In this document: piece after piece, positions 1 to 64,000 of the stretch
Numbering within the stretch: the first letter of the stretch is position 1
How the letters are laid out: every line of letters begins with the position of its first letter
Assembly: GCA_018713305.1 (NCBI GenBank)
Contig: DVFI01000092.1
Coordinates: 29,573-93,572, forward strand
Reading direction: 5' to 3'
From: Candidatus Avichristensenella intestinipullorum
GTDB lineage: Bacteria > Bacillota > Clostridia > Christensenellales > Aristaeellaceae
DNA length: 64,000 nt
Translations under genes and position numbers: made by a program
Notes under the pieces: generated by a model
Database searches by the model: none
What the model was told of the DNA's origin: nothing
The model's input: the letters and a program-made list of their open reading frames with translations, nothing else

Positions 1-159
1 CAGCGAAGCCAGAGGTTGGCGTAAAACGCCCCTTCCTCGTCCGCCGCAAAGCGCGCGCCGCCTTCCTGTGCGCGCACATCGGCAAAGCCCAGCTGCCGCA
101 GCTCCTGCGCCACCACGCCTTCCAGCCCGAAGGGCGCAGTTGCGATATATTCGTGCATG
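1..159 (-). CDS. THUMP-domain class I SAM-dependent RNA methyltransferase (RlmL/YpsC-like), N-terminal fragment cut by window edge
   Basis: Reverse-strand translation MHEYIATAPFGLEGVVAQELRQLGFADVRAQEGGARFAADEEGAFYANLWLR matches the N-terminal pattern of YpsC/RlmL THUMP methyltransferases; preceded by GGAGG-type RBS. Confidence 0.75.
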
Positions 160-423
160 GCGCCTCCTCCTTACTGCCTGCCGACCGGCGCGCCGGGCGG
201 CCGTTTGACGGGACGTTTTCCGCGCTTTTCCCGGCGAAGCGCGCTTCCCTGTTTTTTTCGCCGGCGGAATGAAAAAAAGTTTGTCTATCCCCGGGAAAGC
301 CCTTCCATCCGTTCCGAAAAAGTGCTACAATAATCTTGCGATGCACGCTGCCTGAGGATGGCCGAGACGGACTGTTCCCCTCACGTCCGTTTATCTCCTT
401 TTTGCGGTGTGCATTTTTTGTAT

Positions 424-1785
424 TTATGCGTTTTTATCCGCGCTTTCCTTTTGTTTTACGGCGCGCAGGGGCCTGCCCGTGCCCCGTTCCCGGGCGACGT
501 CCTCTCCCTGCCCGCTCGGCGTATAATATGTGCGGCCCGTCAAATCCTCGGGCATATACTGCTGCTCGACCCAGTGGTTTGGAAAATCATGCGCATAGCG
601 ATAGTTTTCGCCGTTTCGCTCGCCGTCCGCGCCTCCCAGGCGCTGCGCGCCGCGATAGCTGGTGTCGCGCAGGTGTACCGGCACTGCGCCGAAGCCGCCT
701 TTCTGCGCGTCGGCCATCGCCTGGTCAATGGCCATGACGACGCTGTTGGATTTCGGGCTTTCGCACACGAAGACGATGGCCTGGGTAATGGCCAGCTTTG
801 CCTCGGGCATGCCGATGCTCTCCAGGGCCTGATAGGCCGCGACGGCCTGGAGCAGGGCCATGGGGCAGGCCAGGCCAACGTCCTCGCTGGCGTGCGCAAT
901 CACGCGGCGCACGATAATGCGCGGGTCCACCCCGGCATAGTACATGCGGGCAAACCAGGCCAGCGCAGCGTCCGGGTCCGAGCCGCGCAGGCTCTTGCAG
1001 AAAGCGGAGAGCATGTCATAGTAAAGCGACTCGTCGCACTGCAGCACCGGCTTTTGAATGGATTCTTCGGCGACCGCCAGCGTAATGCGGATATTTCCCT
1101 TCCGGTCGGGCGGCGTGGTCAGCGCGGCCAGCTCCAGCGCGTTGAAGGCGGAGCGCAGGTCGCCGTTGGCGACGCGGGCGATATGCAGCAGCGCGTCGTC
1201 ATCCGCCCGGACGCCCATGCGCGCCAGCCCGCGCTCGCCGTCCGCAAGCGCCGCGCGCAGCCCCCCGAGCACGTCTTCGAGCGTCAGGGGATAGAACTGA
1301 AACAGGCGGCAGCGGCTGACAATGGCGGGCGTCATGGAAATCATCGGGTTTTCCGTCGTAGAGCCGATGAAGCGGATGGAGCCTTTTTCGATGGCCGGCA
1401 GGATGGAATCGCTCTGCGCCTTGTTCCAGCGGTGGCACTCGTCCAGCAGCAGATAGGTCGGCTGTCCGTACAGGCGGCGTTGGTTTTCCGCCTGCTCGAG
1501 CACCTTGCGGACGTCGGCGACGCCGCTGGTCACCGCGTTCATGCGCACGAACGCCGCGCGCGTGCAGCCGGCGATGACCGAGGCGAGGGTCGTTTTTCCG
1601 CAGCCGGGCGGGCCGTAGAAAATGCAGCTTGTCAGGCGGTCCGCCTGAATGGCGCGCCGCAGCAGCCGTCCTTCCCCCACGAGATGCTTTTGCCCGATGA
1701 ATTCGTCGAGCGTGCGGGCGCGCATGCGATCGGCCAGCGGCGTATCCTCCCGCCGCTCCATGGCCATGGAAAACAGGTCGTCCAT
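424..1785 (-). CDS. rarA: Replication-associated recombination protein A (RarA/MgsA AAA ATPase)
   Basis: MDDLFSMAMERREDTPLADRMRARTLDEFIGQKHLVGEG...FYGPPGCGKTTLASVIA...LLLDECHRWNKAQSD; start at MDD with RBS GGAGG; upstream MFHVKH in the ORF track is a translated parS site. Confidence 0.92.
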   Translation of the reverse strand: MDDLFSMAMERREDTPLADRMRARTLDEFIGQKHLVGEGRLLRRAIQADRLTSCIFYGPPGCGKTTLASVIAGCTRAAFVRMNAVTSGVADVRKVLEQAENQRRLYGQPTYLLLDECHRWNKAQSDSILPAIEKGSIRFIGSTTENPMISMTPAIVSRCRLFQFYPLTLEDVLGGLRAALADGERGLARMGVRADDDALLHIARVANGDLRSAFNALELAALTTPPDRKGNIRITLAVAEESIQKPVLQCDESLYYDMLSAFCKSLRGSDPDAALAWFARMYYAGVDPRIIVRRVIAHASEDVGLACPMALLQAVAAYQALESIGMPEAKLAITQAIVFVCESPKSNSVVMAIDQAMADAQKGGFGAVPVHLRDTSYRGAQRLGGADGERNGENYRYAHDFPNHWVEQQYMPEDLTGRTYYTPSGQGEDVARERGTGRPLRAVKQKESADKNA

Positions 1786-1801
1786 TTCGGTTCCTCCCGT
1801 A

Positions 1802-1817
1802 TGTTTCACGTGAAACA
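1802..1817. promoter_or_regulatory. parS centromere-like site (ParB/Spo0J binding)
   Basis: TGTTTCACGTGAAACA, identical to the canonical 16-bp parS palindrome. Confidence 0.9.
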
Positions 1818-1838
1818 ATGCCTCCCGGCCGCGCCAAA

Positions 1839-1854
1839 GGTTTCACGTGAAACC
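1839..1854. promoter_or_regulatory. second parS-like site
   Basis: GGTTTCACGTGAAACC, perfect palindrome sharing the central GTTTCACGTGAAAC core, 37 bp from the first. Confidence 0.8.
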
Positions 1855-1895
1855 CTCGCCGTCCGTCCTCCCGGCATGCGCTCCCCGCTCCGCAC

Positions 1896-2708
1896 TCACA
1901 GCGCGACGGGGATGGGCCTGCGCTGTGAAAACGTCAGCGCCCATCGTATGCCGCAGCTCTTGGCCAGCTCCGCCGCCTCGTCTATCCAGCGCCCCACATA
2001 TTCGGGCGTGTGCGCGTCCGAACCCAGCGTGACAAACTCGCCGCCCAGCTCCCGGAATCGCGTGACAATCTCCCGGTCCGGCAAAAACTCCGGCATGGTC
2101 TTTCGGCCGGAGGTGTTGATTTCCAGCGCTTTCCCGTTTTCCGCCAGCCGGCGCAGCAGCGCGTCCATGGCCTCGGGCGCGTGACGGCGGCGCAGCGGCC
2201 TTTCCTCCAGCGGATACGGCGCAAACTTCGCGCAGTACCCGATGTGCGCGAAGGCGTCGAATTCTTCCGGCTCCCAGGCCATCGCCGACTCCAGGCGCGA
2301 CTCCACATAGCGCCTGTACAGCGTCGCCTGGTCGCGGTGTGCAAAAAACTCGGGCACAAACGGGTCTTCCTGGTCAATCAGGTGGAGCGAAAGCAGTTTG
2401 AAATCCAGCGGCAGCGCCGCGTGCCACCGCTTGATGCGCTCGCGGCAGAGCGGGTTGTCTCCAATTTCCAGGCCGGCCCGGATGGTCAGCTGCGGCCAGG
2501 CCTCCCGCGCCGCTTCGATGTCCGCCAGCCAGTCCTCCACCACCGGCGGCACGTCGCTGCCCGGATACGGATGGCCGAACTCGGTATGGTCGGTAATGCA
2601 GATTTCCGTCAGCCCCGTCCGCACGGCGGCCGCGCACAGCGTGTCCAGGCTCTGCTCGCAGTCCATGGAATGGCAGGTGTGCAAATGATAGTCAAGTCTT
2701 ATGGTCAT
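1896..2708 (-). CDS. PHP-family histidinol-phosphatase
   Basis: MTIRLDYHLHTCHSMD...ITDHTEFGHPYPG...GSDAHTPEYVGRWIDEA; PHP metal-binding motifs. Confidence 0.85.
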   Translation of the reverse strand: MTIRLDYHLHTCHSMDCEQSLDTLCAAAVRTGLTEICITDHTEFGHPYPGSDVPPVVEDWLADIEAAREAWPQLTIRAGLEIGDNPLCRERIKRWHAALPLDFKLLSLHLIDQEDPFVPEFFAHRDQATLYRRYVESRLESAMAWEPEEFDAFAHIGYCAKFAPYPLEERPLRRRHAPEAMDALLRRLAENGKALEINTSGRKTMPEFLPDREIVTRFRELGGEFVTLGSDAHTPEYVGRWIDEAAELAKSCGIRWALTFSQRRPIPVAL

Positions 2709-5700
2709 GGCAGTATATAGCCCGTCTCCTTTTCCAGCAAAAACAGGTTCTTTTCCCGCACCGGCAGGCCCGTAATCTGCGTCAGCGCCCGCGCATACAG
2801 CGCCAGCTGCGGCGCATAGCGCGCCAGCAGCGCGTCGACGTCCCACACATGGTCGGACTTGTAATCGACCAGCACCCAGGCGCCTTCCTCCAGGAAGCAG
2901 CAGTCGATGACGCCCTGCAGGAGCGTGCAGGCGGCGCCGTCGTCCATCCGCAGGTTGAACGCCCACTCGCGCCGTATCGTCTCCGCCCTGCGCATGCGCT
3001 GCCAGAGCGGGCCGTCCATACAGCGCCGCAGCTTCCCCAGCGGCAGCGCGGCCGCCTGTTCGGGCGAGAGCACGCCCCGCTCCACCAGATTTCGACATAC
3101 GGCCTGCAAATCCTGCGCGTCCAGCGGCACGGCCCGCAGAAAAGCATGGATGGCCTCTCCGCGCTCCGCAGGGGTCAGCCCGCGCGCCTCCAGAAACAGC
3201 GGCCGCCGGGGCAGGTCCTCCATGGTTCGCAGCGCGTCCTCCCTTTCGCCTTCCTTCGCCTGCACCCGCGCCAGCGACGATACGCTCTGCTTGAGCGGGC
3301 GCGCGTCCGGGGCCGGCGGCGTCCAGGCCAGCGCGCGCAGCGAATCGGAGATAAGCGGCGGCATGGGCATCTGCAGGATTCTTCCCGCAAATTCCGCCGC
3401 CCGGTCGCTCTCCGGCAGCGCGGGCAGGGGCTGCCGCAGGCCGTGGCGCGACAGGGACCAGCCCGCCTCGTCGCGGGCGACAGGCGCCAGCCAGTCCAGC
3501 GCGCACTGCGCCCCGGCCGGATCGCCCGCGTCCCACCGTTCCTCGTCTCCGGAACGGGGCGTTCCCACCAGAATGAGGCGGCTTTCCGCGCGCGTCAGCG
3601 CGACGTAAAGGATGCGGGCTTCCTCGGCGATTCCCTCGCGCCGGCGCTGGGCGGCAATGGCCTCCTGGGCCAGCGTCGGCCGGACGGCGCGCAGCGCCGG
3701 GTCGATAAGCGGCGCGGCGATGCCCAAATCGGCGTGCTTTTCCAGGCTTTCCATCCGCGGTGCGCGAAAGCGCGCGCCCAACCCCGCCACAAAGACAATC
3801 GGGAATTCCAGGCCCTTGCTCTTGTGGATGCTCATCACGCGCACCAAATCGTCGCGCTCGCCCAGCATGGGCGCGGCGAGGCCCTCGTGGCTGCGCACGC
3901 GCTCCAGATACCGCAAAAAGCCGCCCAGCCCGCCCCCCTGGGCCGTCTGGTACGCGGCGGCATATTCGCACAGCGCCCGCAGGTTTGCCTGCCGGGTTTC
4001 GCCCTCCGGCATGGCGCCCGCCTGCGCGTACAGCCCGGTCTGCTCATAGATGCGGCGCAGCAGCGCATCCAGCGGCATGACCTGCGCCTCCAGCGCCCAC
4101 CGGCGGATTTTCTCGATAAAGCCCCGCAGCGCCCCGGCCAGCGCATCCTCGCCCTGCGCATAGGCGAGCATGGCCTCCGCAAACGGGCCCTCCGGGTGCG
4201 CCGTGCGGATGGCCGCCAGCGCGCTGTCCTCCAGCCCCAGCGCGGGACCCCGCAGCGCGGCCAGCAACGGCACGTCCTGGCGCAGGTTGTCAATGGCTTT
4301 CAAAAGCGCGACGACCGCCTGCGTCTCCGGCCTGCCCAGCGCGTCCTCGCCCACGTCGGAGCGCGCGGCAATCCCCCGGCGGCGCAGCACCTCCGTCAGC
4401 GCCTCGGCTTTCCCCCGCGCGGCGCGCAGCAGAACGACCATCTCGCTGAGCCGGTAATGGCGCTCCGGCGCGTTGCGCAGCGCAATGATGCGGTCTGCAA
4501 TGATTTCCGCTTCCTGGCGCACGGCTTCGCGGGCCTCCGGGGTGAGCGCGTCTGCGCCTTCCGCATCCTCGTCCTCCTCGTCACACCGGCCGGCCAGATG
4601 CAGTTCTACGGGCGCGCCTCTCCACCCTTGCGTCACGCCGCGCGTCAGCTCTTCCTGCGGGCCGTATGTCAGCTCCATCGCGCCGCCGCAAAACACGCGG
4701 CGGAACACGCCGTTGATGCAGCGCAGCACGGTGGGATGGGAGCGGAAATTCGCGTTCAGCGCGATGCTCCGCCCGCCGCCGCCCGGCCGGTCGCCGTAGT
4801 CAGCCAGCTTTTGCAGGAACAGCCCGGGCTCTGCCAGGCGGAACCGGTAAATGCTCTGCTTGACGTCGCCCACCAGAAACAGATTGCGCCCATTGGACAC
4901 GCAGCCGAGAATGGCCTCTTGGATGAGGCTGGAATCCTGGTATTCGTCCACGAACACATGCAGATAGCGCCGGCGCGCCGCGTCGGCGACGGATTCCTCG
5001 CGCAGGGCGCGCAGGGCGCAATGCTCCAGGTCGTGGAAATCCAGCAGATTCCGCTCTTCCTTCAGGACGGCAAATCGCTCGTGAAAGGCGCGGACCGCCT
5101 CCGCCAGCCCTTCCAGCATCCTGCCGCTCTGCCCGATATCCTCGCAGCGCTCCTCCAGTCCGCCCACAAGGCGCTGCGCGCGCTGCTGCGCCTCCGTCAG
5201 TTTCTTCTTCGCTTCGTCCCGCAGCGCCGCAAAGCGCGAAACCGCTTCGGCAGGCATGTCCTTTTTCGCCGACGGCCGGCGGGCAAAGACCGTTTCGCCC
5301 CGAAGGGCCAGCGCCTCGGGCCCTTCCTCCGCCGCGCGGCGGAACGCCTCGGCCTCTGCCGCCTCCCGCTGCGCGAAATCCTCAAAGATTCCCGTCTCGC
5401 GCGCAAAGCGGACCAGCCGCTCATAGGCCGCCGCCGCACGCCGCGCGTCCTCGGCCACGCCCTCGCACAGCACCCGCATCCACGGGCTTTCCCGCAGCGC
5501 CTGCGGGGTGGTGTCCAGCTCGGCCAGCGCGCCGTCGAGCCAGGGCCAGGGGTCGGGCCGGGCCATCAGAAAATCATACAGCGCCTCCGTCTGCTCCGCC
5601 AGCTCCTGCTGCGTCAGGCAGGCGGAGACCCGCGCAAAGGCGGGCGTGGGCGATTCAAAGCAGGCGGTCAGCGCCTCTTCCAGCGCCATGGCCCGCAACA

Positions 5701-6061
5701 CGCCCAGCTCCGCCCCCTCCGCCACGCGGAAGGACGGGTCCACGCCCGCGGCCTGAAAATGCATGCGGCAGACGCGGGCGCAAAACCCGTGCAGCGTGGA
5801 AATGTCCGCGCGCTCCACGCGCAGCGCCTGCTCGGCCATGCCTTCCTCATACAGCCGCTTGAGAATGCGCGCGCGCATTTCCGCCGCGGCGGCGCGCGTG
5901 AAGGTGACCACCAGCATCGCGTCTATCCGCACGCCTTCCCTGGCCAGCGAGAGAATGCGCTCGGCCAGCACGGCCGTCTTTCCGCTGCCTGCCGCCGCGG
6001 TAACCAGGAGGTTTTCGCCCCGCGCCTCGATGGCCTGGCGCTGCGCCCGGGTCCACTGCAT
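2705..6061 (-). CDS. addA: UvrD-family helicase-nuclease, AddA-like subunit
   Basis: MQWTRAQRQAIEARGENLLVTAAAGSGKTAVLAERIL...VFVDEYQDSS...; C-terminal RecB-type nuclease motif GVIDCCFLEEGAWVLVDYKSD. Confidence 0.88.
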   Translation of the reverse strand: MQWTRAQRQAIEARGENLLVTAAAGSGKTAVLAERILSLAREGVRIDAMLVVTFTRAAAAEMRARILKRLYEEGMAEQALRVERADISTLHGFCARVCRMHFQAAGVDPSFRVAEGAELGVLRAMALEEALTACFESPTPAFARVSACLTQQELAEQTEALYDFLMARPDPWPWLDGALAELDTTPQALRESPWMRVLCEGVAEDARRAAAAYERLVRFARETGIFEDFAQREAAEAEAFRRAAEEGPEALALRGETVFARRPSAKKDMPAEAVSRFAALRDEAKKKLTEAQQRAQRLVGGLEERCEDIGQSGRMLEGLAEAVRAFHERFAVLKEERNLLDFHDLEHCALRALREESVADAARRRYLHVFVDEYQDSSLIQEAILGCVSNGRNLFLVGDVKQSIYRFRLAEPGLFLQKLADYGDRPGGGGRSIALNANFRSHPTVLRCINGVFRRVFCGGAMELTYGPQEELTRGVTQGWRGAPVELHLAGRCDEEDEDAEGADALTPEAREAVRQEAEIIADRIIALRNAPERHYRLSEMVVLLRAARGKAEALTEVLRRRGIAARSDVGEDALGRPETQAVVALLKAIDNLRQDVPLLAALRGPALGLEDSALAAIRTAHPEGPFAEAMLAYAQGEDALAGALRGFIEKIRRWALEAQVMPLDALLRRIYEQTGLYAQAGAMPEGETRQANLRALCEYAAAYQTAQGGGLGGFLRYLERVRSHEGLAAPMLGERDDLVRVMSIHKSKGLEFPIVFVAGLGARFRAPRMESLEKHADLGIAAPLIDPALRAVRPTLAQEAIAAQRRREGIAEEARILYVALTRAESRLILVGTPRSGDEERWDAGDPAGAQCALDWLAPVARDEAGWSLSRHGLRQPLPALPESDRAAEFAGRILQMPMPPLISDSLRALAWTPPAPDARPLKQSVSSLARVQAKEGEREDALRTMEDLPRRPLFLEARGLTPAERGEAIHAFLRAVPLDAQDLQAVCRNLVERGVLSPEQAAALPLGKLRRCMDGPLWQRMRRAETIRREWAFNLRMDDGAACTLLQGVIDCCFLEEGAWVLVDYKSDHVWDVDALLARYAPQLALYARALTQITGLPVREKNLFLLEKETGYILP

Positions 6062-6103
6062 GCCGTCTCCTCCCCGTCGGTCCGACAAAAGCCCGTAAGC
6101 TTC

Positions 6104-6139
6104 AGACCGCTGAAAAACGCAGTTTTTCAGCGGTCTTTT
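6104..6139. terminator. strong hairpin between gcvPB and addA, terminator-like
   Basis: AGACCGCTGAAAAAC-GCA-GTTTTTCAGCGGTCTTTT, near-perfect inverted repeat. Confidence 0.6.
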
Positions 6140-6191
6140 GCCGGAGAGAGGTCCCTCCGGCGGTCCTGTTCGTTTCGCGTTCTCGCCGGCT

Positions 6192-7616
6192 TCAGCCGAC
6201 AACCTTGGGTTTGCGGGCAGCCAGCGTCTGGTCGGGCCTGCCGACCGGCGTGGTCTGCGGGTAAGCGGCCAGCTTCTCCGGCGGCTCGCCCGCCAGCTCC
6301 AGCATGGCCTCGCAGAACGCGTCCAGCGTTTCGGGCGCCTCGCTCTCGGTCGGCTCGACCATCATGGCCTCGTGTACAATCAGCGGGAAATAGATGGTCG
6401 GCGGATGGATGCCGCGATCGATCAGGCCCTTGGCCACGTCCGTCGCGGTCAGGCCCGGGATGTTTTCGGTGCTGAGCACAAACTCATGCATGCACGGCCG
6501 GTGGAACCGGATTTCGTAGGTATCCCGGAGCCGGTGCATGATATAGTTGGCGTTGAGCACCGCCGCTTCGCTGGCTTCCCGAAGCCCTTTTCCTCCCAGC
6601 GACAGGATATAGGCGTAGGCCTTTACGCACACGCCGAAGTTGCCGTAAAAGGCCTTGACCTTCCCGATGGAAAGCGGCCTGTCGCTGTCCAGGGCATAGC
6701 CCGTTTCCGTCTTCACCACCACCGGCGTCGGCAGGAACGGCGCCAGGCGCGCCTTGCAGCCCACCGGGCCCGCTCCCGGGCCGCCGCCGCCATGCGGCGT
6801 GGAGAAGGTCTTGTGCAGGTTGAGATGGACGACGTCAAAGCCCGTATCGCCCGGCCGGACAATGCCCATGACCGCGTTCAGGTTTGCGCCGTCGTAATAG
6901 AGCAGGCCGCCCGCGCCGTGCACGATTTCGGCGATGGTTTCTATGCGCGTATCGAACAGGCCCAGCGTATTGGGATTTGTCAGCATCAGGGCGGCGGTAT
7001 CGGGCCCCGCCAGCCCGTGCAGCGCTTCGATATCCACGCCGCCGTCCGGCGCGGAGGGCACCTCGACCACCTCAAACCCCGCCATGACCGCGGAGGCCGG
7101 GTTGGTTCCGTGCGCCGAATCCGGAACGAGAATCTTTCGGCGCTGCGCCAGCTCCCCGTTGTGCCGGTGGTACGCGCGTATGAGCATCAGGCCGGTCAGC
7201 TCTCCGTGCGCGCCCGCGGCGGGCTGCAGGGTCATGGCGTCCATGCCCGTCACTTCGCACAGCGCGCGCTGCAGGTCATGGCACAGATGCAGGGCCCCCT
7301 GCACATCGCGCGCGTCGGCCAGCGGATGCAGGTCGCCAAACCAAGCGGCGGCCTCCTCGTTCATGCGGGGATTATATTTCATCGTGCATGACCCCAGCGG
7401 GTAAAACCCGTTGTCCACGCCATGGTTCCGGCGCGTCAGGGCCGTGTAGTGCCGAACGACCTCCACCTCGGAAAGCTCCGGCAGCGCAGGCGGCGCATCC
7501 CGCATCTCCTCGGGCAGCAGCCCCTCCCGAACCGGTACGTCCAGCGCCGGCACGTCCGCGCCGCGCCGCCCGGGATGGGAGATTTCAAAACAGGTGGGCA
7601 GGACACTGCGGCTCAT
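6192..7616 (-). CDS. gcvPB: Glycine dehydrogenase (decarboxylating) subunit 2
   Basis: ...[21 protein letters not shown]...; [23 protein letters not shown]-lysine motif. Confidence 0.95.
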
Positions 7617-8929
7617 GCGATCACCTCCAGGCCGCGCACGAGCGCGTCAATTTCCCTGCGGGTATTCATTTCCGTCACGCAATACAAAATGCCGTGCGCA
7701 TCCAGCGGCAGGCCGCCGACAATGCCCATCTCGCGCAGCGCCTCGTCAATCTGCGCGGCCGGCCGGTCGCTGTCCACGACGAACTCGTGGAAGAACGGGC
7801 CGGAATAGCGCAGCCGCATGCCGTGCAGGCTGCAAATACCTTCCGCCGCATAGTGCGCCTTTTGCAGGCAGCTCTCCGCGGTTTCGCGCAGTCCTTCGGG
7901 GCCCATGGCGGTCAGGTACAGCGCCGCGCGGATGGCGCACAGGGACTGGTTGGAGCAGATATTGCTGGTGGCCTTTTCCCGCCGGATATGCTGCTCGCGC
8001 GCCTGCAGGGTCAATACATAGGCGCGCAGGCCCGCATCGTCCACCGTTTCGCCGACAATGCGGCCCGGCAGGTTGCGCAGGTAGCGCTGCTTGACGGCCA
8101 TAAAGCCCACATACGGCCCGCCCCAGCTCAGCGGCAGGCCCAGCGGCTGGCCGTCGCCCACGGCAATGTCCGCGCCCAGCGCGCCCGGCTTTTTGCAAAT
8201 GCCCATCGCAATGGGGTTTACATAGCTGACCATCAGGCCGCGCGCGGCATGGATGGCCTGCGCCAGCGCCGCGGTATCCTCCAGGAGGCCGAAATAGTTG
8301 GGGCTGGGCGCAATCAGGCCCGCCGCGCCTTCGGCGTGTTCCGCCACCGCGCGCACGTCCGTCACGCCGTTTTCCAGCGGAATTTCCACCAGCTCCACCC
8401 CGGCGCAGGGCGCGTAGGTGCGCAGTACCGCCAGCACGTCCGGATGCAGGGAAAGGGAGACGAGCATCTTCTTTCTGCGCGTGCTGTCGCGGCACATCAG
8501 CATCGCCTCGGCCGCCGCGGTGGCGCCGTCGTAGACGGAGGCGTTGGAAGCGTCCATGCCGCACAGGCGCGCGATGAGCGTCTGGTATTCAAAAATGGCC
8601 TGCAGCATGCCCTGGCTCATTTCCGGCTGATAGGGCGTATAAGCGGTGAGGAACTCGCCCCGCTCCGTCAGGGCGTCCACAATCGCAGGAATAAAATGCC
8701 GGTACGCGCCCGCCCCGCGGAACATCGGACGCTCCGTATGGTTTTCGGCCGCATAGCCGCGCAGCGCGCGCAGCACCTCCGCTTCGCTCCTGCCCTCGGG
8801 CAGGTCCAGCGGACGGTTCAGGCGCACGCCCTGCGGGATATCGCGGAGCAATTCCTCCATGGAGGAAAGGCCCATGGATTCCAGCATGCGCGCCTGTTCC
8901 TCGCGCGTGGCGGGGATATAGCTTCTCAT
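7613..8929 (-). CDS. gcvPA: Glycine dehydrogenase (decarboxylating) subunit 1
   Basis: [20 protein letters not shown]...[38 protein letters not shown]; 4-bp overlaps with neighbours. Confidence 0.95.
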
Positions 8930-9312
8930 GCCTTTTCTTCCTCCGCTTTGACCAGCGCTTCATAGGCGTCCGCGTCCAGCAGCGCGCCTTCGTCCAGCGC
9001 CTCTACGCGCACGCGGGCAATCCACGCCTCCCAGGGCGCCTCGTTTATCCTTTCCGGCGCGTCCTCCAGCTCGGCGTTGACTTCCACCACTTCGCCCGCC
9101 GCGGCGCAGAACACGTCCGACGCGGCCTTGACCGATTCCACCACCGCCAGACGGCCGCCCGCCTCCACGGCGTCGCCCACCACGGGCAGCTCCACAAACA
9201 CGATATCGCCCAGCGAGTGCTGCGCAAAATCCGTCAGCCCTATCGACGCGACGCCATCCTCCACCAGCACCCATTCGTGCTCCTTGGTAAACTTACGGTC
9301 CCTGGGAATCAT
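8926..9312 (-). CDS. gcvH: Glycine cleavage system H protein
   Basis: KFTKEHEWVLVEDGVASIGLTDFAQHSLGDIVFVELP...VVESVKAASDV lipoyl-lysine site. Confidence 0.95.
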   Translation of the reverse strand: MIPRDRKFTKEHEWVLVEDGVASIGLTDFAQHSLGDIVFVELPVVGDAVEAGGRLAVVESVKAASDVFCAAAGEVVEVNAELEDAPERINEAPWEAWIARVRVEALDEGALLDADAYEALVKAEEEKA

Positions 9313-9347
9313 AGGAAAGCCCTCCTTTTCATTTTACCCTCGCTTGT

Positions 9348-9842
9348 TTATAGCTCCACGGAAGGCGCCAGAGCGCCTTCCAGCTCCACCACATAGCGGC
9401 GCCTGTCCTGCGGGTCGCGCAGCACCGTCACGGTGTTCGCCTGCACAATCGGGCGGCCGCGCAGATAGTCGCTGCGGCAGGTATAGGTCACGCCGCCTTC
9501 CGTATACTGGCAGACCAGGCGCAGCAGGGGCCGTCCGTTCATGCGCACATTGTACGCGCTCTCCAGGCCGACGACCTGCGCCGTTATCCGTTCTCCATGG
9601 CGCAACAAATCCTCCAGCTGCCGCCTTTTCCGGCGCGTGTAGAGCAAAAAGCCCAGCCCGATGCAGACAAACACGCCGCCGCAAATCAGCGGCCCCAACA
9701 GCGCAATCCACACGGGCTCCGCCCCGTTTACCGCCGCCGCCACCCCCGCGGATATGCCCAGCAGCGCCAGGCCCACCGCCAGAAAAATCCTGCCCAGCAG
9801 CCGCTGGGGATGGGCAAAGAACCGGGAATCCTGCTGCGTCAT
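9348..9842 (-). CDS. Two-TM membrane protein, DUF3592-like, inside gcv operon
   Basis: MTQQDSRFFAHPQRLLGRIFLAVGLALLGISAGVAAAV...; start overlaps the gcvT stop. Confidence 0.65.
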   Translation of the reverse strand: MTQQDSRFFAHPQRLLGRIFLAVGLALLGISAGVAAAVNGAEPVWIALLGPLICGGVFVCIGLGFLLYTRRKRRQLEDLLRHGERITAQVVGLESAYNVRMNGRPLLRLVCQYTEGGVTYTCRSDYLRGRPIVQANTVTVLRDPQDRRRYVVELEGALAPSVEL

Positions 9843-10921
9843 CAGGTATGCACGCTCCTGTAAAACGGCAGCTTCACGCGCTTGGCGCGCAGCAGGCGGT
9901 CGCGCACCCGAATCCACAGCTCGTCCGCCTCCGCCGCCTCCAGCGTGACCAGCGCCATGGCCATATTTTTGCCCAGCGTCGGCGCGGGACCGCCGCTGGT
10001 CGTCTGGCCGACGACACGGCCCTGCGCGTCCACCACGTCGCAGTGCTCGCGCGCAATGCCGCGGTCCACCAGCTCCAGGCCGATACGCCGGCGCGTGCGC
10101 GGCCGGGCGGCCAGCGCCTCTTTGCCGATAAAGTCGGGCTTGTCCATCTTCACAAAGGATTTCAGGTTGCATTCCAGGGGGGTAATGTCCGCGGACAGCT
10201 CATGTCCGTAAAGCGGCATCGCGCATTCAAAGCGCAGCGTATCGCGCGCGCCCAGCCCGCAGGGGACCGCGCCCGCGTCAATGAGCGCCATGTGCAGCCG
10301 GCAGGCATGCTCCGGCCGCAGATAGATTTCCACGCCCGGCTCGCCCGTATAGCCGGTCTTGGAAACCAGGCAGTCCACGCCGGCAAGGATGATATCCTCG
10401 CGGAACGTATACGGCTTTTCCGGCAGCTGTCCCTCCGTGCCCGCAGCCGCGAGCACCTCGCGGTACTTCGGCCCCTGCAGCGCAATCTGCGCGACGTTTT
10501 CGGAGATGTTCTTCACCGTCACTTCGCCCTGCGCGTGTTCCTGCATCCAGGCGAAGTCCTTCTCGCAGTTGGACGCATTGACAATGACCAGATAGTCGTT
10601 CTCCCGCTTTTTGTACACAATCAAATCGTCCACCGTGCCCCCGTCCGGATAGCACATCGGCGAGTAGCGGCAGCGACCGTCCGCCATGTCCGAAAAATCG
10701 TTCGTGCATAGCCGGTTCAAAAACGCCAGCGCGTCCTTTCCCTGCACCGTGATTTCGCCCATGTGGGAAACGTCGAAGACGCCGCACGCCTCGCGCACCG
10801 CCTTATGCTCGGCCAGAATTGCGCTGTACTGCACCGGCAAAGCCCATCCGCCGAATTCCACCATCTTGCCGCCCAGCTTGATATGGTTCGCATACAGCGG
10901 CGTTTGTTTCGCTTCCTGCAT
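9842..10921 (-). CDS. gcvT: Glycine cleavage system T protein (aminomethyltransferase)
   Basis: MQEAKQTPLYANHIKLGGKMVEFGGWALPVQYSAILAEHKAVREACGVFDVSHMGEI. Confidence 0.95.
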   Translation of the reverse strand: MQEAKQTPLYANHIKLGGKMVEFGGWALPVQYSAILAEHKAVREACGVFDVSHMGEITVQGKDALAFLNRLCTNDFSDMADGRCRYSPMCYPDGGTVDDLIVYKKRENDYLVIVNASNCEKDFAWMQEHAQGEVTVKNISENVAQIALQGPKYREVLAAAGTEGQLPEKPYTFREDIILAGVDCLVSKTGYTGEPGVEIYLRPEHACRLHMALIDAGAVPCGLGARDTLRFECAMPLYGHELSADITPLECNLKSFVKMDKPDFIGKEALAARPRTRRRIGLELVDRGIAREHCDVVDAQGRVVGQTTSGGPAPTLGKNMAMALVTLEAAEADELWIRVRDRLLRAKRVKLPFYRSVHT

Positions 10922-11260
10922 CCAATCGCTCCTTTGCAAGTCTTGCGCCTTTTTTCCTGTTTTCATTATACTAGGGATTCTCGTCAAGAGCAAGGTGGGG
11001 GCGCAAAAAACCGGCGCGCGCCGTTCCCCGGGCCTGTTTTGCCTTTCGCTCTTCATTTTCCACATTTTCCGCAATTCGCTCCATAGTATGGTGTTCTTTC
11101 TCCATTTTATCATAAATTCTTTGTTTTTCTCTTTATTATCTCTCCACTTTTCCTTCTTTCTTCCGGCGGCACGCCGTCTGCGGAGGCCGTCGGCGCGGCG
11201 CATTGTCATATTCCGGCCGCCGCGCATATCGTAGGGCGTGAGAGGGTTTTTTGCCCTGCC

Positions 11261-11527
11261 ATGCAAACGGAGGCGAAAGCCGTGGAAAACAGAAAATCGC
11301 TCGTGCGCGTGCCGGTGGGAAAAACCGCGCGCGTGGCGCGGCTGGACACCGACGAGAGCATTCGCGCGCGGCTGCTGGATATGGGGTTTACCCGGGGTGC
11401 GGCCGCGACATGCCTGTTTGAAAGCCCCGGGGGCGATCCACGGGCCTATCTGATTCGCGGCGCGGTCGTCGCGCTGCGCGGCCGGGACGCGGCAACCATC
11501 CTGGTAGAGGAAACGGAAAACCCGTAG
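11261..11527 (+). CDS. feoA: FeoA-domain ferrous iron transport protein
   Basis: 88 aa, ...RARLLDMGFTRGAAATCLFESPGGDPRAYLIRGAVVALR; directly upstream of feoB. Confidence 0.8.
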   Translation: MQTEAKAVENRKSLVRVPVGKTARVARLDTDESIRARLLDMGFTRGAAATCLFESPGGDPRAYLIRGAVVALRGRDAATILVEETENP

Positions 11528-11543
11528 CAGGAGGCGGTCGAAC

Positions 11544-13586
11544 ATGCAAAGGCGCTCCATTGCGCTGGCCGGGAATCCCAACGTAGGCAAGAGCACCGTA
11601 TTCAACGCGCTGACCGGCCTCAGGCAGCATACCGGCAACTGGCCGGGAAAGACCGTCGAAGTCATGCGCGGGCTGTGCGTATATGACGGCGTGGAATACG
11701 CGCTGGCCGACCTTCCAGGCAGCTACTCGCTGCTGGCCCGCTCGGCGGAGGAGGAAGTCTCCCGCGACTTTCTCTGCTTTGGCGGCGCGCAGGCATCCGT
11801 CGTCGTGGCGGACGCCGCCTGCCTGGAGCGCAATTTGAATCTTGTTTTGCAGGTGCTGGAGCTGCAGCCGCGCACGGTGGTGTGCGTCAATCTGGTGGAC
11901 GAAGCGGCCCGGCGGGGCATTCGCGTGGACGCGGAGGCGCTCTCTGCGCGCCTGGGCGTCCCGGTGTGCGCATGCGCCGCGCGCAGCGGAGAGGGGCTGG
12001 ACGCGCTGCTGCGCGCCCTGTCCTCCGTCTCCGACCCCGACCGTCCCGCGCCCCGGGCGCTGTGTCCGCGCCATCGCCGGGCCGTAGAGCAGGCCGCGCG
12101 CCGGGTGGCGCGCGCGCTTTCGCCGCTGCCCGCGGGGTTCCCCAACGCGCGCTGGCTGGCGCTGCGCCTGCTGGAGAAAGACGAAGCGATAGCGTCCGCG
12201 CTGGCTGCGCGCCTGGACGCGGACCGGTTCGCCCGGGTGCGGTCGGCGCTGGAGCAGGTTCGCCCGTCGATACCCGACGATTTGCAGGAGCACAGCGTGC
12301 GCGCGCGCTATCGCATGGCGGAACGGATATGCGCCGAAGCGGTGCGCGCCGAAGGCCAGGGCTATGGCCCCCGCCAGCTCCGGCTCGACAGGCTGCTGAC
12401 CAGCCGCCTGACCGGCATCCCCGCCATGCTGCTGCTCCTTTGCGCCGTGTTTTATATCACGCTGGCCGGCGCCAACGTGCCCTCCCAATGGCTGTCGGGC
12501 GCATTGCTGGGGCTGGAAGCGCCGCTGGCGCAGGGGCTTTCGGCGCTCGGCGCGCCGGCCTGGCTTACCGGCGCGCTGACGCAGGGCGCATATCGGGTAG
12601 CGGCGTGGGTGGCGGCGGTGATGCTGCCGCCCATGGCGATATTCTTTCCTCTGTTTACCCTGCTGGAGGACGCGGGATATCTGCCGCGCGTCGCCTTTAC
12701 ATTGGACCGGCGTTTTCAGCGATGCGGCGCATGCGGCAAGCAGGCGCTGACAATGTGCATGGGCCTGGGCTGCAACGCCGCAGGCGTAACCGGCTGCCGC
12801 ATCATCGATTCGCCCCGCGAACGGCTTATCGCCATGCTGACCAACAGCTTCATGCCCTGCAACGGGCGGTTCCCCACGATGATCGCCCTCCTGAGCATGT
12901 TCTTTGCCGGAACGCACGCGCTGGCCGGCGCCGTCATGCTGACCGGCGTCATCGCGCTGGGGGTGGGCCTGACGCTCGCGGCCTCGTGGCTGCTGTCCCA
13001 CACGCTGCTGCGCGGCGTTCCTTCCTCTTTTACGCTGGAGCTCCCGCCCTACCGGCGTCCGCAGGTGGGCAAGGTCATCGTGCGCTCGCTGCGGGACCGG
13101 ACGCTGTTTGTGCTGGGCCGCGCGGTCGCGGTGGCCGCTCCGGCGGGGCTTGTGCTCTGGATTCTCTCCAACGCCGCGCCGGGCGGAATCCGCCTGTTGT
13201 CCCGCCTGACGGACGCCCTCGACCCGCTGGGCCGCGCGCTGGGGATGGACGGCGTCCTGCTCGGCGCCTTTCTCCTGGGGTTTCCTGCCAATGAAATCGT
13301 CCTGCCCATCGCGCTGATGGCATACCTGTCCCGGGAAACGCTGTCCGCGCTGCCCGATTTGGCCGTCCTGCGCGCCGTTCTGACAGCGCATGGCTGGACC
13401 GCGACGACGGCCCTCTGCGCGCTGCTGTTTTCCCTGGCGCACTGGCCGTGTTCGACCACCTGCCTGACGCTGCGCAGGGAAAGCGGGTCCTGGAAATGGA
13501 TGCTGGCGGGCATGGCGCTGCCCACGCTCTTTGGCGCGGCGCTGTGCCTGTGCGTGCGCGCCGTTTCGGCCTGGCTGCTGGGATAG
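11544..13586 (+). CDS. feoB: Ferrous iron transport protein B
   Basis: MQRRSIALAGNPNVGKSTVFNALTGLRQHTGNWPGKTVEV...CGKQALTMCMGLGCNAAGVTGCRII. Confidence 0.95.
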   Translation: MQRRSIALAGNPNVGKSTVFNALTGLRQHTGNWPGKTVEVMRGLCVYDGVEYALADLPGSYSLLARSAEEEVSRDFLCFGGAQASVVVADAACLERNLNLVLQVLELQPRTVVCVNLVDEAARRGIRVDAEALSARLGVPVCACAARSGEGLDALLRALSSVSDPDRPAPRALCPRHRRAVEQAARRVARALSPLPAGFPNARWLALRLLEKDEAIASALAARLDADRFARVRSALEQVRPSIPDDLQEHSVRARYRMAERICAEAVRAEGQGYGPRQLRLDRLLTSRLTGIPAMLLLLCAVFYITLAGANVPSQWLSGALLGLEAPLAQGLSALGAPAWLTGALTQGAYRVAAWVAAVMLPPMAIFFPLFTLLEDAGYLPRVAFTLDRRFQRCGACGKQALTMCMGLGCNAAGVTGCRIIDSPRERLIAMLTNSFMPCNGRFPTMIALLSMFFAGTHALAGAVMLTGVIALGVGLTLAASWLLSHTLLRGVPSSFTLELPPYRRPQVGKVIVRSLRDRTLFVLGRAVAVAAPAGLVLWILSNAAPGGIRLLSRLTDALDPLGRALGMDGVLLGAFLLGFPANEIVLPIALMAYLSRETLSALPDLAVLRAVLTAHGWTATTALCALLFSLAHWPCSTTCLTLRRESGSWKWMLAGMALPTLFGAALCLCVRAVSAWLLG

Positions 13587-13682
13587 GCGCGTCCGCGCAA
13601 AAAAACACGGAGACGCCGCGCATCCCGGCGGCAGCCTCCGTATTGTATCCTGTGCGTTGCCCTGGCGGCGCTTCCGGCCGGG

Positions 13683-14675
13683 TCACAGCGCCCGCGTGTC
13701 CGCAAACACCCTTTCGCGCGTTTTCCCGTCCGGCACTTCGCCCCGCGCCAGCTCCAGCGCCCACAGCACCGAGCCCGCCGCGGGCGGCACCTCCAGCACA
13801 TGCAGCCGGCAGGGCTTTTGCGCAAAGCGCTCAAAACACCGGCGGAAGTGCTCCATCATCGGCCCGTGGCGGCCCCGCGTCCAGACCGAGCCAATCAGCA
13901 CCACCGGGATGTCCCCGTCAAAGCGCAGCCGCACCGCGCAGCCCGCGGCGCTGCGGGCCAGCGCCTCCGCCACCTCCTCCACAATGCCGCGCGCCACCGC
14001 GTCGCCCTCCTCGGAGGCGGCGAAAAGAAGCTGCGTGACCTCCAGCGCCGTAACGGCCCTGCCGTATTGGAACTGGGTGCTTATCGCGCAGTGCAGCTCT
14101 TCCGCGTCCGAAAGCCCAAAGCGCCGCAATACGCGCGCGGTCAGCGCCGTCGGCGTGCCGAAGCGGTATACCGCGTCGTATACCGCGCCCAGCGTCCGGC
14201 TGGCGATGTATTTTCCGCCGCCCTGGTCCCCGCTGAGCGTCGCGCCCATGCCGCCCACCTGCACCCAGCGCCCGGCCGCATCGATGCCGCCGGCCGCGGT
14301 GCCGGTGCCGTTGATGGAGCAGACGCCCACGCCGCTCTCGCTGCCCGCCTTAATGCCCAGGAACGCATCGTTCATCACCACGCTGTTGGGAAAGCCCAAC
14401 GCCTTGACGATATCATCCAGCGCGTTTTTCTGGTATATCTGGTCCACGCCCGCCAGCCCGAACGCTGCCGCCCGCACGTCCGCGCACGTCAGGCCCCGGC
14501 CTGCCAGCAGCTCTCCGATGCGCGCGCCCATCTCGCGCCGGGCGCCTTCCATGCCTATCGCCTCATGCGAGCAGGTGCCCGCGCGAAGGTGCGCGCACAG
14601 CGCCCCGTCCATCGTATGCAGCAGGTAGTCCGTCTTGGTATTTCCGCCGTCCACCCCCAGCACATACCCGCTCAT
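13683..14675 (-). CDS. BadF/BcrA-type ATPase / N-acetylglucosamine kinase-like
   Basis: MSGYVLGVDGGNTKTDYLLHTMDG...GVCSINGTGTAAGG; overlaps upstream GH4 gene. Confidence 0.8.
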   Translation of the reverse strand: MSGYVLGVDGGNTKTDYLLHTMDGALCAHLRAGTCSHEAIGMEGARREMGARIGELLAGRGLTCADVRAAAFGLAGVDQIYQKNALDDIVKALGFPNSVVMNDAFLGIKAGSESGVGVCSINGTGTAAGGIDAAGRWVQVGGMGATLSGDQGGGKYIASRTLGAVYDAVYRFGTPTALTARVLRRFGLSDAEELHCAISTQFQYGRAVTALEVTQLLFAASEEGDAVARGIVEEVAEALARSAAGCAVRLRFDGDIPVVLIGSVWTRGRHGPMMEHFRRCFERFAQKPCRLHVLEVPPAAGSVLWALELARGEVPDGKTRERVFADTRAL

Positions 14676-15964
14676 TTTCCGGCCTCCGCAAACTGGGGCA
14701 GATACTGCGCGTGCGCCTTAAGCAGCGCGTCAAAGCAGTCGCGCGCCCTTGGGTAATCCCCTACCAGCGGGTGAATCATCAGCGCCGCGAGGGCCGCCTC
14801 GCGCGAGCCGGTCAGCGCCGCTTCCACCGCCAGGCGCTCGTATGCCTTGACCGTGCGGATGAGCGCCACCATGTGGCGCGTTCCCTGGGCCTGCACCGGC
14901 AGGGGCGTGGCGCCGTTTTTCCCGATAGCGCAGGCAATCTCGGCCACTTCTTCCTTTTCCAGATAGGGCAGCACGCCGCCGTTTTGCACGTTGACCACAT
15001 GGCACGCGCCGGTGTCGTTGTAAATGGCCTCGGCCAGCGACACGGCGGCTTCCGAGTACAGATGTCCGCCGCGCTTGTCCAGCAGCGCGGGCTTTTCATA
15101 CAGCCCTTCGTCCGCGTAGAGTTTGAGCAGCTCTTCCTCGATTTCCATGCAGACCTGCGCGCGGGTTTTTTCCTGTTCCTGCTGATGGCGCAGGCGCTCC
15201 TGGCGGTCATAGTAGTACAGCAGATAGCTGTTGGGGATGCCGCCGCAGGCCAGCAGGCATTCTCTGTCAAAGTTCGACTTGGGAATATTGGCGGGTTTTT
15301 CGCCCGCGTAGCCTTGGTCCAGCAGGTCGCCCAGGCATTCCTTCCCATGGCTTTTGACCGACGTAATCCAGCTGAGGTGGTTAAGCCCGACGGACTCAAT
15401 CTGCGCGTTTTCGTCGCCGACGGCCTTGCGGGCCGACGCGCTCATGTTGATAGGCACGTTGCACAGGCCCATCATCCGCACGGACGTATGGCGCAGCAGC
15501 GCCTCGGCAATCATGCCGGAAGGATTGGAAAAGTTAATCAGCCACGCGTCCGGACAGCGCGCCGCCATGCGTCCGGCGATGTCCATCATCACCGGGATGG
15601 TGCGCAGGCCCTTGAAGAAACCGCCGATGCCCGTGGTTTCCTGTCCGATGAGTCCGAACGTGGGCGGAATGCTCTCGTCCAGATGGCGCGCGGGCAGCTT
15701 GCCTACGCGAATCTGCGCCATGACGAACGTCGCCTTGTCCAGCGCGTCGTCCAAATCCATGGTCAGCCTCACCCGGAGCTTTTCGTCCACGTGCGCCGCC
15801 ATGCGCTGCGCCAGCGCGCCGACAATGCGCAGTTTCCGCTCGTCAATGTCCATGAGCACCAGCTCTTCCACCGGCAGAATCTCGCGCCTGCGCAGGATTC
15901 CGTCCACCAGCTCCGGCGTATAGGTGCTGCCCGCGCCGATTACCGCCACCTTAAACATCCTCAA
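14672..15964 (-). CDS. GH4 family 6-phospho-beta-glucosidase
   Basis: MFKVAVIGAGSTYTPELVDGILRR...LINFSNPSGMIAEALLR...GLCNVPINM. Confidence 0.9.
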   Translation of the reverse strand: MRMFKVAVIGAGSTYTPELVDGILRRREILPVEELVLMDIDERKLRIVGALAQRMAAHVDEKLRVRLTMDLDDALDKATFVMAQIRVGKLPARHLDESIPPTFGLIGQETTGIGGFFKGLRTIPVMMDIAGRMAARCPDAWLINFSNPSGMIAEALLRHTSVRMMGLCNVPINMSASARKAVGDENAQIESVGLNHLSWITSVKSHGKECLGDLLDQGYAGEKPANIPKSNFDRECLLACGGIPNSYLLYYYDRQERLRHQQEQEKTRAQVCMEIEEELLKLYADEGLYEKPALLDKRGGHLYSEAAVSLAEAIYNDTGACHVVNVQNGGVLPYLEKEEVAEIACAIGKNGATPLPVQAQGTRHMVALIRTVKAYERLAVEAALTGSREAALAALMIHPLVGDYPRARDCFDALLKAHAQYLPQFAEAGK

Positions 15965-16022
15965 CGCCCCCTTGTCTCCTTTTGCAAAACCGTTCGCCTT
16001 TTCCGAAAATCTCCCGTGCGGC

Positions 16023-16577
16023 CTATGGCCGCCGCGCGTATATGGTCCAGGCCATCAGCAGGCCGCACACCGTCTTGCTGTCGGCGATTTCTCCGCGCAT
16101 GACGCGCGCCACCGCCTCCTCCAGCGGCATCCGAACCAGGCGCACGTATTCGTCCTCGTCCGGGTTCGTCTCGCCCTGCGAAAGCCCTTCCGCCAGGTAC
16201 AGCCCGATGCGCTCCGTCAAAAAACCGGGCGAGGTATCCAGCGTGGTCAAAAACCGCCATTCCCGCGCGCGCAGGCCCGTCTCCTCCGCCAGCTCCCGCT
16301 TGGCGCATACCAGCGCGTCTTCGTCGGGGCCGTCCTTCTTCCCTGCGGGGATTTCCAGCATGACCCGTCCCATGGCCACGCGGTGCTGCTGCACCAGCGT
16401 CACGCTGCCGTCCGCGTCCAGCGGCACCACCGCCGCCGCCCCGACATGGCGCACGATTTCGCGCAGCGCCGTGCGGCCGCCCGGGGTTCTGACCTGCCAG
16501 TGTTCCACGGAAATCAGCTTGCCTTCAAAGACCTTTTCCCCGGATATGACGGTTTCCTCCAAGTTTCGAATGTCCAT
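16023..16577 (-). CDS. NUDIX hydrolase (ADP-ribose pyrophosphatase-like)
   Basis: Nudix box: IPAGKKDGPDEDALVCAKRELAEETGLRAREW. Confidence 0.88.
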   Translation of the reverse strand: MDIRNLEETVISGEKVFEGKLISVEHWQVRTPGGRTALREIVRHVGAAAVVPLDADGSVTLVQQHRVAMGRVMLEIPAGKKDGPDEDALVCAKRELAEETGLRAREWRFLTTLDTSPGFLTERIGLYLAEGLSQGETNPDEDEYVRLVRMPLEEAVARVMRGEIADSKTVCGLLMAWTIYARRP

Positions 16578-16674
16578 GCTGTCTGCCTCCGCTCCTTTGC
16601 TCAGCCTGCCGGCAACCCGCGCCGTCCCATCCTTTTCGCCGTCGAAGACAGGATTTCCTCTTGCATGGACGAAA

Positions 16675-16703
16675 TTGACTTTCCAAAGCGTTATGTTTAC
16701 AAT
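16675..16703 (+). promoter_or_regulatory. sigma-70/A-type promoter for the SH3 repeat protein
   Basis: TTGACT - 17 bp - TACAAT. Confidence 0.7.
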
Positions 16704-16768
16704 AGAACAGATTCCTCGGAAAAGTGCTTGAAGGCATGCTGTTCTTGGAAAGTAAGGAGGGGTTTGGA

Positions 16769-19700
16769 ATGGCTTTCCGGCGCCTGTTTTGCCTGATGTT
16801 GGCGCTCGCATTGCTTTTGCCCTGCACGGCGTTCGCTTCGCCGGGGCTGATGGATATCACAGTGTATTATCAGAGCGGGACGGATGAAACCGGTCAGCCC
16901 ATCGTCGTCTCCGCCGTGCGCGGCGTGGACTATGATTGGGCCTATACGGACCAGACGCAGACGCGCATCTGGATTCAGGTGCTGCCCGGAAGCCTGGTTC
17001 CGCTCAATTATGTGCGCATCACCGCCCTGATAGACGACGGCATGGGCGGCGTGAACGAATATACCTATTTTGACGTCATGACGGGCCAGGAATGGCTCAA
17101 CCTGGAAACGTCCGAAACGACGCCGTTGGCCCTGCAGCTGCGCAGCGCGGACGGCGCCACCATACAGGGCGATACGCTGACCCTGTCGTATAACGCCTAT
17201 ACGCCCGGCGGGACCGTCGACCCCACGCCTCCGGCCGTCGAAACGCCGGCCATCGAATACGAGCAGCTGCCCGCCTACGAAGACCCGCGCGGACGCGTGA
17301 CGGGCCAGAATGCCGCGCTGTACTCCGCGCCCAACGGCGATTACGTCGCCTCGGTTTCCGCGGACGCCCTGGTAACGTTCCAGCAGGGCATGGAATTTTC
17401 CACGCAGCATGACGCGCAGGGCGGCCTCTGGTGCCTGGTCGCTCTGGAGGACGGCACGCAGGGCTACCTGAAAATGAGCGAATTCCGCTTCCTCACGGCC
17501 GACGAGGCCTATCAGCTCGATCATCCCCAGCAGTCCTGGGAAGAGCCGGAAACCCCCTACGCCGTCGTCGGCGGCAACGGCGCCATGGGCTATGACGCCT
17601 ATGGCCAGCCGGCCTACGACGCCAACGGCCAGCCCGTCACGCTTTTGCCCGACGCGCGCGTGTATTACACGGGCAACCGGTTTTACGACGCCAACAACCG
17701 TATCCTGATGGAAGTCGTGCTGCTGCCTGAAGGAACGCAGTCCGCTTACATATACCTGGACGACGTTTCATATTTCATGAACACCCAGCAGGCGACGGAA
17801 TACCAGGAATCCCTGAAGGAGCAAATGCCCGAACATGAGACCGATTTCCTCCGCCCCAACGGCGGCGCTCCCCTGCGCTCCGCGGACGGCTCCGAGTCCG
17901 GCTCCTACTTCTCCGGCGAGGAGGTCCTGCGCCTGACCGGCGAGTCCTTCCACATCGGCAACACGCTCGTCCTCGGCGTCTCCGTCTATCCGGACGGCGC
18001 GTCCGGCTACGTCACCCTTTCGGACATCTCCCACTTTATGACCCAGCAGGAAGTGACGCAGTGGGAAGAGGCCCAGAAGGAGCAAATGCCCGAGCATGAA
18101 AACGAATACGCGCGCACCGGTCAGAACGGCGCGCCCATCTATAACGCCAACGGCCAGCTGACCGGCCAGACGCTGGAGGCGGGCGTCACGCTGTGCTACA
18201 CGGGCGAGTCCCTGTACAGCGGCAATACGCTGCTGGTGCGCATGCTCGTTCAGCCCGAAAACCAGGTATCCTATTATCTGCCTGTCGGCAGCCTGCAGTT
18301 TTTGACCAATGCGGAGCGCGACGAGTACCTCGAGTCGCTGCTTCCCGACCCCACGCAGCCGCCGACACAGCCGCCCACGGAAGCGCCCACAGCGTCTCCC
18401 ACGGAGGCCCCCACAACATCTCCCACGGAGCCTCCCAAGCAGGAGATGCCCGCCGTGTCGAACACCTACGGCTATGCCGAAATCAACGCCGGCGGCGCTA
18501 CGCTCTATAACGCCAACCTCACCCAGGCCGGCACGCTGTCCGCGCATGCGGTGGTGCAGTACCAGCCCAACGCCAACAAGCTCTACGACCCCAACGGCCG
18601 CCTGCTTGTGTACGTCACACAGCAAAACGGCGCGTCCGGCTATGTCATGGTAGACAACATGACCTTCCTGAGCCAGGCCGAGGCCGAAGAGATTGCCAAT
18701 CCGCAGGAAGATCCGGTGCCGCAGGCGACGGGCCATGCCTATGTCCTGGGCAACAATGTGTCCATGCGCCGTTCGCCCAGCGCGACGTCCGCAGCCACCG
18801 GCACGGTCAACGCCAACAACGTCGTCAAGCTGGACGGCTCCGAGCGCGACGGGAACGGAAACATCTGGCACTACGCCACCTATACCTCCGGCGCCACCAC
18901 CCTGTCCGGCTGGATTGCTTCCTCTTCGCTGCAGATTATGACCGCCGAGCAGGAAGAAGCCTACCTCAGGGAGCAGCAGGCCACGCAGCCCCCGCAGCCG
19001 ACGCAGACGGCGACGGCGCAGCCCACGTCCAGTCCCACCACGCAGCCCGTGCGCGGTTACATGGTGGTTACCAATACGCAGTTTGCGCCGCTGCTGCTGT
19101 GGAATGACGTCGGCGCGCCCGTCAAATCCTACCTGAACAATGGCGACGTGGTGTACGTCGACACGCAGATCACCCAGAACGGCATTTCCTTTAACCATGT
19201 AGTCACGGACAAGACGGGCGAATGGGGCTATATCCTGGCCGATTACCTGCGCGCCATGACCCAGCAGGAACTGAATGAATACTTCCAGCAGTCCACGCCG
19301 CAAACGCCGTCTCCCTCCGCGCCGAACTACAACACCGGCGATTTCAGCGGATACGCGCTTTTGACCAGCAACAACGTCAACTTCCGCAAATCGCCTTCCA
19401 TGAGCGGCGGCCGTCACAGCCAGCTGAAACAGGGCACCCTGGTGCGCGTCCTCAACGAAGTATCCGCCGAAGGGTATACCTGGTATCAGTGCGAGAGCGG
19501 CGGCGTGATCGGCTACCTGCGCGGAGACATGCTCTCCCTGCTGACCATCCGCGAATACCAGCTTGTGCGGACCAACAGCTCCTATACGCAGTCCGGCTCC
19601 ATCATTACGCCGACGTCCACCGCCAATACCAGCGGGATTTCGTCCTCCATCTGGGCCACCGCAAGGCCCAACGCCACCAGCGGCATTACCTTCGTTACCC

Positions 19701-20536
19701 TGCCGCCGATGTCGTCCGCCAGCCCGTCGCCTTCGCCGTCCGCATCGCCTTCGGCTTCGGCGCAGGCTTCCTCCTCGCCCAGTCCCTCCGCCAGCCCCAG
19801 CGGCGGCGTGGGCGGCTTTGTCACCATCAGCCCCAGCGACCCGGACGCCTCCTTCGGGCCCACCACGGCTCCGACGGGCTTCCCGGTGGAAGAAACCTCC
19901 GGCCCCTCGCTGACCGGCCTGTGGGTGGCGCTGGGCCTGTTGCTGGTGTTGGGCGCGGGAGGCATGTACGGGTATTCCGTCTATAACAAGTCCCGCCGCC
20001 AGCAGGCCGAGCAGCGCGCCAAACGGCTGAGCGAACAGGCCCAGCGCACGGGCCAGAGCGGCGAACGTCCCGCCGTGCGCAGGCCGGCGCCGCCCGTTAC
20101 GCCGCCCGGCGCCGCCGCCCAGCAGCAAAGGCGGGATTCCCGCCAGCCCAATCCCTATGCGCGGCCTCAAACGCCCGCACGGGACGGCGCGTCCGGTATG
20201 CCGCGCGCTTCCGTGGACGGGAAACCCCTGGGCGCGCAGAACGCCGCGCCGGGTGCATCCACGCCGTCTGCGCGGCCGCAGGACCCGAATAACCCCTATC
20301 TCCGGCAGATGCAGAGCGCGCGGCCCGGCACGGCGCCGCAGCCGCCCGCAGCGCCCAAGGCCTCCGAGACGGCCGATACGGCAAAGCCCAAGGAGACGAC
20401 CGATACCTCGGCGTATCAGCGTCCGCGCATGCCGGTGGCGCCGCCCCCGGTGCAGCCGGACAACGCCCCCGCGGAACCGCGCCGCCGCCGGCGGACCGAC
20501 CGCTACCACGACGCTGACGCCAAACGCGACGAGTGA
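16769..20536 (+). CDS. Large surface protein: signal peptide, about eight SH3b-like repeats, low-complexity Thr/Pro and Ser/Pro linkers, TM helix, basic Pro-rich cytoplasmic tail
   Basis: MAFRRLFCLMLALALLLPCTAFASPG signal; repeat modules ending in (F/L/M)xT...E..; TEAPTASPTEAPTTSPTEPP; SASPSPSPSASPSAS; TM LTGLWVALGLLLVLGAGGMYGYSVY; Arg/Pro-rich C-terminus. Confidence 0.8.
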   Translation: MAFRRLFCLMLALALLLPCTAFASPGLMDITVYYQSGTDETGQPIVVSAVRGVDYDWAYTDQTQTRIWIQVLPGSLVPLNYVRITALIDDGMGGVNEYTYFDVMTGQEWLNLETSETTPLALQLRSADGATIQGDTLTLSYNAYTPGGTVDPTPPAVETPAIEYEQLPAYEDPRGRVTGQNAALYSAPNGDYVASVSADALVTFQQGMEFSTQHDAQGGLWCLVALEDGTQGYLKMSEFRFLTADEAYQLDHPQQSWEEPETPYAVVGGNGAMGYDAYGQPAYDANGQPVTLLPDARVYYTGNRFYDANNRILMEVVLLPEGTQSAYIYLDDVSYFMNTQQATEYQESLKEQMPEHETDFLRPNGGAPLRSADGSESGSYFSGEEVLRLTGESFHIGNTLVLGVSVYPDGASGYVTLSDISHFMTQQEVTQWEEAQKEQMPEHENEYARTGQNGAPIYNANGQLTGQTLEAGVTLCYTGESLYSGNTLLVRMLVQPENQVSYYLPVGSLQFLTNAERDEYLESLLPDPTQPPTQPPTEAPTASPTEAPTTSPTEPPKQEMPAVSNTYGYAEINAGGATLYNANLTQAGTLSAHAVVQYQPNANKLYDPNGRLLVYVTQQNGASGYVMVDNMTFLSQAEAEEIANPQEDPVPQATGHAYVLGNNVSMRRSPSATSAATGTVNANNVVKLDGSERDGNGNIWHYATYTSGATTLSGWIASSSLQIMTAEQEEAYLREQQATQPPQPTQTATAQPTSSPTTQPVRGYMVVTNTQFAPLLLWNDVGAPVKSYLNNGDVVYVDTQITQNGISFNHVVTDKTGEWGYILADYLRAMTQQELNEYFQQSTPQTPSPSAPNYNTGDFSGYALLTSNNVNFRKSPSMSGGRHSQLKQGTLVRVLNEVSAEGYTWYQCESGGVIGYLRGDMLSLLTIREYQLVRTNSSYTQSGSIITPTSTANTSGISSSIWATARPNATSGITFVTLPPMSSASPSPSPSASPSASAQASSSPSPSASPSGGVGGFVTISPSDPDASFGPTTAPTGFPVEETSGPSLTGLWVALGLLLVLGAGGMYGYSVYNKSRRQQAEQRAKRLSEQAQRTGQSGERPAVRRPAPPVTPPGAAAQQQRRDSRQPNPYARPQTPARDGASGMPRASVDGKPLGAQNAAPGASTPSARPQDPNNPYLRQMQSARPGTAPQPPAAPKASETADTAKPKETTDTSAYQRPRMPVAPPPVQPDNAPAEPRRRRRTDRYHDADAKRDE
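18374..18436 (+). repeat. 24-bp tandem repeat, about 2.6 copies, in Thr/Pro linker of the SH3 repeat protein
   Basis: CCCACGGAAGCGCCCACAGCGTCT / CCCACGGAGGCCCCCACAACATCT / CCCACGGAGCCTCCC. Confidence 0.85.
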
Positions 20537-20593
20537 CCCTTTTTTCCCGTCCCGGCCTGCCGGCAGCAAACGGCCCCGGGCTGCGGACGACGC

Positions 20594-20638
20594 ATAGGCC
20601 CCTCCCTCCCGGAAGAGAGGGGCCTATCCGGTTTTTTT
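20594..20638 (+). terminator. Rho-independent terminator
   Basis: ATAGGCCCCTC...GAGGGGCCTATCCGGTTTTTTT. Confidence 0.8.
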
Positions 20639-20665
20639 GCCGCATATACAAAAGGAGGCCTTTCC

Positions 20666-22864
20666 TTGCCCCAACCCCTTCATGACAGCCGCTGGATAGG
20701 CGCCGGTCATACCCTGCCCGTCACGCTTCCAAGCCGGCTTTTTGACGCGCTGGAGGCCGCCGGCCTCGCTCCGGACCCCGGGCGCGGGCTGAACAGCCGA
20801 ACGAGCGAATGGGCTTCGCTCCGGGCATGGACGCTGCAGGGCATATGTCATCCCGAGGCGCTGGATGCAGAGCGCGTGTTTTTGTGCGCGCGGGGTGTGC
20901 GCGGACGGGGGGAAATCTGCGTCAACGGCGAAACGGCGGGCGCGTTTTCGCCCGGCGACTGGGAAACGGAAATCACCGCGCAGGCGCTGCGCAAAACCCC
21001 CTGCGACCTTTCCCTTTCTTTTTCTCCCCAGCCCCCGGAGGGCGTGCCGCCGCGGGTTGCCCTGGGCGCGGACGCGCTGTATCTGCGCGGCGTAAACCAG
21101 GCGCGCCTGGAAGATGTGCATATCACGCCGCGCATCGTGGACGGCTACGGCGTCATCGAGGCGCGCACCGTCCTCGTCCCCTATGTGCCGGGCCGCTATG
21201 CCTTTCGCTATGCGGTGGTGCGGGAGGGAGAAACGCTGGCGACCGAGGAGTTTTCGGAAAAGCTGTCCGCCGTGCCTTCCGCCTGCCTGCACCGGCTGGT
21301 GCTGCCGCTTCCGGCGCGCTGGGAGCTGGGCGCGCCCAACGCGCCCTATCTGCTGCGCCTGAGCGTGCTGCGCGCCGGACAGGTCTGCGACGACCGCCTG
21401 GTGACGTGCGGCTTTTGCGAAAAGCGGTTTGCCCAGAGCCCGGCGATGCAGCTGCATCTGGACGGACGGCGCGTTTTCCTGGCCGGCGCGCAGTGGCGGG
21501 ACGATCCGGCGCAGGGCGTCGCGGATGTGGAGGCGCGCCTGGACTGGCTGCAAGCCGCGCACATCAACTGCCTGCGGGTCTATGGGCTGCCCGACGAGCG
21601 CCTCTGCGACGCGCTGGATGCGCGCGGCATGCTGCTCTGGCCCGTGCTTCCGCTGGACACGGCGGCGGCGCGCCAGGTCATTGCCCGCGTTCGCCATCGC
21701 CCCTCGCTGGCCGCCTACGGATGCGAGCAAATCCTGGAAGCCTTCAATTGTCCGGCCGGCGCGCATCATCCTACAGTGCGTGCGCTCGGCGCGCTGGTGG
21801 ACGAGCTGGATGGGGCCCATCCCTTTTTCGGCCCGATTCCCGGGGGCCCGGTCGCCCGTCCCGGCCGGGACGATTTGGGCGTAGGCCGCTGCCGGGACGT
21901 GTGGGGGCCGGAATCCTATCCCGGCCCGGAATCCCTCTGCCGGGACATGAACGCGGACGACGCGCTCATCCGCACCGTGTCCTGTCCCGCGCCCGCATGG
22001 GACCTGGCGTCGCTGGCCGGCGACCAGCCCTTCTGGCCGCCCGAGGGCCCGCTCTGGGCCCACCGCGCGCGCGAAGCGCTCCGCCTCCCGGCGCTGGCGG
22101 AATGGTTTGACGCAGACCTTTCGCAGCCCCGCATGGCCGTGGCGCTTGCGCGCGCCCTGCAGGCGGAAACCGTTCGCTACGCGGCCGAGCGCGCGCGCCT
22201 GCGCCAGGACCGTGCCTCCGGCTTTTTCATCGAAGACCCCTTCGAGCGCTGCCCGTCGCTGCACAGCGCCGCGCTGTTTGACGGCGACCGGCCGAGGCCC
22301 GGCTGGTGGGCGCTGGAAAGCGCGCTGCGGCCGCTGCATGTGTGCGCGCGGCTGGACAGCATGGGCTATTACTGCGATACCTCGTTTGAGGCCCAGATTT
22401 GCCTGCTGTGCGACCGGCCCGTGCCCGGCCCGCTGCGCGTCTGCGCCCGGCTTCACCGGGCCGACGGCAGCGTGCTGGCCGAAGCTTCGTTCGACGCGCT
22501 GGCGGAGACGGCGGCGCTCGGCGCGCTGCGGGCGACGCTGCCGGATCATCCGACGGCGCTGGTGCTGCGCCTGACGCTGGAGAGGCTGGGCGAGGTGCTG
22601 GACAGCAACGATTACACCATCTGCGTGGCCCTGCATGCGCTGCTCTGGCCGCTTTCGCACGCGCCTTTTGCCGCGGTCGCATGCCGCCAGGGACGGATGG
22701 AAAACACATGCGGCCAGACGGCGTACGGCGTGTGCGCGGGGCGTGCCGCCGGCACGGCGCAGCCCGGCTGGAGCGCGCTTCTTCCGGGCGAATCGCGGGA
22801 AATACACGCAACGCGCGAGGGATTGGAAGGGTTGAACCTGGAACCCGGCCCCTCGATTCTGTAA
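20666..22864 (+). CDS. Divergent glycoside hydrolase family 2-like protein
   Basis: Sugar-binding/Ig-like/TIM-barrel order; GRRVFLAGAQWRDD..., RHRPSLAAYGCEQ region resembles the GH2 barrel. Confidence 0.6.
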   Translation: MPQPLHDSRWIGAGHTLPVTLPSRLFDALEAAGLAPDPGRGLNSRTSEWASLRAWTLQGICHPEALDAERVFLCARGVRGRGEICVNGETAGAFSPGDWETEITAQALRKTPCDLSLSFSPQPPEGVPPRVALGADALYLRGVNQARLEDVHITPRIVDGYGVIEARTVLVPYVPGRYAFRYAVVREGETLATEEFSEKLSAVPSACLHRLVLPLPARWELGAPNAPYLLRLSVLRAGQVCDDRLVTCGFCEKRFAQSPAMQLHLDGRRVFLAGAQWRDDPAQGVADVEARLDWLQAAHINCLRVYGLPDERLCDALDARGMLLWPVLPLDTAAARQVIARVRHRPSLAAYGCEQILEAFNCPAGAHHPTVRALGALVDELDGAHPFFGPIPGGPVARPGRDDLGVGRCRDVWGPESYPGPESLCRDMNADDALIRTVSCPAPAWDLASLAGDQPFWPPEGPLWAHRAREALRLPALAEWFDADLSQPRMAVALARALQAETVRYAAERARLRQDRASGFFIEDPFERCPSLHSAALFDGDRPRPGWWALESALRPLHVCARLDSMGYYCDTSFEAQICLLCDRPVPGPLRVCARLHRADGSVLAEASFDALAETAALGALRATLPDHPTALVLRLTLERLGEVLDSNDYTICVALHALLWPLSHAPFAAVACRQGRMENTCGQTAYGVCAGRAAGTAQPGWSALLPGESREIHATREGLEGLNLEPGPSIL

Positions 22865-22880
22865 GCGGGGAGGTTTTTGC

Positions 22881-23057
22881 ATGCGCAGAGCATACGCCGT
22901 ATTTCTGCTTTTCTTCATCCTGCTGGCTGCATTGGGGCTCTGGACGGTCTTTGACGGCGCGCAGCGCTACCGGACCCGTCCGCTGGTGGGCGATTATGTC
23001 CGCTCCGAGGGAACGGTCGGCAGCCTCGCCCCACGGACGGAAGATCATTTCTGCTGA
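22881..23057 (+). CDS. Small single-TM protein of 58 aa
   Basis: MRRAYAVFLLFFILLAALGLWTVFDGAQRYRTRPLVGDYVRSEGTVGSLAPRTEDHFC; RBS GGGGAGG. Confidence 0.5.
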   Translation: MRRAYAVFLLFFILLAALGLWTVFDGAQRYRTRPLVGDYVRSEGTVGSLAPRTEDHFC

Positions 23058-23078
23058 CGTGGTGGGGAGGCGCCGGAC

Positions 23079-23645
23079 ATGATGTTTGGAGAACCTATCT
23101 TTTCCCGCCTGCCGCAGCTTGGCACGGACCGCCTGATCCTGCGCCGGATGACCATGGCCGACGCGCAGGACATCTTTGCCTACAGCCGCGATCCCGAGGT
23201 CAGCCGCTATGTCCTTTGGGACGCGCATCGCTCTATCCACGATTCGCGCGCCTATCTGCGCTATCTGCAGCGCCAGTACCGCAACAACGATCCCTCCAGC
23301 TGGGGGATTCAGCTTCGGGAAACCGGGCATATTATCGGGACCATCGGGTATATGTGGTGGAACCAGGAGTATCGCTCCGCGGAGGTTGGATATTCCCTCT
23401 CGCGCGCCTATTGGAACCGCGGCCTGATGACCGAAGCGCTGCGCGAGGTGATTCGCTTCGGCTTTGACCGGATGCTGCTGCACCGCATCGAAGCGCAGCA
23501 TGAAGTCGAAAACCCCGCCTCCGGCCGCGTGATGGAAAAAGCGGGCATGCGGCGGGAGGGCGTGCTGCGCGGACGGCTTTATAACAAAGGAAAATATGTG
23601 GACGTGGTACTGTACGCCATTTTACGGGAGGACAGACGCTTTTGA
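23079..23645 (+). CDS. GNAT N-acetyltransferase (RimJ/RimL-like)
   Basis: LGTDRLILRRMTMADAQDIFAYSRDPEVSRYVLW...AYWNRGLMTEALREVIRFGFD. Confidence 0.9.
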   Translation: MMFGEPIFSRLPQLGTDRLILRRMTMADAQDIFAYSRDPEVSRYVLWDAHRSIHDSRAYLRYLQRQYRNNDPSSWGIQLRETGHIIGTIGYMWWNQEYRSAEVGYSLSRAYWNRGLMTEALREVIRFGFDRMLLHRIEAQHEVENPASGRVMEKAGMRREGVLRGRLYNKGKYVDVVLYAILREDRRF

Positions 23646-24451
23646 AACCGACACCGCTGCAAATCGAAACCATCCCGGTGCCCATTCCCTCGCTGCCCGA
23701 CGCGCTGGAAGACACGCGCCTTGCCCTGTTTGCCGACCTTCATATGAACGGCCGCTCCATCGCTCCCCAACACCGGCAGGCGCTCGAGCACGTTGCCCGG
23801 GAGCGCCCGGACGTGATATGCATTCTGGGCGATGTCATCGACAACAACACCGTCCATGTGCCCGCGCTCGCGCCCTATCTGCGCGATGTGGCCTCCGTTG
23901 CGCCCACGGTGGCCGTGCTGGGCAACAACGACTGTTTCGGCCCGAAAAACCTGGAAATCCTGCGCGAAACCTATGACGGCTGCGGCATCACGCTGCTGGA
24001 AAACGAAGCGCGCACGCTGCCGATTGGCGGCGCGTCCCTGGAAATCACCGGGCTGGAAGATCCGGCGGTCTCCGCAAAGGGCCTGCGCCGGGAACGGCCC
24101 GACCGGGATTCCGCTCCCCGCCTGTCCTTTTCCGAAGCCGTCGCGCCCCGCCCGCAAACGCCTTCCGTCTCCGTTGTGATGCTGCACCGTCCCGAGCTCG
24201 CCATGCAGTATGCCCTGGCAAAGCCCACGCTCATCCTGGCGGGGCACGCGCACGGGGGACAGATTCGCCTGCCTTTCCTGGGCGGACTGTACGCGCCCGG
24301 ACAGGGGATATTTCCGCGCTGGACCAGCGGGCTCTACCCGATGGGAGAAAGCCGGCTGCTGGTCAGCCGCGGCCTGGGCAATCATGGCAGCACGCTGCGC
24401 TTTGGCAATCCCTTTCATCTGCCCATTGCGGTATTGCGAAAAAAGAATTGA
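23642..24451 (+). CDS. Metallophosphoesterase (YkuE-like)
   Basis: TRLALFADLHMN...ICILGDVIDNN...VAVLGNNDCF...LAGHAHGGQIRLP. Confidence 0.88.
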   Translation: MKPTPLQIETIPVPIPSLPDALEDTRLALFADLHMNGRSIAPQHRQALEHVARERPDVICILGDVIDNNTVHVPALAPYLRDVASVAPTVAVLGNNDCFGPKNLEILRETYDGCGITLLENEARTLPIGGASLEITGLEDPAVSAKGLRRERPDRDSAPRLSFSEAVAPRPQTPSVSVVMLHRPELAMQYALAKPTLILAGHAHGGQIRLPFLGGLYAPGQGIFPRWTSGLYPMGESRLLVSRGLGNHGSTLRFGNPFHLPIAVLRKKN

Positions 24452-24566
24452 AATTCCTTCAAAAAAATTCTGAGGACCCGGGAAGAAACCCGCAGACTTT
24501 CGCGTTATATGGGTGAAGTTCAAAACGTGCTGCAAGGTTCCCCTCCCTTGCCAGCGCATCACCGCA

Positions 24567-24600
24567 CCCCCTCTTTCTAAAAAAGGGGGGCCTTTTTTTA
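24567..24600 (+). terminator. Rho-independent terminator
   Basis: CCCCCTCTTTCTAAAAAAGGGGGGCCTTTTTTTA. Confidence 0.7.
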
Positions 24601-24713
24601 TCAGAAGAGGAAGCTTCGAAACATCACAGGCTGTGTTCTCCGCTGAAAAGCACTCATGGTACCGGGCATTCCGTGGGGAATGCTTCGGGAATATGCCGTT
24701 GGGGGGATGTAAA

Positions 24714-25169
24714 ATGTCAACACCATGTTCCTGTGTAGCGGGCCTGCGGATTGCGCTGGAAATGGAGCGGCGCGGACGCAGCCTCTACCTGCGCGCCGCG
24801 CAATTTGCCCGGGAAGAATCGCTCCGTGCGCTGTTGCTGGAGCTGGCTGATGAGGAATTGGAACACCATACGGTCTTTTCCGCCATGCTCGAGGCTCTGG
24901 GCGCTCCGCCCCTCTCTCCGGAAGAAAACGCGCTGGCCGCCGCGCGCGCAGCCGATGTTTTCTTTCCCGGCGGCCTGATGCAAATTGCGCAGGAAGGCGC
25001 ATTGGCCACGCAAGAGCACATGCTGGAAGCGGCCATACAAGCCGAGCGCGATTCCATTGACTTCTATGAACGCCTGATGGATTCCCTGCCGGCCGACGGC
25101 CGCGACGCCATCGCCGCCATTGTCCAGGAAGAACGCGGCCATTTGCGCGCCCTGACCGCGCGAAAATAG
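24714..25169 (+). CDS. Rubrerythrin/ferritin-like domain protein
   Basis: ALEMERRGRSLYLRAAQFA...LADEELEHHTVFSAM...ERDSIDFYERLMD...EERGHLRAL; EXXH-type four-helix metal-binding pattern. Confidence 0.8.
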   Translation: MSTPCSCVAGLRIALEMERRGRSLYLRAAQFAREESLRALLLELADEELEHHTVFSAMLEALGAPPLSPEENALAAARAADVFFPGGLMQIAQEGALATQEHMLEAAIQAERDSIDFYERLMDSLPADGRDAIAAIVQEERGHLRALTARK

Positions 25170-25284
25170 GCCCTGACCGCCGCACTTGTGTCCGTATCCC
25201 GGATACATTGTGAACACAGTGTGAATACTGTATATTACTCTTTGTGGATGAAATCTCGGCCTCCATTCCTTGTATTTTCAGGAA

Positions 25285-25313
25285 AAACGCCGCCCCCGTT
25301 GGGGACGGCGTTA
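25285..25313 (+). terminator. Hairpin/terminator after the ferritin-like gene, abutting the DnaA boxes
   Basis: AACGCCGCCCCCGTTGGGGACGGCGTTAATTT. Confidence 0.65.
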
Positions 25314-25417
25314 ATTTATCCACAGTCTTATCCACATTCCTTGCATTTTTGTGAATAACTTGGTCGTTTTCTCACTTTTGCGAACAGTTATCCACAGAAA
25401 TACTTTCCGGCGGCAGG

Positions 25418-25624
25418 TTACGCCTTCTCCGCCAGGTATTCGTTGAGCTGATGCACCAGCTCGTCCACATTAAAGCCATGCACCACGCTGGCCTGCTCCA
25501 GGGACTCCGCCGTAGCATGGGGGCAGCCCAGGCAATGCAGCCCGAATCCCATCATAATGCGGGCCGTGCCGCGGTCCATATCCAAAACCTGGCGAATGGT
25601 CATATCCTTATTGATTGTTGCCAT
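25418..25624 (-). CDS. DUF1858 (hybrid-cluster-protein-associated redox disulfide type) small protein
   Basis: MATINKDMTIRQVLDMDRGTARIMMGFGLHCLGCPHATAESLEQASVVHGFNVDELVHQLNEYL. Confidence 0.9.
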   Translation of the reverse strand: MATINKDMTIRQVLDMDRGTARIMMGFGLHCLGCPHATAESLEQASVVHGFNVDELVHQLNEYLAEKA

Positions 25625-25892
25625 GCAAAAGCCCTCCCATTGCGTATTCAACCTATTATATACCCGGCCTTATCAAAAAGTAAACAGAAAAAAAGTCCCC
25701 GGGGCAAAGAGGGTAAAAAGGATTTTCCAGATTCGGCATCGAAGCATTACCAGGTTTCTGCCAAACCATCCACAGGACATCCACAGCAAAAATCAAAGCC
25801 TGTCCCGCTTTGGCATGGTTTTCCACGAAATCAACAGCCCTACTACTACGACGACTACTTATAAAAACCGCCGCTACAAGGAGGAACCACCC

Positions 25893-26999
25893 ATGCGCTT
25901 TACCTGTCTTGCCAGCGATATGGTCAACGGACTGAACATCGTTACCCGCGCCATCGCCACACGCTCCACCATCCAGATTCTCGAAGGCGTGCTGCTGACC
26001 ACCTGTCCGGAAGGACTGCGCCTGACCTGCACAGACCTTGCGCTGGGCATCGAAACCCATATCGATGCGGAAATCGCCGAAGAGGGCAGCGTGGTCCTGC
26101 CCGGAAAGCTCCTGGCCGAAATCATGCGCAAGCTGCCGGAGGAGCGCATGGAGCTGCGCGTCAACGACCAAAATGTGGCGTCCATCCGCTGCGCCGGCTC
26201 GCGCACAACGCTGTCCGGGCTGGACGCGCAGGAGTATCCCCCGCTGCCCGAGGTGGGGGACGCCAAGTCCGTCTCGCTGTCCGCATCCCTGCTCAAGGAC
26301 ATGATTCAGCGCACCACCTTCGCCATTGCCACCGATGAGACGCGGCCGATTCTGACCGGCTGCCTCATAGAATCGGACGGGCACGAGCTGTGCGTCGTCG
26401 CGCTGGACGGCTTCCGCCTGGCGCTGAGGCGACAGGAGTTCCAGGAGGAAATCCCGGCGTTTTCCGCCGTGGCGCCGGGAAAAGTGCTCAACGAGCTGGC
26501 CCGCATTCTCGAAGACGGCGAGCAGTCCGTGTCGCTGATGTGGGGAACGTCGCATCTGCTGGCGGATATGGGGAGCACGCGCGTGGTCGCGCGGCTGCTG
26601 GAAGGCGAATTTATTCGCTACCGCCAGATTTTGCCCGCCGACTGGCAGACGCGCGTGCGCGCTTCCAAGCGCGAACTGGAAGCCGCCATGGACCGCGCGT
26701 CGCTGATGGCCCGGGAAGGAAAGAACAACCTGGTCAAACTGCATATGGAAGATGGCATGATGCTGATTACTTCCAATGCGGAGCTGGGCGATGTGCGCGA
26801 AGAAATCCAGGTGGAAACCGAAGGAAGGGATTTGGACATCGCCTTCAACGTCCGCTATATCAGCGATACCCTTCGGGCCATCGAGGACGAACAGATTGTG
26901 CTCCGCTTCAATTCCAATGTCAGCCCCTGCGTCATTTGCCCGGCGGAAGGAGACCGGTATTTGTATCTGGCCCTGCCGGTACGGGTGTTCTCGGCCTGA
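25893..26999 (+). CDS. dnaN: DNA polymerase III beta sliding clamp
   Basis: MRFTCLASDMVNGLNIVTRAIATRSTIQILEGVLLTTCPEGLRLTCTDL...LPVRVFSA; RBS AAGGAGG. Confidence 0.97.
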   Translation: MRFTCLASDMVNGLNIVTRAIATRSTIQILEGVLLTTCPEGLRLTCTDLALGIETHIDAEIAEEGSVVLPGKLLAEIMRKLPEERMELRVNDQNVASIRCAGSRTTLSGLDAQEYPPLPEVGDAKSVSLSASLLKDMIQRTTFAIATDETRPILTGCLIESDGHELCVVALDGFRLALRRQEFQEEIPAFSAVAPGKVLNELARILEDGEQSVSLMWGTSHLLADMGSTRVVARLLEGEFIRYRQILPADWQTRVRASKRELEAAMDRASLMAREGKNNLVKLHMEDGMMLITSNAELGDVREEIQVETEGRDLDIAFNVRYISDTLRAIEDEQIVLRFNSNVSPCVICPAEGDRYLYLALPVRVFSA

Positions 27000-27000
27000 G

Positions 27001-28125
27001 ATGGTTATCCAACAGCTGCGGGTCAGCGGATTTCGCAACTATGAGCGCGTCGAGCTCTCCCCGCCTCCGGGCATTACCGTGCTCTATGGCGCCAACGCGC
27101 AGGGGAAAACCAACCTCATTGAGGCGGTGTCCCTGTGCTGCCTGGGTCGCTCGCATCGGACGCCGCGCGACGCGGAGCTGGTGCGCTGGGGAGAAAGCAT
27201 GGCGCAGGTGCGCATCCGCGTACAGCGGCGGGACGGCCCGCATGAGGTGGGCGTGACGCTGTCGCGGGACGAGGGACGCAAAAAGGCCATCCGCATCAAC
27301 GGAACCGCCATTGAGCGCATGGGCGAGCTGATGGGCCATGTCAACGCCGTGCTGTTTTCCCCGGAAGACCTGCGGCTGGTCAAGGACGGGCCGGAGGTGC
27401 GGCGCAGATTTCTGGATATGGAAATTTCCCAGCTCCGGCCGGCATATTTCTATGCCCTGCAGCGGTACGCCCGGGCGCTGCACCAGCGCAACGGCCTGCT
27501 GCATACGCTTCGCGAGGAACCCGGGCACGCCCTGGGCGCCACGCTCGACGACTGGGACGCGCTGCTGCTGGAAGCGGGCGCGCAGGTCATTCAGCGCCGC
27601 ATCGCCTATCTGCAGGCGCTGGAAGCGGAAAGCGCGCGCATACACGGCGCGCTGTCGGAAGGGCGCGAAGCGCTGGCGCTCCGCTATGCGGGGCAGGCGG
27701 AGGACGCGCAGACGCTGGAACGCCTGCTGCATGCCGCGCGCGGCGAAGACCTGCGCCGGGGCACGACGACCGTAGGGCCGCACCGGGACGATTTTCGCCT
27801 GCTCATCAACGGCCGCGACGCGCGCCTGTTCGCATCCCAGGGGCAGCAGCGGACGGCGGCGCTGTCGCTGAAGCTGGCGGAGACGGAGGTCATGCGGCGC
27901 ATGCTGGACGAGCCGCCGGTGCTGCTGCTGGACGACGTGATGAGCGAGTTGGATATCAAACGCCGCCGCATGCTGCTGGAAAGGCTGGGCGGCGTGCAGA
28001 CGCTGATTACCTGCACGGACCTGAGCGATTTGGGCGGCGCAAAGCACGACGCGGCAGTCCGCGTGGAAAACGGGGCCTTGCGCGAAGAGACGTCAGAAAA
28101 GGAGAGCGGACATGATACGGTGTGA
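27001..28125 (+). CDS. recF: DNA replication/repair protein RecF
   Basis: MVIQQLRVSGFRNYERVELSPPPGITVLYGANAQGKTNLIEAV...LLLDDVMSELD. Confidence 0.97.
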   Translation: MVIQQLRVSGFRNYERVELSPPPGITVLYGANAQGKTNLIEAVSLCCLGRSHRTPRDAELVRWGESMAQVRIRVQRRDGPHEVGVTLSRDEGRKKAIRINGTAIERMGELMGHVNAVLFSPEDLRLVKDGPEVRRRFLDMEISQLRPAYFYALQRYARALHQRNGLLHTLREEPGHALGATLDDWDALLLEAGAQVIQRRIAYLQALEAESARIHGALSEGREALALRYAGQAEDAQTLERLLHAARGEDLRRGTTTVGPHRDDFRLLINGRDARLFASQGQQRTAALSLKLAETEVMRRMLDEPPVLLLDDVMSELDIKRRRMLLERLGGVQTLITCTDLSDLGGAKHDAAVRVENGALREETSEKESGHDTV

Positions 28126-29167
28126 ACGGATGGGCCAAATGCCCGATGGCGGACAGAGCGTATACCGCTATACGCTGCAAAATGCATCGGGCGCGCGCGC
28201 GGAGATTGCGACGCTGGGCGGCTGCTGGCTGTCCATGTGTGTGCCGGACGGCAAAGGCCGTTTCGGCGATGTGCTCCTGGGATATGCGACGCTGGAATCC
28301 CTGCTGACCGGGAGAGGATACATGGGCAAAATTGTAGGCCGGTTTGCCAACCGCATCGCCGGGGCCTCCTTTTCTCTGGGCGGGAAAACCTATGCGCTCG
28401 CCCGGAACAACGGCGAAAACCATCTGCACGGCGGACGGCGGGGCTTTGACGCCTATGTCTGGGAGGCGCAGACGGAAGGCGACGCGCTGGTGCTGCACAG
28501 GACCAGCCCGGACGGGGAGGAAGGATACCCCGGCACGCTGGACGTGCAGGTCACCTATCGCCTCGGCGAGGACAACGCACTGTCGATTGCCTATGAGGCG
28601 ACGTGCGATCAGGATACGCCCCTGAACCTGACCAACCACGCCTACTTTAACCTCTCCGGGCCGGACCATCCGTCCATTGTCAATCATGTCGTCCGCATAG
28701 ACGCCGACGCCATCACGCCGGTGACCGACGTCGGTTGTATTCCGACGGGGCGGTTGATGCCGGTGGAAGGCACGCCGTTTGACCTGCGCGTGCCGCGCCG
28801 CATCGGCGAGGGCCTCTCGTACCAGCAAACAAACGCGCAGATGGGCTTTGGCAACGGATATGACCATAACTACGTCCTCAACCGCTGGGACGGTTCCCTG
28901 CGCGCGGTGGCGACGGTCTGGGATCATGCCTCCGGCAGGCGGATGGACGTGGCGACCGATCAGCCCGGCATGCAGTTTTATACGGGCAATGGCATCCATG
29001 GCGATACGCCGGGCAAGGCGGGCCGCCCCTATGTGCCGCGCCAGGGGTTCTGCCTGGAAACCCAGTATTTCCCCGACAGCGTCCATCATCCGGCGTTTCC
29101 CTCCTGCGTGCTCAGGGCCGGAGAGATCTACCGCACGCAGACCGTGTACCGGTTCGGCCTGGCGTGA
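28112..29167 (+). CDS. galM: Aldose 1-epimerase
   Basis: GYMGKIVGRFANRIAGASFSLGGKTYALARNNGENHLHGG...NLTNHAYFNLSG. Confidence 0.95.
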   Translation: MIRCERMGQMPDGGQSVYRYTLQNASGARAEIATLGGCWLSMCVPDGKGRFGDVLLGYATLESLLTGRGYMGKIVGRFANRIAGASFSLGGKTYALARNNGENHLHGGRRGFDAYVWEAQTEGDALVLHRTSPDGEEGYPGTLDVQVTYRLGEDNALSIAYEATCDQDTPLNLTNHAYFNLSGPDHPSIVNHVVRIDADAITPVTDVGCIPTGRLMPVEGTPFDLRVPRRIGEGLSYQQTNAQMGFGNGYDHNYVLNRWDGSLRAVATVWDHASGRRMDVATDQPGMQFYTGNGIHGDTPGKAGRPYVPRQGFCLETQYFPDSVHHPAFPSCVLRAGEIYRTQTVYRFGLA

Positions 29168-29173
29168 CGCGAT

Positions 29174-29656
29174 ATGGAGGAAGAAAAGCGGAAGGACGCG
29201 GTGCGCCTGCGGCCTTACCGGCCGGAGGACTGCCGGGCGCTGGCCGCGCTGTTTTATCAGACGGTGCATGCCGTGGCAGACAGCGATTATACCGCCGCGC
29301 AGCGGGCGGCCTGGGCGCCGGAAGAGATGGACCTGGCGCGTTGGGACAGCACGCTGCGCGCGCATATCGCGCTGGTCGCCGTGACGCCGGAGCGCTACGC
29401 CGGCTTTGGCGATATCGACGAGACGGGGTATCTGGACAGGCTGTACGTCCATGCCGATTTTCAGCGCCGCGGCATTGCCACGGCGCTGTGCGACGCGCTG
29501 GAAACGGCGCGCGATTTTCCGGCCGTTTCCGTGCATGCTTCCGTCACGGCCCTGCCCTTTTTTGCGCGGCGCGGCTATCGGGTGGTGCGCGCCGAATACG
29601 TCCTGCGCAACGGCGTGTCGCTTCTTCGCTATGAAATGAAAAAAACGCTGCGCTGA
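29174..29656 (+). CDS. GNAT N-acetyltransferase
   Basis: LDRLYVHADFQRRGIATALCDALE...FFARRGYRVVRAE. Confidence 0.9.
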   Translation: MEEEKRKDAVRLRPYRPEDCRALAALFYQTVHAVADSDYTAAQRAAWAPEEMDLARWDSTLRAHIALVAVTPERYAGFGDIDETGYLDRLYVHADFQRRGIATALCDALETARDFPAVSVHASVTALPFFARRGYRVVRAEYVLRNGVSLLRYEMKKTLR

Positions 29657-29723
29657 CAGCGTGGGAAAAAACCATGCGATGGTTTGCAGGAGGCGCGGCA
29701 CTTGTGCCGCGCTCCGGCGTTGT

Positions 29724-30362
29724 TTATCCTTCTTCCGCCCAGTCGCAGTCGCATTCTTCCAGCGGCAGCAGCGCCGCCTGCCCGTCCGTCAGCGCGGTCA
29801 GGGCCTGAAACACCGCGTCCTCGTCCCGCTTTCGCGTCAGCAGCGTCGCGGTTACCGTGGCGGCGAATTCCACCTGCTCGCAGCGCACCGGCGCGCTTTG
29901 CAGATAGTGTTCCACGCGGCCCCAGAGGCTGTATTCCACGCCCACCCAGAACCGCGCGCTTCTTTCCATCACCACCACGCCCGCGGCGTCCAGCGCCGTC
30001 TTGGCGCCCTGGGTATAAGCCCGGACAAGGCCGCTTGCGCCCAGCAGGACGCCGCCGAAATAGCGCGTGACCACCACCGCGCAGTTGACGACGCCGCGCG
30101 CTTTGAGCACTTCCATGATGGGCAGGCCCGCCGTGCCGCCCGGCTCGCCGTCGTCGGAATAGCGCATGATGCCCGCATTGGTCCCGATGATGTAGGCCCA
30201 GCAGTGATGCGACGCGTCGCGATGCTGCGCGCGTATCCCGGCCAGGAAGTCCAGGGCCTCCCGCTCGGTGGCCGCCGGGCTTCCATGGCCGATAAAGCGC
30301 GACTTTTTGATAATGAAGCTGTCCGACCCCGCCTTGCCAAGGGTCTTATAGCCATCCGCCAT
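29724..30362 (-). CDS. YigZ/IMPACT family protein
   Basis: IIKKSRFIGHGSPAATEREALDFL...HHCWAYIIG...YSDDGEPGGTAGLPIMEVL...VVVTRYFGGVLLGASGLVRAY. Confidence 0.93.
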   Translation of the reverse strand: MADGYKTLGKAGSDSFIIKKSRFIGHGSPAATEREALDFLAGIRAQHRDASHHCWAYIIGTNAGIMRYSDDGEPGGTAGLPIMEVLKARGVVNCAVVVTRYFGGVLLGASGLVRAYTQGAKTALDAAGVVVMERSARFWVGVEYSLWGRVEHYLQSAPVRCEQVEFAATVTATLLTRKRDEDAVFQALTALTDGQAALLPLEECDCDWAEEG

Positions 30363-31583
30363 TTATTTCAGCACAAGCCGGTGGTAGCTCTTTTTGCCCA
30401 CGCGCAGCAGCAGGCCGTCCGCAGGGATGGCGTCCGGGCTGAGGCGGTATTCCACGTCCGTCACCTTTTCTTCGCCCATGCGCACCGCGTTTTGCTCCAC
30501 CAGCTTGCGCGCCGCGCCGCGCGATTTGGCCAGACCGACCAGCGCCAGCAGGGTGGTCAGGCGGCCGTCTTCCTCAAGCTGCGCCCGGGTCAGCTCCGTG
30601 GTCGGCACGGAACCGGACAGGTCGCCGCCGCCAAAGAGCGAGGACGCCGCGTCGCGCGCCTTTTCCGCCTCCTCGCGGCCGTGCACCAGCGCCGTCACTT
30701 CCAGGGCCAGCACCTTTTTTGCCTCGTTCAATTCGCTGCCCTGCAGGCTGCCCAGGCGCCGCACTTCGTCCATGGGCAGGAACGTCAAGAGGGCCAGGCA
30801 TTTTTCCACATCCGCGTCGTTGACGTTGCGCCAGTACTGATACATCTGGTAGGGCGAGGTGCGGTTGGGATCGAGCCAGAGCGCGCCTTTTTCCGTCTTG
30901 CCCATCTTCTTGCCGTCGTGCGTCAAAAGCAGCTTGCACGTCAGCGCAAACGCCTTTTCGCGCTCCTTGCGGCGCACCAGGTCCGCGCCGGCCAGCATAT
31001 TGGACCACTGGTCGTCGCCACCCATTTGCAGGCGGCAGCCGTAGCGGCGGAACAGCTCCAGGAAATCATAGCCCTGCATGAGCATGTAGTTAAACTCCAG
31101 GAACGTCAGGCCTTTTTCCATGCGCTGGCGGTAGCATTCCGCGGTCAGCATCTGATTGACCGAAAAATGCACGCCGATTTCCCGCAAAAACTCGATATAG
31201 TTCAGGTTGCGCAGCCAGTCGGCGTTGTTGACGATAAGCGCTTTCCCGTCGGAAAAGTCCAGGAAGGAGGACATCTGCTTTTGAATGCAGGCCACGTTGT
31301 GATCGATGGTTTCGGTCGTCAGCATGCGGCGCAAATCGGAGCGGTTGGACGGGTCGCCGATCATGCCCGTGCCGCCGCCCATCAGCGCGATGGGCCGGTG
31401 GCCTGCGCGCTGCATATGGGCCATGGCCATAATGGGGATATAATGGCCGATGGTCAGGCTGTCCGCGGTCGGGTCAAAGCCGACATAAAACGTGGTCGGC
31501 GTCTCGAGCTGCTGGTACAGCTCCTCTTCAAAGGTTACCTGGGCGATAAAACCGCGCTCCTTGAGCACGTCAAGAATGTGCAT
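30363..31583 (-). CDS. tyrS: Tyrosyl-tRNA synthetase
   Basis: [47 protein letters not shown]...[12 protein letters not shown]...C-terminal S4 domain. Confidence 0.96.
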
Positions 31584-31586
31584 GGG

Positions 31587-32768
31587 TTATTGGCCCCCTT
31601 TCACGAGTTCTCCGAGGATGCGCATTCCCCGGTCTATCTGGTCGATTTCGCTGTTGGAGAAGTTGAGGCGCAGGGTGTTGAGGTGTCCGCCGTTTGCGTA
31701 AAAATGCGTGCCCGGCACATAGGCCACGCCGCGCTGGACCGCCTGCTGCAGGAGCGCCAGCGCATCCATGCCGTCCGGCAGCGCCGCCCATACGAACAGC
31801 CCGCCCTGCGGCCGAACCATTTCGACGCCGTCCGGGAAGCCCGCAAAGCCGTCCACCATATGGGTCAGCTGCTCGCGATAGCGCGCGCAGATTTTCTGCA
31901 CATGCCCCGGCAGCAGGTCCCGGGCCAGGTATTCGGCCACCATCGCCTGGGTCAGGTTGGCGGTATGGCAGTCGGTGCTCTGCTTGCCCACGGTCAGCTT
32001 GCGCATCAGCGCGGGATCGCGCGTGACCGCCGCGCCGACGCGCAGCCCGGGCGAAATGAGCTTGGAAAAGCTCGTCAGGTATACCACGCGCGCTTCCGTG
32101 TCAAAGGAGAAGATGGACGGCAGATGCGTGCCCTCGTAGCGCAGGCCGCGGTAGGGGTCGTCCTCGGCGATGAAGAAATTGTATCGGGCCGCAAGCGCCG
32201 CCACCGCCTTGCGCCGCGCCTGCGACAGCGTGACGCCCGTGGGGTTCTGGAAATTGGGCACGGTATACAGCAGCTTGGGCCGATACTGCCGCACAGCCTC
32301 TTCCAGCTTTTCCGGGATAAGCCCTTCGGCGTCCATGGGCACTTCCACCAGGCGCGCGCCGTAGAGCTTCATGGCCTGCAGGGAGCCCAGGAAGGAAGGC
32401 CCTTCCACCAGCACGACGTCGCCTTCGTCGACGAGTGCCTTGAGCAGCAGGTCCACCGCCTGCGTGGAGCCGGTGGTGGGCAGGACGTCCGCTTCGGACA
32501 CCTCCAGCCCGACGTCCTCCCGCAGGAAGCGGGCCGTCTGTTCGCGCAGCGGAACCCAGCCCTCCGTAGCGCCGTATTGCAGGATGCGTTTGCCGTCGCG
32601 CAGCAGCACGTCGCGCGCAATGTCGGCCAGCAACGTATCTTCCAGCGCCGATGCGGCCGGATTGCCGCCGGCAAAGGAAATCATGCCCGGCTGACCCAGA
32701 AGCTTGAAGATGTCGCGGATGGCGCTGCCCGAAACGCCGTCAAAACGGCGGGCAAAAGATGTCTGCAT
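31587..32768 (-). CDS. PLP-dependent class I/II aminotransferase
   Basis: FAGGNPAASALEDTL...TTGSTQAVDLLLKALVDEGDVVLVEGP...TVPNFQNPTGVTLS...YLTSFSKLISPGLRVG. Confidence 0.9.
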   Translation of the reverse strand: MQTSFARRFDGVSGSAIRDIFKLLGQPGMISFAGGNPAASALEDTLLADIARDVLLRDGKRILQYGATEGWVPLREQTARFLREDVGLEVSEADVLPTTGSTQAVDLLLKALVDEGDVVLVEGPSFLGSLQAMKLYGARLVEVPMDAEGLIPEKLEEAVRQYRPKLLYTVPNFQNPTGVTLSQARRKAVAALAARYNFFIAEDDPYRGLRYEGTHLPSIFSFDTEARVVYLTSFSKLISPGLRVGAAVTRDPALMRKLTVGKQSTDCHTANLTQAMVAEYLARDLLPGHVQKICARYREQLTHMVDGFAGFPDGVEMVRPQGGLFVWAALPDGMDALALLQQAVQRGVAYVPGTHFYANGGHLNTLRLNFSNSEIDQIDRGMRILGELVKGGQ

Positions 32769-32774
32769 AAAATC

Positions 32775-33032
32775 CCTCCTTTTTTGCAAAAAACACGCCT
32801 TCTGCCAGAAGGCGTGTCATCACGCGGTACCACTTCCGTTCGGCGGATGGCGCGCGGCCCGTCCGCCCTCAGGCTGCGCTGTATCCGGCGCACCGGCGTC
32901 CGCTACGCACGCATTCGCGCTTCACGGCCGCGCTCCGGGAGGTATTCCGCACCGCCCATGCCAACCCCTCGCACCCACCGGGGTCTCTCTGCGGTCAGGA
33001 TACGGGGCGTACTTGTTCCCATCATCGCAATG
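32775..33032 (-). promoter_or_regulatory. T-box leader RNA, tyrosine specifier (TAC), upstream of aminotransferase-tyrS
   Basis: Reverse strand: GCGGAATACC specifier region; GGAAGTGGTACCGCG T-box; ACACGCCTTCTGGCAGAAGGCGTGTTTTTT terminator. Confidence 0.9.
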
Positions 33033-33037
33033 GAGCC

Positions 33038-33066
33038 ATTATACTGAAGGCGCGCCCGGAAGTCAA
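33038..33066 (-). promoter_or_regulatory. sigma-70/A-type promoter driving the T-box operon
   Basis: TTGACT - 17 bp - TATAAT on the reverse strand. Confidence 0.85.
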
Positions 33067-33146
33067 GCCTCTGCCGGCCCGTCTTGCCATATTTTCCGGT
33101 TGCGCTTATACTGAGATACGAGATGCCGCCACGGGAGGAAATCGCC

Positions 33147-33638
33147 ATGCCGCCGCTTTCGCTGCTTGTCAAGCCCGTGTCGGGCCTGTGCAACATGCGC
33201 TGCCCGTACTGCTTCTACGCCGACGAGATGCGGCGCCGGGAGGTGGCCCTGCGCGGCCCGATGACGCCCGACACCGCGGAGAAAATCGTGCGCCGGGCCT
33301 TTGCCTTTGCGGACGGCGAGGTCGCTTTCGCCTTTCAGGGGGGCGAACCGACGCTGGCAGGCGCGGCGTTTTACCGGCAGTGGCTGCGCCTGGAGGCGCG
33401 CCATAACGCCCGGCGCCTGCGCGTGCGGCACACCCTGCAGACCAACGGCCTGCAGATATCGGAGGAGCTGCTTGAGGTATTCGTCCAGGGGCGCTTTCTG
33501 CTGGGCGTTTCGCTGGACGGCACGAAAGCGCTGCATGACGCCCGCCGGCGCGCGCGGCGGAACATGCGGGGCCGACGGTCTGACAGGCCGTCCAACCGGG
33601 CGAAAAACGCTTGCGCTTCGCGGCGAATTGGGGTATGA
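33147..33638 (+). pseudogene. Truncated radical SAM protein (anaerobic sulfatase-maturating enzyme-like), N-terminal remnant
   Basis: LLVKPVSGLCNMRCPYCFYADEM (CX3CX2C)...FAFQGGEPTLAG...LQTNGLQIS...GVSLDG, then loss of family similarity; SPASM C-terminus absent. Confidence 0.75.
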
Positions 33639-33670
33639 TAGGGGCTCAATCCCCATACAGGAGGTTTCCC

Positions 33671-33901
33671 ATGCACGAGACAGAACGGCCTTCCATGGAA
33701 GATATGCTGGAGCAAAACGGCAAGCCCGGGGAAAAGCGCCGCGGCTGGGTCGGTTTTGTGGAAGGCGACGCGGTCAACTTCATGAACCAGTATCAGATTG
33801 AAAAGATGACGCTGGACGACGGCGCGGGCAACAAGGCGAAGCTGACGCGGCTGAAGGACAACGCCATCAAGGTGGAATGCACTTCGTCCAACATTCTCTG
33901 A
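33671..33901 (+). CDS. Small hypothetical protein of 76 aa
   Basis: MHETERPSMEDMLEQNGKPGEKRRGWVGFVEGDAVNFMNQYQIEKMTLDDGAGNKAKLTRLKDNAIKVECTSSNIL; RBS GGAGG. Confidence 0.6.
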   Translation: MHETERPSMEDMLEQNGKPGEKRRGWVGFVEGDAVNFMNQYQIEKMTLDDGAGNKAKLTRLKDNAIKVECTSSNIL

Positions 33902-33989
33902 CGGCACGGCGGCCGCCGGGGCGCATGTCCGGACTCCCCTGGGGGTCCGGGCGCGCGTCGGGGCTGCGACATGGCAAGGAGGCGCAGGC

Positions 33990-34817
33990 ATGAACGAAAT
34001 CATCCCGCTGTGGGCGGAAGGAGCGCCCGGCTTTGAGGCCGGTTATGGGCAGCCTCAGCCCTTCCTGCAGGCGTATCCGTTGCCGGGCGTGCGCGACGCC
34101 GTGCTCATCCTGCCGGGAGGAGGGTATCATCACCTGGCGCCATACGAGGGCGAACCCGTCGCGCAGGCCATGCGGCGCGAGGGGCTGTCCGCGTTCGTGC
34201 TGCACTACCGCCATGCGCCGTATGTCTGGCCCGTGCCGCTCCGGGACGCGCAGCGCGCGCTGCGGCTGGTTCGGGTCCTTTTGGACGCGGAGGCAGAAGG
34301 CCCACATCGCGTGGCGGCAATGGGTTTTTCGGCCGGCGGACACCTGGCGGGCATGTTGGGCACCGAATCCAGCGCAGGCACTCCCGATGCGGACGACCCC
34401 GTGGAGCGCCGGAGCGCCCGTCCGGACGCGCTGGCGTTGTGCTATCCGGTCATCAGCATGCAGGCGTTTGTTTCCGAAGCCTCTTTGCAAAACCTTACAG
34501 GCCATAAAAACGCTTCGTTTGCGGTGCGGCGCGCGCTGTCCGTGGAAGAACGCGTCACGGCCGATACGCCGCCCGCCTTTTTATGGCATACGGCGGACGA
34601 TGCGAACGTCCCGGTGGAAAACAGCCTGATGATGGCCAACGCCATGTCCCGGGCAGGTGTTCCCTTCGCGCTGCATGTATTTGCGCATGGCCGGCACGGG
34701 CTGGGGTTGGGCGAACAGGCAGGGGAGGATGTGCGCGCCTGGCCCGCGCTGTGCGGGCAATGGTTGCGAAGCGTCGGATTTGGCGCGCAGGCCGCCGCGG
34801 AAAGCGCAACGCGCTAG
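33990..34817 (+). CDS. Alpha/beta hydrolase (acetyl-xylan-esterase-like)
   Basis: AVLILPGGGYHHLAPYEGEPVA...MGFSAGGHLAGMLGT; HGXG-like and GXSXG motifs. Confidence 0.85.
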   Translation: MNEIIPLWAEGAPGFEAGYGQPQPFLQAYPLPGVRDAVLILPGGGYHHLAPYEGEPVAQAMRREGLSAFVLHYRHAPYVWPVPLRDAQRALRLVRVLLDAEAEGPHRVAAMGFSAGGHLAGMLGTESSAGTPDADDPVERRSARPDALALCYPVISMQAFVSEASLQNLTGHKNASFAVRRALSVEERVTADTPPAFLWHTADDANVPVENSLMMANAMSRAGVPFALHVFAHGRHGLGLGEQAGEDVRAWPALCGQWLRSVGFGAQAAAESATR

Positions 34818-35182
34818 GGCCGCCCCTGCGCGATGCTCCGGGCGCGCGCGGCGTCGCTGGCTATCTGCGCGCGCAGGGCGTCCAAAGAGGCAAAGCGCAT
34901 CTCCGGCCGCAGAAAGTCCAACAGCTGCACGCGCAGGCGCTTTCCGTACAAATCGCCCGAAAAATCCATCAGATGCACTTCCACCGTCGGCGGCCCTTCC
35001 GGAAGCGTCGGATGCGTGCCGACGTTGAGCACCGCCGGATAGCTCTCCTTTTCCAATATCGCGCGGGCCGCATAGACGCCGCGCGGGGGGAGAGGAGACC
35101 GGGTGCGCAGATTGGCGGTGGGAAAGCCCAGCACCGAGCCTCCGATGCCTTTTCCGCTGACCACCTCGCCGTACAGTTCCAT
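34814..35182 (-). CDS. Stand-alone riboflavin kinase domain
   Basis: MELYGEVVSGKGIGGSVLGFPTANLRTRSPLPPRGVYAARAI...VEVHLMDFSGDLYGKRLRV. Confidence 0.85.
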   Translation of the reverse strand: MELYGEVVSGKGIGGSVLGFPTANLRTRSPLPPRGVYAARAILEKESYPAVLNVGTHPTLPEGPPTVEVHLMDFSGDLYGKRLRVQLLDFLRPEMRFASLDALRAQIASDAARARSIAQGRP

Positions 35183-35283
35183 GCGCCGCCTTCCTTTCCA
35201 TCCAATTCTTCGCCGGATTACGGCGTATCGATAAACCCCCGTCGGCCGCCTCTGCGCTGAAAACGCAGCGCAGGGGCTGCCGC

Positions 35284-38200
35284 TTATAAGAAGCTCAGCT
35301 GCCGGCCCTCGGGCCGGGGCCTGCCTTCGTGCGCGTCGCGCTGCGATACGAACGCTTCCGGCAGCGCGCGCAGGAAGGGAGAGGGCACGCCGGGCGTGAC
35401 AAGAATCAGCGACGCCCGCGCGCGGGTCATGCCCACAAAGAGAAGCCGCCGCTCTTCCTTCTCGTCGCTCTCCCTGCCCGGCAGGTGCAGCGGCATCAGC
35501 CCTTCGCGCACGCCGCACAGGAACACCGTCTCATATTCCAGCCCTTTGGCTGCGTGCAGGGTCATCAGCGAAACGGCTTCGCTCCGCCGCTCCGGCGTAC
35601 CGCAGCGGCGCAGGTCCGCCTCCCGGCCAAAGGTCAGCCCCTCTACCAGCTCCCCGGTGCTTTCGCACAGCACCGCCATGCGCAGCAGCCGTCCCGCCGC
35701 GCCTTCGGCAGGAATCCCCTGCTGCGCCATCCACGCCGCCAGCCAGCGCGCGGGCGGTTCGCCGTGCGCGCGGGGCGCCCAGGCCGAAAGCGCGTCGCGC
35801 AGCGCCGCTTCGTCCAGGCCCAGCGCGCGCCGCGCGGGCCGGTCCTCGGGAAAGCACAGCAGGCGGCAAAACGCGACGGCCCTGCGCGCCGCCGGGTCTT
35901 CCAGCAGCGCGTCCCGGCCCGAGACCACATAGGGAATGCCCTCTTTCTGCAAGCATTCTTCCAGCAGAGCGGCCTGCCGGTGCGTGCGGTACAGAACGGC
36001 GATGTCGGAAAAGGACACGGCGCTTTCCCCCTGCGCGCCGAGCATATCCACGCCGCCCACCCTGCGCGCGATTTCCTTGGCGACAAAGACGGCCTCTGCC
36101 CATCCGTCCGCCGCGCGCACAAGGCATACGGGCAGGCCCGAAGCGCGCCGGGACTCGGGCACCTCCGGCCGGCCGGGAAGAACGGACTGGGCGCAGCGGA
36201 GAATGGGCGGGGTGGAGCGGTAGTTTTCCGTCAGGCGCACCGTGCGCAGGGCCGGAAAATCTTCCGCCAGGCGCGCAAAGCAGCGCGCATCCGCGCCGCG
36301 AAAGCCATAGATGGCCTGGTTCGCATCTCCAATGACAAACAGGCTCCGGCTGCCCAGGGCCCATTTGCGAATCAGCCGGTACTGCACCGGGCTGATGTCC
36401 TGAAACTCGTCCACCAGCAGATGCGCAAAGCCGCCGTCCGGCGCCTCCAGCGCCGCCAGCAGCAGCCCGTCAAAATCCAGCGCGCCCAGCGCGTCGCAGG
36501 CGGCCCGGTAGGCGGCGCCCAACCCCGCCGGCGCGGGCGCCAGGCCGTTTGCCTCGGCGCTGACGGCCTCCAGCGCCTTGCGCGGCGTAAGCTTCAGCCC
36601 CAGCGCCGCCGCGGCGTTCCCGGCCAGCGCTTCGGCCTCGGCCTCATCCAGCAGCACGACCGGTCCCCGGTGCGCGCGGACGATGCGCAGGCAGATGGCG
36701 TGGAACGTGCCGATGGTCATGCGGCTGATATCCTGCCGCCCGGCCAGGCGCGACGCCAGGCGCTCGCGCATCTCCCGCGCGGCCTTGTTGGTAAAGGTGA
36801 CGCACCCGATATCCGACGGGGCGACGCCGCGCTCGCCGATAAGATACGCCGCGCGGCATACCAGCGTATGCGTCTTGCCGGTTCCGGGCCCCGCCTGCAC
36901 CGACACGACGGGCGAATCGTCCGATACCGCCTCCCACTGCCGGTCGTTAAGGCCCATGGGATGCGCCGCCTCCTGCGCCTCCGTCGGAACGGCCGCCTCC
37001 TGCGCCGGCGGAGCGCTGCGCCGCGGGACGGGGCGCGCGGCGGCCGGCCGGGGCGTCGGGGAGACGGGCAGCGCGCCCAGCAGGCTCATCTGCCCGCCCA
37101 TCAGCCGGATTTCCTCCGGCTGCAGCAGGCGCACATGGCCGTATTCGCCGTCAAAGCCCGCCTCCAGCTCCACCTTTCCCTCGCGCAGGCGGCGGATGCC
37201 TTCGGCCACGCAGGGGCCGGCCACGCGCTGCACGTCGGCGACGGAGGCGCGGCGCAGAATCTCCAGCTCCGGGCCCAGCGCCCGAAGGATGGCGTCGTAC
37301 TGGCGCTGCACCTTGACGCTGGATGCGCCCAGGCCCACCGACGCGGCAATCACCTCCGCCAGCGGCGCCAGGCGTTCGTAAGGGCGCGCACCCTCCGGAC
37401 GTACGCCTTCCGGGCGGTCGGCCAGGGCCTCTACCCGGCTGAGCACGCCTACGGTCACGCGCTTGCCGCAGACCGGGCACAGCCCGTCCGCAGCGGCGCG
37501 CTGCGCCGGCGTCATCCGCACGGCGCAGGCACGGTGGCCGTCCCAATGGTACTTCCCTTCTTCGGGGAAAAACTCCAGCGTTCCGGCGAAGGCGCTGCCC
37601 GCGCGGTCCCGCAGGGCCGCCGTCAGGTCCGCGTAGGTCAGCGGGCAGTCCAGCAGGTTTGCCTCCCGCCCCAGGTTCGCCGGGGAATGGGCGTCGGAAT
37701 GGGAGACCAGCGTGTAACGGTCCAGCGCCGAAAGACGCCAGTTCATCGGCGGGTCGGAAGAAAGGCCGGTTTCCAGCGCGTGGATGTGGGGCGTCATGTC
37801 CTCAAAGCATTCCTCAATCGCGTCAAACCCCGAATAGGCGCCAAAGAGCGAAAAATGCGGCGTCCAGATATGCGCGGGAATCCATTCGGCTTCGGGACAG
37901 CTTTCCAGCGCGATTTCCAGCAAGTCGCGGCTGTCCAGCCCGAGAATGGGCCGGCCGTCCGCGCGCAGGTTGGCGCCCATGCCCTCCAGACGGGCGGAAA
38001 ACTTTTCGGCGTCCGCCAGGCTGGGAAAGAGCACGACGTTGTGCACCTTGCGCACCCGCCCTCGCTTTTTGTAAATCGAACTGATTTCGCCCGAAACCAC
38101 AAAGCGCGTCGCGCCTTCCGGCGCGCCGGGCTGGCGCAAATCCTCGCGCAGGCGGTAAAAGCCGCTGCCGTCCGGCACGAGCGCGTCGGCGAGCATGGCG

Positions 38201-38343
38201 CGCCAGCCCGCGTGCGTGCAGTCGCCCGTCCCCAGCACATCGATGCCCTTGCGCCGCGCCCACCAGTCCAGCATGACCGGCTCGCACTGCCGGCTGGTGG
38301 CGCGGGCAAACCGGGAATGAATATGCAGGTCGGCAATCCACAT
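35284..38343 (-). CDS. EndoQ-like PHP endonuclease fused to UvrD/PcrA-type helicase
   Basis: N-term MWIADLHIHSRFARATSRQCEPVMLDWWARRKGIDVLGTGDCTH...CPVCGKRVTVGVLSRVEALADRP; C-term LNDRQWEAVSDDSPVVSVQAGPGTGKTHTLVCRAAYLI...LLVDEFQDISPVQ...SLMTLHAAKGLEYETVFLCG. Confidence 0.9.
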   Translation of the reverse strand: MWIADLHIHSRFARATSRQCEPVMLDWWARRKGIDVLGTGDCTHAGWRAMLADALVPDGSGFYRLREDLRQPGAPEGATRFVVSGEISSIYKKRGRVRKVHNVVLFPSLADAEKFSARLEGMGANLRADGRPILGLDSRDLLEIALESCPEAEWIPAHIWTPHFSLFGAYSGFDAIEECFEDMTPHIHALETGLSSDPPMNWRLSALDRYTLVSHSDAHSPANLGREANLLDCPLTYADLTAALRDRAGSAFAGTLEFFPEEGKYHWDGHRACAVRMTPAQRAAADGLCPVCGKRVTVGVLSRVEALADRPEGVRPEGARPYERLAPLAEVIAASVGLGASSVKVQRQYDAILRALGPELEILRRASVADVQRVAGPCVAEGIRRLREGKVELEAGFDGEYGHVRLLQPEEIRLMGGQMSLLGALPVSPTPRPAAARPVPRRSAPPAQEAAVPTEAQEAAHPMGLNDRQWEAVSDDSPVVSVQAGPGTGKTHTLVCRAAYLIGERGVAPSDIGCVTFTNKAAREMRERLASRLAGRQDISRMTIGTFHAICLRIVRAHRGPVVLLDEAEAEALAGNAAAALGLKLTPRKALEAVSAEANGLAPAPAGLGAAYRAACDALGALDFDGLLLAALEAPDGGFAHLLVDEFQDISPVQYRLIRKWALGSRSLFVIGDANQAIYGFRGADARCFARLAEDFPALRTVRLTENYRSTPPILRCAQSVLPGRPEVPESRRASGLPVCLVRAADGWAEAVFVAKEIARRVGGVDMLGAQGESAVSFSDIAVLYRTHRQAALLEECLQKEGIPYVVSGRDALLEDPAARRAVAFCRLLCFPEDRPARRALGLDEAALRDALSAWAPRAHGEPPARWLAAWMAQQGIPAEGAAGRLLRMAVLCESTGELVEGLTFGREADLRRCGTPERRSEAVSLMTLHAAKGLEYETVFLCGVREGLMPLHLPGRESDEKEERRLLFVGMTRARASLILVTPGVPSPFLRALPEAFVSQRDAHEGRPRPEGRQLSFL

Positions 38344-38640
38344 GGAAATCCCTCGTCTTTGCCAGATTTTGCCGCGCATGCCCGCGCGCGCGGCGGGTAT
38401 GCTAACGGCGGGAAGACGGATACGCGGGCTTGCCCAAAAAAGCAGGGCTGACGGCGCGTCCGCCGGCCCTTAACGGGAGCGGCAGGTCCGCTCCTCTTTT
38501 TTGCACCTGGCTCCGTCCCGTTCAGGATAGGACAAAGCGCGCGCTTTGTCAATCGTGGTGCGGCGGGCGGTTTTTTTTTCGCCTTTCGCGCGGCGCGCCG
38601 CCCCGAACTGGGGGCCGTTCGCCAAATTCAAAGCAGACTC

Positions 38641-38669
38641 TTCACTTTTTTCGCCATTTCTGTTACAAT
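38641..38669 (+). promoter_or_regulatory. sigma-70/A-type promoter upstream of plsX
   Basis: TTCACT - 17 bp - TACAAT. Confidence 0.65.
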
Positions 38670-38695
38670 AAGGGGTGGTCAAGGAGGGAATGAGG

Positions 38696-39694
38696 ATGCA
38701 CATCATCGCGGTTGACGCCATGGGCGGGGATCATGCGCCGCAAAGCACGGTGCAGGGGAGCGTGGAAGCGCTGCGCGCCTATGGAGATTTGCGCATTTTG
38801 CTCGTGGGGCAGGAGGAAAAGCTCGCGCCGCTGTTGCAGGATGCCGGGGATGTGCGCGACAGGCTGGAAATCGTGGATGCGCGGGAAGTCATCAGCAACA
38901 ACGAATCTCCGGTGATGGCCATTCGGCAAAAGACGGACGCTTCGCTGGTGCGCGCCTTTGCCCTGGTGCGCGAGGGACGGGCGCAGGCGCTGGTGTCGGC
39001 GGGCTCCACGGGCGCGGTCATGGCCGGCGGCATGTTCCGCTTGGGCCGCATCGAAGGCGTGGAACGTCCGGCGCTGGCTACGCCGATTCCCACCGCCGGC
39101 GGCGGCCAGACGCTGCTGCTGGACTCGGGGGCCAACGTGGACTGCCAGGGCGCGTGGATTGCGCAGTTTGCGCGCATGGGCGCGGTGTACGCGCGGCAGG
39201 TGCTGGGCGTGACGAACCCGCGCGTGGGGCTTTTGAATATCGGCGAGGAAGAGGAAAAGGGAAACCGGCAGACCAAAGAAGCCGGCGCCCTTTTGAAGGA
39301 GACGGGCCTGAACTTTGTGGGCAACGTGGAAGCGCGCGCCATCCCCATGGGCGAGGCGGACGTGGTGGCCTGCGACGGCTTTGCCGGCAATGTCGCCCTG
39401 AAAGCCATGGAAGGCATTACAAAGGCCCTCTTCGACCTGCTCCGGCAGGAGTTGACCGCCAATTCGCGCACCAAGCTGGGCGCGGCCCTGGTCAAGCCCG
39501 CGCTGCGGCGCATCAAAAAGCGCATGAACGCCGAGGAAATCGGCGGCGTGCCGATGCTGGGCGTGTTGGGCGCGGTGGTCAAAGCCCACGGCAATTCCAG
39601 CGCAAAAGCCTTTTTCAGCGCCGTCCGGCAGGCGTACCGCATGCTGGAAGGCAATGTGACGGACATCATCCGGTCGGAACTTCAAGACGTATAA
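38696..39694 (+). CDS. plsX: Phosphate acyltransferase PlsX
   Basis: MHIIAVDAMGGDHAPQSTVQG...ALVSAGSTGAVMAGGMFRLGRIEGVERPALA. Confidence 0.96.
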   Translation: MHIIAVDAMGGDHAPQSTVQGSVEALRAYGDLRILLVGQEEKLAPLLQDAGDVRDRLEIVDAREVISNNESPVMAIRQKTDASLVRAFALVREGRAQALVSAGSTGAVMAGGMFRLGRIEGVERPALATPIPTAGGGQTLLLDSGANVDCQGAWIAQFARMGAVYARQVLGVTNPRVGLLNIGEEEEKGNRQTKEAGALLKETGLNFVGNVEARAIPMGEADVVACDGFAGNVALKAMEGITKALFDLLRQELTANSRTKLGAALVKPALRRIKKRMNAEEIGGVPMLGVLGAVVKAHGNSSAKAFFSAVRQAYRMLEGNVTDIIRSELQDV

Positions 39695-39706
39695 GGAGGC
39701 AAACCC

Positions 39707-39934
39707 ATGTTTGAACGCGTTGCAGGCCTGATCGCCGAACAGCTCAAAATCGATGTCGCTACCATTACCCCGCAGTCCCGCCTGCTGGAGGATTTGAACG
39801 CCGATTCCGCCAATATCATGATGCTGATTATGGACCTGGAAAGCGAATTGGGCATCATGGTCGAGGATGACGCGCTGATGCGCCTGCGCACGGTGGGCGA
39901 TGTCGTGGAATACATCGAAAAGTGCAAGAAATGA
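39707..39934 (+). CDS. acpP: Acyl carrier protein
   Basis: MFERVAGLIAEQLKIDVATITPQSRLLEDLNADSANIMMLIMDLESELGI. Confidence 0.93.
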   Translation: MFERVAGLIAEQLKIDVATITPQSRLLEDLNADSANIMMLIMDLESELGIMVEDDALMRLRTVGDVVEYIEKCKK

Positions 39935-40602
39935 CGGATGCGCATGCGCGCCTGGTTCCCCTGATGGATGCGCTGGGCTGGCGCTTCAAGCGGGAGGCCC
40001 TGCTTGCGCTCGCGCTGACGCATCCGTCCGCCGCCTCCGGGGCGGAGGATAATCAGCGCCTGGAATTTCTGGGCGACGCGGTGCTGCAGCTATGCGTGAG
40101 CCGGGCGCTTTTCGCGCGCCATCCGCAGATGCAGGAAGGTCAGCTGACCCAGCTGCGCGCGGCGCTGGTGCGGGAAGAATCGCTCGCCTGCGCGGCCCGC
40201 GCGTTCGGCGTGGGCGCTTTTTTGCGCCTGGATCACGGAGAGGAACTCTCGGGCGGGCGCGACAAACCCTCGGTGCTGGCCGATGCGATGGAGGCCGTGC
40301 TGGCCGCCGTGTATCTGGACGGCGGCCTGGAAGCCGCCGCCGCCGTGTGCGACCGGGCCTTCGGCGACTACGAACCCCGGACCGCGACGGCCAACTATAA
40401 AAGCCTCCTGCAGGAACGCGAGCAGGCCCGGGGCCATTCCACGCCCGTCTACCGGGTGATTGGGGAAGAGGGACCGCCGCATGCCCGCGCCTTTGAGGCC
40501 GAGGTGTCGGTGGACGGCCGCGTGCTGGGCACGGGCCGCGGCCCTTCCAAAAAACAGGCGGAACAGGCCGCGGCCCGGCAGGCGCTGGGCGAAAATCGCT
40601 GA
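39931..40602 (+). CDS. rnc: Ribonuclease III
   Basis: ALTHPSAASGAEDNQRLEFLGDAVLQLCVSRALF...dsRBD GTGRGPSKKQAEQAAARQAL. Confidence 0.95.
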   Translation: MTDAHARLVPLMDALGWRFKREALLALALTHPSAASGAEDNQRLEFLGDAVLQLCVSRALFARHPQMQEGQLTQLRAALVREESLACAARAFGVGAFLRLDHGEELSGGRDKPSVLADAMEAVLAAVYLDGGLEAAAAVCDRAFGDYEPRTATANYKSLLQEREQARGHSTPVYRVIGEEGPPHARAFEAEVSVDGRVLGTGRGPSKKQAEQAAARQALGENR

Positions 40603-40621
40603 AAGAACGAGGAACGGTGCG

Positions 40622-43600
40622 TTGAAGCTCAAACGCTTGGAAATTCAGGGGTTTAAGTCCTTTGCCGACAAGACGGAAATCGTCTTTGAGCAGGGCACGA
40701 CCGCCATCGTGGGCCCCAACGGAAGCGGAAAATCCAATATCTCCGACGCGGTGCGCTGGGTGCTGGGCGAACAGAGCGCCAAACAGCTGCGCGGCGCGCG
40801 GATGGAGGACGTGATTTTCGGCGGGACGGAAAAGCGCAAGCCCCTGTCCTGGTGCGAGGTATCGCTGCTGTTTGATAATGAAGACCGCGCGTTGGCGATG
40901 GACTGCGCGGAGGTCATGGTAACCCGCCGCGTCTGGCGAAGCGGGGAAAGCGAGTATTACCTCAACCGGGCGGCCTGCCGCCTGAAGGATATTACCGAGC
41001 TTTTCCGCGATACGGGCATTGGAAAAGAGGGCTATTCGCTCATCGGCCAGGGGCGCATTGAAGAAATCCTCAGCAGCAAATCGGACGACCGGCGCGAGGT
41101 GTTCGAGGAAGCCGCGGGCATCGTGACCTATCGCGTGCGCAAGGAAGAGGCGGAGCGCCGCATGGAGAACACGCGCCAGAACCTGGAGCGCGTGGAGGAC
41201 ATTCTCGGGGAGCTGCAAAACCAGCTCGAACCCCTCGAAAAGCAGGCGGAGGACGCCAGAAAGTACCTGGCCCTGCGCGACAGCCTGCGCGATTTGGAGC
41301 TGAACGCGTTTTTGCTCCAGCACGACCGTCTCCACGAACGCATCGCCGTCCTGGAAGAGGCGATTGCCGCGCTGGACGCGCAGATGGCCGAGGCGGAGCC
41401 GCGCGTGCAGGCGCTGGGCGAAGAGCGCGAGAAACTCAACGCGCGCGCAGACGCGCTGGCCCAAGAGGACGGCGAACGCAGCGCGCAGGTGCTGGAGGCG
41501 GCCCGCGCGCTGGAGGCGCGCGAGGGCGCCAATAACGTGCTGCGTGAGCGCATCGCGCATGCGCAGGCGGACGCCCGGCGCGAGGACGCGCTGGCGCAGG
41601 AGGAAGAGGGAAGGGCTGGCGCGCTGGAGCAGCTGCGACGCGAAAACGAAGCGGACATCGCCGCGCGCCGCAGCGCGCTGGAGATGGAGCGGCAGGGGCT
41701 GTCGGCGATGGAACGGGCTTTGGCGGACGCACAGACGGAGGAGACCGCCTGCGAGGAGGCGTTGGAAGGGCATAAGGCGGACATCATGCGGGCGATGAAC
41801 CGCATGGCCGACGTAAAGACCGCGCGGGCCCGGCTGACGGGGCTTGCGCAAAGCCTGACCGGCCGTCTGGAAGAGGCCGAAGCCCAGGCCGCCGCCCTGC
41901 GCGAGGGCCATGAGGAGCTGGAAGAAGCCGTGGGGCGTGCGCGGGAGACGCTGGAGGAAACGCGCGCGCAGATGTCCGACCTGGAGGCGGAGGCGCGCGC
42001 GCTGGACGAGGCGGTGCGCGCGGCGGGCCAGGAGAGCGAAACGCTGCTCGCCCGCCTGCGGGATAGGACCGGAAAACGGCACGAGACGCTTTCGCGCCTG
42101 AACATGCTGCGCGAAATGGAGCGGGATTACGAGGGCTACCAGCATGCGGTGCGCAAGGCGCTGCTCTACGCGCGCGGAGACAAGAGCGTGCGGGGCGTGG
42201 TGGCCGGCGTGCTCAAAACGCCGCGGGAATACGAGCGCGCGCTGGAAATGGTGCTGGGCGCCGCCTTGCAGCAGATTATCACCGAGGACGAGCAGGCCGC
42301 CAAGCGCATGATTGAATACCTGCGGCAGAACCGGCTGGGCCGCGCGACCTTCCTGCCGCTGACCACGGTACGCGGCCGCCTGCTCAGCCCGCAGGAGCGC
42401 CAGGTGCTGTCCATGCCCGGCTGCGTGGGCGTGGCCAGCGAGCTGGTGCGCTTTGAGGAAGAATACCGGGGCGTGGTGGAAAGCCTGCTGGGACGAACGG
42501 TCGTGGCCGAGAACCTGGACGCGGGCATCGCGATTATGCGCCGCGGCCGGCACGCGTTCCGGCTGGTGACGCTGGGCGGCGACGTGATGCATCCGGGCGG
42601 GTCCATGACCGGCGGCTCGGTGCAGTCCAGCGCCACCAGCCTGCTTTCGCGCGAGCGGGAAATCAAGGAACACCAGGCGCTGCTCGCTGCGCTGGACAAG
42701 GAGCTGGCGGATATTCAGGACGGCGTGGCGGCCTGCGACGCGCGCCGCACGGAGGCCAAGCGCGTGCGCAACGAGCTGTTTGAGCGCGTGCATCAGGCGG
42801 AAATCGCCGTGGCGCGCGAGACGGAGCATTACGAACATGCCTGCGCGCAGCGCGATGCGCACGACGAGCGCAGCAGGGAAGCGGCGCTCCTGTGCGAGCA
42901 GATTCGTACCAACATGGCCGATATTCAGGAACAGCTGGAGCGCGCGCAGGCGGACCAGGCGGGAGGAGAAACGAGCCAGGAAGCCATGCAGCAGCGCACC
43001 GCGTCCCTGCAGGCCGCGCTGGCCGCCGCGCGGGAAAAGCTGGAAACGCTGCGCGAACAGGTGACCGCGGGGCGCGTGAGCGTGGCGACGCAGGAACGCG
43101 AGCTGGACGCGGCGCGGCGGGAAGGCGAGCGGCTGCACCGCGAGAAGGGGCAGCTTTCCCAGCGGCGGGAGCAGCGGGATACGGCGCGCCGCCGGCAGGC
43201 GGAATCGCTGGCGCAGGACCGGCAGGCGCTGGAGGCGGGCGAGCAGGAGCGCGCTGCGCTTTCGCAAGCGCTGGAAACGCGCCGCGCGGAACAGGCCGAA
43301 CGGGCCGAGGCGCGCCGCGCGCTGGCCGTACAGGTGCGGGAGAAGACCGACGCGCTGGAGGCGCTGCGCCAGCGCCTTGCCGCCGATGCGGACAGGCGTC
43401 ACCGGCAGGAGCTGCAGCTGGTGCGCGCGCAGGGCGACCTGAAGGGGCTGCAGGAGCGCATCTGGAGCGAATATGAGCTGACCTATGCCGGGGCCGAGGC
43501 GTTCCGGCGCGAGGATTTTGACCTGCGGGAGGCGGAAAAACAGATTGCCTCCATGCGCGGACAAATGCGCGCCATGGGGTCTGTCAACGTCAACGCCGTG

Positions 43601-44179
43601 GAAAACTACCGGCTCACGCGCGAGCGTTTCGAGCAGCTCAACGCGCAAAAGCAGGATTTGCTCAAGGCGACGGAGGATTTGCAGGGCATCATCGCGGAGC
43701 TGCTTGCCAAAATGGAAAGCCGGTTCCGCAAACAGTTCGCGCTGCTCAACCAGTATTTTGCCCGGACGTTTACGGCGCTGTTTGGGGGCGGGCACGCGGA
43801 GCTGAAGCTGGCCGACGAGCACGACGTGCTGGGCTGCGCCATCGACGTGGTCGCACAGCCGCCCGGAAAGAAGCTGCAGCTGCTTTCGCTCCTGTCCGGA
43901 GGAGAACGCGCGCTGACGGCCATCGCCATCCTCTTTGCCATGCTGCAGCTCAAGCCCACGCCGTTTTGCGTGCTGGACGAGATTGAGGCGGCGCTGGACG
44001 AGGCGAACGTGGCGAACTTCGCCGACTATCTGAATAATTTCTCCGCGCGCACGCAGTTTGTGGTCGTCACGCACCGGCGCGGCACCATGGAGCGGTGCCA
44101 GGCGCTCTACGGCGTGGCGATGGAAGAAAAAGGCGTGTCCCGCATGGTTTCCGTCCGCCTGGCGGACGTGGGGGCATAA
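40622..44179 (+). CDS. smc: Chromosome segregation protein SMC (TTG start)
   Basis: (M)KLKRLEIQGFKSFADKTEIVFEQGTTAIVGPNGSGKSNISDAVRWVLGEQSAKQLRG...LLSGGERALTAIAILFAML...VLDEIEAALDEANV. Confidence 0.97.
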   Translation: MKLKRLEIQGFKSFADKTEIVFEQGTTAIVGPNGSGKSNISDAVRWVLGEQSAKQLRGARMEDVIFGGTEKRKPLSWCEVSLLFDNEDRALAMDCAEVMVTRRVWRSGESEYYLNRAACRLKDITELFRDTGIGKEGYSLIGQGRIEEILSSKSDDRREVFEEAAGIVTYRVRKEEAERRMENTRQNLERVEDILGELQNQLEPLEKQAEDARKYLALRDSLRDLELNAFLLQHDRLHERIAVLEEAIAALDAQMAEAEPRVQALGEEREKLNARADALAQEDGERSAQVLEAARALEAREGANNVLRERIAHAQADARREDALAQEEEGRAGALEQLRRENEADIAARRSALEMERQGLSAMERALADAQTEETACEEALEGHKADIMRAMNRMADVKTARARLTGLAQSLTGRLEEAEAQAAALREGHEELEEAVGRARETLEETRAQMSDLEAEARALDEAVRAAGQESETLLARLRDRTGKRHETLSRLNMLREMERDYEGYQHAVRKALLYARGDKSVRGVVAGVLKTPREYERALEMVLGAALQQIITEDEQAAKRMIEYLRQNRLGRATFLPLTTVRGRLLSPQERQVLSMPGCVGVASELVRFEEEYRGVVESLLGRTVVAENLDAGIAIMRRGRHAFRLVTLGGDVMHPGGSMTGGSVQSSATSLLSREREIKEHQALLAALDKELADIQDGVAACDARRTEAKRVRNELFERVHQAEIAVARETEHYEHACAQRDAHDERSREAALLCEQIRTNMADIQEQLERAQADQAGGETSQEAMQQRTASLQAALAAAREKLETLREQVTAGRVSVATQERELDAARREGERLHREKGQLSQRREQRDTARRRQAESLAQDRQALEAGEQERAALSQALETRRAEQAERAEARRALAVQVREKTDALEALRQRLAADADRRHRQELQLVRAQGDLKGLQERIWSEYELTYAGAEAFRREDFDLREAEKQIASMRGQMRAMGSVNVNAVENYRLTRERFEQLNAQKQDLLKATEDLQGIIAELLAKMESRFRKQFALLNQYFARTFTALFGGGHAELKLADEHDVLGCAIDVVAQPPGKKLQLLSLLSGGERALTAIAILFAMLQLKPTPFCVLDEIEAALDEANVANFADYLNNFSARTQFVVVTHRRGTMERCQALYGVAMEEKGVSRMVSVRLADVGA

Positions 44180-44209
44180 ACGCCCGGTATGGTATAAGGA
44201 GGCAAGGAA

Positions 44210-45109
44210 ATGGCGGGGTTTTTTTCTCGGCTGAAGGAAGGCCTGGCGCGCACGCGCGAAAGCGTGGCCGGACGGGTGGACGAGCTGATTCACCATTATC
44301 AGGCCCTGGACGATGATTTTTACGAGGACCTGACCGACGTGCTGGTGATGGCCGACGTGGGCGTGAGCACCTCGGACGAAATTGTCGGCGAACTGCGCAA
44401 ACGCGTGCAGGCGCAGCGGGTGGGAGACCCCGCCAAGGCACGGGAAATGCTCAAGGAAATCCTCAAGGAGCGCATGCGCTCGCCCAGGCCGCCGCTGCAG
44501 TGGCCCATGGTCATGCTGGTCGTGGGCGTCAACGGCGTGGGCAAAACGACGACCATCGGCAAGCTCGCGCTCCGTTTCAAGGGCGCGCAGCACGGCGTGA
44601 TGCTGGCCGCGGCCGATACCTTCCGCGCGGCGGCGGCGGATCAGCTTCAGATTTGGGCGGATCGCGCGGGCGTGCCGCTGGTGCGCCATGCCGAGGGCGC
44701 GGACCCGGCGGCGGTGGTGTACGACGCCATTGCCTCGGCCAAAGCGCGCAGGGCGGAGCTGTTGATTATCGACACGGCGGGCCGCCTGCATAACAAGAAA
44801 AACCTGATGGACGAGCTGGGAAAAATCCGCAAAATCGTCCAGCGCGAGTATCCGGAAGCCGATTTGCGCACGCTGCTGGTCATCGACGCGACCACGGGCC
44901 AGAACGGCCTGACGCAGGCCCGCGTCTTTAAGGAAGTGGCCGAGATTAACGGCATTGTCCTGACCAAGCTGGACGGTACCGCCAAGGGCGGCATCGCCAT
45001 CGCCATCCGCGAGGCGCTGGACGTTCCGGTCTGGTATGTGGGCGTGGGCGAAGGGATAGACGATTTGCAGTCCTTCGACGCGGACGAATTTGTGGAAGCG
45101 ATTTTCTGA
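44210..45109 (+). CDS. ftsY: Signal recognition particle receptor FtsY
   Basis: GVNGVGKTTTIGKLALRFKG...DTFRAAAADQLQIW...DTAGRLHNKKNLM...TKLDGTAKGG. Confidence 0.96.
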   Translation: MAGFFSRLKEGLARTRESVAGRVDELIHHYQALDDDFYEDLTDVLVMADVGVSTSDEIVGELRKRVQAQRVGDPAKAREMLKEILKERMRSPRPPLQWPMVMLVVGVNGVGKTTTIGKLALRFKGAQHGVMLAAADTFRAAAADQLQIWADRAGVPLVRHAEGADPAAVVYDAIASAKARRAELLIIDTAGRLHNKKNLMDELGKIRKIVQREYPEADLRTLLVIDATTGQNGLTQARVFKEVAEINGIVLTKLDGTAKGGIAIAIREALDVPVWYVGVGEGIDDLQSFDADEFVEAIF

Positions 45110-45141
45110 CGGCGCAAGAGGCGCAGAGGGAGCAAAACCCT

Positions 45142-46812
45142 ATGGAACTCAACTGGCTGGGAGGATGCGTCCTGGGCGCGCTGTTCCTGCTGCTGTCGGG
45201 CTGGATGCTGTTTTCCCAACTGCGTGCGCGCAAGCGCCTGGAAGACAGGCTGCGCAGCGGCTTTGGCCGGGCGCCGGATGCAGAGGAACAATACCGGCTG
45301 GACGGGGTTGCGCGCTATGACGAACAGCGCGCCGCGCAGGCACAGGGCGAGGGCCGCGTAGACGATATCACCTGGAACGACCTGGACATGGACGCGCTGT
45401 ACCGCCGTGTGAACGTATGCCTGACATCGGCGGGGGAGGCGCGGCTGTACCGGCTGCTGCGCGAGCCGGAGGAAAGCGACGCAGAGGCGTGCGAAAAGCG
45501 TATGGCGCCGCTGGCAGAGGAGGCGCTGCGCTTTCAGGTACAGCGGCTGCTGCTGCGCGCGGGCAAGGAACACCACAGCGCCATGGAGTCGCTGCTGTTT
45601 GCGCCTGCCGCCTCGCGCATCCGGCCGGGCTGGCTGTTCCCGTTGCTCCTGGCGGCAGAGGCCTTGTCCCTGCCGCTGTGGTTCTTTTGGCCGGCGGCCG
45701 GGCTGGCGCTGCTGATAGCGGCCGTGGCGGCGTCCAGCGCCTTTTCCATGGCGTACAGGCTGCGCATAGACGCACAGCTTCGCGGCCTGCGCTATCTGGC
45801 CTCGCTGTTGTGGGCGGCCCGCAGGCTCTGCGCGATACAGGGGGATGCGTGGCGCGCGTGCATAGCGCCGGTGCGGGAGGCGGCGCAGCCGCTGAAACGG
45901 CTTCGGGGCCTGCTTTCGGGCGACGCCAGCTTCATGGCGGGGGATTTGCTGTTTGTATGGGACCTGCTGCGCATGCTCGTGCCGGTGGATCTGGTGCTTT
46001 TTAACCGCCGGCTTGCGTTTATGCAGCGCGAGCAGGAACGGGTGCAGCGCTTTTATGAAGCGATAGGGGATATCGACGTGGCGCTGTGCGTGCTGTCGTT
46101 GCGCGAAAGCCTGCATTTCTGGTGCCGGCCTGATTTTACGCAGTCGCTTGAAATCCGCTTTGAGCGGCTGTACCATCCGCTTCTGGCCCATCCCGTGGAC
46201 AATAGCGGCCATGTGGGGCGCAGCACGCTGATTACCGGCTCCAACGCCTCCGGCAAGTCCACGTTTATCCGCTCGCTGGCGCTGGGGATGATTATGGCCC
46301 GCAGCCTGCATACCTGCTGCGCGCAGCGCTTGTGCGTGCGCCGTATGCCGGTGTTTACCTCCATGGCGCTGCGGGACGATTTGCTCGCGGGCGAGAGCTA
46401 CTTTGTGACGGAAATCAAAAGCCTGCGTCGGATTCTGGAAGCGGTGCGGCGGGGCCCGTGCGCATGCTTTGTGGACGAGATTCTGCGCGGCACCAACACG
46501 CCCGAGCGTCTGGCGGCCTCCACGGCGGTGCTGCGCTGGCTGCACGGGCAGGATTGCCTGTGCGCCGCGGCCACGCACGATTTGGAACTGACGCGCATCC
46601 TGCGCGAAGAATACGCATGCTTTCACTTCCGGGAACGGCTGGAAAACGGCGAAATCCTGTTCGATTACCGGCTTTATCCCGGCCCTTCGCGCACCCGCAA
46701 CGCCATCGGCCTGCTGCGCGTGATGGGGCTGGACGCGGACATCGTCGACGAAGCCGAGAGGCTTGCCGGCCGGGATGAGGAGGAGGAAACGGCTTCGCCC
46801 CAGGATGGCTGA
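45142..46812 (+). CDS. Membrane-anchored MutS-family ATPase
   Basis: N-terminal and internal TM segments; ITGSNASGKSTFIRSLALG; CFVDEILRGTNTPERLAAS. Confidence 0.85.
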   Translation: MELNWLGGCVLGALFLLLSGWMLFSQLRARKRLEDRLRSGFGRAPDAEEQYRLDGVARYDEQRAAQAQGEGRVDDITWNDLDMDALYRRVNVCLTSAGEARLYRLLREPEESDAEACEKRMAPLAEEALRFQVQRLLLRAGKEHHSAMESLLFAPAASRIRPGWLFPLLLAAEALSLPLWFFWPAAGLALLIAAVAASSAFSMAYRLRIDAQLRGLRYLASLLWAARRLCAIQGDAWRACIAPVREAAQPLKRLRGLLSGDASFMAGDLLFVWDLLRMLVPVDLVLFNRRLAFMQREQERVQRFYEAIGDIDVALCVLSLRESLHFWCRPDFTQSLEIRFERLYHPLLAHPVDNSGHVGRSTLITGSNASGKSTFIRSLALGMIMARSLHTCCAQRLCVRRMPVFTSMALRDDLLAGESYFVTEIKSLRRILEAVRRGPCACFVDEILRGTNTPERLAASTAVLRWLHGQDCLCAAATHDLELTRILREEYACFHFRERLENGEILFDYRLYPGPSRTRNAIGLLRVMGLDADIVDEAERLAGRDEEEETASPQDG

Positions 46813-46876
46813 GGGGCCGTTGAAGAGCCAACGCGACGGCATGGCGGCAAGGCCATGCCGTTTTGCGCATGTCTGA

Positions 46877-47987
46877 TACTATTCTCAAATATGATTGACA
46901 ATTATAGATATTGTGGTATAGTACTTATGGGTGATGGAAATGAAAGGCTATAGCATAAACGCAGAAGAGTATCAAAAAATAGAGGAAGCCGAGAAACGGT
47001 GCAAAGATAAACGAACATCAAAGAAGTTAACGGTGCTATTAATCCGCTTTAGCGGGGTAAGCATTGCCGAAACCGCGCAGAGAATGAACTGTTCAGAGAG
47101 GAAAGTAGCCCGCCTCATATCAGAATACAAGAAGCAGGGGCTTGAAGAATTCATGCGCAACAAGTATGTCGGAGGCAATCATCGCAGTCTGAGTGAAGCG
47201 GAAGAAAAGGAGATCCTTGTCCCGTTTGAAAAGATGGCAGAGCAAGGACATATGGTTACAGCACAGGAGATCAAGAAGGTTTTTGATAAAAGGATTGGCA
47301 AGGATACCGGCCGGGGATATATTTATATGCTTCTGAAAAGACACGGATGGCGTAAGGTCATGCCCAGAGCCAAACATCCCAAGAAAGCAGATGAAGAGGC
47401 GATTCGAGCCTCAAAAAAAATAACGATACAGTAGGAGTTTTGGCAAAACAAAATCCCAAGAAGAGGGTACGGCTGTTATTTGAGGACGAAGCGGGATTCG
47501 GAAGAATCAACAAGCCCAGGAATTGTTGGTGTATGAAAGGAATTCGTCCATCCGTTCCCTGTCATCATATACGGGAATACCGCTATGTATATGGCGCTGT
47601 TGATCCAATAGATGGAGAAAGTCTTTTTCTTGTCATGCCATACTGTAATACAGAATGCATGTAGGTATTCTTGAATCAGCTTCGATCAACGTTTCCTGAT
47701 GACATCATCGTTCTGATCTGCGACGGTGCTGCATGGCATAAATCTGTAGCGCTAAAAGTGCCAGCAGGAATATCCATCCTGCATATACCACCGTATACTC
47801 CGGAAATGAATCCCATTGAGCAGATCTGGCGCGAACTGCGAACTCAGGGATTTCGTAATGAGGTTTTTGCTACATTGGAAAAGGTGGTAGACCGCTTGTG
47901 TGAGACAATCAACCATCTTTCTCGTTATACCATTATGAGCATTACACAACGTAAGTGGATAATGGATATTTTTATTTGAGATTAGTA
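46877..47987 (+). mobile_element. IS630-family insertion sequence, decayed
   Basis: Inverted ends CTATTCTCAAATA / CTAATCTCAAATA flanked by TA; DDE motifs LLFEDEAGFGR, LICDGAAWHK, PPYTPEMNPIEQIWRELR; frames broken at 47413-47434 and TAG at 47662-47664. Confidence 0.9.
46931..47979 (+). pseudogene. IS630 transposase: frame shift at A8 run plus in-frame TAG
   Basis: ORFs 46931..47434, 47440..47664 and 47671..47979 together make one IS630 transposase. Confidence 0.85.
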
Positions 47988-48110
47988 TAAGCCGGCATGA
48001 TTTCCAGATCAACCTCTTCCTCCAGGAAAATTTTCGATGGATCGTGCAGACATTTCCCGATCCTGTGCATCTTAAGGGTGTATCGCGATACGGAAGAGAC
48101 GAAAGGAAGG

Positions 48111-48605
48111 ATGGACGTGGAAGGAAAGCGACAACGCGATGCGCGTTTCGTGGAAGCCATCCGCCAGAACCGTGCCGGCATGTTTTGCGTTGCGCGCATG
48201 ATGCTTCGCTCGGACAGCGACGCAGAGGAGGCCGTGGCCGATGCGACGGAACGGGCCTATGCGCACCTGTATGCGTTGCGCAACTGGCAGAGTATCCGCC
48301 CCTGGCTCATGCGCATCACGATCAACGCCTGCCACAAAATCCTCAGACGGCGAAAAAGGGAGATTCCCAGCGACGATGTCCAGGTGTTTGAACGGCAGGC
48401 GCCGCCGCGCGAGACAGAAAACATCTGGGCCCTTGTGGAGCGGCTGGAGCCGCTGTACAGCCTGCCCCTGACGATGTACTATGCACAGGGCATGAAACTT
48501 GAGGAGATTGCCAAAGTGCTGCACGCGCCAAAAGGCACGGTTTCGGCACGCATGGCGCGCGGAAAGCAAAAGCTCAGACGCATGATCGAGGAGGAGAGAG
48601 CATGA
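48111..48605 (+). CDS. ECF-type RNA polymerase sigma factor
   Basis: FVEAIRQNRAGMFCVARMMLRSDSDAEEAVADATERAYAHLYALRNWQSIRPWLMRITINACHKILRRRKRE...region 4 YYAQGMKLEEIAKVLHAPKGTVSARMARGKQKL. Confidence 0.92.
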   Translation: MDVEGKRQRDARFVEAIRQNRAGMFCVARMMLRSDSDAEEAVADATERAYAHLYALRNWQSIRPWLMRITINACHKILRRRKREIPSDDVQVFERQAPPRETENIWALVERLEPLYSLPLTMYYAQGMKLEEIAKVLHAPKGTVSARMARGKQKLRRMIEEERA

Positions 48606-49582
48606 ATGAGCATGAACTGGAGGACAGACTGCACCATGAACGGATCATCCTGCCGGAGGGATTTGACGGGCGCCAGGAAGCGGTTCTCTTTCGCGCCATG
48701 GAGCAAAAACGCAGGCCGGTCCAAAGAGCCTTTGTGCTTGCGGTCGCGCTGGCGCTGCTGATCTGTGCGACGGCACTGGCTGCCGATGGCCTGGGGCTGG
48801 CCTTCTTCTGGGGCGATGCTTCGCCGGATGCTGAGTCGCTCGTGGAAAGGGGCGTTCCTCAGTCGGGCGGACAGCTCGATGATGCGACGTTTACGGTTCG
48901 GGAAGCGGTTTTCGATGGGAATACATTGCAGGCTGTTGTGGCGGTGCAAGCGGTGGAAGGGAAGCGCGCGGTGATGCAGGGCTATCACGGCAATGTGAGC
49001 GCGGATGGCGTGCTTGTGGATTGCGGCGAAGAGGGCAGCATCGAATGGGCGGAAGAGGAGGACGGCACGCTGCTTTTGTACATCAGCCAGGCGATTTTCT
49101 CTGAGGAAGCGCAGCTCAGCGTCACATGGCCATGCAGCACAGCGCTGGCCAGTGCGGATGGTTCAAGGTGGGTACATGAACAGTCGGGCGTGCTCTGCTT
49201 TGAGGTGCCGCGCATTGAGGCGCAGACATTGAAGCTGTCTGCGACGGTCGATTGGAGCGGCCTTCTGACGGTGACGGATGTTGAGGTGGCCTACACGCCG
49301 CTGGGCATGGATCTGCAAATCCGCTATGTGCCGGGGGAAAGGCTGAAAAATGCAGTGCCTTCTTTCTATGTCGGACGGGAGGAGGACGCGGTCAATCATC
49401 GAGGGGGTGAAATCAGCCGCACGGGCAATGCGCAGGATGGCTATACCCTGCACGTCCGGTTTTACACGCCGGACAGCTTGCCGCACACGCTGACGCTTGG
49501 CGTGCGCGGGATGGAAGACCGGGTTTTGTTTGACTTTGACAGGCAGACCGCGATACTGATTGCAAAGGAGGTAGAACAATGA
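48602..49582 (+). CDS. DUF4179-type membrane protein, probable anti-sigma partner
   Basis: 4-bp overlap with sigma gene; short cytoplasmic N-term, one TM (AFVLAVALALLICATALAADGLG), beta-rich extracellular part. Confidence 0.75.
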   Translation: MNEHELEDRLHHERIILPEGFDGRQEAVLFRAMEQKRRPVQRAFVLAVALALLICATALAADGLGLAFFWGDASPDAESLVERGVPQSGGQLDDATFTVREAVFDGNTLQAVVAVQAVEGKRAVMQGYHGNVSADGVLVDCGEEGSIEWAEEEDGTLLLYISQAIFSEEAQLSVTWPCSTALASADGSRWVHEQSGVLCFEVPRIEAQTLKLSATVDWSGLLTVTDVEVAYTPLGMDLQIRYVPGERLKNAVPSFYVGREEDAVNHRGGEISRTGNAQDGYTLHVRFYTPDSLPHTLTLGVRGMEDRVLFDFDRQTAILIAKEVEQ

Positions 49583-50661
49583 AAAGAGGGTTGCTGCTCG
49601 CATGTGCGCTGATGGTCAACGCAAGCCTGGCTTCGGCTGAGGTGGTGAGTGCGCCCCTGCCGGACAGGCATATTCAAACGGCGATTGAGCGCGAAACGTA
49701 TACGATCGCCGTGGACGCAGACATCTATGGGGAGACGATCGACCGCGTGCAGGCCTACCGGGTCACGACGCTGGATTGGGGCGAGAATCCGGAAGAGGCG
49801 TTTGACCTTGCGCTGTGGTTTGATGAAACCGTTCCGCTCGAAAAAAAGGATTACGACAGCATCGCGTTTTTCCCACAGGGGCAAGAGGAGCGGATCCTCT
49901 GGCGCGATGAGGCGCGTTTCAGCCCCTATGCGATCACCTTTCAGCGGGAGACCCACGCGCGCCTGGAGTTCCCGTTTGAGCGGCTCGCTGTCGAAGGCAT
50001 CGTCGAATCGGTGGACGCGCAGCTGCTGGAGGGATTCTCTTTGCAGCAGGCGGAGCAGGGGATCAATCCGATTCTCGACGCGCTGGGCGTGACGATCCAG
50101 CGCGAGCCGGTCTTCGTCTCCTGCATGACGCTCGGGGACTGGCAAGCGGAAACCGGGAAGAAGCTGGCATATGGCGTTGCACCTGATGAGTTCGTCGTCG
50201 AGAACTGGACACAAGAGGATGAAAGCTGCCTGATCCACTACCGCCAGCTTTTTCATGGCTTGCCCATGATGGAGACGGACGAGCACATGCCCGGCATCGT
50301 GGAGTGGGAAACGCCCAAGACCCTGGTCTGCGCATTGTGGAGCCGCAGAGGGCTGGAAAAACTCGAGTTCCCCTTTGTCGTTGGAACGCAAACGGCGCTG
50401 GGTGAGCCCTTTGCGCCGATCACAGCGGATGAGGCGCTTGCCGCGTGCCAATCTGCCGACATGAACCTGGGCGAGTGGCGCAATCTGCACATCTCGCGGA
50501 TAGAACTGGGGTATGTGATGCTGGCCAAGAACATCGCCCAAACGGAAATCGAAGCGCGGCCCGCATGGCTGATCCGCATCTGGGGAGAAATTCTAGGGAA
50601 TATGGAAAGCGTGGTCGCCGCGGTGGATGCGCAGACCGGCGACATGATGCTGAGCCTGTGA
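49579..50661 (+). CDS. Secreted hypothetical protein of ECF-sigma operon
   Basis: MKRGLLLACALMVNASLASAEVV signal peptide; overlaps upstream stop. Confidence 0.7.
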   Translation: MKRGLLLACALMVNASLASAEVVSAPLPDRHIQTAIERETYTIAVDADIYGETIDRVQAYRVTTLDWGENPEEAFDLALWFDETVPLEKKDYDSIAFFPQGQEERILWRDEARFSPYAITFQRETHARLEFPFERLAVEGIVESVDAQLLEGFSLQQAEQGINPILDALGVTIQREPVFVSCMTLGDWQAETGKKLAYGVAPDEFVVENWTQEDESCLIHYRQLFHGLPMMETDEHMPGIVEWETPKTLVCALWSRRGLEKLEFPFVVGTQTALGEPFAPITADEALAACQSADMNLGEWRNLHISRIELGYVMLAKNIAQTEIEARPAWLIRIWGEILGNMESVVAAVDAQTGDMMLSL

Positions 50662-50662
50662 G

Positions 50663-50716
50663 GAAATGAACCGCCGTCCCGAAAGGCCTTTCGCCGGACG
50701 GGGCGGCGGTTTCATG
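50663..50716 (+). terminator. Terminator-like long hairpin after the ECF operon
   Basis: AACCGCCGTCCCG...CGGGGCGGCGGTT inverted repeat, T8 run about 30 bp later. Confidence 0.5.
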
Positions 50717-50892
50717 GCGCGGACAGAGATTCAGAGGGGAGATTGTTTTTTTTGTCAAAAAAGCGGGTTTTCCTTGCATGAAGCGCGAATTTTATCTCCG
50801 AACCACCGTCTCATCTTATAGGAAGCATGATATTCACTGGAAGGGGAGAAAACACATGACGAAACGACTGTTCAAGCCTCTGGCCTGTCTGA

Positions 50893-51088
50893 TACTATTC
50901 TCAAATAGAACTGAGCCGTCCGATAACCGGCCGTCAGGGTACGCTTCGCTCCCTGACTGCTTTTCCTTTCATCGCTTCGCGATAGGAGAACGATGGGGGA
51001 TTTCATCCCCCAAACCCCTAGCCTGGGGACCAGTCCCCAGACCCCTTCTTCGCTTGGCGCTTATAGCTTGTTTTATCTGAGAATAGTA
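50893..51088. mobile_element. MITE of about 192 bp with IS630-like terminal inverted repeats and TA flanks
   Basis: Left CTATTCTCAAATAGAAC, right end revcomp CTATTCTCAGATAAAAC; four internal hairpins; no transposase. Confidence 0.85.
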
Positions 51089-51154
51089 TGAGACCGGGTT
51101 TTCGCTTTGGGCCGCCCCGGCGAAAAGCGCGCCCGCGGTTTTTCTCCCCTTCTC

Positions 51155-51183
51155 TTGACAAGGCGCAGCAAACGAATTATAAT
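51155..51183 (+). promoter_or_regulatory. sigma-70/A-type promoter for TetR gene
   Basis: TTGACA - 17 bp - TATAAT. Confidence 0.85.
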
Positions 51184-51231
51184 CTATGTTATGCAACGAA
51201 TGTTATCTATCGGAAGAGGGGGGCGGGGGAC

Positions 51232-51804
51232 GTGCCGCCAAGGCCAAGGATAACAAAGGATATGGTGATTGACGCCGCGCTTGCCATCGCGCGCGAAGCC
51301 GGGGCGGAAAACATCAACGCCCGAACCGTCGCCAGGAAACTGAACTGCTCCACGCAACCCGTGATGTACCATTTTGCAACGATGGAAGCCTTGAAAAAGG
51401 CGGCCTATGAGAAGCTGAACCGGTACCATACGGAATACCTGTTGACCTTGACGGACCCGCAGGAAGGGGTCATGCTGGGCATCGGATGCAATTATATCCG
51501 GTTTGCCGTGGAGGAACCGCATGCCTTCCGGTTTTTGTTTCAATCGGGCTTTGCCGCGGAAAACAGCCTGCTGGAGATGATAGACGCAGAGGAGCTCCTG
51601 CCGGTGCTTTCCGCGATGCAGGCGGCGGCCGGGATGAGCCTGGAAAAGACCAAAGAGGTCTTTTTGACGATAGCGCTGTTTGCGCACGGGTATGCGAGCA
51701 TCCTTGCAAACCACGCCATGGCCTATGACGGAGAACTGATAAAAAAACATCTGCGGCAGGCGTACAGGGGCGCGGTATGGGCCGCGCAGGAGAAAACAAC
51801 ATGA
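51232..51804 (+). CDS. TetR-family transcriptional regulator (GTG start)
   Basis: RITKDMVIDAALAIAREAGAENINARTVARKLNCSTQPVMYHFATMEALKKAAYEKL. Confidence 0.88.
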   Translation: MPPRPRITKDMVIDAALAIAREAGAENINARTVARKLNCSTQPVMYHFATMEALKKAAYEKLNRYHTEYLLTLTDPQEGVMLGIGCNYIRFAVEEPHAFRFLFQSGFAAENSLLEMIDAEELLPVLSAMQAAAGMSLEKTKEVFLTIALFAHGYASILANHAMAYDGELIKKHLRQAYRGAVWAAQEKTT

Positions 51805-52550
51805 ACAAGCTCTATGAAAAAAACGAACTGACGTTTGCGCTGGTATGCATTGCGGCGTATTGCGCGCTGCAATCCGCCGCAAATCCGCTGAACAGGCTCC
51901 TGGGCGTCGACTATGCCGCGAGCGCGCTCCTGGGCATCGCGCAGGCCGCGGCGCTGTTTCTCTTTTTGAAAAAAAACAACTTGCTCAAGCGCTACGGGCT
52001 GTGCAGGTCCGCCGTGCCCGCCCGCCGGTTTCTTTACTATCTTCCGTTGATGTTCCTGGCCACCAGGAATTTCTGGAGCGGGTTTGCGCTCCGCCTGGAT
52101 ATTGCGGGCGTCGTCTGCTACACGGCCTGCATGCTTTGCGTCGGATTCCTCGAGGAAGTCATCTTCCGGGGCTTTCTTTTCAGGGCGATGGCAAAAGAGA
52201 ATGTGAAGACGGCCATCGTCGTATCCAGCGTTACCTTTGGCCTCGGCCATCTGCTGAACCTGGTCAACGGCAGCGGGGCGGGTCTGGCGGAAAACCTGTT
52301 CCAGGTCACCGGCGCCATGGCAATCGGTTTCCTGTTCGTCACGCTCTTCTTCCGCGGCGGAAGCCTCCTGCCCTGCATCGCCGCCCATGCCGCCATCAAC
52401 GTCACCGCCGTCTTTTCCAACGACGCAGGCCTGACGATGGAAACGCGCATGGTTTTGCACCTGATTCTGATGGCGGTGGCCGTCGCTTACGCCCTGTTTC
52501 TCACCAGGACGCTTCCACAGCGCGGGGAGCCGGGGAATACGGCCGGCTGA
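51801..52550 (+). CDS. CPBP-family intramembrane metalloprotease
   Basis: GFLEEVIFRGFLFRAMAKEN (EExxxR), FGLGHLLNLVNG, HAAINV. Confidence 0.9.
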   Translation: MNKLYEKNELTFALVCIAAYCALQSAANPLNRLLGVDYAASALLGIAQAAALFLFLKKNNLLKRYGLCRSAVPARRFLYYLPLMFLATRNFWSGFALRLDIAGVVCYTACMLCVGFLEEVIFRGFLFRAMAKENVKTAIVVSSVTFGLGHLLNLVNGSGAGLAENLFQVTGAMAIGFLFVTLFFRGGSLLPCIAAHAAINVTAVFSNDAGLTMETRMVLHLILMAVAVAYALFLTRTLPQRGEPGNTAG

Positions 52551-52557
52551 GGGCCCG

Positions 52558-53247
52558 CTATCCCAGAATGAACCGCCGCAGCGCGCGCCGGGGCGCGTCC
52601 GGATGGAGCGACAGCACGCGCGCGGCGATGCGTTCGGCCGCCTGCTCCGGGCGCAGCTTCCGGGCCTGCTCCATCACCGCGTCTCCCCAGAACGCTTCCG
52701 TGGCGCACAGCACCGTGGAATCCCAGCCGTATTCGCCGTGCCGGGGCGAAAACTTGCGCTGGCGTCCGCACAGGGTCAGATACATGCCCATCTGCAATTC
52801 CACCACCGCGCGCTCCACCGCGCCGCGGTCTTCGCGCCCGAAGCCGCCCAGCGGCCGGATTTGGTGCATGGCCAGGGAACCGTATTCCTGCACCAGCGCG
52901 TATATCCGGCGGGCTGTATGGCTCACCAGCCCGCAGGCATAGTCCTCCTCCAGCGTGCTTCCCCGGCGCCGGACGGCCAGAAACGCCGGCGCCCACTCGC
53001 GCGTGATATAGCCGCTTTTTTTGAAAAATACCTTGGCGTAGGCGATATCGCTGCGTTCGTCCAGCACGCGCATGCGCCAGGCCCAGGGATCGGTCTGCGG
53101 GTCGCCGGTGTGCCAGCGGATTTCGGGGGCAAACCGGTCGCAGAGCGTAAAGATGCCCTCCCCGTTGGGGCCGCCGAGGGAAAACCCCGCCTGCAGGAGC
53201 GCGGTGCAAAACCCTTCAAAATCCCGTATCGGCGCAGCGTCCATATC
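52558..53247 (-). CDS. AlkZ-related winged-helix protein
   Basis: WHTGDPQTDPWAWRMRVLDERSDIAYAKVFFKKSGYITREWAPAFLAVRR. Confidence 0.6.
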   Translation of the reverse strand, partial: DMDAAPIRDFEGFCTALLQAGFSLGGPNGEGIFTLCDRFAPEIRWHTGDPQTDPWAWRMRVLDERSDIAYAKVFFKKSGYITREWAPAFLAVRRRGSTLEEDYACGLVSHTARRIYALVQEYGSLAMHQIRPLGGFGREDRGAVERAVVELQMGMYLTLCGRQRKFSPRHGEYGWDSTVLCATEAFWGDAVMEQARKLRPEQAAERIAARVLSLHPDAPRRALRRFILG

Positions 53248-53249
53248 AT

Positions 53250-53666
53250 TCACCCTCTTTTGAAGACAAACAGGCGGCTGAGCACATAGTTCAGGATGAT
53301 GACCAGCACGTTGGCCAGCAGTTTGGCCAGGTTGGCATGCATGCCCAGCATATCCACCGAAACGTACAAAAACAGCGCGTTGACGCCCAGCGTGGCAAGC
53401 CGTGCGGTCACGAACGAAACGCTTTCGCGCAGGAGCGTGCGCAGGTCGCGCGCATGCGCCCGAAACACGACCCATTTGTTGCCGCAGAACGCAAACGCTA
53501 CCGCCGCCATCCAGCTGAAAACGCTGGCGATCTGGTAGTGCACGCCCAGCGCGTTGAACATCAGGGCGAAAACCGCATAGTCAAGCAGCGTGGTCAGCCC
53601 GCCGATGATCAGATAGCGCAGCATGTCCCCATAGCGGGCATAAAGCGCTTTGCATTTTTCCAACAT
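53250..53666 (-). CDS. GtrA-family membrane protein
   Basis: MLRYLIIGGLTTLLDYAVFALMFNALGVHYQIASVFSWMAAVAFAFCGNKWVVF. Confidence 0.9.
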   Translation of the reverse strand: MLEKCKALYARYGDMLRYLIIGGLTTLLDYAVFALMFNALGVHYQIASVFSWMAAVAFAFCGNKWVVFRAHARDLRTLLRESVSFVTARLATLGVNALFLYVSVDMLGMHANLAKLLANVLVIILNYVLSRLFVFKRG

Positions 53667-53860
53667 GGTTCTCCTTTCCGGCGGCAGATGGCCGCCATGA
53701 AAAAAGACGATACAGGGCCGCGGCGCGTTCCCGCGCCTGGCCGGAAGCGGGAACCGCTGCCCCTATCATTCGCCGGACGGCGCTTTTTTCCTTTAATTTT
53801 TTTCCGGCCGCTTTGCCGGGCGGCCGGAGAATGCTATAATGCCGACAGGAGGGAAAACGA

Positions 53861-54901
53861 ATGCTGTACTTTCAATGCGACTATCTGGAAGGAGCCCATG
53901 AACAGGTTTTGCGCCGGCTGGTGGAAACCAACCGGGAAAAGCTCGTCGGATACGGCGAGGACGTCTATTGCCAAAGCGCCAGGGAAAAAATCCGCGCGGC
54001 CTGCGGCGCGCCGCAGGCGGACGTGTTTTTTCTGGTAGGAGGCACGCAGACAAACGCCGTGGTCATCGATTCCATGCTCGCGCCTTACGAAGGCGTTATC
54101 AGCGCGCGCACGGGGCATATCAATATGCACGAGGCCGGGGCGATTGAGTTTACCGGGCATAAAGTGCTCTCCGTCGACCATTGCGAGGGCAAAATCGACG
54201 CCCGCACGCTTGAAAATACGCTGGAGGCGTTCTGGCAGGACGAAAGCCATGAGCACATGGTGTTCCCCGGCATGGTATATATCTCCTTTCCCACCGAATA
54301 CGGCACGCTCTACACCCTCAGGGAGCTGACCGCGCTGGCAGAGACGTGCCGCCGGTACCATATTCCGCTGTATGCCGACGGCGCGCGCCTGGGCTATGGG
54401 CTGGTCAGCCCGCGGTGCGACGTCACGCTGGAGGATATCGCGCGGCTGTGCGACGTGTTTTACATCGGAGGGACGAAGGTCGGCGCGCTGTGCGGCGAAG
54501 CGGTGGTCTTTCCCCGGGGCGACGCGCCCAGATATTTTCTGACCCGCGTCAAACGCCACGGCGCAATGCTGGCCAAGGGCAGGCTGGCGGGCGTGCAGTT
54601 CGACGCCCTGTTTACCGACGGCCTCTATTGGCGCATCAGCCGGCACGCCATGGACATGGCCCTGCGCATGCGGGAAGGGCTGGAGAAGCTGGGATATCCG
54701 CTGTTCCTGGATTCGCCGACCAACCAGCAGTTCGTCGTGCTGGAAAACGGCCAGATGGAGCGCCTGCGCGAAAAGGTGGGGTTCAGCGTGTGGGAAAAGG
54801 CGGACGCCCGGCATACGGTCGTGCGCTTTGCGACGAGCTGGGCCACTGAACCGGAGGACGTCGACGCGCTGCTGGCGCTGCTGGCGGAAGAAAAACGATA
54901 G
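53861..54901 (+). CDS. Low-specificity L-threonine aldolase / beta-eliminating lyase
   Basis: VGGTQTNAVVIDSMLAPYEGVISARTGHINMHEAGAIEFTGHKVL...LYADGARLGYGLVSP...FYIGGTKVGALCGEAVV. Confidence 0.9.
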   Translation: MLYFQCDYLEGAHEQVLRRLVETNREKLVGYGEDVYCQSAREKIRAACGAPQADVFFLVGGTQTNAVVIDSMLAPYEGVISARTGHINMHEAGAIEFTGHKVLSVDHCEGKIDARTLENTLEAFWQDESHEHMVFPGMVYISFPTEYGTLYTLRELTALAETCRRYHIPLYADGARLGYGLVSPRCDVTLEDIARLCDVFYIGGTKVGALCGEAVVFPRGDAPRYFLTRVKRHGAMLAKGRLAGVQFDALFTDGLYWRISRHAMDMALRMREGLEKLGYPLFLDSPTNQQFVVLENGQMERLREKVGFSVWEKADARHTVVRFATSWATEPEDVDALLALLAEEKR

Positions 54902-54967
54902 GTCTTTCGGGGCCTGCGCGGGAAACCGCCGCAACCGAACGGCTTTGCGGCAAAGGAGGCGAGCGGG

Positions 54968-55264
54968 ATGCCCATGGACGTGGAAAAAACGGCGCGGCTG
55001 GCGCGGCTTCGCCTGAGCGGGCCGGAGCGGCGCGCGCTGTCGGAGGAGATGGCGCGCATCATGGCGTTTGCCGACGCGCTTTCGGCGCAGGAAGCGTCAG
55101 GAGAAGAGAGGGCGGAAGAGGCGTCCGCAGGGCTTTCGGCGCTGCGGGCGGATGTGGCGGGGCCGGTATTGGCGCGCGAAGAGGCGCTGCGCGCCGCGCC
55201 GGCCCGGCGGGAAGGCTGTTTTATCGTCCCGCGCGCGCTGGCCGGGGAGGACGACGATGCATGA
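54968..55264 (+). CDS. gatC: Glu/Asp-tRNA amidotransferase subunit C
   Basis: VEKTARLARLRLSGPERRALSEEMARIMAFADAL; upstream of gatA. Confidence 0.88.
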   Translation: MPMDVEKTARLARLRLSGPERRALSEEMARIMAFADALSAQEASGEERAEEASAGLSALRADVAGPVLAREEALRAAPARREGCFIVPRALAGEDDDA

Positions 55265-56699
55265 CGTTACGGGCATGAGCATTGCGTCTTTGCAGGAAGC
55301 CATGGCGCGCGGCGAGACGAGCGCGGAGGAAATCGCGGCGGCCTTCCTGGCGCGCATCCGGGAAAAGGACGACGCCGTCGGCGCTTACCTGACCGTAACG
55401 GAGGAGGAAGCGCTGGCGCAGGCCCGGGCGGTGGACGCGCGGCGGGCGCGGGGGCTGCCGGCGGGGGCGCTCGCGGGCATCCCGGCCGCCTACAAAGACA
55501 ACCTCTGCACGCGGGGGGTGCGCACAACCTGCGCCTCGAAGCTGCTGGCCGACTACCGTCCGCCCTATGACGCCGCCGCGGTGGAACGCCTGCAGGCGGC
55601 GGGCGCGGTGATGCTGGGCAAAACCAACCTGGACGAATTCGCCATGGGCTCCAGCACGGAGCATTCGGCGCTGGGGCGCACGCGCAATCCGCGGGACCTG
55701 TCGCGCGTGCCGGGCGGCAGTTCGGGCGGTTCGGCGGCGGCCGTGGCTGCCGGGGAAGCGGCGTTTGCGCTGGGGTCGGATACCGGCGGCTCCGTCCGCC
55801 AGCCGGCGGCGCTGTGCGGCGTGGTGGGCATGCGGCCGACGTATGGCGCGGTTTCGCGCTGGGGGCTGGTCGCCTTCGCGTCCTCCATGGATGAGATTGG
55901 CCCGCTGACCCGCACGGTGGCCGATTCCGCCCGGGTGCTGGAAGCGCTCTGCGGGCATGACGTGCGGGACATGACAAGCGCACGGCGGCCGTGCGGCGGG
56001 TATGTGGAGGCGTTGGGCACGGGCGTGCGCGGGCTGTCCATCGCGCTGCCGGAGGAGATGTTCGGCGAGGGCGTCGCGCCGGAGGTGGCGGAGGCGGTGG
56101 AACGGGGCGCGCGCCTGCTGGAAAGGAAGGGCGCGCGCCTGTGCGGCGTGCGCCTGCCCGCGCTGCGATATGCGCTGCCCGCGTACTATATTCTGTCCAG
56201 CGCCGAGGCATCGAGCAACCTGGCGCGTTTTGACGGCGTGCGCTACGGCCGTCGGGCACAGGAGGCGCGGGACATGGAAGCCCTGTACGCCGCCTCCCGC
56301 AGCGAGGGGTTTGGCCCGGAAGTCAAGCGCCGCATTCTGCTGGGCACGTTCGCGCTCAGCGCGGGGGACGGCGAGGCATATTGGCGGCGGGCGCAGCGGG
56401 CGCGCGCGCAGGTGCGCGCGCAGATGCGCAGCGCGCTGGAGGCGCATGACCTGCTGCTTTCCCCCACCGCGCCTTCGGTCGCGTGGCGGGCCGGGGAGAA
56501 GGCGGACGACCCTGTGAGCATGTATCGGAGCGACCTGTGCACCGTGCCGGCGAGCCTGGCGGGCCTGCCCGCGCTGTCCATGCCCTGCGGCACGGGAAAA
56601 GACGGCCTGCCGGTGGGCCTGCAGCTGATGGGCCGCGCGTTTGCGGAAGGAACCATATACCGGGCCGCGCAGGCGCTGGAGGAGGCGATGGCGGAATGA
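55257..56699 (+). CDS. gatA: Glu/Asp-tRNA amidotransferase subunit A
   Basis: AAYKDNLCTRGVRTTCASKLLADYRPPYDAAAVERL...GGSSGGSAAAVAAGEAAFALGSDTGGSVRQPA. Confidence 0.96.
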   Translation: MHDVTGMSIASLQEAMARGETSAEEIAAAFLARIREKDDAVGAYLTVTEEEALAQARAVDARRARGLPAGALAGIPAAYKDNLCTRGVRTTCASKLLADYRPPYDAAAVERLQAAGAVMLGKTNLDEFAMGSSTEHSALGRTRNPRDLSRVPGGSSGGSAAAVAAGEAAFALGSDTGGSVRQPAALCGVVGMRPTYGAVSRWGLVAFASSMDEIGPLTRTVADSARVLEALCGHDVRDMTSARRPCGGYVEALGTGVRGLSIALPEEMFGEGVAPEVAEAVERGARLLERKGARLCGVRLPALRYALPAYYILSSAEASSNLARFDGVRYGRRAQEARDMEALYAASRSEGFGPEVKRRILLGTFALSAGDGEAYWRRAQRARAQVRAQMRSALEAHDLLLSPTAPSVAWRAGEKADDPVSMYRSDLCTVPASLAGLPALSMPCGTGKDGLPVGLQLMGRAFAEGTIYRAAQALEEAMAE

Positions 56700-58141
56700 A
56701 GCAGACGGCCGCTGCGGAGCAGGCGTATGAAATGGTCGCGGGGCTGGAGGTGCACGTGGAGCTGAAAACCCGAACCAAGATGTTCTGCGGCTGTCCCAAC
56801 GCGTTTGACGCGCCGCCCAATACGAATGTCTGCCCGGTCTGCCTGGGGCTGCCGGGCGCGCTGCCCGCGCTCAACCGCGAGGCCGTGGTATATGCCGTGC
56901 GCGCGGGACTGGCGCTGCATTGCGAAATCGCGCGGGATTCGGCGTTTGCGCGCAAGCACTATTTTTATCCGGACCTCCCCAAGGCCTACCAGATTTCCCA
57001 GCATGAACAGCCGCTGTGCACGGGGGGCTGGCTGGATATCCGGACGGAGGCGGGCGAAAAGCGCATCCGTATTGCCCGACTCCATATGGAGGAGGACGCG
57101 GGCAAGCTCCTGCATGGCGGAGAAGATACGCGCATTGACCTGAACCGCTGCGGCGTGCCGCTGGTGGAAATCGTCACCGAGCCGGACTTCCGCACGGCGG
57201 CGGAGGCGCGCGCGTTTCTGCACGGGCTGCGCGCCGTGCTGCTGTGCATCGGGGTGTCGGATTGCCGGATGAACGAAGGCTCCATGCGCTGCGATGTGAA
57301 TCTTTCCGTGCGCCCGGCCGGCCGGTCGGCCCTGGGCGTGCGCACGGAAATGAAAAACATCAACTCCATCGCCTTTGCCGGCAAGGCCATGGACAGCGAG
57401 TTTCGCCGCCAGGCGGCCCTGCTGCGCGCGGGCGGCGCGGTACGGCGGCAGACGCGGCGCTTTGACCCGGCCAGCGGACAGACGGTGCTGATGCGCGAAA
57501 AGGAAAGCGAGGACGATTACCGTTTCTTTCCCGAGCCGGATTTGCCGCCCCTGCGCCTGGAGCGCGCGGATATCGAGGCCATTCGCGCCGGCATGCCCGA
57601 GCTGCCGGAGGAAAAAAAGCGCCGCTATGTCCGGACCCTGGGCCTGACGGAGAGCGACGCGGACATCCTCTCCGCGCAGCCGGCGCTGGGCGCGGCGTTT
57701 GACCTGGCCCGGACGCGCTGCCGCGAGCCGGCGCGGCTGGCCAATCTGCTGGTGCAGGAGGTCTCGCGCTTTGCGGACGAGGAGGCGCAGCCCTTTTCGC
57801 CGGAGGATTTGGCGGCGCTTTCCGACCTGCTGAGCGGCGAAACCCTGCATATGGGTTCGGCGCGCCGCGTGCTGGAGCACATGCAAAAAACGGGGGCGTC
57901 TCCCGCGGAGGCGGTGGACGCGCTGGAGCTGTCGCTGCTGAGCGACCGCGCCGCGCTGGACGCAGTCGTGCGCGGGATTGTGCGGGACAACGAGGCGCTG
58001 GCGCAGCGGTATCGGAGCGGCAAGGCGCGCGCCTTTCAGGCCATCATGGGCAAAATCATGCAGGCCACGAAGGGACGGGCCCATCCGGCCATCGCCGCCC
58101 GGCTCCTGGAAGAGGTCCTGCGGGAGCCGGACGGCCCGTAA
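56696..58141 (+). CDS. gatB: Glu/Asp-tRNA amidotransferase subunit B
   Basis: YEMVAGLEVHVELKTRTKMFCGCPNAFDAPPNTNVCPVCLGLPGALPALN. Confidence 0.96.
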   Translation: MKQTAAAEQAYEMVAGLEVHVELKTRTKMFCGCPNAFDAPPNTNVCPVCLGLPGALPALNREAVVYAVRAGLALHCEIARDSAFARKHYFYPDLPKAYQISQHEQPLCTGGWLDIRTEAGEKRIRIARLHMEEDAGKLLHGGEDTRIDLNRCGVPLVEIVTEPDFRTAAEARAFLHGLRAVLLCIGVSDCRMNEGSMRCDVNLSVRPAGRSALGVRTEMKNINSIAFAGKAMDSEFRRQAALLRAGGAVRRQTRRFDPASGQTVLMREKESEDDYRFFPEPDLPPLRLERADIEAIRAGMPELPEEKKRRYVRTLGLTESDADILSAQPALGAAFDLARTRCREPARLANLLVQEVSRFADEEAQPFSPEDLAALSDLLSGETLHMGSARRVLEHMQKTGASPAEAVDALELSLLSDRAALDAVVRGIVRDNEALAQRYRSGKARAFQAIMGKIMQATKGRAHPAIAARLLEEVLREPDGP

Positions 58142-58171
58142 AGGACGCCGTATTTCGGCGGGGGAGGGGGA

Positions 58172-59380
58172 CTACCGCGCCCGGACGATCTCGCGAAGAA
58201 TTTCGACAATCACGTCCATGGCCTGCACGGACGCGAACTCATGCCGGCCGTGCGCGTTGGCGCCGCCGGTGCACAGGTTCGGACAGGGCAGCCCCATGAA
58301 GGACAGCCGCGCGCCGTCGGTACCGCCGCGGATGGGCAGGCGCAGCGGCGTCACGCCCAGGGAGCGCATGGCCGCCTCCGCGCGCTCGACGATATGCATG
58401 TGGGGGAGCAGTTTTTCTTTCATGTTGTAGTAGGAATCCTGGATTTCCACCTCCACAACGCCCTGGCCGTACTGTTCGTTGAGGAAACGCCCGCAGGCGA
58501 GCATGCGCGCCTTGCGCGCTTCGAATTTTTCCCGGTCATGGTCGCGGAGGATGTAGCGCATCTGCGTGGTTTCCACGCATCCGGTGAAATCGCCGAGGTG
58601 ATAGAACCCTTCGTACCCTTCCGTGTGCGAAGGGCTTTCGTGCTGGGGCAGCAGGGCATGGTACTGCATGGCCAGGAGGATGGCGTTGCGCATTTTGTCC
58701 TTGGCCGAGCCCGGATGGATGTCCACGCCGTGCACCGTCACCTTCGCGCTGGCCGCATTGAAGTTTTCAAACTCGATTTCGCCCAGCCTGCCGCCGTCCA
58801 CCGTATAGGCAAAATCCGCGCCAAAGCCGTCCACGTCGAACAGGTCCGCGCCCCGGCCGATTTCCTCGTCGGGGGTAAAGGCGACGCAGAGCTTTCCGTG
58901 CCGGACGGACGGGTCGTCGCGCAGCGCTTCCAGCAGCGTCATAATCTCCGCAATGCCCGCCTTGTCGTCCGCGCCCAGCAGCGTGCGCCCGTCGGTGACG
59001 ATGAGGTCCTGCCCCACATAGTCCGCCAGGCCGGGAAACTGTTCGGGCCGCAGCGCTTCGCCCGTTTCCTCGTCGAGCACCAGCGTGCCGCCGTCATAGC
59101 GCGCAATCCGGGGACGCATCGGCTGGCAGGGCACGCCGTCTACGGTATCCATGTGCGCAATCAGGCCGATGGCGGGCTGCCCTTCGGCGTTGGCGGGCAC
59201 GCTGGCGTATACATAGCCATGCTCGTCCATCCGCGCATCCTGCGCGCCCAGCGCGCGAAGCTCCTCCACCAGCGCCTGCCCGAACACCCGCTGTCCCTCG
59301 GTGCTGGGGCAGCAGGCGTTTTTCTCGTCCGAGGCGGTGTCAAACTGCACATACCGCAAAAGCCGTTCGTATGCCCGCAT
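58172..59380 (-). CDS. pepT: Peptidase T
   Basis: MRAYERLLRYVQFDTASDEKNACCPSTEGQ...IGLIAHMDTVDGVP...LLGADDKAGIAEIMTLLE. Confidence 0.95.
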   Translation of the reverse strand: MRAYERLLRYVQFDTASDEKNACCPSTEGQRVFGQALVEELRALGAQDARMDEHGYVYASVPANAEGQPAIGLIAHMDTVDGVPCQPMRPRIARYDGGTLVLDEETGEALRPEQFPGLADYVGQDLIVTDGRTLLGADDKAGIAEIMTLLEALRDDPSVRHGKLCVAFTPDEEIGRGADLFDVDGFGADFAYTVDGGRLGEIEFENFNAASAKVTVHGVDIHPGSAKDKMRNAILLAMQYHALLPQHESPSHTEGYEGFYHLGDFTGCVETTQMRYILRDHDREKFEARKARMLACGRFLNEQYGQGVVEVEIQDSYYNMKEKLLPHMHIVERAEAAMRSLGVTPLRLPIRGGTDGARLSFMGLPCPNLCTGGANAHGRHEFASVQAMDVIVEILREIVRAR

Positions 59381-59445
59381 GCAAGTTCCTTCCCTTCCGT
59401 TCGTTTTTCTGTATTGTGGCACAACCGGGGCCGTCGTGCAAGCGC

Positions 59446-59474
59446 TTGACAGGCCCGCGCGGCGACGGTACACT
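59446..59474 (+). promoter_or_regulatory. sigma-70/A-type promoter for M20 amidohydrolase
   Basis: TTGACA - 17 bp - TACACT. Confidence 0.7.
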
Positions 59475-59496
59475 GTGCGCAAAGGAGGATGAGACG

Positions 59497-60723
59497 ATGG
59501 ACGCCATGGAACGGTTCATCCTGGAGGTTTTGCAGCAGCAGCGCGACAGAATCGTGGCGTTTGCGCGGGACATTTACCGCCATCCGGAGCTTTCCGACCA
59601 GGAGCATCGGACGGCGCAGACCGTGGCGCAGGCGTTTTCTTCGCTGGGCCTGCGGGTGCAGACGGGCCTTTCCGGAACGGGCGTGGCGGCCCGGCTGGGC
59701 GGCGGACGCCGCTGCGTGGCGCTCCTGGGCGAGCTGGACGCCATCCGCTGTCCCGACCATCCGGACGCCGATCCCGTGACGGGCGCGGCGCACGCCTGCG
59801 GGCACCATGCGCAGCTGGCGGCCCTGTACGGCGCGGCGCTGGCGTTGACGCAGCCGGCGGTGCGGGAAGCGCTGGGCGGAGAGGCGCTGTTTTTTGCGGT
59901 GCCTGCGGAGGAAAAGTACGGCGGCAAATGCCGCCTGCTGCGCGAAGGCGCCTTTGACGGGGTGGATGCGGCGGTGACGCACCATGTGCATTATGTGCCG
60001 GAACGCGCCAAGCTCCTGCTGGGCAGCATGCCCAACAACGGCGTGCGTTTCAGCCGCGTGCGCGTCACAGGCCGCGCGGCCCATGCGGCGGGCGCGCCCC
60101 ATGAGGGCGTCAACGCGCTGTCCGCGACTACGCTTGCGCTTTCGGCCATCGGGCTGCAGCGGGAAACGTACCGGGACGAGGACGGCGTGCGCGTTCACGG
60201 CATCATCACGCGAGGGGGAGACGCGGCCAACGTCGTGCCCGCGCAGGTGGAGCTGGACATGATGGTGCGCGCAAAAAACCGCAGGGCGCTGGAGGACGCC
60301 TGGGAAAAGACGTGCCGCGCGTTTTCCGCAGGCGCGCTGGCGATGGACGCCTCCGTGCAGATGGAGCCGCTGTTTGCCTACGCGCCCATGCGCTACCGGG
60401 CCGCGACGGCCTGGCAGAAGGAAATCGCGGCCCTGCTCCTGCCGCCCGGCGACATCGCCGAGGTCACGCCCGCCCATTTCAACCCCACCTCCACGGACGT
60501 GGGCGACCTGAGCGAGCGCATGCCGGTGTATAATTTTACCACCGGCGGCTTTGAGGGCGCGCTGCACAGCGCGGCGTTCCGCATGGTTGACGAGGATACG
60601 GCGCTGCTGCTCCCCGCCCGGATGATGGCGCTGTCCGCCTGGCGATTGCTGCGCCAGGGCGCCCGGGCGCTGGAGGAGGCATCGCAGGGCCTCCAGGACG
60701 GCGCAATGGCGCGGGAAACGTAA
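59497..60723 (+). CDS. M20-family amidohydrolase
   Basis: FARDIYRHPELSDQEHRTAQTVAQAF...GAAHACGHHAQLAALYGAALAL. Confidence 0.92.
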   Translation: MDAMERFILEVLQQQRDRIVAFARDIYRHPELSDQEHRTAQTVAQAFSSLGLRVQTGLSGTGVAARLGGGRRCVALLGELDAIRCPDHPDADPVTGAAHACGHHAQLAALYGAALALTQPAVREALGGEALFFAVPAEEKYGGKCRLLREGAFDGVDAAVTHHVHYVPERAKLLLGSMPNNGVRFSRVRVTGRAAHAAGAPHEGVNALSATTLALSAIGLQRETYRDEDGVRVHGIITRGGDAANVVPAQVELDMMVRAKNRRALEDAWEKTCRAFSAGALAMDASVQMEPLFAYAPMRYRAATAWQKEIAALLLPPGDIAEVTPAHFNPTSTDVGDLSERMPVYNFTTGGFEGALHSAAFRMVDEDTALLLPARMMALSAWRLLRQGARALEEASQGLQDGAMARET

Positions 60724-60809
60724 GAAAATCCCAAAAAGGAGAAGATTCTGCAATCTTTTCGGGGCGTTTCGGGCGTATACTAGCGCCAGAAAGACAGGAG
60801 GGGAATACC

Positions 60810-61445
60810 ATGGCCATTTTGGACGAAATCTCCGCCTATTTGCAGCAGGGCCGCATGCCCAAAGTCAAGGAGCTGGTGCAGCAGGCGCTGGATGCCGGGG
60901 AAAACCCGCGGGATATCCTGGAAAAGGGCCTGCTCAGCGGCATGAACGTCGTGGGCGAGAAATTCAAGAAAAACGAAGTGTTCGTGCCGGAAGTGCTGGT
61001 GGCGGCGCGCGCGATGAACGGAGGCCTGGCGGTGCTCAAGCCCCATCTGATGGAAGGCATGTCCGCCAACCGGGGCGTGGCCGTGCTGGGCACGGTCAAG
61101 GGCGACCTGCACGACATCGGCAAAAACCTGGTGAAGATTATGCTGGAAGGCAAGGGGCTGACCGTCATTGACCTGGGCGTGGACGTGCCGGCAGAGCGCT
61201 TTATTCAGACGGCGGTCGAGCAAAACGCCGACCTGATTTGCTGCTCCGCGCTGTTGACCACCACCATGAACGAGATGCAGAACGTGGTGGAGGCGGCCGC
61301 GCGCGAAGGGATTCGGGATAAGGTGCGCATCATGGTCGGCGGCGCGCCCGTTACCCAGGCGTTCTGCGAGTCCATCGGCGCGGACTGCTATACGCCGGAC
61401 GCCGCCTCCTGCGCCGACGCGGCGGCTGCCTACTGCGCGGGCTGA
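60810..61445 (+). CDS. Corrinoid (B12-binding) methyltransferase-associated protein
   Basis: GTVKGDLHDIGKNLVKIMLEGKGLTVIDLGVDVPAERF (DxHxxG) and GGAPVTQAFCESIGADCYTPDA. Confidence 0.93.
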   Translation: MAILDEISAYLQQGRMPKVKELVQQALDAGENPRDILEKGLLSGMNVVGEKFKKNEVFVPEVLVAARAMNGGLAVLKPHLMEGMSANRGVAVLGTVKGDLHDIGKNLVKIMLEGKGLTVIDLGVDVPAERFIQTAVEQNADLICCSALLTTTMNEMQNVVEAAAREGIRDKVRIMVGGAPVTQAFCESIGADCYTPDAASCADAAAAYCAG

Positions 61446-61468
61446 CACGCCCGGACGCCGAAAAGAAA

Positions 61469-61516
61469 GGCCGCATCCGGCAGCGCGCTTCCTTCCCCCG
61501 CGCGCCCGGATGCGGC
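61469..61516. terminator. Hairpin between the convergent corrinoid and APH-like genes
   Basis: GCCGCATCCGG...CCGGATGCGGC. Confidence 0.5.
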
Positions 61517-61588
61517 CCCTGTCGTCGGACCTGTTGCCGCAAACGCCGGTTTTCCGCAGGGCATCGCCCCGCGCTTTTCCCCCAACCG

Positions 61589-62377
61589 CTATCCAAAGAC
61601 TTCCGCGGCGGCGACAATTTTGAGCATGCCCGCGTCCGCCCTGTCCCGGCCGTATGCGTCCAGGAAGCGGTCGCGGTACCGGTCGGTTTTGAGGTTGAAC
61701 CATAGCGTCCAGGCCCCCCAGAAAAGGTCGATGTGCCTGTCGCCGACACCGCCGCCGCCAAGGTCGATAAAGCCGGAGAGCCGCCAGTTGTCAAGCAGAA
61801 TATTGGGCAGACAATAATCGCCGTGAAGCAGAACCCGGCTTTGCAAAGCGCCCTTCCCTTCGGCCAGCACGGCATGCGCTTCCTGCGCCGAGCGGTAGCC
61901 GAAGCTGTCGGGAAACGCCGAGGTATCATAGCAGCCCGTGCGGTAATGCGTCTCGGCCGTTTCCAGATATTCCGCCGTTCTCTCCGGCGCCGGGCAGCCG
62001 GTAAAGTCCGTCTCGTGCAGCCTTCGCAATTCGTGCGCAATCGTATCGCACAGGCGCTTCGGCTCTGCAAGATACGCTTCGCTGACGCAGTCCTCTCCGG
62101 CCATGGCGGCGGTTACGAGCCAGTCGCGGTCGTCGTCGGAAACATACGCCAGCACCTCCGGGCCCAGCCCCTTGCCGTGGAAATACGCCGTCATCGCGGC
62201 TTCTTTTTCCAGCGTTCCCCTGTCCGCGCATTTTACATAGCGCCCATTTTCCTTCTTGAGATAATAGACCCTTGCCTCGGGCGAGCAGGAGCTGTCGTAC
62301 ACCGCCGCTCCTGCGGCGTACCGCCGCACCTCGGGCGGCGCCGTGTCGGGGAATTGGGGCAACAGCGTTTTTTTCAT
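61589..62377 (-). CDS. APH(3')-like aminoglycoside phosphotransferase family protein
   Basis: VLLHGDYCLPNILLDNWRLSGFIDLGGGGVGDRHIDLFWGAWTL; Brenner and metal-binding motifs. Confidence 0.85.
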   Translation of the reverse strand: MKKTLLPQFPDTAPPEVRRYAAGAAVYDSSCSPEARVYYLKKENGRYVKCADRGTLEKEAAMTAYFHGKGLGPEVLAYVSDDDRDWLVTAAMAGEDCVSEAYLAEPKRLCDTIAHELRRLHETDFTGCPAPERTAEYLETAETHYRTGCYDTSAFPDSFGYRSAQEAHAVLAEGKGALQSRVLLHGDYCLPNILLDNWRLSGFIDLGGGGVGDRHIDLFWGAWTLWFNLKTDRYRDRFLDAYGRDRADAGMLKIVAAAEVFG

Positions 62378-62587
62378 GACGTACCTCCTTGGGAAAAACA
62401 TGGCGGCGCAGGCGCATTGCGTCATGGATATCGCCGCGGACGCGCCGCGACGGAACGGGAACTGCATGGCGCCATGCCGCGCTGCCGGCCCGGCCTTTAT
62501 CAGCAAACGCCGCGGCCGCGGCGGCCGGGAAAGCGGTACAGGAGCGCCGGAACCCTGTATCCGCCTGGGGCCTGTGCCGAATTTCTG

Positions 62588-63382
62588 TCAGCCGGTTTTC
62601 CTTTCTCCATCCACCGCATTCGCCTTTTCCACAAAGTCGGCGGGCTTTACCGTCATTTCCGCCCAGGCAGGCAAAAACCCGCTTTTCACGGCATTTCTGG
62701 CGGATGGGATGTTCGACCACGCGCAGCAGTAAAACGGTACCTTGCCGTGCGCTAAAACCTCCACGGCCAACCGGCTCGTAAGCGCCGAGGCGACCCCTTG
62801 CCGCCTGTATTCGGGCAAAACATCGACTCCTATCTGCCACATGGTTTCACAATCTGCAGAGCAACCGGCCAGCCCTATCAGCCTGCCGCCGTCGTATGCG
62901 CCAACGCCGAGCACATCCAGCTCCTTTCTGTCGGCGCAAAGAGCGTTGCGCCACGCTTTTGTATAGAGAGGTTCAAAATCTTTGGGGTGCAGAAGCCTTG
63001 TTTCATAGCGGCAGTCAAGCCGCGTAAGCTTACGCACATCGGGCAGGAAATAATAGGCCATAAAGCAAACCTTTTGCCCGAAGCGTGCAAGCTTTTCATT
63101 CAGCCAGAGACAATTTGGCGTTTCAAACAGATGATAATGGTCATATCTCTTCACATATTCAGCTGCTATCTCCTTAACATCAGGTTTTGCGGCGGCAACA
63201 ACATTGCTGCCGTATGACACAAAATGGCAGGCAATGGGCTCCTGATAATACACCCTTGCTTTTTTGCCCAAACAAAAATCCGTCACCACCGATTCGGATT
63301 TTAGAAAGTCATCCGCGCTGCAGCCCATATCCGCTGCCGACTGTTCCCGTGCCGTGCGGTGTATTTGCTCGTTATGGAACAT
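62588..63382 (-). CDS. GNAT N-acetyltransferase
   Basis: IGVDVLPEYRRQGVASALTSRLAVEVLAHGKVPFYCCAWSNIPSARNAVKSGFLPAW. Confidence 0.88.
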   Translation of the reverse strand: MFHNEQIHRTAREQSAADMGCSADDFLKSESVVTDFCLGKKARVYYQEPIACHFVSYGSNVVAAAKPDVKEIAAEYVKRYDHYHLFETPNCLWLNEKLARFGQKVCFMAYYFLPDVRKLTRLDCRYETRLLHPKDFEPLYTKAWRNALCADRKELDVLGVGAYDGGRLIGLAGCSADCETMWQIGVDVLPEYRRQGVASALTSRLAVEVLAHGKVPFYCCAWSNIPSARNAVKSGFLPAWAEMTVKPADFVEKANAVDGERKTG

Positions 63383-64000
63383 CGCTTCCCGCCTTCCCCC
63401 GCGCTCGGCGCCGTCTGGGGCGCCCCGGCGCAGTCTCCTGCTCCGTATCGTCGAATTTGGCCCTTTCTCTTAGCCGAAACGCCGTTTCTGCCAGCAGCAA
63501 AGACTCCTCAATCGTTCTTGATTCATCTCTTACCATCACATGAAATCCGGAATTCAGAAAGCGGTTATAGCATTTCTTGGAATTGATTCTCCTTAAGCAT
63601 TCTCTGAAATTCTCCAGCGCCTTATTCGGATTCGCTTCCTGCCACAACAGCTGATACAAAAACTGCTTTTCTCTGTCCGGCCTGTCAAAGAATCTGTTAA
63701 CCGATACATCGGGGTCTGCCAGCATAATCAAAACATGGTCTATATCCGAAATGCTCCATAATACTTCTGTCGGAATATTCGTATCTACAAAGACCTTTTT
63801 GCCTTGCCTCGATACTTCCTCTAGGATTTTCAATTCCAAAATGGTGCATTCCTGGATACAGCCCTGAATCCATGCTTCGTATTCATCGGGCGTCCTTCTT
63901 ATAAATTCACGCCAGTCCGTTAAATCTCTGGTATATGTTACATTCGGAAACTCAGCGCTGTTCAAATCTGCGACAAGTGCATCATGATAATTCTCTTCAC
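63372..64000 (-). CDS. Hypothetical (possible P-loop nucleotide-kinase-like) protein, N-terminus beyond window edge
   Basis: EENYHDALVADLNSAEFPNVTYTRDLTDWREF...GKKVFVDTNIPTEVLWSISDIDHVLIMLADPD...; open to the edge; C-term overlaps the GNAT start. Confidence 0.5.
   Translation of the reverse strand, partial: EENYHDALVADLNSAEFPNVTYTRDLTDWREFIRRTPDEYEAWIQGCIQECTILELKILEEVSRQGKKVFVDTNIPTEVLWSISDIDHVLIMLADPDVSVNRFFDRPDREKQFLYQLLWQEANPNKALENFRECLRRINSKKCYNRFLNSGFHVMVRDESRTIEESLLLAETAFRLRERAKFDDTEQETAPGRPRRRRARGKAGSDVP

Follow-up and report, generated by a model that had tools for sequence, protein, structure and literature searches.

The arrangement of dnaA, oriC and dnaN is regarded as near-universal in the Firmicutes and is the basis for origin prediction. 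The place of dnaA at the origin is often held to matter for the control of initiation, both through the doubling of dnaA just after the origin has fired and through autoregulation of the operon that it forms with dnaN. In the bipartite origins of Bacillus subtilis and Clostridioides difficile, DnaA boxes and a DnaA-trio lie directly upstream of dnaN (the oriC2 or incC position), a second box cluster lies farther upstream so that the clusters flank dnaA, and dnaN and recF come next. The basal unwinding system (BUS) is defined by two co-oriented boxes, a short G/C-rich spacer and a trinucleotide repeat with the consensus 3'-GAT-5' (PMC6669920, PMC10721633), and DnaA-dependent melting in C. difficile takes place between dnaA and dnaN, at a site that carries the trio CACCTACTACTATTACTACTATGA, in the same place as the module described below (PMC7561715). 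In the cyanobacterium Synechococcus elongatus, oriC lies by dnaN at a skew shift point and dnaA is encoded separately (PMC7198777). Intergenic clusters that bind DnaA outside the core origin are represented by the DnaA-box clusters of B. subtilis and by datA of Escherichia coli.

The window analysed here forms the final 64 kb of the 93.6-kb contig C132. This contig belongs to a metagenome-assembled genome (MAG) of 2.35 Mb in 151 contigs, whose nearest kin are uncultured Clostridia MAGs; the closest named records for its DnaN are a 'Bacillota bacterium' MAG (71%) and then Candidatus Onthenecus (60%). The locus shares with the bipartite Firmicutes origins the boxes and trios directly upstream of dnaN, the second cluster farther upstream and the dnaN-recF order, and differs from them in that dnaA and rpmH are gone, a reverse-oriented DUF1858 gene stands between the two clusters, and the distal cluster is tied to that gene. 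From left to right, a ferritin-like gene (+) is followed by weak boxes, a hairpin, four boxes, DUF1858 (-), an AT-rich stretch, further weak boxes, DnaA-trios, dnaN (+) and recF (+). The features are as follows.

1802..1854, no strand: parS sites TGTTTCACGTGAAACA (1802, exact) and GGTTTCACGTGAAACC (1839, two mismatches); distance to the origin 24 kb
24714..25169, plus: rubrerythrin/ferritin-like gene, convergent with DUF1858 (Pfam Rubrerythrin 2.8e-9; start uncertain, 24762 in the gene model)
25220..25251, minus: two weak DnaA boxes, GTATTCACA (25220) and TCATCCACA (25243)
25286..25312, no strand: hairpin with a 12-bp stem, predicted DUF1858 terminator and possibly bidirectional (T tract on the minus strand, terminator-like on the plus strand)
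25316..25396: DnaA-box cluster at 25316 (+), 25328 (+), 25350 (-) and 25388 (+), spacing 12/22/38
25418..25624, minus: DUF1858 (hybrid-cluster-protein-associated redox disulfide domain) gene, 68 aa (PF08984 1.5e-18, TIGR03980 3.1e-24, PDB 2k53 6.9e-20)
25655..25684, minus: putative sigma-70-like promoter for DUF1858 (TTTACT-18-TATAAT), AT-rich, a consensus match at 10/12 positions
25766..25785, plus: two weak dnaN-proximal DnaA boxes, CCATCCACA and ACATCCACA
25819..25836, plus: co-oriented degenerate DnaA boxes of the unwinding module, TTTTCCACG and AAATCAACA
25840..25867, plus: DnaA-trio array CTACTACTACGACGACTAC followed by TTATAAAAA, predicted unwinding site (BUS model 24.4 bits at 25824)
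25893..26999, plus: dnaN (sliding clamp), 368 aa (TIGR00663 7.2e-88)
27001..28125, plus: recF, 374 aa (TIGR00611 2.7e-110)

The original gene calls for DUF1858 (68 aa), dnaN and recF were upheld by Pfam and NCBIfam profiles, and the DUF1858 scores exceed the curated cut-offs (67.1 bits versus 32.2, and 84.7 versus 44.95 for TIGR03980).

The segment before dnaN had been described as a second AT-rich stretch with weak boxes; these are present, but the segment is better seen as the candidate functional core, holding the DnaA-trios. Its sequence from 25819 to 25867 reads TTTTCCACG AAATCAACA GCC CTACTACTACGACGACTAC TTATAAAAA, with the AT-rich TTATAAAAA, a putative duplex unwinding element, directly after the trios. 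As in the defined BUS, co-oriented boxes stand beside DnaA-trios (25819-25858; 0 of 500 shuffles), although here both boxes are degenerate and the run of trios is interrupted by two CGA triplets. The BUS model score of 24.4 bits at 25824 is the best on both strands of the 64 kb and unique in the genome. When the weight matrix was trained solely on 18 dnaA-adjacent loci, none of them from the split group, and applied elsewhere, the window scored 19.2 bits at -69 from dnaN and none of 500 shuffles was as good. At 49 of 58 split loci, none of 60 shuffles matched the score, compared with 0 of 46 control stretches before recF. In nearly all of the 80 related loci, whether dnaA is there or not, dnaN is preceded by boxes, CCC and CTA repeats in that order. 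The unwinding site is accordingly predicted, from these sequence features, to be the dnaN-proximal half and not the four-box cluster.

dnaA, rpmH and gyrB, noted originally as absent from the window, were located on contigs C101, C60 and C4/C136, respectively. The dnaA gene on C101 is intact (440 aa, TIGR00362 3.8e-168) and is followed downstream by a DUF5711-like gene and then a CvpA (colicin V production) gene; DUF1858, in place of dnaA, lies between the two box clusters of the window. Separation of dnaA from dnaN could arise from assembly or binning of a genome that is a 151-contig MAG. This explanation is extremely improbable, as the sister species and 87 family genomes show the split too, five genomes have it inside one contig (dnaA and dnaN 38 kb to 1.28 Mb apart), and the contig of the window is continuous for 55 kb upstream of dnaN. 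Both genes were found in 125 of 150 family genomes, being adjacent in 38 and not adjacent in 87, a count somewhat inflated by contig breaks. Relocation is common in the family and not peculiar to the source genome. Among the 80 named dnaN loci, collected by an alignment-based search of genome contigs, 58 have no dnaA upstream of dnaN, and for almost all of these the sequence extends 1.7 kb or more upstream. On the DnaN tree the adjacent/split label changes 3 times, versus 19.7 for shuffled labels, and few, old events are therefore indicated.

The usual rpmH-dnaA-dnaN context is also lacking in relatives, where rpmH and dnaN are 209 kb to 0.9 Mb apart. In three relatives with large contigs (G026, G114 and G155), rpmH, parB and gyrB all lie from ~0.14 Mb to more than 1 Mb from the origin. 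With these genes and dnaA dispersed, only dnaN, usually together with recF, has therefore stayed from the classical neighbourhood.

Cumulative GC skew in the window declines as far as 26.4 kb, runs level until 38.3 kb and then rises, with the lowest value at 38.3 kb barely below that at 26.4 kb (-1847 versus -1815); window skew alone places the switch within 26-38 kb. Genes on either side of 25.8 kb run in mixed directions, and the best strand switch is at 16.4 kb; this and the low point at 38.3 kb count against an origin at 25.8 kb. Skew curves of relatives were drawn from sampled 20-kb stretches and not whole contigs. In the near-complete G155 (3.41 Mb contig) the minimum is at 2,590,894, within 100 bp of the dnaN start (2,590,831), and dnaA is at 1.306 Mb, 1.28 Mb away. 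The minimum in G026, also near-complete (3.97 Mb contig), is at 63,307, just past dnaN (63,582-64,688) in recF, with dnaA at 16 kb, 46 kb away. In G114 (3.26 Mb contig) there is a switch near dnaN (1.671 Mb), with dnaA at 0.458 Mb, 1.21 Mb away, and a second, deeper minimum at 1.719 Mb, 47 kb further on; the BUS model hardly scores there (-1.8 bits). A skew switch at dnaN or recF, as expected of a chromosomal origin, is present in G026 and G155, and one near dnaN in G114 alongside the second minimum. parS, likewise expected near a chromosomal origin, begins at 1802 in the window, 24 kb from dnaN, and lies 2.3-6 kb from dnaN in ~35 loci of relatives (2.3 kb in G155, 3.0 kb in G114 and 23 kb in G026). 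Across loci L054-L121, parS sites occur at the near-constant distances of ~+2.3, +3.1 and +6 kb from dnaN, often near DnaA-box clusters at ~+5.2 kb.

A second box cluster beside dnaA that carried the skew switch had been named as an outcome that would overturn the prediction. Such a cluster does exist, with three exact boxes 49-217 bp upstream of dnaA (L010:3576, 3588 and 3744), and would suit an origin at dnaA on C101 with the dnaN site as a relic. That reading is very improbable: on C101 the best BUS score across 20 kb is -1.8 bits, which leaves no BUS-like site, parS is absent and the skew shows no clear switch, the dnaA-bearing stretches have no parS, dnaA sits deep in the negative-skew arm in G026, G114 and G155, and the boxes are compatible with ordinary autoregulation of dnaA. 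The original proposal that dnaA was relocated and the origin kept is thus borne out, as dnaA is on C101 while BUS, parS proximity and local skew agree near dnaN; in near-complete relatives, too, these three features single out dnaN.

The region is very probably the chromosomal oriC. The reading that we favour, with a probability of roughly 0.88, is that it is the chromosomal origin of a Clostridia MAG from a family in which dnaA and oriC have become uncoupled, with DnaA loading from the 25819-25836 boxes onto the trios and melting before dnaN. From the observed and conserved anatomy, the skew and parS surroundings in relatives and the absence of dnaA, we infer a mechanism in which DnaA would be produced from the distant, box-flanked dnaA gene, bind the boxes upstream of dnaN and load from the two co-oriented boxes (25819-25836) onto the trios (25840-25858), whereupon the AT-rich DNA just before dnaN would melt. 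The four-box cluster (25316-25396) would most likely raise local DnaA by looping, as do the oriC1 or distal incC boxes in Bacillus and Clostridioides. Like S. elongatus, this genome has dnaA and dnaN apart and the predicted oriC beside dnaN, but it belongs to another phylum, retains a Firmicutes-type BUS and comes from a family in which adjacent and split members occur together.

The distal cluster was originally described as four perfect boxes in 81 bp. Four boxes are present, three of them perfect (TTATCCACA at 25316, 25328 and 25388, plus strand) and the fourth with a single mismatch (TTATTCACA at 25350, minus strand), and the near-consensus copies were recovered as reported, with one mismatch at 25243 and two at 25220 (both minus strand). 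No other exact TTATCCACA occurs in the 64 kb, and the 2.35 Mb genome has 14 in all, these three included. With up to one mismatch allowed, the window has 10 boxes versus 3.74 expected (0 of 100 shuffles reached 10), and 2000 Markov samples of the local sequence gave a maximum of 2 such boxes per 81-bp stretch, compared with the 4 observed. The cluster may be the old oriC1 from upstream of dnaA: read in reverse, it has the same box order (- + - -), but its spacings of 38/22/12 versus 47/12/12 differ by about one helical turn.

The cluster had been taken as the first half of the origin. A second cluster upstream does exist, but it tracks the 3' side of DUF1858 and lies 128 kb from dnaN in G026. 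At least three boxes occur within 450 bp 3' of DUF1858 at 14 of 70 loci and on the 5' side at none of 70, and in several relatives the cluster lies between DUF1858 and a ferritin-like gene, 8-10 kb from dnaN. As the G026 copy, with the 12/22 spacing kept, lies inside the positive-skew arm, the DUF1858 cluster was rejected as the origin of the family. This distribution, following DUF1858 rather than dnaN, would fit a separate DnaA-binding locus that is tied to DUF1858, titrates DnaA and, in this genus, only happens to be close to the origin. We give a little under an even chance to this alternative, which bears on what the cluster does and leaves the position of the origin untouched. It sits less well with the source genus, where the cluster is only ~420-500 bp from the predicted unwinding site and must therefore act on local DnaA, with the sister L044 (G001), which holds the 12/22/38 spacing at the identical place 3' of DUF1858, and with the many DUF1858 loci that have no boxes. 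Against a role of the cluster in the origin, DUF1858 is directly before dnaN in G062 yet the four-box cluster is absent. The cluster resembles the B. subtilis DnaA-box clusters and datA in being an intergenic group of boxes, which is apart from the core origin in G026, but differs in being linked to DUF1858 and, in the source genus, in lying inside the origin beside BUS. It may be either a stand-in for oriC1 that acts by looping or a separate DnaA-binding or titration site, and its position gives slightly better than even odds of a role in the origin in the source genus.

Transcription of DUF1858 points away from the unwinding site, and the predicted transcript would cross the four boxes before reaching the terminator hairpin (RNA fold -21.7 kcal/mol, z -4.0). 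The question had been raised whether transcription of this redox gene affects initiation. The path of the transcript across the boxes would allow DUF1858 transcription, or its protein, to modulate initiation, and no more than 15 kb separates DUF1858 from dnaN in 12 of the 16 genomes with both on a shared contig, a sample biased to short distances. Such redox control is nonetheless quite improbable, as several relatives have DUF1858 far from dnaN (up to 128 kb) and boxes are missing at many DUF1858 loci; only the source genus and G062 have the gene, reverse-oriented, immediately before dnaN. A broader version, in which the DUF1858-linked cluster would be a control element that binds DnaA, is conserved and mobile, and has been co-opted in this genus as the second half of a dnaA-less origin, with redox-gene transcription through the boxes coupling initiation to redox state, is speculative and unlikely. 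No paper linking DUF1858 with replication, and none on oriC in this group, came up in literature searches.

Two thirds of the sampled family genomes are without the dnaA-oriC-dnaN arrangement, with dnaA up to 1.28 Mb away, and BUS, parS and the skew switch remain at dnaN. The family is a natural experiment on whether the usual place of dnaA matters. Caution is warranted when origins are called or contig starts set by dnaA in these gut bacteria, which also touches metagenomic peak-to-trough estimates of growth.

Several minor observations were made. G091 and G137 each have two dnaA and two dnaN genes, one pair being split and the other, more distant pair being adjacent, which may reflect contamination or a second replicon. 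In the window, plsX-like fatty-acid, rnc, smc and ftsY genes lie at 38696-45109, ~13-19 kb from the origin, and G+C falls to ~0.52 at 46000-50000, versus 65% for the contig, possibly marking an acquired segment. A third DnaA-box cluster on G000:C144 (L013:4307-4660), with five co-oriented boxes in ~110 bp, three spaced 42 bp apart, is flanked by MGMT-like and N-acetylmuramoyl-L-alanine amidase-like genes (named from translation) and is a possible titration or regulatory site.
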